In this document: piece after piece, positions 1 to 38,338 of the stretch | Layout: each line of letters starts with the position of its first letter | How positions within the stretch are numbered: the first letter of the stretch is position 1 | Assembly: GCA_009929775.1 (NCBI GenBank) | Contig: RZZS01000019.1 | Location: 1-38,338 of the forward strand | Length of the DNA stretch: 38,338 bases | Direction of reading: 5' to 3' | From: Alphaproteobacteria bacterium | Lineage (GTDB): Bacteria; Pseudomonadota; Alphaproteobacteria; Micavibrionales; Micavibrionaceae | The notes under the pieces: model-generated | The model's input: the letters and a program-made list of their open reading frames with translations, nothing else | Told to the model about the DNA's origin: nothing | The model's database searches: none | Translations under genes and position numbers: made by a program

Positions 1-3
1 AAA

Positions 4-91
4 TGGCGGAGACGGAGGGATTCGAACCCTCGATACCTTTCGGTAAACACGATTTCCAATCGTGCGCCTTAAACCGCTCGGCCACGTCTCC
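4..91 (-). tRNA. tRNA-Ser (anticodon GGA)
   Basis: Read on the minus strand this is an 88-base class II tRNA. It starts GGAGACGTGGCCGAGCGG and has a 7-base anticodon loop TTGGAAA between CACGA and TCGTG, so the anticodon is GGA and it decodes UCC/UCU. A long variable arm follows, then a T arm with GGTTCGAATCC, and the CCA end is encoded (TGG at 4-6 on the plus strand). The acceptor stem GGAGACG pairs with CGTCTCC. No neighbouring tRNA is visible. Confidence 0.97.
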
Positions 92-252
92 TTTGGAAAT
101 TTCATGCGACATTAACCACAGAGGCCGAAAAGTGCAAGAGGACTTCGTCCGCGCGATGCAAGGACCTTTGCCTTGGGGCGCGATGTTGCTAGAATGATGC
201 GACGAACCAATTTTCACTGGCCTTCGCCGGCCAACTATCAGGGATTTTTTGT

Positions 253-657
253 ATGCGCCCGCTCCAGATTCTTCTTGTTGTCCTCGCCCTCATTCCCGCG
301 GGGGTCCTTGCCCATGACGTTTATCGCTGGTACGAGACGGTGCAGGAAAAACCGAACGAGCCGTTCACATTGAGCGAAATCGGGTTTCTATGGGTGACTT
401 ACGACCGGTCCTCGCACGATTCAGCCGTCCGCGAAGTAGGAAAGGAAACATGGGACGAGACAGTCCGGCCGATCATGCGCATGCCCGCCGTTGTCGTAAC
501 GGCGGTTCCGCCTCTCCTCGTTGCCGTTCTGATGGGCGTTCTCTGGCTGTTCGGCGGATGGCCGTTCAACCGCCTCAAGGGAGGCGCCAAGGTCAGCAAA
601 TCCGACTTTGCGGCGACCGCGCACCGTCAGAAGACATTCAGCTACAAGCGCAAATAA
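253..657 (+). CDS. Small two-helix membrane protein of unknown function
   Basis: The 134-residue product has an N-terminal hydrophobic stretch (residues 4-20) that may be a signal peptide cleaved after VLA, or an anchor. A polar domain of about 55 residues follows, then a second membrane segment (about 78-102), and a basic C-terminal tail ending in KRK. This predicts an inner-membrane protein with a loop facing the periplasm and a cytoplasmic basic tail. An AGGG run lies about 10 bases before the ATG. I recognise no family. It lies alone between the tRNA and a convergent hydrolase gene, with only 6 bases between the two stops. Confidence 0.75.
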   Translation: MRPLQILLVVLALIPAGVLAHDVYRWYETVQEKPNEPFTLSEIGFLWVTYDRSSHDSAVREVGKETWDETVRPIMRMPAVVVTAVPPLLVAVLMGVLWLFGGWPFNRLKGGAKVSKSDFAATAHRQKTFSYKRK

Positions 658-663
658 GCCCGG

Positions 664-1461
664 CTACGCGCCTATCCGGCACGTTACGAGATTTCGGCTC
701 GCGCCCGGAGCGTCACCGAGACCGCTCGCCTCAGCGATAATTCCGTCGATCAGCGCGAGTTCGGCCTCGCCGGACAAACGGTGGTCCGCGTCCCTGAGCA
801 AATAGACCTCGACGTCCTCGTCGAGCAGCGTCCGGCGAATCCGCAAGACCGTGTCCCATGCGACGTCCGCATCCGCCATGCCCTGCACGAGCCGGACTTT
901 CGCGCCCAGATGAAACGGATTATCCAGCAACAGGTGGTTTCGCGCCTCCTCCATAAGACGTTGCGTAATCATATAGGGCTCGTCGCTGTAGTCATTGGGC
1001 AGAGCGAACCAGCCGCGCTCGGCAAACTGACGCTCGCATGCCTCACGGTTTTCCCGATAGACCTCTTCGCTGAAATCCGGCGCAGCGGCAAGACCGACGA
1101 AAGCTATCACCCGTTCGGGACGGCGAAGCGCCGCCAGCAGACCGAGCCAGCCCCCCATCGAAGAGCCGACCAGAACAATCGGCCCTTCGGTCAGCGCGTC
1201 GAGAATGTCGAGCACATCCCCGAGCCACCCGCCAAGCGTCCCGTCTACGAACGCGCCGCCAGAGAGGCCGTGCCCGAAATAATCGAACCGGATATAGGCC
1301 TGCCCCCTGGCGCGGCAGGCCGCTTCGAAATGCTGCGCCTTCGTTCCTTGCATGTCGGAGCGGAAACCTCCAAGGAAAACGACTGTCGGGAGGCTTCCCT
1401 CACATTTACGATAGGCAAGGTCCGGTTTCCCGTCACGCACAAGGAACGAATGCTGCATCAT
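664..1461 (-). CDS. Alpha/beta-fold hydrolase (ABHD10-like)
   Basis: The 265-residue protein has the serine hydrolase layout. The nucleophile elbow is GSSMGG (Ser101), a probable acidic residue lies in GMADADV, and the catalytic His is in DADHRLS near the C-terminus. The early motif GGFRSDMQGTKA and the phrase FDYFGHGLSGG match the ABHD10/palmitoyl-thioesterase-like branch of alpha/beta hydrolases, which are common single genes in alphaproteobacteria. There is no signal peptide, so it is probably cytoplasmic. The substrate cannot be told from sequence; an esterase or thioesterase is the likeliest class. Two adjacent Met codons could start it. It is divergent from the glycosyltransferase gene at 1558. 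Confidence 0.85.
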   Translation of the reverse strand: MMQHSFLVRDGKPDLAYRKCEGSLPTVVFLGGFRSDMQGTKAQHFEAACRARGQAYIRFDYFGHGLSGGAFVDGTLGGWLGDVLDILDALTEGPIVLVGSSMGGWLGLLAALRRPERVIAFVGLAAAPDFSEEVYRENREACERQFAERGWFALPNDYSDEPYMITQRLMEEARNHLLLDNPFHLGAKVRLVQGMADADVAWDTVLRIRRTLLDEDVEVYLLRDADHRLSGEAELALIDGIIAEASGLGDAPGASRNLVTCRIGA

Positions 1462-1557
1462 TAACGCCTTTTTTCCCGACCGATTCTTTTTAAATTCGCA
1501 AAAACCGGGAGATTGTGTACCATCCGGTGATTATTTCAAGGCTTTGCAAGCGATCCG

Positions 1558-2781
1558 ATGAAAAAGACCGAACCTCCCGCAAGCACCTCCCGCACGCCGG
1601 TCGTCCTGCAGGTCATTCCCGAACTGGGGCAGGGCGGAGCTGAACAGGGGTGTATCGACGTTGCCGTTGCATTGACACAGGCCGGAGCAAAGGCGATCGT
1701 GGTCTCGCACGGCGGCTACCGGGTTCCCGAACTGCACCGAGCGGGCGTCACTCACATCGACCTGCCGGTCCAGAGCAAGAATCCGGTCGTCATGTATCAG
1801 AACATCCACCGCCTGCGAAAGCTGATCCGTCAGTACAACGTCGACATCGTCCACGCCCGCAGCCGCGCCCCCGCCTGGAGCGCTATGGAAGCCTGCACAG
1901 GGACTAACGCGCATTACATGACGACGTGCCATGCGCCCTACAATTTTCAGGGCTCGGCAAAAAAATTCTATAACTCCGCCATCGCCCGCGGCGAGCGCGT
2001 GATTGCAATTTCCGGGTTCGTTGCCGATTATCTCCGGCGCAATTTCCAGCTTGGCGACGACCGTATCCGGGTCGTTCCGCGCGGTATCGCCATTGAACGC
2101 TTTCACCCGACCTGCGTAACAGCCGAGCGTTTGATTTCTCTGTCGAAAGAATGGCGCATTCCCGAAGCCTGCAGCATCGTGATGCTTCCCGGACGCCTGA
2201 CCCGCTGGAAAGGGCACCGCGTGCTGATCGACGCACTCGCAATGCTTGACCGTCCGGATGTCTGGGCTGTTTTCGTGGGCTCCGATCAGGGCCGCACCGA
2301 GTACCGCAAGGAACTTGAGGAATACATCCACGCGAAAGGTCTTGAGGCACGCGTGCGAATGGTCGACACTTGTAACGACATGCCCGCCGCCTACATGCTT
2401 GCCACCATCGTCGTATCGGCCTCGACGGACCCGGAAGGCTTCGGACGCGTACCGGTCGAGGGACAGGCGATGGGCAGACCGGTCATTGCCACCGACCATG
2501 GCGGCGCGCAGGAAACCATCATTCGGGGAGAAACCGGCTGGCTCGTCCCGCCAGGCAACGCGCAGGCCATGGCGCGGGCGATTCAGGAGGCACTCTCTCT
2601 GGAGCCCATGCAGCGCGCGATTCTGGCCACGCGCGCCATGGCACACGTGGCCCGCAACTTCACCCGCGAACAGATGATGGAAAAGACTCTCGCAGTATAT
2701 GCCGAACTTCTCAGGGACGATGCCAACCTTCATGCCCCGAGGGGACCCTCCATTGACCGGCCCGCGGACCGGACCTTATGA
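1558..2781 (+). CDS. Glycosyltransferase family 4
   Basis: This 407-residue protein is a GT-B fold retaining glycosyltransferase. The N-terminal half carries the glycine-rich loop ELGQGGAEQGCID. The C-terminal half contains LPGRLTRWKGH and the donor-binding EX7E motif, Glu293 in EGFGRVPVE and Glu301, followed by GRPVIATDHGGAQE. Such enzymes transfer a sugar from a nucleotide donor, usually to a lipid-linked or LPS core acceptor at the inner membrane. Its stop overlaps the next start (ATGA at 2778-2781), so it is translationally coupled to a GT9 enzyme, which points to core oligosaccharide or another envelope glycan. The exact sugar is unknown. Confidence 0.92.
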   Translation: MKKTEPPASTSRTPVVLQVIPELGQGGAEQGCIDVAVALTQAGAKAIVVSHGGYRVPELHRAGVTHIDLPVQSKNPVVMYQNIHRLRKLIRQYNVDIVHARSRAPAWSAMEACTGTNAHYMTTCHAPYNFQGSAKKFYNSAIARGERVIAISGFVADYLRRNFQLGDDRIRVVPRGIAIERFHPTCVTAERLISLSKEWRIPEACSIVMLPGRLTRWKGHRVLIDALAMLDRPDVWAVFVGSDQGRTEYRKELEEYIHAKGLEARVRMVDTCNDMPAAYMLATIVVSASTDPEGFGRVPVEGQAMGRPVIATDHGGAQETIIRGETGWLVPPGNAQAMARAIQEALSLEPMQRAILATRAMAHVARNFTREQMMEKTLAVYAELLRDDANLHAPRGPSIDRPADRTL

Positions 2782-3743
2782 CGGACACAATTCATTCCGG
2801 GAAACCCGGTGCACCGCGGAACCAGATCCTCGTCATCAAGCTGAGCGCTCTCGGCGATTTCATTCAGGCTCTCGGCGCTATGGCTGCCATTCGCCGTCAC
2901 CATCCGGACGCCGACATCACGCTTCTGACCACCGCAGCATTCAAGAAAATCGCCGACGACAGCGGCTATTTCGACCGGATATGGCTGGACGCCAGACCTG
3001 GCCTGATAGAACCAGACAAATTGTTGCGATTGCGCAGGACGCTGATCGATGGCGGATTTCAGAGGGTCTACGACCTCCAGAACAATGATCGGACCGCATT
3101 GTATCTTCGGCTCTTCCCTCGCCGCAGGAGGCCGGAATGGGTCGGCGCCGCGCCAGGCGCCTCGCACCGCAACGCATCAAAGGAGAGAACTGCGGGCCAC
3201 GCGCTTGACGGACACCGCCAGACCCTCGCCCTCGCAGGGATTGAGGATGTTGGTATTGACGACCTGTCGTGGATGAAAGGCGATACAGAAAAGTTTGCCC
3301 TTCCGGAATCTTTCACTCTCCTCGTCCCTGGAAGCGCCCCGAACCACCCCGAGAAGCGGTGGCCTGTCGAACGTTACGCGGCGCTCGCAAGGACGCTTGA
3401 AGAGAGTGGCAATACGCCCGTGCTGCTTGGAACGAAGGCAGAAGAAGACGCCACCGGCGCAATCCGGCGCACGAGTCCAGCCTGCATCGACCTGACCGGC
3501 CAAACAGGCCTGTACGACATCGCCGCGCTCGCCCGCAAAGCTTCCGCTGCGGTGGGCAATGATACAGGCCCGATGCACATCATCGCCGCAACGGGATGCC
3601 CAAGTGTCGTCCTTTTTTCACGCCACACGAACCCCCGACGCCACGCTCCGAAGGGGGAGGCTGTAATCGTCCTGCAAGAGGATGAACTTGTGAACCTGCC
3701 CGCCTCAAAAGTCGCGCAAAGTCTCGCGAACATCAGCCGGTAG
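2778..3743 (+). CDS. Glycosyltransferase family 9 (heptosyltransferase-like)
   Basis: The 321-residue protein has the ADP-heptose:LPS heptosyltransferase signature. It starts with ILVIKLSALGDFIQALGA, has LLVPGSAPNHPEKRWP in the middle, and the donor-site motif VGNDTGPMHIIAATGCP near residue 260. GT9 enzymes add heptose or a related sugar to the inner core of LPS on the cytoplasmic face of the inner membrane. It is shorter than E. coli WaaC/WaaF-class enzymes suggest for the N-domain, but all main motifs are present. The overlap with the GT4 gene implies one transcript and successive or cooperating steps. Whether the sugar is heptose cannot be judged here. Confidence 0.92.
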   Translation: MTDTIHSGKPGAPRNQILVIKLSALGDFIQALGAMAAIRRHHPDADITLLTTAAFKKIADDSGYFDRIWLDARPGLIEPDKLLRLRRTLIDGGFQRVYDLQNNDRTALYLRLFPRRRRPEWVGAAPGASHRNASKERTAGHALDGHRQTLALAGIEDVGIDDLSWMKGDTEKFALPESFTLLVPGSAPNHPEKRWPVERYAALARTLEESGNTPVLLGTKAEEDATGAIRRTSPACIDLTGQTGLYDIAALARKASAAVGNDTGPMHIIAATGCPSVVLFSRHTNPRRHAPKGEAVIVLQEDELVNLPASKVAQSLANISR

Positions 3744-3759
3744 GATGACTCCCGGATTC

Positions 3760-4104
3760 TCAACGCGTTTTGCCCTGCTTCCTCGGGTCGTCCTTACTCC
3801 CGCTGGGCGTATCGGGGCAGTAAATGTCATAAAGGCAACGTAAAACGGCGTGGGTCGCCGAATCGCTCATCGAATAGTAAATTGTCTGGGCTTCCCGGCG
3901 GGTCGTCACAAGCCCGTCCCGGCGGAGCCGGGCGAGATGCTGGGAAAGCGCAGACTGGCTCAGACCGACGATGTTTTCCAGTTCGCCGACATTCTTTTCG
4001 CTCTTGTAAAGCGCACACATAATCATCAGTCGGCGCTCGTTCGAAAGGGCCTTCAAAAGATTGACGGCAACATCAATATTTTTTTCTATCTCATGAATAT
4101 CCAT
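3760..4104 (-). CDS. ArsR-family winged-helix regulator
   Basis: I start this at the ATG giving MDIHEIEKN (114 residues); a longer frame reading from 4248 lacks family similarity. The core is a winged helix: LLKALSNERRLMIMCAL, then VGELENIVGLSQSALSQHLARLRRDGLVTTRREAQTIYYSM, the ArsR/SmtB recognition region and wing. The metal-binding ELCVCDL motif of ArsR/CadC is replaced by NVGELEN, so it is more like the non-metal NolR/BigR/HlyU branch. It has cysteines at about residues 30 and 98 that could in principle be redox-sensitive. It probably represses its own or a nearby operon; the divergent SDR region is not on the opposite strand, so no target is evident. Confidence 0.88.
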   Translation of the reverse strand: MDIHEIEKNIDVAVNLLKALSNERRLMIMCALYKSEKNVGELENIVGLSQSALSQHLARLRRDGLVTTRREAQTIYYSMSDSATHAVLRCLYDIYCPDTPSGSKDDPRKQGKTR

Positions 4105-4342
4105 ACCAAAGTCGTTCCGTCCTGCCCTGACCGGGCATCGAAAATTACCGATAATGGTGCGCGAGTTTACGCAATTTCTTAATACACGGGAACGCATCGG
4201 GCGGGTAAACATAAGCATCGCCAGTCCTGCCGACGACGATAATCCCACCTCCTCTTCTTATAGTTTATACGCCACCGAATAAAAAGCATAAACGACACAC
4301 GCCAACATATGAAAATACTTTTTAGAAGCACGCGCCTGCCAG

Positions 4343-5128
4343 CTACCCGGCCGCGTGCGCCTTGGCCGGGGAATGCAGCGCGATTCGCTGAACGACAGCG
4401 TCCGGCAGTGCCATGCCAAGCCATGCGAGAGCGGCCATCTGCCATGGAAACGCAATCCGGCCCTTATCCCTTGCAAGACCCGAAGCGATAATGCCCGCCG
4501 CCCTGTCCGCGTCCATCAGGAACGGCATCGGAAACGCGTTTACGTCTGTCATTGGAGATTTTATAAATCCAGGGCAGACCACGTTAACAGAAACCCCGGC
4601 CCCGCGCAGCGCCCCGCGCAACGCCTCGCCATATACCTTTACCGCCGCCTTTGACCCGCAATAGGCCGGCGCTCCCGGCCAGCCTCGATATCCGGCAAGG
4701 GAACTGACGAGGGCGATCTGCCCGCGCCCCCGCCCGACCATCCAGTCGATAGCCGGTTCGACGGTATTAAGAACTCCCGTCAGGTTTACATCGAAAATGG
4801 CTCGTGTCTGCGCGGCGCTTTCCATCTCATTCCCGGTTCCGCCGGAGATTCCGGCATTGGCGATGACAAGATCGACCGCGGCGCTCTCGTCCATGGCGAT
4901 CACCCATTCCCGCACCTTGTCTCGATCCACAACATCCAACTGCCCAACGCTCACGCGCGATCCCCGCGTGCGACAATCCGCAGCCGTTCGTTCCAGACGC
5001 TCCGCGTTCCGGCCTCCCAGTGAGAGCCGGACTCCCGGCAGGGCTGCCGCATAGTGGCGGGCAAGCGCTGCGCCGATGCCGCTCGATGCGCCAGTAATCA
5101 GGATATGTTCCGGGGCGTCAAGGACCAT
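4343..5128 (-). CDS. Short-chain dehydrogenase/reductase (SDR)
   Basis: I take the start at MVLDAPEHILITGASSG because AGGAGAAAGCA precedes it; this gives 261 residues, classical SDR length. Motifs include the nucleotide-binding TGASSGIGAAL near residues 11-21, NAG (in VIANAGISGG), the catalytic Ser in LVSSLAGYRG, and the YCGSKAA Tyr-Lys pair. LSLGGRNAERL suggests NADP preference. The start lies 11 bases inside the end of the upstream MFS-like gene, so the two are coupled. Substrate unknown; the sequence style (WPGAPAYCGSKAAVKVYGEAL) fits the general oxidoreductase SDRs often annotated as YqjQ/DltE-like. Confidence 0.9.
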   Translation of the reverse strand: MVLDAPEHILITGASSGIGAALARHYAAALPGVRLSLGGRNAERLERTAADCRTRGSRVSVGQLDVVDRDKVREWVIAMDESAAVDLVIANAGISGGTGNEMESAAQTRAIFDVNLTGVLNTVEPAIDWMVGRGRGQIALVSSLAGYRGWPGAPAYCGSKAAVKVYGEALRGALRGAGVSVNVVCPGFIKSPMTDVNAFPMPFLMDADRAAGIIASGLARDKGRIAFPWQMAALAWLGMALPDAVVQRIALHSPAKAHAAG

Positions 5129-6380
5129 TGCTTTCTCCTTCCTTGAGAGAACTCGCTGCCAGAACCTCTTCCACCTCGGGTTTGACCTCGGCGACGACAA
5201 GACCCTGGCGGGTGATTCGCTGGCGAATCAGGCGACTTGCGAGAACGAGCAGCGTCGTAACGGCCAGCGCGAACACCGTGAAGCTGGAGACAGAACCATA
5301 CAGCAGCGGCAATCCGATGACCACCGCCACGGACCGCCCAACGCCGAGCATCATTTCCCGCAGGCTCAAAGTCGAAAGGTTGCCGCGGTTGTACCACCGG
5401 GAAAGAAGGCCGTTGCTGAACAGGTGTGCCCCCGCCGTCCAGAAAAACGACGAGACCAGCACAAGCCAGGGTGCCTGCACGAACAGCCACGGAATCCAGC
5501 CGAGCAGCTTGAGCAGCGCTCCAAGCGTTGCATCCCGGCCCCGCCCCTCGTTGACAAGGTAGCCGGTCAGCGGACTCATCACTATCTTGAGACCGGCCAT
5601 CACCGCCTGGAGCCCCCCGGCAGCCGCGCCAGCCGCGCCAAGCAGCTTGAGAAGCACGGGCATAAGGATTCCCGTCACTGTCTGGAACGCGCCTTCCATA
5701 ACCGTACCGAGCGCACGGACCGGATCGGTCATGAACACTTCCCACTCGCTGCGTTTGCCCTCCTGCGGAGGAAACAACGGTGCCTCCTGTTCAAGACGAA
5801 TCAGCGAGAACGCGATGATTGCCCAGCCTGAAAACGAGGCGATCCCGCCCGCAAGCACAACCCATGGGCCGAGGTCGAATTGAAGAGCAACACCGCCCAG
5901 AGTCAGACCGGCGATGCTCCCCACCGTAATGCCCGCATCGCTCAGTGAAACCTCATTACCCCGGTTGGCGTCCGTCGTGTTGAGCAGCATCGCGATGTGA
6001 AAGGCGACCCAGAACGGCATTTCGACAATCGTGAGCAGGAACGAAATCAGCCACGGTGAGCCCGGCACCCCGGAGAATGCGAAAAATCCGAGCACGGCAA
6101 TCTGCAGCGGCATGACCCCCATGCAAAACGCCTTGAAAGAAAATCGCTTCAGAACATTGAAACAAGCGGGCATGAACACTATATTGGCGAACGCATAGCG
6201 AACGATGAAATACGACATAATCGCGCCGAGCCCCATCCCCGCGTAATCGAAGGCAAGGAACAGATTGACGCCGGACAGCCCGATCACCGAGACGATGGTC
6301 GCGAGATAGGTGCGGCTGAGACCACCGCTCGAAAACGGGCGCACGAAGGCATCCAAAAGAATCTCTTTGAGGAACATCAA
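5118..6380 (-). CDS. Major facilitator-like membrane transporter
   Basis: The 420-residue protein is strongly hydrophobic, with about ten to twelve membrane segments arranged as two halves separated by a charged loop (about residues 205-225, EAPLFPPQEGKRSEWE), as in the major facilitator superfamily. A conserved-looking DANRGNEVSLSDAGITVGS loop sits around residues 133-151. The substrate is not evident. It ends inside the following SDR gene (11-base overlap), so transporter and dehydrogenase are one unit and may handle the same metabolite. The assignment to MFS rests on layout rather than on a clear signature motif. Confidence 0.7.
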   Translation of the reverse strand: MMFLKEILLDAFVRPFSSGGLSRTYLATIVSVIGLSGVNLFLAFDYAGMGLGAIMSYFIVRYAFANIVFMPACFNVLKRFSFKAFCMGVMPLQIAVLGFFAFSGVPGSPWLISFLLTIVEMPFWVAFHIAMLLNTTDANRGNEVSLSDAGITVGSIAGLTLGGVALQFDLGPWVVLAGGIASFSGWAIIAFSLIRLEQEAPLFPPQEGKRSEWEVFMTDPVRALGTVMEGAFQTVTGILMPVLLKLLGAAGAAAGGLQAVMAGLKIVMSPLTGYLVNEGRGRDATLGALLKLLGWIPWLFVQAPWLVLVSSFFWTAGAHLFSNGLLSRWYNRGNLSTLSLREMMLGVGRSVAVVIGLPLLYGSVSSFTVFALAVTTLLVLASRLIRQRITRQGLVVAEVKPEVEEVLAASSLKEGESNGP

Positions 6381-6614
6381 AAACCGCCACTGAAAGAAAG
6401 GACTACCGTTTCGATGGCGGTCGTCACGCTACTGGATCCGCTTCCCTTACCGGTGTTCGCTAATATAGGCACAGATTCCCCGCCCGATGCCGCAAAAATC
6501 GCGCGCGAAAATGTGATCTTTTCATGAAGACGTTTCGGTCGGCAGCCCCTTCCCATTCGCCGTGCAATCGCCTAAAGTCTCGGGAACCTCAACTACCGGG
6601 ATGCCGTAACAACA

Positions 6615-7253
6615 ATGGGCCATAGCACTCTCAAGCGCAGGGGTTTGATGTTCGTTCTCTCTTCGCCGTCCGGGGCCGGAAAAACCACCGTGACGCGCGC
6701 CCTCCTCAGGAACAACGCTGACCTGGAAGTCTCGGTTTCCGCGACGACCCGCCCGCGTCGGCCCGGCGAAGTCCAGGGTCAGGACTATTATTTCGCAACG
6801 CCGCAGGAATTCGACGAAATGGTCGAGGCGGGCGACATGCTCGAACACGCCAAGGTGTTCGGCCATTATTACGGCACGCCGCGCCGCCCGGTCGAGAGCG
6901 CGCTGAAGGACGGCAAGGACGTTGTTTTTGACATCGACTGGCAGGGGACGCAGCAACTTGCCGAAATCGCCCGCGAGGACCTTGTCACCGTCTTCATCCT
7001 TCCGCCCTCGCGTCAGGAGCTCGAACGCCGCCTGCGCGCGCGCGGCCGCGACACGGACGAAGACATACGGCACCGAATGGATAAAGCCTCGGACGAAATG
7101 ACGCACTATATCGAGTACGACTACGTGCTCGTCAACAAGGACGTCGAGGCGACCATCGAAAACGCCCAGAAGATCCTCGATGCCGAGCGCATGAAACGCC
7201 ACCGCGCCATCGGCATGTCGGATTTCGTCAAGGGCCTGAAACAGGGGATTTGA
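6615..7253 (+). CDS. gmk: Guanylate kinase
   Basis: The 212-residue enzyme phosphorylates GMP to GDP with ATP in the cytoplasm. It has the P-loop SSPSGAGKTT, the GMP-binding region SVSATTRPRRPGEVQGQDYYF, and the lid sequence LEHAKVFGHYYGTPRRPVE, followed by DIDWQGTQQL and PPSRQELERRLRARGRD. The length matches the family. Translation could also start at the Met just before FVLSSPSG, 11 residues in. It is followed 7 bases later by a small gene likely on the same transcript. The usual alphaproteobacterial partners yicC and mltG are absent here. Confidence 0.97.
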   Translation: MGHSTLKRRGLMFVLSSPSGAGKTTVTRALLRNNADLEVSVSATTRPRRPGEVQGQDYYFATPQEFDEMVEAGDMLEHAKVFGHYYGTPRRPVESALKDGKDVVFDIDWQGTQQLAEIAREDLVTVFILPPSRQELERRLRARGRDTDEDIRHRMDKASDEMTHYIEYDYVLVNKDVEATIENAQKILDAERMKRHRAIGMSDFVKGLKQGI

Positions 7254-7260
7254 GTCGCCG

Positions 7261-7653
7261 ATGCAGGATGATCTTCTCTCCCTGCTGGAACGCGCGCGAG
7301 CGGAAAAAACGTTTGACGATTCGACGTATACAAGGCTGAGGTCCCGGATCAGTGAAGACGGGGTTGTATCGCGTGCGGAAGCGCACAGCCTTGTCGCCCT
7401 GAAAAACGCATGCCCCGAACTCACGGAAAACGAGGTTTTTGCAGCTCTGTACGTTGAGGCTCTCACCTCCTTCCTGCTTTACACCGGCAAGACACCCGGC
7501 GCGCTGGATGAGATTGAATTCGTCTGGTTGAAAGAGCATATCAACCGGGACGAAAAGCGGGACGCGCTTGAAAAAAAGCTCCTGCAACACCTCCGATGGA
7601 AAGCGGCGTCCGTTCCTCTTGCGTTTGAACGGTTCAGCAAATCCGGTCGTTGA
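7261..7653 (+). CDS. Small soluble protein of unknown function, downstream of gmk
   Basis: The 130-residue protein has no signal peptide or membrane segment and looks mainly helical, rich in Glu, Lys, Arg and Leu. It starts 7 bases after the gmk stop, which implies co-transcription. Its end converges with rsmA, only 2 bases away. Recognisable phrases are DDLLSLLERARAEKTF, an Ala/Glu-rich middle and a C-terminal FERFSKSGR. I do not recognise the family and infer no function. Confidence 0.7.
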   Translation: MQDDLLSLLERARAEKTFDDSTYTRLRSRISEDGVVSRAEAHSLVALKNACPELTENEVFAALYVEALTSFLLYTGKTPGALDEIEFVWLKEHINRDEKRDALEKKLLQHLRWKAASVPLAFERFSKSGR

Positions 7654-7655
7654 CG

Positions 7656-8552
7656 TCACCCGGCCGCCAGCGCCAGCGCGACAAACGCACTGACCGGCAA
7701 CTCCTCGGCGCGCGCGTCAGGTGCAATTCCGACGCCCTCGAAATGATCGGCGTATGCCTTAAGGGACGAACGCACCATCTTGCGGCGCTGCCCGAATGCC
7801 GCCGCTGTGAGGCGCTCGACCGCGCGAAAGCAAGGCTGCGGCCCTTCTAAAGCCCGGGGCGTCAGACGGACGACACTCGACGTCACTTTGGGCGGCGGTG
7901 AAAAGGCTTGCGGCGGAAGGTCGAACATCCGCTCTGCATGGCAAAGCCATTGCGTCAGGACGGACAAACGCCCGTACGTCTTCGAACCCGGCGAGGCCGC
8001 AAGCCTCTGGGCCACTTCTTTCTGGAACATCAATGTCAGGAACGCGTACGCGCCGGGATCCTCGCGAAGATGGGCGAGCCAACCGGTCAGCAGGGGCGTG
8101 GCGATATTATAGGGCAGATTGGCGGCAACCGCCCGCGGCGCGCCCGCAAGCGTACGGAGATCGACCGTCAGCGCGTCGGCATGAACGACCTCCAGCCGAC
8201 CGCCGGATACCGCGACAAGCGGTTGCAGCGCCATAATAGCGCGCGGATCGTACTCGACCGCCGTCAACCGCTCCGCCCCCGCCTTCAACAACGACCGGGT
8301 CAGCCCGCCGGGGCCGGGGCCGATCTCGACAACATGCAGACCCGACAAGTCACCGCACGCGCGGGCGATCTTGTCGGTAATATTGAGGTCGAGCAGGAAA
8401 TTCTGACCGAGCTTCTTCTCGGCCCGCAAATCGTTCGTCGCAATCACCTCCCGCAAAGGCGGCAACCCGTCAATGGGGACACAATAACTTTTTGTGTCCC
8501 CGTTGTCTCCCTGGGGACACAAAAACTTATTGTGTCCCCGATAGGAGGACAT
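7656..8552 (-). CDS. rsmA: 16S rRNA (adenine1518-N6/adenine1519-N6)-dimethyltransferase, with REP-encoded N-terminus
   Basis: RsmA/KsgA dimethylates two adjacent adenines in helix 45 of 16S rRNA. The 298-residue reading frame has LGQNFLLDLNI, the SAM motif VVEIGPGPGGLTRSLL, VVHADAL, and the catalytic NLPYNIATPLL. The family usually starts near DGLPPLREVI, but here the frame opens with 28 extra residues, of which about 5-26 are encoded by two inverted REP-like palindromes. The ATG overlaps the surA stop (TGATG), suggesting coupling by reinitiation; there is no good Shine-Dalgarno upstream. Translation might instead begin at an internal non-ATG codon. pdxA, often between surA and rsmA, is missing. 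Confidence 0.93.
   Translation of the reverse strand: MSSYRGHNKFLCPQGDNGDTKSYCVPIDGLPPLREVIATNDLRAEKKLGQNFLLDLNITDKIARACGDLSGLHVVEIGPGPGGLTRSLLKAGAERLTAVEYDPRAIMALQPLVAVSGGRLEVVHADALTVDLRTLAGAPRAVAANLPYNIATPLLTGWLAHLREDPGAYAFLTLMFQKEVAQRLAASPGSKTYGRLSVLTQWLCHAERMFDLPPQAFSPPPKVTSSVVRLTPRALEGPQPCFRAVERLTAAAFGQRRKMVRSSLKAYADHFEGVGIAPDARAEELPVSAFVALALAAG
8475..8539. repeat. Inverted pair of REP-like palindromes inside rsmA
   Basis: Two 27-base units, 8475-8501 and 8513-8539, each have arms GGGGACACAA and TTGTGTCCCC around a 7-base AT-rich centre. The second is the reverse complement of the first apart from one base in the loop. An 11-base spacer separates them. A head-to-head pair like this is the layout of REP doublets mobilised by REP-associated tyrosine transposases. 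A third copy of the same unit is at 13840-13866. Transcribed, each unit can fold into a hairpin, and the pair can pair with each other. No transposase gene is in the window. Confidence 0.9.
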
Positions 8553-9490
8553 CAGATGCGGTGCTCGATAAAGGCGGTGGATTTGAGGTCGAGGAGCAGA
8601 CGTTGCTGCATGCGGTCTAGCCGCTCAATGCCGATCTGGTTGCGCATGACATTGTCCGGGGGGATGGTATCTTCAGTGATCTGCCGTGCCTTGCGCAGGG
8701 CGACGATATGAAAGCCGCGCGGCGTGCGGATTGGTTCGCTGATCTGCCCTTCTTCCATTGAGGCCAGCGCCGCAGATACCTCCGCCGGAAGCTGGTCGGC
8801 CTGAACCCAGCCGATATCGCCGCCTTTGGACGCTCCCGGCGACTGAGAGAATTGCTGCGCCACGGCCGGGAACGGCGCGCCTTTGCGCAACTCCTGCAGC
8901 AGGCGGCTTGCGAGCGCCCGCACCTCGCCCTCGGGAGACGACGCGTCCGTCGGCAGGAAAATCTCGGACACGAAATATTCGGTCTTGCCGATGGCGGTGC
9001 GCAACTGCTCGCCGCGCGCCGCAACATCCGCATCCGTGACCGCGATCTGGGGATGCAGCTTGCCCTGGACGACACGCGTCCAGGCAATCTGGGCGCGGAT
9101 CTGGTCACGCAGAGTCCGTTCCGGAATGCCGCCCTGCACAAGAACATCCCGGAACTGCTCCGGTGTCATCTTGTTCTGCCCCGCAAGAGACGCGAAAGCC
9201 TCGTCGATATCCTCGCTCGAGACCTCGATATTATTGCGGCGCGCTTCCTGCAGCTTGATGGTTTCCTCGATCAGCATTGTGAGAATCTGTGGTTCGATTT
9301 TCTCGCGCATTTCCCCGGTCTGCGGCAAACCCGACGAAACCGTGATGAGCTTCATCCGGTCGCGCAGATCGCTGGTCGTCACCGCATCCTCGTTGACAAT
9401 GGCGGCGATTCCCTCCTCGCGCGCCTGCGCCGAAGGCATGGCGAAAGCCGAAAAAACAACGAACGCGGCAAAGACTATCAGTCGTTTCAT
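8552..9490 (-). CDS. surA: Periplasmic peptidyl-prolyl isomerase/chaperone SurA
   Basis: The 312-residue protein has a Sec signal peptide (about residues 1-23, cleaved after AQA), a SurA-type N-terminal chaperone domain (IVNEDAVTTSDLRDRM onward), and one parvulin domain at about 165-275 with FPAVAQQFSQSP, GGDIGWV and PIRTPRGFHIVAL. SurA helps outer-membrane proteins fold in the periplasm. E. coli SurA has two parvulin domains; one is normal for alphaproteobacterial SurA. It overlaps rsmA by one base and follows the NDUFA9-like gene by 19 bases, so an operon is likely. lptD, a frequent upstream partner, is not present. Confidence 0.9.
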   Translation of the reverse strand: MKRLIVFAAFVVFSAFAMPSAQAREEGIAAIVNEDAVTTSDLRDRMKLITVSSGLPQTGEMREKIEPQILTMLIEETIKLQEARRNNIEVSSEDIDEAFASLAGQNKMTPEQFRDVLVQGGIPERTLRDQIRAQIAWTRVVQGKLHPQIAVTDADVAARGEQLRTAIGKTEYFVSEIFLPTDASSPEGEVRALASRLLQELRKGAPFPAVAQQFSQSPGASKGGDIGWVQADQLPAEVSAALASMEEGQISEPIRTPRGFHIVALRKARQITEDTIPPDNVMRNQIGIERLDRMQQRLLLDLKSTAFIEHRI

Positions 9491-9509
9491 AAAAATCCCT
9501 TCTGGTTAC

Positions 9510-10484
9510 TTACGTCGTTGCCGGACGGCGTCCGGCGCCGTAACGACCGCCCGGGCAGAAATGCTCGAGCCAGGTCGGCAACAGCGTATCCATGTCCCGG
9601 GCCTGAACGCCGAGATCCGACAGCGTCAAGGCACCCTCGCGGACGATGTTATCGGTCTTCAGCGATTCAACCTGATCCGCTGTCAGAAGCGGATTGGGCA
9701 TCAACCCGAGAACACGGCCCAGCAGCTTTGCCGCCCCGAACGGCACCGGCACGAGAGCGCGGCGGCGACAGGTGTAGCGGAATAGCGTCTTGTAGATTCC
9801 CCGGAAGTCCACGACATCCGGCCCGCCCAGCTCGTACGTTTTGCCAAGCGGACTTTTATCGCCGGTTTTTGGCAGGGTTATGGCGGCGATAACCGCGCCT
9901 GCCACATCGCCCACAAAAACAGGCTGAAACTTCGTCTTCCCCCCGCCGATCAAAGGCAAGGCCGGCACGTAGCGCGCCAGTTCCGCGAACAGGTTGAAGA
10001 ACCGGTCACCCGCGCCGAAAACCACGCCCGGGCGCAGGATCGTGGCGTGCGGCACGTATTTGCGCACCTGCCCCTCCCCCTCCCTTTTTGTTTCCGCATA
10101 TTTCGAGCCCGATTCGTCAATGCCGAGCGCCGAAACGTGTACGAATCGTTCAACGCTGGCCGTGTCGGCGGCTTTCGCTATTGCCATTGGAGTCTCGGCA
10201 TGGGCCTTGCGGAACGCGCCGCTTTTCTTTTCGAAAAGAATGCCGACACAGTTCACGATGACGTCCGCGCTCTCAACGGCGCGTGCGATGCTCGCCTCGT
10301 CGCCATAATCGACGGCGAACGGAACGATCTGCCCCGGCGTTCCGTAAGGCCGCAGAAAATATGCGCGCTCGGGCACGCGCGTGGCGACCTTGACCCGGTA
10401 GCCCGCGCGCGCGAGCTCGCGCACGACATGCCGCCCGATAAGGCCGGTGCCGCCGAATACAGCAGCTGTTCTGGTGTAAGCCAT
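9510..10484 (-). CDS. NAD(P)-binding protein, complex I NDUFA9-like
   Basis: This 324-residue atypical SDR begins with AAVFGGTGLIGRHVVREL, the Rossmann motif TGxxGxxG in the slightly changed form GGTGLIG. Further marks are VNCVGILFEKKSG, RFVHVSALGID, SKYAETKREGE (the Y-x3-K pair) and ILRPGVVFGAGDRFFN, all typical of the bacterial NDUFA9/39-kDa complex I subunit family. In mitochondria this subunit binds NADPH and stabilises complex I; in bacteria the role is less certain. The last 70 residues form the divergent C-terminal domain. It lies between the nitroreductase and surA genes, both in the same direction. Confidence 0.88.
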   Translation of the reverse strand: MAYTRTAAVFGGTGLIGRHVVRELARAGYRVKVATRVPERAYFLRPYGTPGQIVPFAVDYGDEASIARAVESADVIVNCVGILFEKKSGAFRKAHAETPMAIAKAADTASVERFVHVSALGIDESGSKYAETKREGEGQVRKYVPHATILRPGVVFGAGDRFFNLFAELARYVPALPLIGGGKTKFQPVFVGDVAGAVIAAITLPKTGDKSPLGKTYELGGPDVVDFRGIYKTLFRYTCRRRALVPVPFGAAKLLGRVLGLMPNPLLTADQVESLKTDNIVREGALTLSDLGVQARDMDTLLPTWLEHFCPGGRYGAGRRPATT

Positions 10485-10571
10485 CTATCCGATGATCGTC
10501 CGGTTGAAACTACGGCAATGATTATGGTTCGCGCGTCGATAAGAGTCCAGCCGTCTGTGATTTCGGTTCGG

Positions 10572-11189
10572 TTACCAGGAAAACTTCTCCCTTATCACGA
10601 TCTCGTCGCGCGGCAGGAGGGTCGGGCGGGGGAACGGCTCAGCGGTTTTCCTTCCGATCGCGACCATGAAGGAAACGATGTGGTCATTCGGCAGATTAAT
10701 AAGCTTGCCGACCTTCCCGTAGTCGAAACCGTCCATCGGACAGGTATGATAACCAAGGGCCTGCGCAGCCAGCATGATCGTCATACCCGCCATGCCGCAT
10801 GACCGGTGGCACTCGTCGACCTGCACCTGCTCCTTGCCGTCGTAGTAGCTGTTGATCATGCCGCGCATCCTGTTCTGCAGCTCTTCGCCCTCGTTCCTCC
10901 AGAAGCGCTCCGGATAGCGCCAGCCGCCCTTGTCCGCACAGAGAATCACCAGCGCCGAGCATGTCGCCGCCTTGTCCTGATTCCAGCAGGCCTCGAGGAA
11001 TTCGGCGCTGTGGCGGAATTTTTTGTCCTGCACGACGACAAAGCGATAATTCTGAATGTTGAAGGCCGTCGGCGACAAGTGGGCTGCCGTCAGGATTTTG
11101 GCAAGGTCCTCTTCGGGCAGCGCATGCGAATCGTCAAACTCCTTGATGGCGCGCCGCGCCTCGACCAGATTGAAAAATTCCGCGGACAT
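10572..11189 (-). CDS. Nitroreductase-family flavoprotein
   Basis: Starting at MSAEFFNLV, with GGAG 8 bases upstream, this gives 205 residues. The FMN-binding start is ARRAIKEFDD; LTAAHLSPTAFNIQNYRFVVVQD matches the nitroreductase core, and the C-terminal LINLPNDHIVSFMVAIGRK is the second FMN contact region. The family reduces nitro groups, quinones or enones with NAD(P)H and works as a homodimer in the cytoplasm. The natural substrate is unknown. It heads a minus-strand run with the NDUFA9-like, surA and rsmA genes, with 87 bases before the next. Confidence 0.9.
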   Translation of the reverse strand: MSAEFFNLVEARRAIKEFDDSHALPEEDLAKILTAAHLSPTAFNIQNYRFVVVQDKKFRHSAEFLEACWNQDKAATCSALVILCADKGGWRYPERFWRNEGEELQNRMRGMINSYYDGKEQVQVDECHRSCGMAGMTIMLAAQALGYHTCPMDGFDYGKVGKLINLPNDHIVSFMVAIGRKTAEPFPRPTLLPRDEIVIREKFSW

Positions 11190-11282
11190 GAAGGCTCCTC
11201 TCTTCCGGTTGCTTTTCCTCAATCACCTATCGGAAATCACATCAAAGGCAAGAGGAGTCAGTTTGGAGCCATTAATTATTTG

Positions 11283-11308
11283 CATACCTGGGTATGATAT
11301 ATAATCAT
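11283..11308 (+). promoter_or_regulatory. Palindromic operator-like element and -10 box before the Amt-chemoreceptor gene
   Basis: A perfect 6-base inverted repeat CATACC-TG-GGTATG (11283-11296) overlaps a second one, ATGAT-ATATA-ATCAT (11294-11308). The latter contains TATAAT at 11300-11305, an ideal -10 box, 38 bases before the ATG at 11343. The matching -35 position (TATTTG, 11277-11282) is poor, so an activator may be needed, or the palindrome may hold a repressor over the -10. Promoter function is inferred from position. Confidence 0.5.
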
Positions 11309-11342
11309 ATCGGCTGGATTTTCTTTTTGGGAATTTTCGAAC

Positions 11343-13811
11343 ATGAAGCACCTCTCCTTCCGGGCGGGACTCCTCCTTTCCGCAAATGTTCTCACGCTGT
11401 TGTTCCTTGCTTGCGGTTCGGCCCACGCGTCCGGGGAAACCGCCGTTTTCCTTGAGCGACTCGACGCTGTGGAAAAAGGCCTCGAATCCAAACAGGAAAC
11501 GCTCGACCACATGTGGACGATGATCGCCGCTGCTCTCGTCTTCTTCATGCAAGGCGGGTTTCTTTTGCTCGAAGCGGGAATGGTGCGCTCGAAAAACTCG
11601 ATCAACGTCGCCCAGAAAAACATCGCCGACTTCATCTTCGCGGGCGTCGTCTTCTACCTGATCGGCTTCACGCTGATGTTCGGCCCGTCCGTCGGCGGCT
11701 GGTTCGGATGGGGCATGGATATGGTGGCCTGGAACCAGGTCGAGAACTGGCACTACACGTTCTTCATCTTCCAGCTCGTTTTCTGCGGCACGGCGGCAAC
11801 CATCCTCTCGGGGGCCGTGGCCGAACGCATGAAGTTCGGCGCGTACATTCTCATGTCCTGCCTGCTCGCCGGGCTTGTTTATCCCGTGTTCGGCCACTGG
11901 GCCTGGGGCAACCTGTTCGTCGGCGATAACAGCGGCTACCTGATGGATAAAGGATTCATCGACTTCGCGGGATCGACCGTCGTGCACTCCGTCGGCGGCT
12001 GGGTCGCGCTCGCCGGTGTCATCGTCATCGGGCCGCGCATCGGCAAGTTCAATCCCGACGGCAGTTCGAACCCAATTACCGGCCACTCCTACGCGCTCGC
12101 CACGCTCGGCGCGATTATTCTCTGGATCGGCTGGATCGGATTTAACGGCGGCTCGACGACGGTCGGCTCGCCCGACTTCGCGCCGATCATTTCGAACACG
12201 ATGATGGCCGCATGTTTCGGCGGGCTCGTGTCGATGCTGCTCGGACGCGTCCACGACGGGCTGTTCCGCCCGGACCGGTCGATCAACGGCGTGCTCGGCG
12301 GCCTTGTCGGAGTCACGGCCGGATGCGCCGCCGTCACGACACACGGCGCAATTCTGATCGGCGTGCTGAGCGGATTCACCGTCTTTTATGCGGCGATTCT
12401 CCTTGAAGAAAAACTCAAGCTCGACGATGCCGTCGGCGCGGTTCCGGTTCACGGGTTTTGCGGAGCGCTGGGGACGATCCTTGTCGGCTTCCTTGCCACC
12501 GACGAAAACCTCGCCGCCGCGAGCCGCATGGACCAGATTCTCATCCAGCTTCAAGGAGCGGGCCTTGCCTTCGTCTGGGCGTTTTCGCTGGCTTTCATCG
12601 TCTTCAAACTCCTTCACGTGACCGTCGGCATCCGCGTGTCGCCCGAGGACGAGGAGGAAGGGCTCAACTCCGCCGAACACGGCACGACGCTTGGCACCGG
12701 CCTGCTGCAAAAGCACCTGAAAGACATCGTGTTCGGAGAAGGCGACCTGACCCGCAGGCTTGAAGCAAACACAGGAGACGAGTCTGCCGAGGTCGCCGTT
12801 CTGTTCAACGCCTTCATGGACCGCATCCAGACCTTCGTCGTCGACATCAAGGCCAACGCGCGGGCCCTATATACTTCTTCGCAGGAACTCGCCGAAGTCG
12901 CCACGCACATGGCCGCGAGTTCCGAGGAGCTCACCGCCCAGTCAGCCGTCGTCGCCACTTCGACCGACAAGGTGTCAGAGCGCATGGGCTCGACCTCGAG
13001 CAATATCTCCAGCATCACGAACGACATCAACGTCATTTCGCACAACGCCCTGACCATGTCGCACTCGATTGAGGACATGTCCGAAGCCGTCGGCAAGCTG
13101 ACCGGATCGATCGCGCAAATCGCCGACAACGCGGTCGGAGCGCGCGACGTATCCGTCCAGTCCGCGCAAATGGCGGACGAAGCCTCGCAAGCCGTTCACG
13201 CTCTCGACGAAACGGCGTCCAAAATCGGCGAGTTCGTAACGCTTATCCAGAAAATCTCGGAGCAGACCAACCTGCTTGCCCTCAACGCCACCATCGAAGC
13301 CTCCCGGGCCGGGGAAGCGGGCAAGGGCTTCGCGGTCGTCGCAAGCGAGGTCAAGCAGCTCTCGCAGAAAACCGCCGAAGCCGCGAAGGAAATCGCCGCC
13401 CGCGTCGACGAGATCCAGGCGAGCAGCGCCAACGCTTCCGACGTCATGGCGCGGATCAGCGAGGTCATTCACACGATCAACGAGTCGGTCGGTTCGATTT
13501 CCGAAGCCGCGAGCCTGCAACGTGACGTCGCCTCCAGCATCTCGGAAAAACTCCATCATTCGACCGTGAGCGCAAACGACGTCGCCAGCAGCGTCGAGCG
13601 TATTTCCGGCAAGAGCGCCGAAATCTCCGGCGACATCGAAGTCGTCGCAGGCGAGGCGGGCGCCGTCGCCGAAAACATCAAGGCCTTCTCCGGCGAGGCC
13701 AAAACCACCGCCGAGCAGGCCGGCCGCCTGAACGCCAGCTCCACCACCCTCAACGAAACCGCCAACAAACTCAGCCGCTCCGTCGCCCATTTCAAGACCG
13801 GCGAGGAGTGA
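11343..13811 (+). CDS. Ammonium transporter-methyl-accepting chemotaxis fusion (Amt-MCP)
   Basis: The 822-residue protein joins a full Amt/Rh channel to a chemoreceptor signalling domain. A signal-like segment (1-29) is followed by the Amt core, about 52-450. It keeps the Phe gates (Phe147, Phe267), the Asp in IDFAG (207), both pore histidines (His215 in STVVHSVGG, His370 in VPVHGFCG) and the C-terminal [14 protein letters not shown]-like stretch follows (about 452-505; [18 protein letters not shown]). The coiled-coil signalling domain spans about 515-820 with the hairpin tip [21 protein letters not shown] (~638-658). It should sense or move ammonium and pass a signal to CheA/CheW. No glnK, cheA or cheW gene is nearby. 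AT-rich upstream DNA holds a palindromic operator-like site. Confidence 0.93.
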
Positions 13812-13835
13812 GAGGCCACAGACATCGGGGACAGA

Positions 13836-13870
13836 CATTGGGGACACAATAACTTTTTGTGTCCCCAATG
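13836..13870. repeat. Single REP-like palindrome
   Basis: A third copy of the rsmA-type unit, with perfect arms extended to CATTGGGGACACAA and its complement (35 bases, 13836-13870), centred on TAACTTT. Its core, 13840-13866, is identical to 8475-8501. It starts 25 bases after the Amt-chemoreceptor stop, where it may act as a transcript-end hairpin, although no T-run follows. A broken partial copy (GGGGACAGACATT, from 13827) lies just before it, hinting that it was once a doublet. Confidence 0.85.
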
Positions 13871-13875
13871 CTGTG

Positions 13876-14361
13876 CTGAAGCTGTCCATCCCCCGCTTCT
13901 GCCCGCCGCTGTTGCCGCCGATGTTGACGACTGTGCGGGGGCCGAATTTGTCGTGCATGACTCGGCAGCCTCTGGAGAAAGGCGACCCCCCACCTTTGTC
14001 CTCCCCCCTTTTCAAGGGGGGAGGTTGGGAGGGTGGTATGCGGCGGGGGGTGAAACCACTCGAATCCCAAAAATGCGCACGGCCCTGACCGTACGCGCTT
14101 AAATCCGTGTTCACCTCGATATGCTCTTCGGGAAGCTCGTCGACAAAGCGTGAGGGAATCGCGTCGATCCAGTTGCCCTACATACGCCGCCTTGCGGCGT
14201 AACTGACGAAAGCGCGTTTGCGCGCGCGGGTGATGCCCACATACGCCAGGCGGCGCTCTTCCTCGAGCCCATTGACTCCGTGCTCGTCCATGGTCTTTTG
14301 CGAGGGAAACAGGCCCGTTTTCCCAGCCGGGGAGAAAGACCGCGTTGAATTCCAGCCCCTT
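13876..14361 (-). pseudogene. Decayed copy of the uvrD 3' end
   Basis: This stretch matches the last ~170 codons of the intact uvrD gene (15440-15966) in the same orientation, with much base divergence. Recognisable pieces in different frames are GLEFNAVFLPGWE, then SQKTMDEHG...GLEEERRLAYVGITRARKRAFVSYAARRRM, then NWIDAIPSRFVDELPEEH, SAYGQGRAHFWDSSGFTP and VMHDKFGP. At least one frameshift separates the first two, and a TAG at 14178-14180 replaces the Tyr codon after AARRRM. It has no start or helicase core, so it cannot make a functional enzyme. It is a remnant left by duplication, or the displaced original 3' end after an insertion. Confidence 0.9.
14000..14024. repeat. Palindromic repeat in the uvrD remnant
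   Basis: CCTCCCCCCTT-TTC-AAGGGGGGAGG forms a perfect 11-base-pair hairpin, within a wider imperfect inverted repeat (about 13986-14037, ACCCCCCACC...GGGAGGGTGG). Sequences of this type are scattered widely in many bacterial genomes. It lies in the region encoding the linker before the C-terminal domain of UvrD, the same place where the intact gene has a different palindromic insert. Confidence 0.8.
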
Positions 14362-14478
14362 TTCCCGGGGGCGGGATGTAGGTAGCCTTCCCGGTAGATC
14401 TCTGTTCGGGATGGCAGAAGACAAAATATTGAAGTACATTCCGAACATATAGTTACGATTACGGGTAAGAAAAAAAAC

Positions 14479-15369
14479 ATGAAACTCCCCGATGTCACAA
14501 TCCTCTCTCAATGGACATACTGGCAGTGCAAATGGCTGCCGGGGTTGTTGCTCAAAGGGATTTTGTATGGATGCATCGCAGTAATAATGTTTCCAGTCAC
14601 GGTTTCAGATCCGAAAATGGGCATATTCTTGTTCATTTTTTCCATCTTGGCCTTTCTGAACATACGATATGCGCTGATTCGCGTTCATCAATCAAGGGCT
14701 GGCGGCGCTTCTCGATTTGAGCGACTTGCGAATCTGTACCGGAACATCAAGTTAACCGCCTTCGACAACCTCATGAAGCTCGAAAAGGGGAAGCCGGAGG
14801 CCAGCGAACTCCGTCCCCTTGCGATCGATCAGGCTTTAGAGAACCTTTGCTACGAAGAAAAAGGAAAACAGCTCGCCTATATTTTTGGGGAATTTGACAG
14901 TGAAATGCGTTTCTATCCGATAATAACAGAAAAAATGCTTGCCCTTCATAGTCAGATCAACTTCATCAATGGCGTCATTACTTTACAGCCCAATACTAAC
15001 CCATACCACATCATTGGCACAATCCGCGCGGTCATGGTCAAATCTCTTTTTCTCGAACATATTTTTCGATACATGGCTCGAAAGCAGAAAATAGGAAAAA
15101 GCTCCAAAATGAGAAACGGAGATGCAAAGACAAAGAAAGCCGTAAAGAGTATGGGTTACGGTATCGAGATGGACATCCACGCACTTCGACAGTCCCCCAT
15201 AACTTTTCATGGGAAGCCTGAATTCCTACCGATTCAAAGCTATACCTGGTTGATCTACGACTTATCCGAAGACACCGAAGCGCGCACGGTAAACGACTAT
15301 CGCCTTCCGGGCGAGTATGCAAAGCCCTATCTTGAGAGAATGGCCGCAATGCAAGCGGACGCCATGTGA
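14479..15369 (+). CDS. AT-rich orphan membrane protein between uvrD ends
   Basis: The 296-residue protein has two hydrophobic segments (about 20-42 and 47-66) and then a soluble C-terminal domain of about 225 residues. It is Lys/Ile/Tyr-rich, and the DNA is visibly more AT-rich than both neighbours. There is no strong Shine-Dalgarno, only GGGTAAGAAAAAAAAC before the ATG. Notable phrases are NLYRNIKLTAFDNLMKLEKGK, FGEFDSEMRFYPIITEKM and RLPGEYAKPYLERMAAMQ. I recognise no family. It lies between a decayed and an intact uvrD 3' end, which suggests it arrived by transfer as cargo. A gene of the chromosome's own stock is possible but less likely. Confidence 0.72.
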   Translation: MKLPDVTILSQWTYWQCKWLPGLLLKGILYGCIAVIMFPVTVSDPKMGIFLFIFSILAFLNIRYALIRVHQSRAGGASRFERLANLYRNIKLTAFDNLMKLEKGKPEASELRPLAIDQALENLCYEEKGKQLAYIFGEFDSEMRFYPIITEKMLALHSQINFINGVITLQPNTNPYHIIGTIRAVMVKSLFLEHIFRYMARKQKIGKSSKMRNGDAKTKKAVKSMGYGIEMDIHALRQSPITFHGKPEFLPIQSYTWLIYDLSEDTEARTVNDYRLPGEYAKPYLERMAAMQADAM

Positions 15370-15426
15370 CAAGAGTGATGGCTCACTATCACCCACATTA
15401 AGGCTGGCTTGACCGCATTGCGGGGA

Positions 15427-17664
15427 CTACCCCTCCACCAACTCCACAAAGCTATCCATCACCCGCTTCTGCCCGCCGCGGTCGAAGGCGATGTCAAGTT
15501 TGTGGCCGTCGATGTTGATGACGGTGCCGGGGCCGAATTTGTCGTGCATGACGCGGGCGCCGCGTTTGAAGCCGGAGGCGCTTTCGGTTTGCCCCCTCAC
15601 CCCGGCCCTCTCCCCGGAGGGGCGAGGGGGAGTACGGCGCTGGACGGCCGGGGTAAACCCGCTCGAATCCCAGAAATGCGAGCGGCCCTGACCGTAGGCG
15701 CTTAGGTCCGTGTTGATCTCGATATGCTCTTCGGGCAGTTCGTCGACGAAGCGCGAGGGGATGGCGTCGATCCAGTTGCCGTACATGCGCCGCCGCGCGG
15801 CATAGGAAACGTACGCCCGTTTGCGCGCGCGGGTGATGCCTACATACGCCAGGCGGCGCTCTTCCTCGAGCCCCTTGACTCCGTGCTCGTCCATGGTCTT
15901 TTGCGAGGGGAACAGCCCTTCTTCCCAGCCGGGCAGGAAAACGGCGTCGAATTCGAGCCCCTTCGCGCCGTGCAGCGTCATGATCGAGATCGCCTCGTCC
16001 GCCGCCTCGCCCTGATTTTCGAGCACGAGGGCAATGTGTTCGAGGAATTCGGCCAGCGACTCGAACTCGGCCATCGCCGAAACCAGCTCGCGCAGGTTCT
16101 CAAGACGCCCCGGCGCTTCCGGGCTCTTGTCTGTCTTCCACATCTGCATATAGCCCGATTCGTCGAGAATCTGCGCGGCGAGTTCGGGGTGGGGCATTTG
16201 CCCGACCAGCGAGCGCCAGCGCGCGAAATTGCCGATCAGCGCCGAAAGCGTCACGCGCATTTTCGGCTTTAGTTCGTCCGTTTCGCACAAATGGGAAATC
16301 GATTCACGCAGGGATATCCCTTGCGCGCGCGCGTACGCGTACAGCGTTTGCACCGTGGCGTCGCCGATGCCGCGCTTTGGCGTGTTGATAATCCGCTCCA
16401 GCGCCAGATCGTCGGCGGGTTGCGCCACGACGCGCAGATAGGCCAGCGCGTCGCGGATTTCCAGACGTTCATAGAATCGCTGGCCGCCGATGACGCGGTA
16501 ATTGATACCGAGCTGCATAAACCGTTCTTCGAATTCGCGCGTCTGGAAACCGGCGCGTACCAGAACCGCTATTTGCCCAAGGCTCCAGCCCTTGTGCTGA
16601 AGGCTTTCGGTTTCTTCCGCAACCCACCTCGCTTCGGCCTCGCCGTCCCACAGGCCGCGTACGCACAGTTTCTCGCCGTCCTCGTTCTCGCTCCACAGCG
16701 TCTTGCCGAGCCGTCCCTCGTTGCAGGCGATCACGCCGCTCGCCGCCGCGAGAATGCGCCCCGTCGAGCGGTAGTTCTGCTCGAGCCGGACGATCTTGGC
16801 GCCGGGGAAATCCTTTTCGAACTTGAGGATGTTGCCGACTTCCGCCCCGCGCCAGCCATAGATCGACTGGTCGTCGTCGCCCACGCAGCACACATTCCCG
16901 GTCCCCTTGCCGAGCAGGCGCAGCCACAGATACTGCGCCACGTTGGTATCCTGATACTCGTCGACCAGCACGTATTTGAAACGCCGGTGATAATCGGCAA
17001 GCACGTCGGCATGCGCCGGGTTTTTGAGGATCGTCACCATATGCAGGAGCAAATCGCCGAAATCGCAGGCGTTGATTTGCCTCAGCCGGTCCTGATAGCG
17101 GGCGTAAAGGGCAAGAATATGTCCGTCCGCGGCTTCCGCCCCCTCGCTCTTCGGAACATCCGAAGGATTGAGGCCCTTGTCCTTCCAGCGCTCGATAAAC
17201 CAGATCATCTGGCGCGGCGGCCATTTTTTCGTGTCGAGCCCGCGCTCCTCCATGAGCTGCTTGAGAAGCCGTATCTGGTCGTCGGTATCGATAATCGTGA
17301 AATTCGAATCGAGCCCGACGAGATCGGCATGGCGCCGGAGCATGCGCGCCGCCAGCGCATGAAACGTCCCGAGCCACCAGCCCTCGACGGGCATCCCGTC
17401 CAGAATGGCCGAGACGCGCTCTTTCATCTCCTGCGCGGCCTTGTTGGTGAAGGTCACGGCCAGGATCTGGTTCGGCCAGGACTTGCCGGTCCTCAGGATA
17501 TGCGCAAGGCGGGTGGTAAGCACGCGCGTCTTCCCTGTCCCTGCCCCGGCGAGTACGAGCAACGGCCCGTCCGTCGCCAGCACGGCATCGCGCTGCGGGT
17601 CGTTCAGGCCCTGAAGATAGGGAAAACGCTGGCTTTCGTCGGCAATCACGGCGTGGGCGGTCAT
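15427..17664 (-). CDS. uvrD: UvrD/PcrA-type superfamily 1 DNA helicase
   Basis: I start at MTAHAVIADESQ (745 residues); an upstream Met at 17742 adds 26 residues of no family likeness. The 3'-5' SF1A helicase motifs appear in order: Q motif LNDPQRDAV, Walker A AGAGTGKT, VTFTNKAAQEM, FTIIDTDDQ, VDEYQDTN, GDDDQSIYGWRGA, LEQNYRST, TLHGAKGLEFDAVF and YVGITRARKRAYVSYA. The C-terminal Tudor-like domain (VMHDKFGPGTV...) contacts RNA polymerase in UvrD/PcrA. It unwinds DNA in nucleotide excision and mismatch repair. A GC-rich palindrome has been inserted in frame into the linker before that last domain. The 3' third is also present as a decayed copy at 13876-14361. Confidence 0.95.
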   Translation of the reverse strand: MTAHAVIADESQRFPYLQGLNDPQRDAVLATDGPLLVLAGAGTGKTRVLTTRLAHILRTGKSWPNQILAVTFTNKAAQEMKERVSAILDGMPVEGWWLGTFHALAARMLRRHADLVGLDSNFTIIDTDDQIRLLKQLMEERGLDTKKWPPRQMIWFIERWKDKGLNPSDVPKSEGAEAADGHILALYARYQDRLRQINACDFGDLLLHMVTILKNPAHADVLADYHRRFKYVLVDEYQDTNVAQYLWLRLLGKGTGNVCCVGDDDQSIYGWRGAEVGNILKFEKDFPGAKIVRLEQNYRSTGRILAAASGVIACNEGRLGKTLWSENEDGEKLCVRGLWDGEAEARWVAEETESLQHKGWSLGQIAVLVRAGFQTREFEERFMQLGINYRVIGGQRFYERLEIRDALAYLRVVAQPADDLALERIINTPKRGIGDATVQTLYAYARAQGISLRESISHLCETDELKPKMRVTLSALIGNFARWRSLVGQMPHPELAAQILDESGYMQMWKTDKSPEAPGRLENLRELVSAMAEFESLAEFLEHIALVLENQGEAADEAISIMTLHGAKGLEFDAVFLPGWEEGLFPSQKTMDEHGVKGLEEERRLAYVGITRARKRAYVSYAARRRMYGNWIDAIPSRFVDELPEEHIEINTDLSAYGQGRSHFWDSSGFTPAVQRRTPPRPSGERAGVRGQTESASGFKRGARVMHDKFGPGTVINIDGHKLDIAFDRGGQKRVMDSFVELVEG
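15592..15630. repeat. GC-rich palindromic repeat in frame within uvrD
   Basis: The plus strand reads CCCCCTC (15592-15598) ... CTCCCCGGAG ... GAGGGGG (15624-15630), an inverted repeat of the common dispersed CCCTCACCCCGGCCCTCTCCCC type. On the coding strand it gives about 13 residues, PRPSGERAGVRGQ, in the non-conserved linker of the helicase. It keeps the frame open, so it is tolerated. It is unrelated to the palindrome at the same place in the uvrD remnant. Confidence 0.8.
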
Positions 17665-17847
17665 TCTAGTAAAATCGGTTGGTGTCTGAGATGGATCAAC
17701 ACTAACACAGCCCTCCCCGCGGATGCGAACGGAAGTTGGCAAACGATCGCATATTGATTATGACAATCCCCGTATTTATAATGGTTACAGAATGTTCGTA
17801 AAGCGGAAAGCGGAGCCATATCGTAAAATACTGCAAGCAGGTTCAGG

Positions 17848-18615
17848 TTGGCGGCTTTTAGACAGTGCTGGTCCATTTACGCGATTGAGAAGCCCATCCC
17901 GGGTCGCTCGATCATCGACCGTGTTTTGTTCGGCAACGAGCGGCACCACTCCTTTCTGGCCATCGTTGACGAGAGAGGTCCGAAAGGCCCTGCCATTATT
18001 GACGAGCTGCACTTCGTTTCGTTCCGCGATCCGGACAGGGCTCAGTCCGCGGCTGCGACTAGAGCTTTTGAAGGGGCACAGCTCATCTCCGAGTCGGTTT
18101 GTCTTGGAGACAGCTTTCGGCGAGCATCACGGTGGACCGGGTTTGAGCGATTCGGAGGACAGTTGAAGGCCATCGGCAGGGAGCAGCGCTCGCCTCTTGG
18201 CGACCTTCGATTTATGCCCTATGTCAGCGGCGAACCGTCCTACATTGCCGCGTTGTGGAATAATGCACTGGAAGTCGCTCTGGCCATCAACCGGTCGGAT
18301 GTTCCGTTTCGGTCCCTCGGAGTATGGCGTGACGCGCAAAACTGCCGCACCGGTACATCTGAGATTCTTCGCAGCATCGGTTTCGAATTCTGGAATCCCC
18401 TGCCGAAAAGAGAGAGGGGCGACATGACGCGTGTTTTCCGCGATGCATTGCAGACAGAAGGTCACGTCCCGCTGGAAGGGGCCAGTCTTGATCGTCTTCT
18501 CGACCGCAAGCGGGAATTATACGCCGATCTTCGCAAGGAAGCCGCAACATTCCGGCAAAAACGGAAAGCCGACGCGTCAGGGGCATCCGAACCGCTCCCG
18601 CTTGCGGCGAGTTAA
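17848..18615 (+). CDS. Protein of unknown function, possible permuted papain fold
   Basis: The frame opens after a stop at 17824, and the first candidate start is TTG at 17848 (255 residues). No ATG is available until well inside, so the start is uncertain. The middle and C-terminal parts are hydrophilic, without signal peptide or membrane segments. ERHHSFLAIVDE near residue 32 and NCRTGTSEILRSIGFEFW near residue 171 are in the order and style of a permuted NlpC/P60 or LRAT-type fold, where a His precedes an Asn-Cys nucleophile. This is inference. The last 50 residues are a charged helix. A possible terminator hairpin follows the stop. Confidence 0.6.
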   Translation: MAAFRQCWSIYAIEKPIPGRSIIDRVLFGNERHHSFLAIVDERGPKGPAIIDELHFVSFRDPDRAQSAAATRAFEGAQLISESVCLGDSFRRASRWTGFERFGGQLKAIGREQRSPLGDLRFMPYVSGEPSYIAALWNNALEVALAINRSDVPFRSLGVWRDAQNCRTGTSEILRSIGFEFWNPLPKRERGDMTRVFRDALQTEGHVPLEGASLDRLLDRKRELYADLRKEAATFRQKRKADASGASEPLPLAAS

Positions 18616-18625
18616 AACCGGACGA

Positions 18626-18653
18626 CCGGCTGCAGGCGTTCGTCTGCAGCCGG
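18626..18653 (+). terminator. Hairpin between convergent genes
   Basis: CCGGCTGCAG (18626-18635) and CTGCAGCCGG (18644-18653) form a perfect 10-base-pair stem with an 8-base loop. It lies 11 bases after the stop at 18615 and 15 bases before the convergent stop at 18668, so it can serve both strands. No T-run follows in either direction, so termination by this hairpin alone is uncertain. Confidence 0.5.
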
Positions 18654-18667
18654 AGGTTACAGACCGG

Positions 18668-19072
18668 TCACCACGCGACCGCGCGCGATTCGGCCAGCGT
18701 GACGCAGACCGATTCGCCAACGTCCGTGCCCTCATGGGCAAGACATACGTCAGCCTCGTAGAAGCGCCGGATCGGCGAGCGCGTCGCGCAAAACATTTCG
18801 GCGAGAGGGCCTTCCGGCGGAAGCTCCTTCTCCCCGACCAAAACGGAACGAGCTTTCAAGAGCTCGAAATAATACTCCTGAGGGAAATCCGGCAGGACGA
18901 TCGAGTGGAATTCGTCCCGCACGAGAATCGCTTCGTCTCCGCCAAGGACAAGGCGGGGATTGACAGCCATTTCGTCCAGCCCTTCGATGATGATCGAAAG
19001 GCGGCCGAAACCTGTCCGTCTGACTTCGTAGCCGGCTTGCTCGGTCAGTGATGAGTAATCATGGAAGCACAT
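18668..19072 (-). CDS. Orphan family protein, copy A
   Basis: The 134-residue protein starts at MCFHDYSSL, with AGGAG 9 bases upstream. It has no signal peptide or membrane segment. Residues ~15-117 match copy B (19404-19817) at about 70 percent identity by eye: YEVRRTG..RLSIIIEGLDE, NPRL.L.GDEAILV.DE..SIVLP.FPQ.Y, SVLVGEKE and RRFYEADVCLA.EGT. The pattern of short beta-strand-like hydrophobic stretches suggests a small all-beta or alpha/beta domain. The C-terminal tail (GESVCVTLAESRAVAW) differs from that of copy B. I do not recognise the family and infer no function. Confidence 0.75.
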   Translation of the reverse strand: MCFHDYSSLTEQAGYEVRRTGFGRLSIIIEGLDEMAVNPRLVLGGDEAILVRDEFHSIVLPDFPQEYYFELLKARSVLVGEKELPPEGPLAEMFCATRSPIRRFYEADVCLAHEGTDVGESVCVTLAESRAVAW

Positions 19073-19403
19073 GGTCTTTTCTCCTGTCTAGCTGCTGTTG
19101 GCACTTTGTGCCCTCTATGCCTTGTCCGCCGCTAGGACAGATACTTTTACGCTTCCCGGAGAGACATGAAATGCCCTGTTCGGTATGGAAATTGGCTTCG
19201 GCGCGCACAGCACCATCGCCGTAATGCGCCCAGATCAATTTCCGTTTTTTTTTAATGCTATTGCCCTACGCTAACATCAAAGTAATCGTTTGGGAAGAAA
19301 AACAATCCACAAGACGATTAATCGCTGTGCACAAAACAATTTGCCCCGTCAGGGAAGATGTTGCAGCCGCATTGCCGGACGACCGAAGTCGTCCGGGCGG
19401 CTT
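19073..19403. other. Intergenic leader region between the two orphan paralogues
   Basis: 331 bases without a credible gene. The half nearest copy A holds its leader. The stretch about 19240-19345 is AT-rich and could carry the promoter of copy A, though I can pick out no convincing -35/-10 pair. A 60-codon plus-strand frame (19255-19437) overlaps copy B and lacks a ribosome site, so I do not count it as a gene. At 19375-19396 a 9-base-pair hairpin (CCGGACGAC, loop CGAA on the plus strand and TTCG on the minus) lies directly behind the stop of copy B and probably closes its transcript. Confidence 0.6.
19375..19396 (-). terminator. UUCG-loop hairpin behind orphan copy B
   Basis: On the minus strand, CCGGACGAC-TTCG-GTCGTCCGG folds with a very stable UUCG tetraloop, starting 8 bases after the TAA of copy B. 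It is followed by CAATGCGG, not a U-run, so it may act as a 3'-end stabiliser rather than a simple intrinsic terminator. Read on the plus strand it is followed by GCGGCTTTT, which would terminate transcripts coming from the left. Confidence 0.5.
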
Positions 19404-19817
19404 TTACGATGATACGTTGCTCAAGTTGGCTACGTGAGCTGGCGGACAGCTCCCCGTCTGGTTAGCGATCGTTCCTTCGGACGCCAGACAAACGTCAGCC
19501 TCGTAGAAACGCCGTACGAGAGAACGGGATGCCGAATACAGGCCCGTGACCGGACCTCTCGGGGGCGGCTCCTTTTCTCCCACGAGGACCGAGCTACTCT
19601 GCAACAATTCCGGCAGATATTGCTGCGGGAACTCCGGCAGAACGATCGAGTTTCGTTCGTCGTGAACCAGAATGGCCTCATCCCCGTTGAGAAGCAGACG
19701 CGGGTTGTTCACCTTTTCGTCTAGTCCTTCGATAATGATCGAAAGACGGTTTAGTCCCGTCCTCCTCACCTCATACGTGCTCTGAACGCTCAAATGCGCA
19801 AAATTCCGAAAGCCCAT
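19404..19817 (-). CDS. Orphan family protein, copy B
   Basis: I start at MGFRNFAHLSVQSTYEVRRTG (137 residues) because AGGAGACAAAGGAA precedes it; an in-frame Met 8 codons upstream lacks such a site. It is the paralogue of the 18668 product, about 70 percent identical by eye over ~100 residues, and shares the ending RRFYEADVCLASEGT before a different tail rich in Ser, Asn and Cys. The two genes are in the same direction, each with its own leader and strong ribosome site, so they are probably separate transcripts. The DNA between them shows no obvious repeat. Function unknown. Confidence 0.75.
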   Translation of the reverse strand: MGFRNFAHLSVQSTYEVRRTGLNRLSIIIEGLDEKVNNPRLLLNGDEAILVHDERNSIVLPEFPQQYLPELLQSSSVLVGEKEPPPRGPVTGLYSASRSLVRRFYEADVCLASEGTIANQTGSCPPAHVANLSNVSS

Positions 19818-20010
19818 TTCCTTTGTCTCCTCTCGCTGCAATGTTGATGGTAATCCCTACTATCTGCCGCCAGCCGAGACATCGGGCATTCTTCCCGACC
19901 CGATCCGGGCAACAAAAAGCGAGCGAACTTATCGCGTTTCGTTTCCGCTACTGTCACAAGGTACGGTTATTGATATAGTGAAGTTTTATGACAGGAAAAG
20001 GGGGTAAAAG

Positions 20011-20037
20011 AAAAATTCCGGCTGGCGAAGGCTAGCC
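20011..20037 (-). terminator. Intrinsic terminator of the diguanylate cyclase gene
   Basis: On the minus strand GGCTAGC-CTTC-GCCAGCC forms a 7-base-pair stem with one mismatch (20020-20037), followed by GGAATTTTTC. The TAG stop codon of the cyclase gene lies inside the stem's 5' arm. The T-tract makes it a likely intrinsic terminator. Confidence 0.7.
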
Positions 20038-21081
20038 CTTCCTGAGCCGCTTTCCCGGTGTCGGCGCCGCGGCAACCTGATTCCGCCCGTTATGTTTCGC
20101 GGTATAAAGTGCTGCATCCGCGCGCTCAATCAACTCGTCGACGGTCTCGCCCTCATAGCGTTCCGCAACGCCGACTGACATCGTAATCCGACCGAGCTTG
20201 TCGCCAGTATTGCGGTTAATAACGTCCTTGGTCGCCACGGTCTTGCGCAAATTTTCGGCAACCGTCAAGCCTTGCTTGAGCTCGGTTGCGGGAAGAATAA
20301 TAGCGAATTCCTCGCCGCCGTAGCGCGCGGCGACATCGCGTCCCTTGACACCATCGACAAGGGTCCGAGCGACAAGCCGCAACACCTGGTCTCCCACCTG
20401 ATGCCCAAAATTGTCGTTGAAACTCTTGAAATGGTCGATATCGACCATCAGCATCGTGAAGACTTCTTTGCTTTCGTCGGACTCGCTCGATATCCGGCGA
20501 ATCTCGTCGTCAAAAGCCTTGCGGTTGGCAAGGCCGGTGAGCCCGTCGGTCAGGGCCTCGCGCCGGATGGTCTCGAGATCGCGTTGCAGGGTCTCCATTG
20601 CATGGGTCGACTGATCCAGCTGTGTCTCAAGCTTCTTGTTGTGTTGAATCATCTGTTCGGTATCCGAAACGACGATTTTCAGAAGCGCCTCAATGTCCTC
20701 GAACCCCTCAACCCCGGAAAGCTTGGCGCCAACGTCCTCCAGCGTTCCGCTGTATTTGGATGAAACTTCGCGAACGTTTTTCACGGCACCGGTCACATCC
20801 TTGATGGTTGTGCTCAATTTGCTGCCGACGCTGCGCACCCGGTCTTCGTTCTGGTTGTTCAGAAAACGCTCGTACAACTCGCGGCAGCGCTCTTCCGTGG
20901 GCTTTTGATTGTTCGCAACAAGGATGTCGATCGCCCGCGTAACGTCGGGGTTGATGTGGGAATAGTAAATATACCACACCTCGAAAACATCAGGGGTCGG
21001 CGGCAAGCCTTCCTTGCGCATGCGCTCGAATGCCTCACTCGCATAGGCTCCGGCCTGCTTTATGTCGTGTGGATAGCGCAC
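20032..21081 (-). CDS. Cytoplasmic GGDEF diguanylate cyclase
   Basis: The 349-residue protein makes cyclic di-GMP from two GTP. Residues 1-75 form an N-terminal helical domain (EGLPPTPDVFEVWYIYYSHINPD), residues ~80-175 a coiled-coil-rich linker, and ~176-335 the GGDEF domain. That domain has DGLTGLANRKAFDDEI, the metal-binding MLMVDIDHFKSFND, and the active-site loop RYGGEEF (255-259). The usual inhibitory RxxD site five residues ahead reads KGRD (246-249), so Arg is Lys and product inhibition may be weak. There are no membrane segments. The signal input is presumably through the N-terminal domain. Single gene, followed by a terminator. Confidence 0.95.
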   Translation of the reverse strand: MRYPHDIKQAGAYASEAFERMRKEGLPPTPDVFEVWYIYYSHINPDVTRAIDILVANNQKPTEERCRELYERFLNNQNEDRVRSVGSKLSTTIKDVTGAVKNVREVSSKYSGTLEDVGAKLSGVEGFEDIEALLKIVVSDTEQMIQHNKKLETQLDQSTHAMETLQRDLETIRREALTDGLTGLANRKAFDDEIRRISSESDESKEVFTMLMVDIDHFKSFNDNFGHQVGDQVLRLVARTLVDGVKGRDVAARYGGEEFAIILPATELKQGLTVAENLRKTVATKDVINRNTGDKLGRITMSVGVAERYEGETVDELIERADAALYTAKHNGRNQVAAAPTPGKRLRKG

Positions 21082-21148
21082 AGATTACCTTCGAATTACG
21101 AACCAGAAAAAATACTATCAGCCCCTCGCGTCTGGAAAAAGAAGAATG

Positions 21149-22018
21149 TTACCGTCCCGGCGAGTCCTCCGCCGGGTTATCGTTTCCGGATTTTGAGGCG
21201 GCATCCTCCTCAAAACGGGTTCCCGTCCAACGGAGGACCGTCTCAAAGCACACGTCGTCGCTAATCTTAAGGGCTGGCGAGCAATGTTCCCGCTCCAAAC
21301 CCGCAACCGGAGCCAGCGTGACGAGAGGACTGCAGAAACCCGTCCCGCCGCCGCGCAACTGGAAGGTCAACACATGGGCCTGCGGACGGCCTGTTGGCGG
21401 GTTGCTGGAAATGGCCACGATGAGATCAGCCTGAATGCCTGTCGCCTCCGCATCTGCCCTTGCCGGAGAAACCGCCACCCCCGTCAGGACTTCCTCCGCC
21501 TGTCCGTCGCAATCGAAATCCATCTCGAGCCGCTTACCGTAACGCCAGAAGGTGCCCGGATTCTCGTGCGCAAGAACGTTCATCCAGCGCGGAAAGGTCC
21601 CGAATTCGCGCGGTTGCTCCCGTGCGCCCTGGTAAAGGGACATGGCCAGAAGTTCCGCGCGTTGCTCCGTCAGGTCGGTGATGCAGGATAGTTCGTAGAT
21701 GCGCTCAAGCGCGGGTGTCCCGGCGCGCTTCGCCGCGAAGACGCAATGGTCGTCGCGGTAAGATAGCCATGCGTTCTGGGAGTCCTGCAAAGCTTCGCGA
21801 TCGGCAGGCGTGTCCTGCATAGTTTTGGCGAGATCGACGAAAACCATGTTGAGCCGGATCTGTGCGTCTTCCTTATGACGGTTGACACAGGCCAGCGCCT
21901 CGGACGTGTTGGTAATATCCTCGCAGTAACCGAAATGCTCCTGCGCGCGAACGGGGACTGACGCAAAAAAACAAACAGCGGCAAGGATGGCCGAAACAAG
22001 CGATAGACGTCTAAACAT
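21149..22018 (-). CDS. Secreted protein with LprI (DUF1311) domain
   Basis: The start at MFRRLSLVSAILAAVC gives 289 residues with a clear signal peptide (cleavage about after VRA, residue 24); the longer frame from 22162 has no signal. Residues ~30-120 contain the LprI/DUF1311 pattern: CEDITNTSEALACVNRHKEDAQIRLNMVF, LQDSQNAWLSYRDDHC and CITDLTEQRAELL. LprI of Mycobacterium is a lysozyme inhibitor, but most DUF1311 proteins are uncharacterised. The C-terminal half (~140-289) has no motif I know, apart from acidic DFDCDGQAEEVLTG, which resembles a calcium-binding or VCBS-like turn. Six or more Cys suggest disulphides in the periplasm. Confidence 0.85.
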   Translation of the reverse strand: MFRRLSLVSAILAAVCFFASVPVRAQEHFGYCEDITNTSEALACVNRHKEDAQIRLNMVFVDLAKTMQDTPADREALQDSQNAWLSYRDDHCVFAAKRAGTPALERIYELSCITDLTEQRAELLAMSLYQGAREQPREFGTFPRWMNVLAHENPGTFWRYGKRLEMDFDCDGQAEEVLTGVAVSPARADAEATGIQADLIVAISSNPPTGRPQAHVLTFQLRGGGTGFCSPLVTLAPVAGLEREHCSPALKISDDVCFETVLRWTGTRFEEDAASKSGNDNPAEDSPGR

Positions 22019-22395
22019 ATGAATAAAATCCGGCAACAGGAATTCCTGTTCCCAGAATAAAGGAAACCGGGATCGAAAAGAAACCTTTTTACCCGCGTTT
22101 ATCAGTTCATATGTTTTGAGACTCGGCGTTACGCAAAGCTCACAACCCCTCAATTCAGGCAAGCCTCCCGCTGTTCGTCACCGCGAGCGCAGCGAAGCAA
22201 TCAGGCAATTCCGGATCGCGTCGGTTCCATGGTTCGTCTTTCACCACAAAGTAACAGTGTCTTCAGTCGACCGTAACATTGCTCCCAAGGATGGTTTTCA
22301 ACACCAGCGAACACGGCGCTCACGGCGGATCCGGGGCGCGCTGCCTCCAAACCGGCATTCACAATCCACGCTCGCTGCTCGACGTTCGAGGGATG
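22019..22395. other. Intergenic region with dispersed-repeat remnants
   Basis: 377 bases without a supported gene. The part next to 22018 is the leader of the LprI-domain gene. 22176-22202 carries a common dispersed repeat, described separately. 22296-22345 (CACCAGCGAACACGG, CTCACGGCGG) looks like another decayed repeat family with CACGG/TCACGG units, though I cannot confirm this. The stretch after that runs into the end of the proline-rich orphan gene. I see no promoter or RNA gene. Confidence 0.55.
22176..22202. repeat. Dispersed repeat of the GCGAGCGCAGCGAAGCAATC type
   Basis: CGTCACCGCGAGCGCAGCGA followed by AGCAATC matches a short dispersed repeat known from many proteobacterial genomes in the form GTCATTGCGAGCGnAGCGAAGCAATC. 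A single unit is seen in this window. It usually sits between genes, as here. Confidence 0.6.
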
Positions 22396-23808
22396 TCAGT
22401 TGATGAGGCCGGGGGTCGAAACTCTTGGCGCCGACATCGCATATTGGGGAACCGGCTGCGGCTCGCGCGGCTCAGGCCTGGGCGGTTCGACCTTAAGACC
22501 GATCTCCTTAAGCCAGTCGTCATTGAGACGAATTCCGACGAGATCTACTTTTTCCGCAAGCCTGTGGTCCACCTTGATCTGGAGGTCAAGCTTGTTCGCC
22601 GCCGCGAGCGGCTCCGGCTTTGGAGCGACAGGCTGCACCTTGATTTCGCCTCGCTCCTTGACCGCGTCCTGCGCCTCCGCCACGACCCCGATTCCGTGCT
22701 TAAGTCGGTCGTAGTTCTCGAGAACGTAATCCACGTCGTTCGACACCTGATCAAGCTCCATGACTTCCGGCTGATCCTCGAAGCGCGCTTCCATAATTTC
22801 TTCGATATCGTGACCGTCGAGCACACATTTCTCGAGATCCTTGTAGCCTTGGGACTCGTAGAATGCTTCGCTCAGAGAACTTTCTTTGGGCCCTTTCAAT
22901 GGATCGTTCTTTGCAACATCCTGCTTGCCCCCACCGAAAACCTGATCCCTTTGTTTCGCCTCGATTTTCTGGGCATCGCTCTTACTGGCGCGAGCGCGCA
23001 TTTCATCCATGACCCGCTGCGCTGCCTTCGAACGTTTTTCGTTAATATCGACCGTCGGATTGCTGACCTCTTGCGTGACCGCGCCCATATTGCTCATGGC
23101 GGCGAAAACCATGCCCGTCTTGCCCCCGACAAACGCACTTGCGATAGTTTCCGCCTTGAAAGAACCGCGGTCAATATCCTTGGGCAGGTAGGCCTGCGGC
23201 TTTTCGCCGTCCTTGATGGCTTCGTTGACCATCAGCGCAGTTGCGGCATTCTTCATCCCGTCGAAGCGCGCTTTCGCTTCGCTTCGCTGCTGCGCCATGT
23301 CGGTCTTGGCGGAATTGAGGGTTGTCTCATTCTTTCCAAGATCGCGGACCGCCTTGGAGCCATCGCGCTGCATGCCCTTTACGTTGGTCGGAAGCTTGAA
23401 GGAAATACCCATCGAATTGAGCAGGGACTTCTTTGGAGCTTCCGGCGCTTTTTCCCCCGCCGGATTGCGGTCAAAAAGCGCCCCGACACCGACCTCAAGC
23501 AAGCTGTGCGAAGACGTAGGCGTCGTTACGCTCGCCTTGTTCCCGGAAAACATATCCTCAATCGAGCCGAGGCCGACTTCAGCTCTCTGTCCGCCAGCGA
23601 AACCCCGCTTTCCAGCACCAAACATCTCCCCCTTGCTCTGCTGAAGCAGATCAAGGGGATTAGCTGTCAGTCCACCGTTACTCGAAAGGCTCATCGCTTT
23701 GTAACTCGCCGCGTTTATCACGTTCAATCCGCGCACTATGCGCATTGCACCATAAGTCTTACATAATTCTACTGCGTTTTCGTTAACGACCGCAAATTTT
23801 TGCCACAA
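22396..23808 (-). CDS. Large proline- and lysine-rich orphan protein
   Basis: The open frame is 470 codons. The true start may be an internal Met (23745 or 23694, the latter giving MSLSSNGGLTANPLDLL), since none has a good ribosome site. The product has no signal or membrane segment. It is low-complexity and charged: LPKDIDRGSFKAETIASAFVG in the middle, then helical segments (RVMDEMRARASKSDAQKIEAKQRD), and a proline-rich tail EPPRPEPREPQPVP. DLQIKVDHRLAEKVDLVGIRLND precedes the tail. The composition resembles secreted or scaffold effectors, but I recognise no domain. The plus-strand frame 22279-23766 is its shadow. Confidence 0.7.
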   Translation of the reverse strand: MWQKFAVVNENAVELCKTYGAMRIVRGLNVINAASYKAMSLSSNGGLTANPLDLLQQSKGEMFGAGKRGFAGGQRAEVGLGSIEDMFSGNKASVTTPTSSHSLLEVGVGALFDRNPAGEKAPEAPKKSLLNSMGISFKLPTNVKGMQRDGSKAVRDLGKNETTLNSAKTDMAQQRSEAKARFDGMKNAATALMVNEAIKDGEKPQAYLPKDIDRGSFKAETIASAFVGGKTGMVFAAMSNMGAVTQEVSNPTVDINEKRSKAAQRVMDEMRARASKSDAQKIEAKQRDQVFGGGKQDVAKNDPLKGPKESSLSEAFYESQGYKDLEKCVLDGHDIEEIMEARFEDQPEVMELDQVSNDVDYVLENYDRLKHGIGVVAEAQDAVKERGEIKVQPVAPKPEPLAAANKLDLQIKVDHRLAEKVDLVGIRLNDDWLKEIGLKVEPPRPEPREPQPVPQYAMSAPRVSTPGLIN

Positions 23809-23816
23809 TTACGTTC

Positions 23817-25346
23817 TCAGCTCAGCCTGAACCGCCGGTAACTCAAAGCCTCCGCCACATGCGCGGCGCCGATCACATCCTTCCCGCCATCGAGATCGGC
23901 GATGGTCCGCGCCAGCCGCTTAATACGAAAGTAGCCGCGCGCCGAGAGCTTCATTTTTTGCGCCGCCTCCTGCAAGAGCGCTTCGGCTCTGGCCTCGAAC
24001 GGAGCGATGGTCTCAAGAAGATCGCCGGTTGCCTGAGAATTTAGCCGAACGGTCCCGCTTTTATCAAGTTCCATAAAACGAATCTCCTGCAAGGCCCGGA
24101 TTTCCGAGACCCGCGCGGCCACAACGGATGATTTTTCGCCCGTTCGCGCAGCGTTCAAATCCGGCACGGAGACGGCCGGGACGTCGACCTGAATGTCAAT
24201 CCGGTCCATCATAGGCCCGGAAATCTTATTCTGATAGTCGGCGGCGCAGCGCGGGGCGCGGGTGCATTCGAGGTCTGTATCCCCCAGGTGCCCGCAGCGG
24301 CAGGGATTCATCGCGGCGATCAGTTGAAAGCGCGCCGGGTAGGTGACATGGTGATTGGCCCGCGCGACCAGCGTCTGGCCCGATTCGAGCGGCTGGCGCA
24401 ACGATTCGAGCGTCGCCCGCGCGAATTCGGGAAGTTCGTCGAGAAACAGCACGCCGTGATGGGCGAGCGAGATTTCCCCCGGCTTCGCCTTCTGCCCGCC
24501 GCCCACCAACGCGGGCAGGGAGGCGCTATGGTGCGGATCGCGGTAGGGACGCGTCTTCATCAGCCCGCCTTCCGGCAATGTTCCGGCAAGCGAATGGATC
24601 ATCGAGACCTCGAGCGCTTCGCGCGGCGAGAGCGGCGGCAGGATGCCCGGCAGGGTCGAAGCCAGCATCGACTTGCCAGACCCCGGCGGGCCGATCATCA
24701 ACATGTTATGCCCCCCTGCGGCGGCAATCTCCAGTGCCCGCTTGGCAGTTTCCTGCCCCTTGATCTCGGAGAGGTCCGGAACGCGCACCGGACCGGAATC
24801 GGCTAGTTTCGCTTCGGGCCGGGTCAAAACCTGCGAGCCCTTCAGATGGTTGATAAGTTGCATCAGGTCGCGCGGAGCGAGAATGTCGATGTCCCCGGCC
24901 CAGGCCGCCTCGCCTCCGCACGCTTCGGGACAGATCAGCCGGTTATCGTGTTCCGCCGCATGCAGCGCTGCAGGAAGAACGCCCGCCACCCAGCGAATCC
25001 CGGAATCCAGGGAGAGCTCTCCCAGAACCACATAGTCCGCCAGTTCCTCCCTCGGCAGGATATCCATCGCGGCCAGAAGGCCGAGCGCGATGGGCAGATC
25101 GTAATGACTGCCCTCCTTCATCACATCGGCTGGCGCGAGATTAACGGTCAGACGTTTGGCGGGCAGGGACAGGCCGAGCGAATGCAGCGCCGCCCGGACC
25201 CGCTCCTTGCTCTCCGCAATCGCCTTGTCCGGCAGCCCGACAATGGTAAATGCCGGTAACCCGCCCCCGGCGCCGATCTGCACCTGTACGTCCACCGGCT
25301 GTACGTCAATGCCCTGAAAGGCAACGGTGTTGATACGCGCGACCAT
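23817..25346 (-). CDS. comM: ComM/YifB-type AAA+ Mg-chelatase-like ATPase
   Basis: The start at MVARINTVAFQGIDV gives 509 residues, the usual family length. An N-terminal Lon-protease-like domain (VQVQIGAGGGLPAFTIVGLPDKAIAESKERVRAAL) precedes the AAA+ core with Walker A GPPGSGKSM and Walker B VLFLDELPEF, then AMNPCRCGHLGD and RIDIQVDVPAV. The C-terminal Mg_chelatase_C part ends RRF. ComM is a hexameric branch-migration helicase that speeds integration of incoming DNA during natural transformation. No other competence gene is in the window, so a wider recombination role is equally possible. Confidence 0.94.
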   Translation of the reverse strand: MVARINTVAFQGIDVQPVDVQVQIGAGGGLPAFTIVGLPDKAIAESKERVRAALHSLGLSLPAKRLTVNLAPADVMKEGSHYDLPIALGLLAAMDILPREELADYVVLGELSLDSGIRWVAGVLPAALHAAEHDNRLICPEACGGEAAWAGDIDILAPRDLMQLINHLKGSQVLTRPEAKLADSGPVRVPDLSEIKGQETAKRALEIAAAGGHNMLMIGPPGSGKSMLASTLPGILPPLSPREALEVSMIHSLAGTLPEGGLMKTRPYRDPHHSASLPALVGGGQKAKPGEISLAHHGVLFLDELPEFARATLESLRQPLESGQTLVARANHHVTYPARFQLIAAMNPCRCGHLGDTDLECTRAPRCAADYQNKISGPMMDRIDIQVDVPAVSVPDLNAARTGEKSSVVAARVSEIRALQEIRFMELDKSGTVRLNSQATGDLLETIAPFEARAEALLQEAAQKMKLSARGYFRIKRLARTIADLDGGKDVIGAAHVAEALSYRRFRLS

Positions 25347-25481
25347 GAACAGCATCCCATGTAACTTCTACCGCAGTATAGCCCCCGCCTTCGGGAAATC
25401 CAGCAAAGGTTTCTCCTTCACGGCAATCCTCGAAAATGTCGAGCCTTCGCCATCCCCGTCGTCACGTCGAGAACGGGCACA

Positions 25482-25523
25482 CAAAATTAACCCCGGAGGT
25501 CAGGTCCCGCTGGACCTCCGGGG
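25482..25523 (-). terminator. Terminator of the first L,D-transpeptidase gene
   Basis: CCCCGGAGGTC (25491-25501) and GACCTCCGGGG (25513-25523) form an 11-base-pair stem with an 11-base loop. On the minus strand it is followed by TTAATTTTG, and it lies 32 bases beyond the transpeptidase stop at 25556. It also shields comM, starting about 145 bases further on. Confidence 0.75.
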
Positions 25524-25555
25524 CAGTCGTGATGTGCTTGTATCCTCTGTTCCGT

Positions 25556-26119
25556 TTATCGCTTTATGTCGATGATGGCGCCGTTCGGCACAAGTTCCCA
25601 GATTTCCTCCATGTCCGCGTCCGTGACGGCGATGCAACCGGCCGTCCAGTCCCTGAAAGGATAGGTCAGCTCCTCCCACCAGGACAGACCCGGTCCGATG
25701 CCGTGGATGAAGATGTCTCCGCCAGGCGATGCGCCCATCGAAGCCGCACGAGCGCGGTCGGCATGATTCGGGTAGGAGATGCGCAAGGAAAGGTGATAGT
25801 TCGAGTTCGGATTGCGACCGTTGATCGTATAGCGTCCTTCCGGCGTACGTTTGTCGCCCTGACGTTCCTTGGGCGCGATTCCGCCCTTGCCAAGCGAGAT
25901 GCGATAGCTTTTGATCGGAGTCTGTCCCGCAAAGAGCGTCATGCGCCGCGCGCTCTTGTCGACGAGAATGTAGTCCGCCTGCAGGGCAGTCTTCTTGCCG
26001 TCTTCCGGCAAACGCATAGCCGAGGCGTTCGCGTTCGGACTTCCGAACAGCAATGCGATCGTGAAGACCGCCATAATGAGAGAAGTAATGAGGATGCTGT
26101 CTTCGTTCATGGCTTTCAT
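25556..26119 (-). CDS. L,D-transpeptidase (YkuD family), copy 1
   Basis: Taking MKAMNEDSILITS as the start gives 187 residues with an N-terminal anchor or signal (about 9-32, ending ANASA). The YkuD domain covers ~45-187: ADYILVDKSARRMTLFAG, ISLGKGGIAPKERQGDKRTPEG, FIHGIG, and the active-site loop DWTAGCIAVTDADMEEIW, with the catalytic Cys in AGC and the supporting His in IHG. Such enzymes form 3-3 cross-links in peptidoglycan or attach proteins to it, in the periplasm. The SHGCIR consensus is WTAGCIA here, normal for this branch. It is a paralogue of copy 2 at 27204, on the other side of the ion channel gene. Confidence 0.9.
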   Translation of the reverse strand: MKAMNEDSILITSLIMAVFTIALLFGSPNANASAMRLPEDGKKTALQADYILVDKSARRMTLFAGQTPIKSYRISLGKGGIAPKERQGDKRTPEGRYTINGRNPNSNYHLSLRISYPNHADRARAASMGASPGGDIFIHGIGPGLSWWEELTYPFRDWTAGCIAVTDADMEEIWELVPNGAIIDIKR

Positions 26120-26332
26120 CGTCCCCGCACCCCGCAAGAAGGCGCTTTTTCGTTCGACGTTCGTGGATTGAAAGAGGCTGATACGACAAGCCTGACATGT
26201 CCCGCGTTAACGCTGGCCTAAGTTTCCGGCGGGTTTGGCACGAATTTGAAAAGCATTGTCGGCCGCGCTTGCTTTATTCCAGCGAAAACCCTATATCAGG
26301 CGCCTGATTACCAGCAGCAAGGGTGCAAACAG

Positions 26333-27199
26333 ATGGATGCGGCGCGTCTTCGTTCTCTTCTCGAGAGTCGGTCGTTCACCGTTTTCATTACGGCCCTGAT
26401 CCTGGTCAACGCCGCCATCCTCGGACTCGAGACGAGCCCGGCTGTCGAAGAGGCAGCGGGGCGGCTTCTCACCGCGGCAGACGGCTTTATTCTCGCGGTC
26501 TTCACTGCCGAGATCGTCCTGAAGCTGGTCGTCTATCGCGGGTCCTTCTTCCGCTCCGGCTGGAACCTGTTCGACTTTGCAATTGTCGCTGTCTCCCTCA
26601 TCCCGGCGAGCGGTCCTTTTTCGGTGCTGCGCGCCTTCCGCATTCTTCGCGTACTGCGCCTGTTCGCCGTAGTTCCCCAAATGCGACGCGTCATCAATGC
26701 GCTGTTCCACGCGATTCCGGGGATGAGCTCTGTTGTAGGCGTACTTCTGATCGTTTTTTACGTGGCGGCCGTGCTTGCGACCAATCTCTTTGGAGAATCG
26801 CCGAACGAAGCTCTTCGCGTCTGGTTCGGCAGCGTTGGCGCGTCCATGTACACTCTTTTTCAGATCATGACGCTAGAGAGCTGGTCGATGGGCATCGTCC
26901 GCCCGACCCTTGAACTCTATCCCTGGGCCTGGGCGTTTTTCGTGCCGTTCATCATCGTGACAAGCTTTGCCGTTCTCAATCTTTTCATCGGCATCATTGT
27001 CGACTCGATGCAAAGCGCCCATCGGCAAGAGGAAGCCGAAACCGGTGTCGTTTCTGCCGAGTCCCTCGAAATCCGCCGTCTCGAGAGCAAGGTCGAGGAT
27101 TTGCAAGGGCAGATTGCCGCCCTCACCGCACTGATCGAACAGCGGCTTCCGCGACCGGAAACGCCCTTTGAGCGTCACCGGCGCGGCGGCACGGCATAA
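26333..27199 (+). CDS. Bacterial voltage-gated sodium channel (BacNav)
   Basis: Starting at MDAARLRSLLESRSF (AAGGG upstream) gives 288 residues, the normal single-domain BacNav size. S1-S3 lie at about 14-90. S4 carries gating arginines at 100, 103, 106 and 109 (LRAFRILRVLRL). S5 is about 130-155. The pore loop has the selectivity filter TLESWSM (180-186), the same as NavAb, so Na+ selectivity is predicted. S6 is AFFVPFIIVTSFAVLNLFIGIIVDSM. A C-terminal coiled coil (~247-273) should hold the tetramer together. The physiological role could be pH homeostasis, motility or excitability. It lies between two L,D-transpeptidase genes on the other strand. Confidence 0.95.
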   Translation: MDAARLRSLLESRSFTVFITALILVNAAILGLETSPAVEEAAGRLLTAADGFILAVFTAEIVLKLVVYRGSFFRSGWNLFDFAIVAVSLIPASGPFSVLRAFRILRVLRLFAVVPQMRRVINALFHAIPGMSSVVGVLLIVFYVAAVLATNLFGESPNEALRVWFGSVGASMYTLFQIMTLESWSMGIVRPTLELYPWAWAFFVPFIIVTSFAVLNLFIGIIVDSMQSAHRQEEAETGVVSAESLEIRRLESKVEDLQGQIAALTALIEQRLPRPETPFERHRRGGTA

Positions 27200-27203
27200 A
27201 CCT

Positions 27204-27737
27204 TCAGGGGCGAATGGCGATTGGCGTGCCGTCAGGCACTAGTTGCCAGATTTCCCGGACCTCCTCGTTCGTCACGGCGATGCAGCCAAGCGTCCAGTCT
27301 TTCGGCAGACGGGAAAGTTCGTCTTTCGTAATACCGTTCTCGAGTCCATGGATCATGATGTTGCTGCCGGGCGAGACGCCCATCATCCGGGCGCGGTGCT
27401 CATCATCGATGTCAGGATAGGAAATTTTCAGGGACAGATGGTAGGCGCTGTTCGGATTACGCCCCGAAATATAGTAGACACCCTCCGGCGTACGCGCGTC
27501 GCCTTCCTTCACTTTCGGCTCAAGACCGCCCTTGCCGAGCGCGACTTTGTAACGGCGCAGGATACGCCCGTCGCTATAGAGCGTCATCCGGCGCTTGGCC
27601 TTTTCGACAAGGATATAGTCCGCCTTCGCGCCCAAAGCGCCCCAGTTTTCCCGGGAAGCCGAAGCGCTGCCCGGCGAAACGACGAAATACAAAGCGAGAA
27701 AAGCAAAAAAAGCGATGTTTCTGGCGGCTCGGGTCAT
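27204..27737 (-). CDS. L,D-transpeptidase (YkuD family), copy 2
   Basis: The 177-residue protein has a signal peptide (about 1-27, SPGSASA) and a YkuD domain: ADYILVEKAKRRMTLYSDG, ALGKGGLEPKVKEGDARTPEG, SGRNPNSAYHLSLKISYP, IMIHGLENG, and DWTLGCIAVTNEEVREIW with the catalytic Cys in LGC. It is clearly paralogous to copy 1; phrases such as RNPNS.YHLSL.ISYP are shared. Periplasmic peptidoglycan cross-linking is the family role. Its stop is 4 bases from the channel stop, in convergent orientation. Confidence 0.9.
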   Translation of the reverse strand: MTRAARNIAFFAFLALYFVVSPGSASASRENWGALGAKADYILVEKAKRRMTLYSDGRILRRYKVALGKGGLEPKVKEGDARTPEGVYYISGRNPNSAYHLSLKISYPDIDDEHRARMMGVSPGSNIMIHGLENGITKDELSRLPKDWTLGCIAVTNEEVREIWQLVPDGTPIAIRP

Positions 27738-27953
27738 GGCTGAAAAGGCGAATCAGTCGAACACCCATACAGTATAGAAAAGAGGGCCGCCGTTCGCCAA
27801 GCGCAAGCAACGCGATCCCGCCATTTTTCTGTGAGATTTTCGCCATGGTGCGACGGACGAATCAAAACATCGCCCCGTTAATAACTTCTTTAACTTTTGT
27901 CTTTAAGAGGAAGGATAGAAACAACGACAAACGCCAAACCGCCGGGGATAAAA

Positions 27954-28535
27954 ATGGCTCTCTCTGACAAGGATATCGCAAAGCTTTACACGAAGCTTGA
28001 GTTGCCGATCGTAGTCGGCGATGCGCTTTCGGAACAGCACATGCTCGCTCCCGACGAGGAGTTCGCATTCCATCAGGCCTTGAGCGACATGCAGCCGGAC
28101 GCAGCGCTAATCTGCATGGCGCTTGCCTCCGAACAGATTTTCGCCACCGTCGCCCCAGACATGCCGGAAGCCGTGAATCTCATCATGGAATCCGACCGGG
28201 TCGTCGCCTCGTATGGCGGCTTGTGGCTTGCGCGGATCGAATACGGCGAACCGGTTCCCGAAGAATTCATTATCGATGCGCTGAAAAGCCTGCCGAAAGA
28301 TTTCGCCGCCATGCGAGACGCCATGAGCGATCTTGAACTGCAGATGCCCGCCGGAATGGACGTGGCCGCGCAATTCCTTGCAATCATGCAGATTCAGGCT
28401 GAATGCCATTCGCTAATCGCCGAAAGCTATCTCGAAGCACTGGGCATAACGCCAACGCCGACCGAAAAGGGCGACCTGTTTCACATCGGCGCAACGGCGA
28501 ACGACAATATAGAAGCAAGCGTTCTGCCGACCTGA
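27954..28535 (+). CDS. Soluble alpha-helical protein of unknown function
   Basis: The start at MALSDKDIAKLYTKLEL, with GGGG upstream, gives 193 residues. The protein is acidic and probably helical throughout, without membrane segments. Phrases: AFHQALSDMQPDAALICMALASEQIFATVAPDMPEAV, LKSLPKDFAAMRDAMSDLE, and AAQFLAIMQIQAECHSLIAESYLEALG. The tail PTPTEKGDLFHIGATAND is extended. I recognise no domain. A strong intrinsic terminator follows it at once, so it is the end of its own unit. Confidence 0.75.
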   Translation: MALSDKDIAKLYTKLELPIVVGDALSEQHMLAPDEEFAFHQALSDMQPDAALICMALASEQIFATVAPDMPEAVNLIMESDRVVASYGGLWLARIEYGEPVPEEFIIDALKSLPKDFAAMRDAMSDLELQMPAGMDVAAQFLAIMQIQAECHSLIAESYLEALGITPTPTEKGDLFHIGATANDNIEASVLPT

Positions 28536-28564
28536 ACTATTCGTTTCCTGTCAATGAACTCGAC

Positions 28565-28592
28565 GCCCGCGCCTCGCGCGCGGGCTTTTTTT
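28565..28592 (+). terminator. Intrinsic terminator of the orphan gene at 27954
   Basis: GCCCGCGC (28565-28572) pairs with GCGCGGGC (28578-28585) over a 5-base loop, and seven T residues follow (28586-28592). This is a textbook intrinsic terminator 30 bases after the stop codon. Its T-run overlaps the stop codon of the convergent HIT gene. Confidence 0.9.
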
Positions 28593-28953
28593 ACTTTCCC
28601 GCCACCAGCGGCCCAAGAGGCTTGCCCGCAAGGATATGAGCGTGGAAATGCGGCACTTCCTGACCGCCGTTCGCGCCACAATTCGCAATGACGCGGAAGC
28701 CCGGCCCGCACAGTTCCCGGTCCTGAGTTATGCGGGCAACGGCGCGCCAGAACCCCGTGATTTCCGCTGCATTTGCGTTCACGCCGAAATCCTCGACGTC
28801 AGTGTACTTGCCTTTCGGGATCACGAGAATGTGAACCGGCGCTTTGGGAGCGATATCTTCGAAAGCAATCGCGAACGCATCATCATAGAGCTTTCGGCAC
28901 GGGATCTCGCCGCGCAGAATTTTTGCGAAAATATTGTCCTCGTCGTAGGTCAT
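28591..28953 (-). CDS. HIT-family nucleotide hydrolase
   Basis: The 120-residue protein carries the histidine triad in EVPHFHAHILAG (HxHxH) near the C-terminus and the N-terminal IFAKILRGEIPCRKLYDDAFAIAFEDIAPKAPVHILVIPKG typical of the Hint/PKCI branch. HIT proteins hydrolyse purine nucleoside phosphoramidates or aminoacyl-adenylates in the cytoplasm. It follows hisE by 32 bases in the same direction, so it may end the his transcript. Its role in histidine synthesis, if any, is unclear. Confidence 0.93.
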   Translation of the reverse strand: MTYDEDNIFAKILRGEIPCRKLYDDAFAIAFEDIAPKAPVHILVIPKGKYTDVEDFGVNANAAEITGFWRAVARITQDRELCGPGFRVIANCGANGGQEVPHFHAHILAGKPLGPLVAGK

Positions 28954-28985
28954 TGCCGTCTCTCTTCGTTAAACCGTAAGTTCGA

Positions 28986-29318
28986 TCACCCAGTATTCCG
29001 CCGATCCTTCTCCTCGTGACCGCCCGTGCCAAAACGGTCCTCAAGAACGCCAAATACGTCCTGTGGCCGAACGCCCGCATAGGCCCAGAGTACCATCAGG
29101 TGGAAGATCAGGTCGGCGGATTCCGAGGCGATCTTCGCCCTGTCGCCCCGCACCGCCTCGCAGATCGTTTCCGCGCTTTCCTCGGCGAGCTTTCCGGCGA
29201 TCTTGTCGACGCCTTTCGCGTAAAGAGAAGCAACGTAGGAATCCTTCGGATCAGCCCCTTTCCGGGCCTCCAGCGTCGCAAAAAGGCGCTCGATGATGCC
29301 GTATTTTTCGCTGCTCAT
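28986..29318 (-). CDS. hisE: Phosphoribosyl-ATP pyrophosphatase
   Basis: I start at MSSEKYGIIERLFATL (110 residues). HisE cuts PR-ATP to PR-AMP and PPi, the second step of histidine synthesis. Key phrases are the metal-binding helices KLAEESAETICEAVRGDRAKIASESADLIFHLMVLWAYAG, with the EExxE and ExxD ligands, and the preceding SYVASLYAKGVDKIAGK. HisI is not fused to it, and no hisI is in the window. Its first 68 bases overlap the end of the upstream ADP-ribosylglycohydrolase gene in another frame, an unusually long overlap. Confidence 0.93.
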   Translation of the reverse strand: MSSEKYGIIERLFATLEARKGADPKDSYVASLYAKGVDKIAGKLAEESAETICEAVRGDRAKIASESADLIFHLMVLWAYAGVRPQDVFGVLEDRFGTGGHEEKDRRNTG

Positions 29319-30300
29319 TCTCAAAATCCCAATCCGGCTTTTTCCCGCGATCATGCAGCCACTGTTCCGTCCAGTGCGGCAAGGCTTCCCGGCCCTTGTA
29401 AACGCCTGCAAGCGCCCCGGCCATCGCTGCTACCGTGTCGGTGTCTCCGCCTATGGATATAGCCTTCGAAATCGTTTGCCAAGGGCTTTCAGACGTTTGG
29501 GCGAACGCGTATATGGCCCAGGCCACGCAGGGCGGTCCATAACTCGATAGTCCGTGCCCGCTCTGATGAGGCGTGTCAGTGCGATCGATCGCAAGGACAT
29601 GGGCGCGGGCTTCGTCCTCCCCCATCCGGAACATTGCCCGCAGCTCCCGGCCTATATCCGGCGCACAGCCAGCAACACGGTCCGCAAGCGCCTGCGCATC
29701 AAGCGCCACGCCACGTGAGTCAAGCACGGCGCGAACTGCAACCGCCTGCGCGACCGCTGCCTCAACGCTGTCCGGATGAGTGTGTGTGATACGCGCCTGC
29801 TCTTCCGTCGCCCGGACAAGAGCTATCTCGTCTTCAATGAGGACCGCAAGCGGCGCGACCCGCATTGCCGCGCCGTTCGAACCCGACGGCAACCCGCATT
29901 CGCCAAGCGGCTTTCCATCCAGAAAATTCTGCGCAGCCTTGCGCGTTGTATGCCCGTACCCGGCAAACGTGCCCCGCTGAAATCCCTCGGCGAGAGAACC
30001 GGCGAGCCCCTCCACCCCCTGACCGGTCGCATAGGCCCTCGCAACGAGCAGGGCCATCTGCGTGTCGTCGGAGATCTGGCCGCTTTCATAGTGCTCGCCG
30101 GTGATCCAGTCGACCAGCTCGAACGCGGCCAGTTTCCGGAAAGGAAAAACAGCGGCCGGGCAGGAGTTCGTCAGGGCCACCAGCTCCGCGACGCGTTCTG
30201 AGTCCTTCCCCTCGACATGGAACCCAAGCGCATCGCCCAGCGCCATGCCCAGAAGGCAACCTTTCAGCGCTTTAGGATTTCTTATAGAATTCCGTGTCAT
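29251..30300 (-). CDS. ADP-ribosylglycohydrolase-family protein
   Basis: The 349-residue protein has the ARH/DraG pattern: KGCLLGMALGDALGFHVEG at the start, the metal-binding ISDDTQMALLVARAYA near residue 77, GLPSGSNGAAMRVAPLAVL, ARITHTHPDSVEAAVAQAVAVRA, and SIGGDTDTVAAMAGALAGVYKG near residue 290. Members remove ADP-ribose from proteins, RNA or small molecules, with two Mg2+. The product's specificity is not visible. A PfkB kinase gene lies divergently 38 bases away, a pairing also seen as yegU-yegV in E. coli, so salvage of a ribosyl compound is a reasonable guess. Its 3' end overlaps hisE by 68 bases. Confidence 0.93.
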   Translation of the reverse strand: MTRNSIRNPKALKGCLLGMALGDALGFHVEGKDSERVAELVALTNSCPAAVFPFRKLAAFELVDWITGEHYESGQISDDTQMALLVARAYATGQGVEGLAGSLAEGFQRGTFAGYGHTTRKAAQNFLDGKPLGECGLPSGSNGAAMRVAPLAVLIEDEIALVRATEEQARITHTHPDSVEAAVAQAVAVRAVLDSRGVALDAQALADRVAGCAPDIGRELRAMFRMGEDEARAHVLAIDRTDTPHQSGHGLSSYGPPCVAWAIYAFAQTSESPWQTISKAISIGGDTDTVAAMAGALAGVYKGREALPHWTEQWLHDRGKKPDWDFENEQRKIRHHRAPFCDAGGPERG

Positions 30301-30338
30301 GGTTTCAAAGATACTCCATCCGTTTCAGGATTACAGCC

Positions 30339-31280
30339 ATGAATAACACAACCGGTTTTGTCTTCGTCGCGGGCGCAGCGCTTCTCGATATCGTCTCGCA
30401 CATCACTGAATGCCGTCATATTCAGGACAATGTCGGTCGAACCACGCTCAGTTTCGGAGGCGTTGCGTATAACCTCGCCGTCAACCTGAAAACGCTTGGG
30501 GTCCCCGCAAAGCTGATGACGGCGCTCAACGACCGCGCACTGGCGAAAATGATTCTTCACGAACTCGGAAATGTTGGTGTCGTGCCGCACGTCCTGACGG
30601 ACCCGAAACTGCCCGATCAGGTTTACAGCGGCATATTCTATAAGGAAGACCAGATCGCCAGCGTCTGGAACGACGACATCGAGCGAATCGAGTTCGGCGG
30701 CGCATTTATGGAAGATGGCATTGAGGGCGCATCCTGCGTGGTTATCGCCAACGATCTGTCACGGCACACGACGAATACGCTGATCCGGCTCGCAGGCGAC
30801 CGGGGCATCCCGGTTTTCATCGGAAACGTCTCGATGATGGGCGCGCTGCGACTCGGCGATATCGAAGGGAAACGCGAGCTCATCTTCATAAACAACGAGG
30901 AAATCGACGCCTATATCGATTACAGCGACCACCTGAACAGCTGGGAAGACGCCGCCAGAGAGCTGGGCGCACCGCTCCTGATAACCAAAGGCGCGAACGG
31001 CGTCCTTCTTCTCTACCCGGACGGGGAAACGATTGACTACCCGATCAGGCGCCACGAGGTTTCAGGCACACCTCTCGGCGCAGGCGACCTGTTCATGGCG
31101 ACGACCATCAAGTTCATCATGCAGAACGGCCAGAAGCTCGAGGACGCAATCGAATATTCCCTCTCGAGCGCCCCGACCATCCTCAGCCGCGACGATGCCA
31201 ACATCGGCCGCTACGGCGCGTACGACGAAGTTCTAAACGACATGGCGAACACGTTCACGTCGCAACAGAAGAAGCGCTAG
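30339..31280 (+). CDS. PfkB-family carbohydrate or nucleoside kinase
   Basis: With the start at MNNTTGFVFVAGAALLD (CAGGA upstream), this gives 313 residues, the normal size. It has the N-terminal substrate-binding GGVAYNLAVNLKTLGVPAKLM and the C-terminal ATP/anion-hole motif TPLGAGDLFMA (GAGD at 247-250, catalytic Asp250). LLITKGANGVLLLYPDG is the penultimate strand. Substrates in the family are ribose, adenosine, pseudouridine and fructose phosphates. Divergent from the ADP-ribosylglycohydrolase gene, with 38 bases between, it may phosphorylate a ribosyl product. It is convergent with hisF, 8 bases apart. Confidence 0.92.
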   Translation: MNNTTGFVFVAGAALLDIVSHITECRHIQDNVGRTTLSFGGVAYNLAVNLKTLGVPAKLMTALNDRALAKMILHELGNVGVVPHVLTDPKLPDQVYSGIFYKEDQIASVWNDDIERIEFGGAFMEDGIEGASCVVIANDLSRHTTNTLIRLAGDRGIPVFIGNVSMMGALRLGDIEGKRELIFINNEEIDAYIDYSDHLNSWEDAARELGAPLLITKGANGVLLLYPDGETIDYPIRRHEVSGTPLGAGDLFMATTIKFIMQNGQKLEDAIEYSLSSAPTILSRDDANIGRYGAYDEVLNDMANTFTSQQKKR

Positions 31281-31288
31281 GGCGGAAA

Positions 31289-32053
31289 TCAAACTGCGGG
31301 ACGCACGGAAATCCCCGCCGCCGCCAGCGCCTCTTTGGCCTCCTCAATCGTATGCGTACCGAAATGGAAGATCGACGCGGCGAGGAGCGCGGCGGCGTGC
31401 CCTTCCCGTACGCCCTCGACGAAGTGGTCGAGCGTCCCGACACCACCCGAGGCGATTACCGGCACGGACACTCGGTCAGCAACCTCTCGTGTTAGCTCGA
31501 TATCGAACCCGCTCTTCGTGCCGTCCCGGTCCATTGAAGTCAGTAGAAGCTCCCCCGCCCCGTACGCCGTCATGCGGTCCACCCATTCGAGCGCGTCGAT
31601 CCCGGTATTCTGGCGTCCGCCGTGGGTAAAGACCTCCCACTTGCCCTCACCCGTACGCTTGGCGTCCACCGCTACGACGATGCACTGGCTGCCGCAGTAA
31701 TTCGCCGCCTGCCGAACGAATTCCGGGTTCCTGACGGCTGCGGAATTGATCGACACCTTGTCTGCTCCGGCCTCCAGAAGTTTGCGAATGTCTTCCATCG
31801 TCCGCACGCCCCCTCCGACCGTAAGCGGCATGAACACCTGCTCCGCCGTACGCCGGACGACGTCGTAAATCGTGTCGCGGTTTTCGTGCGTGGCAGTGAT
31901 ATCGAGAAAGGTCAACTCGTCCGCGCCTTGCGCATCGTACACTTTCGCCTGCTCGACCGGATCGCCCGCATCGACAAGATCAACAAAATTAACGCCCTTG
32001 ACGACCCGGCCATTATGAACGTCGAGACAGGGTATGATACGGATTTTGTGCAT
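31289..32053 (-). CDS. hisF: Imidazole glycerol phosphate synthase, cyclase subunit
   Basis: The start at [20 protein letters not shown] gives 254 residues, the standard length; the frame extends upstream with no likeness. HisF is a TIM barrel that with HisH converts PRFAR and glutamine-derived ammonia into IGP and AICAR. Catalytic Asp is in IPCLDV (about residue 11) and the second in [10 protein letters not shown] (about 130). Phosphate loops are [13 protein letters not shown] and [14 protein letters not shown]. In alphaproteobacterial clusters it follows hisA directly; here a transglutaminase-like gene on the other strand intervenes. Confidence 0.97.
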
Positions 32054-32185
32054 TCGACTTCCGGTATCCTCGCTAAAAAACGTAACCAGAAAGAAAAAAC
32101 CATGGCAAGGGCCAATCGGGCAAGCACGATATTCCGATTTTTCGGGTCGGGCGATCATTCGATCCAAATTACCTAGGCGGTATTT

Positions 32186-32214
32186 TTGACACCAGAGCAA
32201 GATGTTCCCATAAT
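32186..32214 (+). promoter_or_regulatory. Sigma70-type promoter of the transglutaminase-like gene
   Basis: TTGACA (32186-32191) is a perfect -35 hexamer, and after exactly 17 bases CATAAT (32209-32214) matches the -10 in five of six places. The ATG at 32251 lies 37 bases on, leaving room for a short leader. It lies in the gap between hisF and the opposing gene and gives the inserted gene its own transcription. Confidence 0.72.
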
Positions 32215-32250
32215 ATAAAGGGGCAAGTTCAATAAGTTTTATGGAACAGA

Positions 32251-33033
32251 ATGGGTTCGGGATTTTTTGATTTTAGCCTGACGTCGGACCTGAAAAGTTC
32301 GTTTTGGGAAGCTGCCACCAGTGACGGATTGTTTATTCCTAACCAAATAGTCAGGGAACGTCTGGGTCCTCCAGGAAAGGTTAATCCCGTCCTGAAGAAT
32401 GAGGGCAGCCGCTCCGTAAGCGCAAGGAACATCCAAAGCGATTTACCCCCGTTCAGCGACCTTCCCGGACCGATACAGGATTTTATCCACTCCATTGAAG
32501 ACTGCCCGGAATACGAGAAAATGCAGCTGATTCATGACTTCGTGAACGAAAACATGGCATATCCAGACGATATCAAAGATGTACTGGGAGGAGACGGCGT
32601 ACAAAGCAACGCAGACGTAATTGCAAACTGGCGCTACGGAGACTGTGACAACCGTGCACAGCTTTCCGCGAGCCTCATGCAATACGCGGGATTCGACGCT
32701 AAAGACATAACTTTCGTCGGCGGCAATTTTGATTATGGCCTGAAGGCCCCGGTAAGACACGGAGCTCTGGTTGTAAATATAGAGAATCAGCACTACCTTA
32801 TGGATATGAATCTTGCGGAGGCCGTCCCTGTCGCTCAGGATAAAAACGGACATTTCTCTTCGAGCGGCAACGCAAGATATTCAGAGGAGCAAGTCGCCTT
32901 TGATGTCGATGTCGATCCCTTTTTTATCGTGCCGGTGGAAAAGGGCGAACCTGCCTTTGTTGAAAAGGCTTTTCTGGAAGAAACGGCAAAAAGTCTCGGG
33001 ATGCTGCCGGCGGGAATCATTCCACGCCTATAG
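32251..33033 (+). CDS. Transglutaminase-like cysteine peptidase (BTLCP type)
   Basis: The 260-residue protein has the bacterial transglutaminase-like cysteine proteinase arrangement: Cys132 in [19 protein letters not shown], His170 in [12 protein letters not shown], Asp185 in YLMDMN, with [20 protein letters not shown] ahead of them. No signal peptide is visible, unlike LapG, which cleaves adhesins in the periplasm, so a cytoplasmic or unconventional role is likely. Its DNA is somewhat more AT-rich than the his genes. It has its own promoter and is inserted on the opposite strand between hisF and hisA. No LapA-like adhesin or LapD is nearby. Confidence 0.85.
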
Positions 33034-33044
33034 CCGCCCCACGG

Positions 33045-33806
33045 TTACCCGTCATTCGCGCTTCCCGCCAGCGACGTCTCATCCGCCGCGAAGAACGCCA
33101 GCGCTTCCCGCTTGTCAAGACGTCCGTCGTAAAACGCCCGGCCGATGATGACGCCTTCGATGCCAGAGCCTTGCGCGTCCCGGAGCCTGACGAGATCGTC
33201 CATACCGCCGACTCCGCCCGAGGCGATAACCGGGATGGACACGGCTTCGGCAAGACGTTTCGTCGATTCGATATTGAGGCCCTGCCCCGTGCCGTCGCGG
33301 TCGATGTCGGTATAGATGATCGCCGCCGCGCCCGCGTCCTCGAACTTTCGGGCGAGGTCGAACACGGACACGTTCGAGCCTTCGACCCAGCCCTCGGTCG
33401 CCACCATTTCGTTCACGGCATCGAGCCCGAGCGCGATCTGGCCCGGAAATTTCAGGCAGGCTTCGATCACAAGGTTCGGATTCTTGACGGCGACCGTGCC
33501 AAGGATCACGCGGCTGACACCTTCTTCGATCCATGTCTCGATCTGCTCCATCGTGCGAATGCCGCCGCCAAGCTGGACCGGAACGTCCACCGCGGCGATG
33601 ATGTCGCGCACGGCCTGCGCGTTCACAGGTCGCCCTTCCACCGCGCCGTTCAAATCGACAATGTGAATCCATGAAAAACCGTCGCGCGCGAATTCATGCG
33701 CCTGCGCCGCCGGGCTTTCGTTATAGGTCCGCGCCGTGCCCATATCGCCCTTCAAAAGGCGCACGCACTGCCCGTCCTTGAGGTCTATCGCGGGGTAAAT
33801 GATCAT
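33045..33806 (-). CDS. hisA: ProFAR isomerase
   Basis: The start at [20 protein letters not shown] gives 253 residues; an upstream Met at 33884 adds 26 unmatched residues. HisA is a TIM barrel that opens the ribose ring of ProFAR to give PRFAR, the fourth step. The catalytic Asp pair is in PAIDLKDG (about residue 8) and [12 protein letters not shown] (about 130). Phosphate loops are [13 protein letters not shown] and [13 protein letters not shown]. It is transcribed toward hisF but separated from it by a reversed gene. Confidence 0.97.
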
Positions 33807-33958
33807 GCCGGGCAGAGTAGCGAAAGACGAACGGAATCGCAAAGGGTTCCTGCTCGCGGCTCCGTAGAAACCGCCTGGCGCCAATGGACTGAAATGGCAC
33901 GCTTATTGCATCGAATGCCGCGTGCCACCGTACCGCTACACAGCAGGAAAGAGAGAAC

Positions 33959-34102
33959 ATGACGGACGTAACCTCCATTCCGCTCACGAGCGTCAGGAAG
34001 CTGAACGTGAGCAATGTCACGAAAACCATCCATGTGTCCGAGCTGCCGGAGGCGCGTCCATTCTTCCTTGCCCGACAACTTTCCGAAGAGACGCGCCCAT
34101 GA
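33959..34102 (+). CDS. 47-residue small protein, coupled to the next gene
   Basis: This short frame starts at ATG 33959 with an excellent ribosome site (AGGAAAGAGAGAAC just before it). It ends with TGA overlapping the next ATG (ATGA at 34099-34102). The product begins MTDVTSIPLTSVRKLNVSNV and ends in a charged RQLSEETRP; it is soluble and has no Cys. Good initiation signals plus perfect overlap with a second small gene support a real gene despite its size. I recognise no family. Its gene faces away from hisA, so the two-gene unit has its own promoter in the ~150-base gap. Confidence 0.6.
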   Translation: MTDVTSIPLTSVRKLNVSNVTKTIHVSELPEARPFFLARQLSEETRP

Positions 34103-34401
34103 CCGTCCTTTTCAATACGCCGGTAGCCGGATTCGCGGGCGGGAACCACGCCGCCAGTCCCCGTTCGGCCGGCGACCAAAAACCGGATGCGACCGACGAA
34201 TTCCTGAAATTCATGCACCAGAGCCCGCAGGAGCGATTGCGCGACCTGATCCTGCGCAGCCTCGGCATAACCGAAGAACAGCTCAAAAGGATGCCGCCGG
34301 ATGAAAGAATGAAAACCGAGCGGAAAATCGCGGAACTGATGCGCGATCATACGCAGCGCAAGATCGAGGAAAAAGCCGCCGAAGCATCAGATCGCGGCTA
34401 G
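34099..34401 (+). CDS. 100-residue helical protein
   Basis: The frame MTVLFNTPVAGFAGGNH... has 100 residues. Residues ~30-95 look like a helical domain, with DEFLKFMHQSPQERLRDLILRSLGITEEQLKRMPPDE and then a charged helix ERKIAELMRDHTQRKIEEKAAEA. It is coupled to the 47-residue gene before it and overlaps the GNAT gene on the other strand by 4 bases at the end. LRSLGITEEQLKRMPPDERMKTE resembles small regulatory or toxin-partner helices, but I can assign no family. A longer frame that extends upstream to 33922 runs through the 47-residue gene in another frame and is not credible. Confidence 0.65.
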   Translation: MTVLFNTPVAGFAGGNHAASPRSAGDQKPDATDEFLKFMHQSPQERLRDLILRSLGITEEQLKRMPPDERMKTERKIAELMRDHTQRKIEEKAAEASDRG

Positions 34402-34970
34402 GAAACCGAAATCGGCCTTGCGGGCGGCGCCTCGAGCCATTTCGTATAGTAGTAGCCCTTGATGATCCGGTCGTCCACCTTCGCATAGTACGGATGCTCG
34501 CCGATACGCTCGTAGCCGAGACTTTCGAACAGGTGAACCGCCGCCGTCATGGTTTCGCGCACATCCAGATTGATCACCGAATAACCGGCCTGCGCGACCC
34601 GTTCTTCCACGAGTTCCAGCAACAGGCGCGACAGGCCGTACCCGCGCGCCCACGGCGCCACGAAAACACCTGTCAGATGCACCGCATGTTTTTGCGCCTC
34701 GTTATTCATCGGGGGCAGAACCACCTGCGCCGTGCCGCAGATCACGCCGTCCAGCCGGGCCACGTACAGGAGCCGTGCAGGCATCGTAACGACGCCCTGC
34801 CAGTAGCGCTCCAGCAATTCGCGCGCCGGAAGCGCGACCCAGCCGAACCCGCCGCCGCTCTCAACAGCAGCGTCCGTCGCGTCGCACAGATCGTTGAGAT
34901 CGGCGGGCGTCAGTTTTTCGAGCTGTTCGACCCGGAGAACGGGCGTGATCATCTGCGGCTGCTCGGACAT
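34398..34970 (-). CDS. GNAT-family N-acetyltransferase
   Basis: The start at MSEQPQMITPVLRVEQ gives 190 residues. The C-terminal two thirds have the GNAT core: VHLTGVFVAPWARGYGLSRLLLELVEERV is the acetyl-CoA pyrophosphate loop region (Q/RxxGxG in the form RGYGLS), and SVINLDVRETMTAAVHLFESLGYERIGEHPYYAKVD the last strand and helix. The substrate is unknown. It lies between hisH (10 bases or so upstream of its own start, same strand) and the tiny gene pair, so it may ride on the hisH transcript. Confidence 0.9.
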   Translation of the reverse strand: MSEQPQMITPVLRVEQLEKLTPADLNDLCDATDAAVESGGGFGWVALPARELLERYWQGVVTMPARLLYVARLDGVICGTAQVVLPPMNNEAQKHAVHLTGVFVAPWARGYGLSRLLLELVEERVAQAGYSVINLDVRETMTAAVHLFESLGYERIGEHPYYAKVDDRIIKGYYYTKWLEAPPARPISVS

Positions 34971-34998
34971 GGCTTTCGCCTCCCTCATGGTTTTGCGT

Positions 34999-35658
34999 TC
35001 ACGCCGGGTCCCAGTAAAGGAAATCCCGGATCATCCTCAAGCCGGCTTTCTGGCTCTTCTCGGGGTGAAACTGGACGCCCGCGATATTGTCGCGGCCTGC
35101 GATGGCGCTCACGGGGTGTCCGTAATGCGTGCATGCCAGAATGTCCTGCTTCTCTTTCGATTCAAACATAAAAGAGTGAACAAAGTAAAAATGGTCATCC
35201 GGCCCGACGCTTGCGGTCAGTGGATGCCCTTGGGCATGCTCGGGAATCGTCAGCGTGTTCCAGCCCATATGCGGGATTTTAAGCGAGGGATCCGGCGGGT
35301 TGATCGGCACAACCTCTCCCGGGATCCAGCCAAGTCCCGCATGCTCGCCGTGCTCCAGCCCGCGCGTAGCCAAAAGCTGCATGCCGACGCAAATCCCGAG
35401 AAACGGTTGCCCCTTGACGCAGACCGCCTCGCCCAGCGCCTCCCGCATACCGTCAATCGCGGACAGCCCCCGCATGCACGACCCGAACGCTCCCTGCCCC
35501 GGCAGGACGATACGAGCGGCCATTCGGATGTCTTCCGGCCTGTCCGTGACGGTAACGCTCAGGTCCAGCCCTTCTTCCCCGATCACCCGTTCGAACGCCT
35601 TGGCGGCAGAGCGCAAATTGCCGGAACCGTAGTCGATGATGGCGATGTGGTCTGTCAT
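34999..35658 (-). CDS. hisH: Imidazole glycerol phosphate synthase, glutaminase subunit
   Basis: The 219-residue class I glutamine amidotransferase starts at MTDHIAIIDYGSGNLRSAAKAFE. The nucleophile Cys lies in PFLGICVGMQLLATRG, the oxyanion strand in ILPGQG (here RIVLPGQGAFGSCM), and the His-Glu pair in AGVQFHPEKSQKAGL near the C-terminus. It feeds ammonia to HisF. It starts the minus-strand his run, and hisD is divergent 85 bases away. Family length is normal (about 205-215). Confidence 0.97.
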   Translation of the reverse strand: MTDHIAIIDYGSGNLRSAAKAFERVIGEEGLDLSVTVTDRPEDIRMAARIVLPGQGAFGSCMRGLSAIDGMREALGEAVCVKGQPFLGICVGMQLLATRGLEHGEHAGLGWIPGEVVPINPPDPSLKIPHMGWNTLTIPEHAQGHPLTASVGPDDHFYFVHSFMFESKEKQDILACTHYGHPVSAIAGRDNIAGVQFHPEKSQKAGLRMIRDFLYWDPA

Positions 35659-35742
35659 GGTCCCTTGAAGTCCTTTACCTGTTCGCGGGATTGTTTTATC
35701 CAGAAGCGAAAACTATTTCCACTGGCAATCGGGACGAACGCG

Positions 35743-37089
35743 ATGAAAATAAACTTCCTGCGCTGGAAAGAAACCGACGAGGCCACAAAAAAACGGATAT
35801 TGCGCCGCGCCGAAACCGATATCGAGGACATTACAAAGCTTGTCCGGCCGATTATCGACGCCGTCCGCGACGAAGGCGACGCGGCGCTCGTGCGCTTTGC
35901 AAAACAGTTCGAAAAAGCCGACCTGACGCCCGCCACCATCAAGGCGAGCGAGGAGGAGTTCGACCAGGCCGGAAAACGCCTCGACGACGACCTCAAAAAT
36001 GCCATTCGCCATTGCGCTGACAACGTCCGCCGTTTCCACGAAGAACAGATGAAGCGTATCGAGAAACGCTGGATGGTGGAAATCGAACCCGGCGTTTGGG
36101 CCGGTGAGCAGGTGACGCCGATCGAATCGACCGGGCTGTACGTCCCGCGCGGACGCGGCGCGTTTCCGTCCGCCATGTACATGCTGTGCATTCCGGCAGT
36201 GGTCGCGGGCGTGGAGAACATTGCCGTGTGTACGCCCCCGACGCCGGACGGCGGGGCGGACGATGCCTCCCTCTACACGGCAAAGCTTTGCGGAGTGCGC
36301 AACGTCTACAAGGCGGGCGGCGCACAAGCCATCGCCGCGTTCGCTTTTGGGACCGAAACCATCCCGGCGGTGAAGAAGGTTTCCGGGCCGGGCAGCGCAT
36401 ACGTCGCCGCCGCCAAGCGGGTTCTCGCGCACCGTATCGATCCCGGCATGCCCGCCGGCCCGAGCGAATCGATCATCCTGTGCGACGGCTCGGCCGATCC
36501 GCACAACACGGCCCTCGACGTCCTCAACGAAGCCGAACACGGCGACGACAGTGCCGCGCTTCTCGTAACGCCGGACGAGACGCTCGCCCGCGCGGTTTGC
36601 GCGCTTTTACCGGGCCTGATCGCAGCGCTTCCGGACGAGCGGCGGCGTATCTGCGAATCCGTCATGGGCAATTACGGGGCGATCGTCCTGACCGACACCA
36701 TGGACGACGCCATTGAACTTTCGAACGCGTACGCCCCCGAACACCTTCTCGTCAAGGTACGGAACGCGAAAGATATTCTGCCGCGCCTGCGCCATGCCGG
36801 AGAAATCCTGATCGGCGAACGCAGCCCCTCGACGCTCGCCAATTACGGAATCGGGGTCAACCACGTCCTGCCGACCGGCGGCAACGCGCACACCTTCAGC
36901 GCGACGGGCGTTTGGGACTTCCTGAAAATCTCCAGCCTCGCCTTCGTAAACGGCGATGTCTCCGACCTGAGCGCCGATATCGTGAAACTCGCCGGGTATG
37001 AGGGCTTCCCCGCGCACTGCAAGGCCGTCACCGACCGCCGCCGCGATCCCGCCAATACCCCCCTCGAACCGAAAGATTTCATCTCATGA
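35743..37089 (+). CDS. hisD: Histidinol dehydrogenase
   Basis: The start at MKINFLRWKETDEAT gives 448 residues, slightly longer than the usual 430. HisD performs the last two oxidations, histidinol to histidine, with NAD+ and Zn2+. Motifs are GPGNAYV in the form GPGSAYVAAAKRVL, GPSESIILCD, EAEHG with His266, GVNHVLPTGG, and the C-terminal AHCKAV. In most HisD the zinc ligand before that His is Gln (QAEH); here it is Glu263. That variant occurs in a side branch of HisD. The ATG is in a region without a strong ribosome site. The stop overlaps the hisN-like start by ATGA. Confidence 0.94.
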   Translation: MKINFLRWKETDEATKKRILRRAETDIEDITKLVRPIIDAVRDEGDAALVRFAKQFEKADLTPATIKASEEEFDQAGKRLDDDLKNAIRHCADNVRRFHEEQMKRIEKRWMVEIEPGVWAGEQVTPIESTGLYVPRGRGAFPSAMYMLCIPAVVAGVENIAVCTPPTPDGGADDASLYTAKLCGVRNVYKAGGAQAIAAFAFGTETIPAVKKVSGPGSAYVAAAKRVLAHRIDPGMPAGPSESIILCDGSADPHNTALDVLNEAEHGDDSAALLVTPDETLARAVCALLPGLIAALPDERRRICESVMGNYGAIVLTDTMDDAIELSNAYAPEHLLVKVRNAKDILPRLRHAGEILIGERSPSTLANYGIGVNHVLPTGGNAHTFSATGVWDFLKISSLAFVNGDVSDLSADIVKLAGYEGFPAHCKAVTDRRRDPANTPLEPKDFIS

Positions 37090-37910
37090 ATGATTGCCTC
37101 AAGGACATTCACGCGTTCCTGACCGGCACCCTCGCGCCCCTTGCAGAGCGGTCGCTGAGCGACATGTACGCGGGGTACTGCGCCGGAAGCGACGCCGGAG
37201 TGGAGATCAAAGGCGACCGAACCCCCGCGGGAATCGCGGACCGCGAGACCGAGCGGCTCCTGCGGGAGGAAATATTGCGGAGATACCCGGAGCACGGCAT
37301 TTTCGGTGAAGAGTTCGGCGCGTACGAAACAGGCCGGGAATTCGTCTGGGTCCTCGACCCGCTCGACGGCACAAAAGAATATCTCGCAAAAAAACCCGGC
37401 TGTTTCGGAAGCTTGACAGCGCTGCTTCGAAACGGCGTTCCGGTCCTCGGCGCGGTCATCGACCCGATCTCTGGAAAGCTCTGGATCAACAGGCCCGGCG
37501 AATGCCGCCAGAGCCCGGACAACGTGCCTCCCCTGAAAGACGCCACCGCCGCCTGCACCAACCCGGAAAGCATGTTCAAAGGGCCGTCCTTCGCCTTCAT
37601 AGACGCCGTGCGGGAGAACGCCGGACAATTCCGCACGGAGCTGAACTGTCTGGGCTTTGCGTATCTTCTGGAGGGAACCGTGGACGTCACCGTAGAGCGC
37701 GACCTCGGCCTGCACGATATCGCCGCTCTCATCCCGGTTTTGCAGGCGGGCGGCATGACCGTCATCGATTTCAATGGCCGTGATTATTGCGGCCGCGCCT
37801 TCGACCTGCCGGCAGCGGCCAACGAAACGTATGCGATGATCGCGGCCCGATCGACGGCGCTGGCGGAAGAAGTTATACAACTTTTGGAGCCTGATCTTCT
37901 CCCCTCCTGA
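37086..37910 (+). CDS. hisN: HisN-type histidinol-phosphate phosphatase (inositol monophosphatase family)
   Basis: The 274-residue protein has the inositol-monophosphatase superfamily metal sites: IKGDRTPAGIADRETERLLREEI, YPEHGIFGEEFG and VWVLDPLDGTKEYL, and the C-terminal DLGLHDIAALIPVLQAGG. The family splits into inositol phosphatases, CysQ-type nucleotidases and HisN histidinol phosphatases. The coupling to hisD (ATGA overlap) and the absence of a PHP- or HAD-type histidinol phosphatase in the cluster favour HisN, though the phrase DPLDGTKE is also seen in CysQ. It would give histidinol for HisD. Confidence 0.85.
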   Translation: MNDCLKDIHAFLTGTLAPLAERSLSDMYAGYCAGSDAGVEIKGDRTPAGIADRETERLLREEILRRYPEHGIFGEEFGAYETGREFVWVLDPLDGTKEYLAKKPGCFGSLTALLRNGVPVLGAVIDPISGKLWINRPGECRQSPDNVPPLKDATAACTNPESMFKGPSFAFIDAVRENAGQFRTELNCLGFAYLLEGTVDVTVERDLGLHDIAALIPVLQAGGMTVIDFNGRDYCGRAFDLPAAANETYAMIAARSTALAEEVIQLLEPDLLPS

Positions 37911-38035
37911 CGGTTAGAATTTACGGATTCTCCTGATTCCAGGGTTTCCGAAACCGGCTGAACTTGTGGTGTTCGACTTTTTCCCTTTTAGGCGATAAAG
38001 TTTTTCAATCTATTTTAGAATATGGGGACCGATAA

Positions 38036-38263
38036 ATGAACGCACCCAACCATGACAGAAAATACGAATTGTTCTTTGGAATCATCGCTCCGGTTGGAAC
38101 CGATATATCCAAGACCGTAGAAGCATTGTCCAGCAGTCTTCGCACAATTGCGGGCTATGAAGCTCACGAAATCCACTTGAGCAAACTTTTGCACCAATTC
38201 GATGACTCTTTGGGCGGTGACATGCCCGAAGACGAGAGAATTACTACCACCGCATATAAATAG
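38036..38263 (+). pseudogene. Truncated start of an anti-phage dCTP deaminase (AvcD/DcdV-like)
   Basis: The frame is only 75 codons. Residues ~10-55 read ELFFGIIAPVGTDISKTVEAL, then LRTIAGYEAHEIHLSKLLHQF. They match from memory the N-terminal nucleotide-binding part of the anti-phage dCTP deaminases (AvcD/DcdV), whose full length is about 500 residues or more and includes a deaminase domain. It stops at a TAG directly before the end of an unknown minus-strand frame. That fits interruption by an insertion. The alternative is a short solo domain. An AT-rich leader (37911-38035) precedes it; TAGAAT at about 38018 is a possible -10. Confidence 0.5.
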
Positions 38264-38273
38264 ATGACCTGCC

Positions 38274-38338
38274 TTAGGCTGCATACTTGATTTCCGGGGC
38301 GTTGAAATAGGAGCGGACTTTTGCGGGCGACTTCTGGA
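38274..38338 (-). CDS. 3' end of an unidentified ORF, possibly a transposase
   Basis: Only the end of this minus-strand frame is in the window; it reads QKSPAKVRSYFNAPEIKYAA and stops at 38274-38276. The sequence has the style of a transposase C-terminus (short basic-aromatic tail), but I cannot assign a family from 20 residues. Its position right after the truncated defence gene suggests an insertion sequence. The sequence between the two stops is 10 bases. Confidence 0.35.
   Translation of the reverse strand, partial: QKSPAKVRSYFNAPEIKYAA

Follow-up and report, generated by a model that had tools for sequence, protein, structure and literature searches.

How does a pair of inverted repeats come to lie within the reading frame of rsmA, directly after the surA stop codon, and is it translated there as part of RsmA? 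The locus belongs to a Micavibrionaceae MAG (2.99 Mb, 190 contigs, 3.72% contamination), and the window, by which we mean the whole stretch of 38,338 nucleotides that was analysed, holds both genes on its minus strand. By its named protein relatives, RsmA groups with Micavibrio. The identities of the two genes rest on domain models: RsmA scores 229 bits against TIGR00755 (ksgA), above the equivalog's curated cut-off of 171, and the upstream gene is called surA-type, its match to the SurA model PRK10770 (E 4e-37) lying under that model's curated cut-off. The surA stop TGA (8554-8552) and the rsmA ATG (8552-8550) share one A, as TGATG. Coordinates of the features are collected in Table 1.

Table 1. 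Features at the surA-rsmA junction and related features elsewhere in the genome (C127 and C72 are other contigs)
Feature	Position	Strand	Basis or content
rsmA (ksgA)	7656..8552	-	298-aa ORF including the REPIN-encoded tail; TIGR00755; PF00398 from residue 44 on
surA-type peptidyl-prolyl isomerase	8552..9490	-	ORF; best match SurA model PRK10770
Probable rsmA start ATG	8550..8552	-	sequence; cheapest predicted opening among in-frame starts
REPIN-coded stretch	8475..8540	-	66 nt; RsmA R5-P26, RGHNKFLCPQGDNGDTKSYCVP, 22 residues
REP unit 1 (first transcribed)	8513..8539	-	first base 12 nt past the surA stop
REPIN spacer	8502..8512	-	sequence AGGGAGACAAC, 11 nt
REP unit 2, inverted relative to unit 1	8475..8501	-	repeat search
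REP foot, 3' side	8471..8474	-	ATTG on the minus strand; CAAT read toward the unit
Start of conserved RsmA block DGLPPLREV	8445..8471	-	residues 28-36; from 43 aligned RsmA proteins
Third, single REP unit of the same family	13840..13866		outside genes; repeat search
mutL	C127:34159-36021		MutL_C, DNA_mis_repair and HATPase domains; frame intact through 620 aa
mutL REPIN	C127:35614-35678 (L004)		65 nt, in frame; encodes RGHNNFLCPQGNIGDTKSYCVP, near-identical to the rsmA REPIN
RAYT-like Y1_Tnp transposase gene	C72:7135-7791		Y1_Tnp 50.6 bits; HVH motif readable

A sequence-only reading had placed two inverted 27-base REP-like units between the ATG that overlaps surA and the DGLPPLREV block, encoding about 22 residues without a frame break, and the coordinates and translation bear out both the layout and the uninterrupted frame. 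Across the 11-nt spacer the two 27-nt units show 96% complementarity, and each is itself near-palindromic, with 10-nt arms GGGGACACAA/TTGTGTCCCC. Such a unit match has an expected count of 0.00 and occurred in none of 100 dinucleotide shuffles of the window. The foot supplies codon I27 as well as the opening base of codon D28. The conserved block (I27-DGLPPLREV), in which L30, P31, P32, L33 and R34 are at least 90% conserved, comes directly after the REPIN-encoded residues with the frame unbroken. The same reading called rsmA an essential-type gene, which is overstated, as ksgA/rsmA is dispensable in E. coli and can be deleted there.

The doublet is a REP pair (REPIN), as had been suggested. 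Across the 2.99 Mb of the genome we found 30 forward matches to the unit at three or fewer mismatches, while a reversed control pattern gave 0 matches at the same threshold. A RAYT-like gene is flanked by units at 7121 and 7779 of its contig; the best NCBIfam model for its protein is REP_Tyr_transpos (NF047646), at 61 bits, which is below the cut-off of 80. The junction doublet thus combines a repeated palindrome, an inverted hairpin-forming pair and a RAYT-like gene flanked by units, the marks of REPs and REPINs, and this RAYT may mobilize the REPINs in trans. Several units sit 5-24 nt from a stop codon. Some supply the last codons and the stop (GTQ*) of genes, the RAYT gene included, and in the same region (C72:5405-8603, L018-L020) REP units form the two ends of a pseudouridine synthase ORF.

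The foot of the family, defined as the four bases before GGGGACAC, sets it apart from described superfamilies. Among 59 unit ends it reads CATC in 14, CAAT in 8, AATC in 5 and CATT in 4, with C at position -4 in 46. The GTAG (or GT[AG]G) foot of the GTAG superfamily does not characterize these 59 ends, nor does the CGTC foot of the CGTC superfamily, which occurs in 2 of them. Palindromes of the general form GGGGACA-N-TGTCCCC are present in 13 of 104 family genomes, and our literature search returned no paper on a GGGGACA REP family. We also considered whether only doublets of a set length occur in genes and rejected the idea, as the other doublets measure 62, 68, 70, 77 and 81 nt and give no clear signal.

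Several other features of the window were recorded alongside. The single REP unit adjoins one edge of a decayed copy (13879-14361, 77% identity) of the 3' end of a uvrD/pcrA-like helicase gene at 15449-15963. On the plus strand, one 822-aa ORF (11343-13811) joins an ammonium transporter domain (PF00909) to a methyl-accepting chemotaxis signalling domain (PF00015), and this fusion is possibly an ammonium-sensing chemoreceptor. On the minus strand lie two paralogous small ORFs with 68% DNA identity and no Pfam match (18668-19072 and 19404-19841), as well as two closely spaced L,D-transpeptidase (YkuD) genes (25556-26137 and 27204-27737).

The surA-rsmA junction was then compared with that of relatives lacking the REP pair. 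RsmA was matched in 97 family genomes, the window's own and 96 others, none of them of the same genus. Only in the window's own genome was the whole REP-encoded stretch aligned, and no RsmA match in the 96 others has the repeat. Their matches begin at residue 19 or later, except for two with weak ends at residues 10 and 14, and at the junctions of these two the sequence is unrelated. The two genes lie next to each other in nearly every relative checked. In relatives they overlap or come close to it, and a GTG in the final codons of surA is often the rsmA start. At 36 junctions of relatives, the position of the surA stop ranges between 8 nt inside and 55 nt ahead of the I27 site; a single junction falls outside this range, at 187 nt. 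The corresponding distance in the window is 77 nt, or 11 nt without the 66-nt insert.

The tail before LPPLR varies among relatives both in sequence and in length (up to about 21 residues), which makes the place of insertion a permissive one. No relative carries the same extension without the repeat; a repeat-free tail of at most 21 residues in one of them is of unrelated sequence. An older in-frame ATG may have been present in this lineage before the insertion.

It had further been claimed that the REP pair sits at the point where pdxA is found in many alphaproteobacteria. In another alphaproteobacterium (L069, PF04166) pdxA does precede rsmA, and to that extent the claim holds. The genome studied here has no PdxA, however, and neither do 37 of the 38 genomes of the order that were searched. 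We therefore rejected a link between the positions of the REP pair and pdxA. As a separate observation, the absence of PdxA from 37 of these 38 genomes suggests that the order lacks this step of vitamin B6 synthesis.

A second in-frame element in the same genome bears on the question of translation. The RsmA query also matched a REP peptide in mutL on another contig, where the insert lies in the N-terminal domain, flanked by TIRTKEH and DGGSGWQI, is read in the same frame as in rsmA, and is missing from all 21 relatives compared. The spacers of both elements are identical at 8 of 11 positions (chance p ~0.001), which makes the two REPINs probable sister copies. Initiation further downstream could not restore MutL, which leaves two options, a broken MutL or a translated REPIN. 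The frame of mutL runs intact to its end, which favours translation, and the genome thus probably tolerates reading through the element. Another REPIN lies upstream of mutL (C127:36134-36201). In each of two other family genomes, a gene contains a single unit in frame: a glucokinase (G021), for which 17 relatives lack the unit, and an alpha/beta hydrolase (G074), a less certain case because the unit falls in a loop of variable length. All four in-frame cases are read as CGG GGA CAC.

Based on these observations, we propose that a REPIN inserted after surA, in frame, and is translated as a near-neutral 22-residue tail of RsmA, an explanation that we regard as quite probable from the sequence comparisons. 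The inverted REP pair, spread by a RAYT-type tyrosine transposase, would have landed some 12 nt past the surA stop, the kind of location that REPs commonly take in this genome. Since rsmA begins at the surA stop in this compact operon, the insert would have hit the N-terminal tail of RsmA, a variable part of the protein. With the frame kept, the insert would be tolerated and translated: ribosomes ending surA would re-initiate at the overlapping ATG and add 22 disordered, REPIN-encoded residues ahead of DGLPPLREV, with a neutral or nearly neutral effect on the enzyme. An AlphaFold model built with 43 sequences is consistent with this. Its mean pLDDT is 90.6, and residues 1-23, with pLDDT below 50, are predicted to be disordered next to an intact enzyme core. 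As a counterpoint, a frame is kept by chance in roughly one in three or four cases, which is not rare.

An alternative, which we consider unlikely, is that the REPIN is 5' untranslated RNA, that RsmA starts at TTG 8465, TTG 8456 or GTG 8447, and that the upstream frame is accidental. Many NH2-terminal REPs elsewhere follow this pattern (PMC3733652), an alphaproteobacterial relative (L076) reads AMPPLREV, and the frame may be open by chance. The candidate starts themselves argue against it. There is no ATG between the REPIN and the conserved block, and all three codons lie inside conserved LPPLREV. They also lack a properly spaced Shine-Dalgarno sequence, as the one GGGAG directly abuts the GTG. 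In RNA folding, their predicted opening costs are 24, 13 and 15 kcal/mol, respectively, compared with 6.3 kcal/mol for the ATG at 8552, ahead of which there is likewise no clear Shine-Dalgarno sequence. Translation is thus predicted to start at that ATG. Given the poor downstream starts, the kept frame, the varying N-termini of relatives and the mutL copy, the in-frame reading of the doublet as the RsmA N-terminus, already put forward from the sequence, is the best-supported model.

We hold a second alternative to be about as improbable as the first: that the REPIN is a selected regulatory hairpin, which makes ribosomes stall as they finish surA and/or controls the amount of RsmA made through re-initiation, or serves as an RNase III site separating the cistrons. 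It is compatible with a translated insert and does not exclude our main explanation. The sequence-only reading had likewise suggested that strong hairpins could shape translation, and the strength of the fold stood up: the doublet is predicted to form a 26-bp stem of -48.3 kcal/mol (z -7.3) beginning 12 nt after the surA stop. In E. coli, REPs reduce translation when fewer than 16 nt separate them from a stop (Liang 2015, as cited in PMC12306157), and the hairpin here falls within that distance. The start codon, however, is not predicted to be more closed, as opening the ATG costs 6.3 kcal/mol with the REPIN and 9.8 kcal/mol without it; closure of the rsmA start by the hairpin was rejected on these values. 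Presence in one genome only offers no conservation in favour of selection, and the mutL sister copy and the copies near unrelated genes suggest random insertion. Regulation by the hairpin is plausible from the folding model, and it may have some effect on surA or rsmA output. Far more speculative, and in our view very improbable, is a combined idea in which this REP family with its CATC/CAAT foot is repeatedly accepted as coding in the RGH frame while a translated regulatory hairpin at surA-rsmA links outer-membrane chaperone output to ribosome maturation.

Finally, an assembly chimera, with contigs joined at the repeated 27-mer, is hardly credible: the fragmentation and contamination of the MAG and the roughly 30 copies of the unit would allow one, but the conserved surA-rsmA adjacency marks the junction as native, and its spacer is unlike those of other doublets.

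The insert is most likely translated as part of RsmA, and the event is real but of an already described kind; what is new is the CATC/CAAT foot and the well-supported sister copy in mutL. The closest precedent is the work on intragenic REPs of the GTAG- and CGTC-tagged families, 20-40 bp palindromes found mostly near gene ends, in which in-frame dimers code for 20-30 residues, many of them in DNA repair genes, and REP termini can supply stop codons (PMC3733652). The elements described here share the palindromic units near gene ends, the in-frame dimer, the stop-supplying termini and a DNA repair gene among the hosts. They differ in the foot, in which C at -4 is the rule and CGTC rare. That study reports a CGTC REP family in M. 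aeruginosavorus, and its main text does not mention mutL or rsmA. It also cautions that NH2-terminal REPs in other species are often misannotations and may be untranslated. The mutL copy lies in the N-terminal ATPase region, where start misannotation cannot explain it, and it adds weight to the N-terminal reading of RsmA, a type set aside as doubtful in those species.

Three other systems offer partial parallels. Like the REPIN/RAYT system, in which the REP doublet was proposed as the mobile unit (PMC3116915), this one has inverted doublets that form hairpins and a transposase gene flanked by units; that system is mainly extragenic, whereas the family here is low in copy (about 30 units, many of them singlets) and has intragenic cases. 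In tnpAREP subclass 2.4, REPs are inserted in frame in presumed loops with the reading frame kept (PMC6006769), but the host there is the transposase itself, and here the hosts are cellular genes. Rickettsia palindromic elements (RPEs) likewise lie in frame in conserved genes and are absent from orthologues, as our inserts are (mutL against 21, rsmA against 96). An RPE-bearing guanylate kinase of Rickettsia is translated and active (PMC2229807). The RPEs of that study measure 105-146 bp, while the rsmA insert has 66 nt and is of REP type, and its genome carries a RAYT-like gene between units of the same kind. Against this background, the present genome provides a clear pair of in-frame sister REPINs. 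It brings Micavibrionaceae, and a REP foot that fits neither of the two described superfamilies, into the range of protein-coding palindromes, and it allows one to test what a REP insertion costs a mismatch-repair gene.
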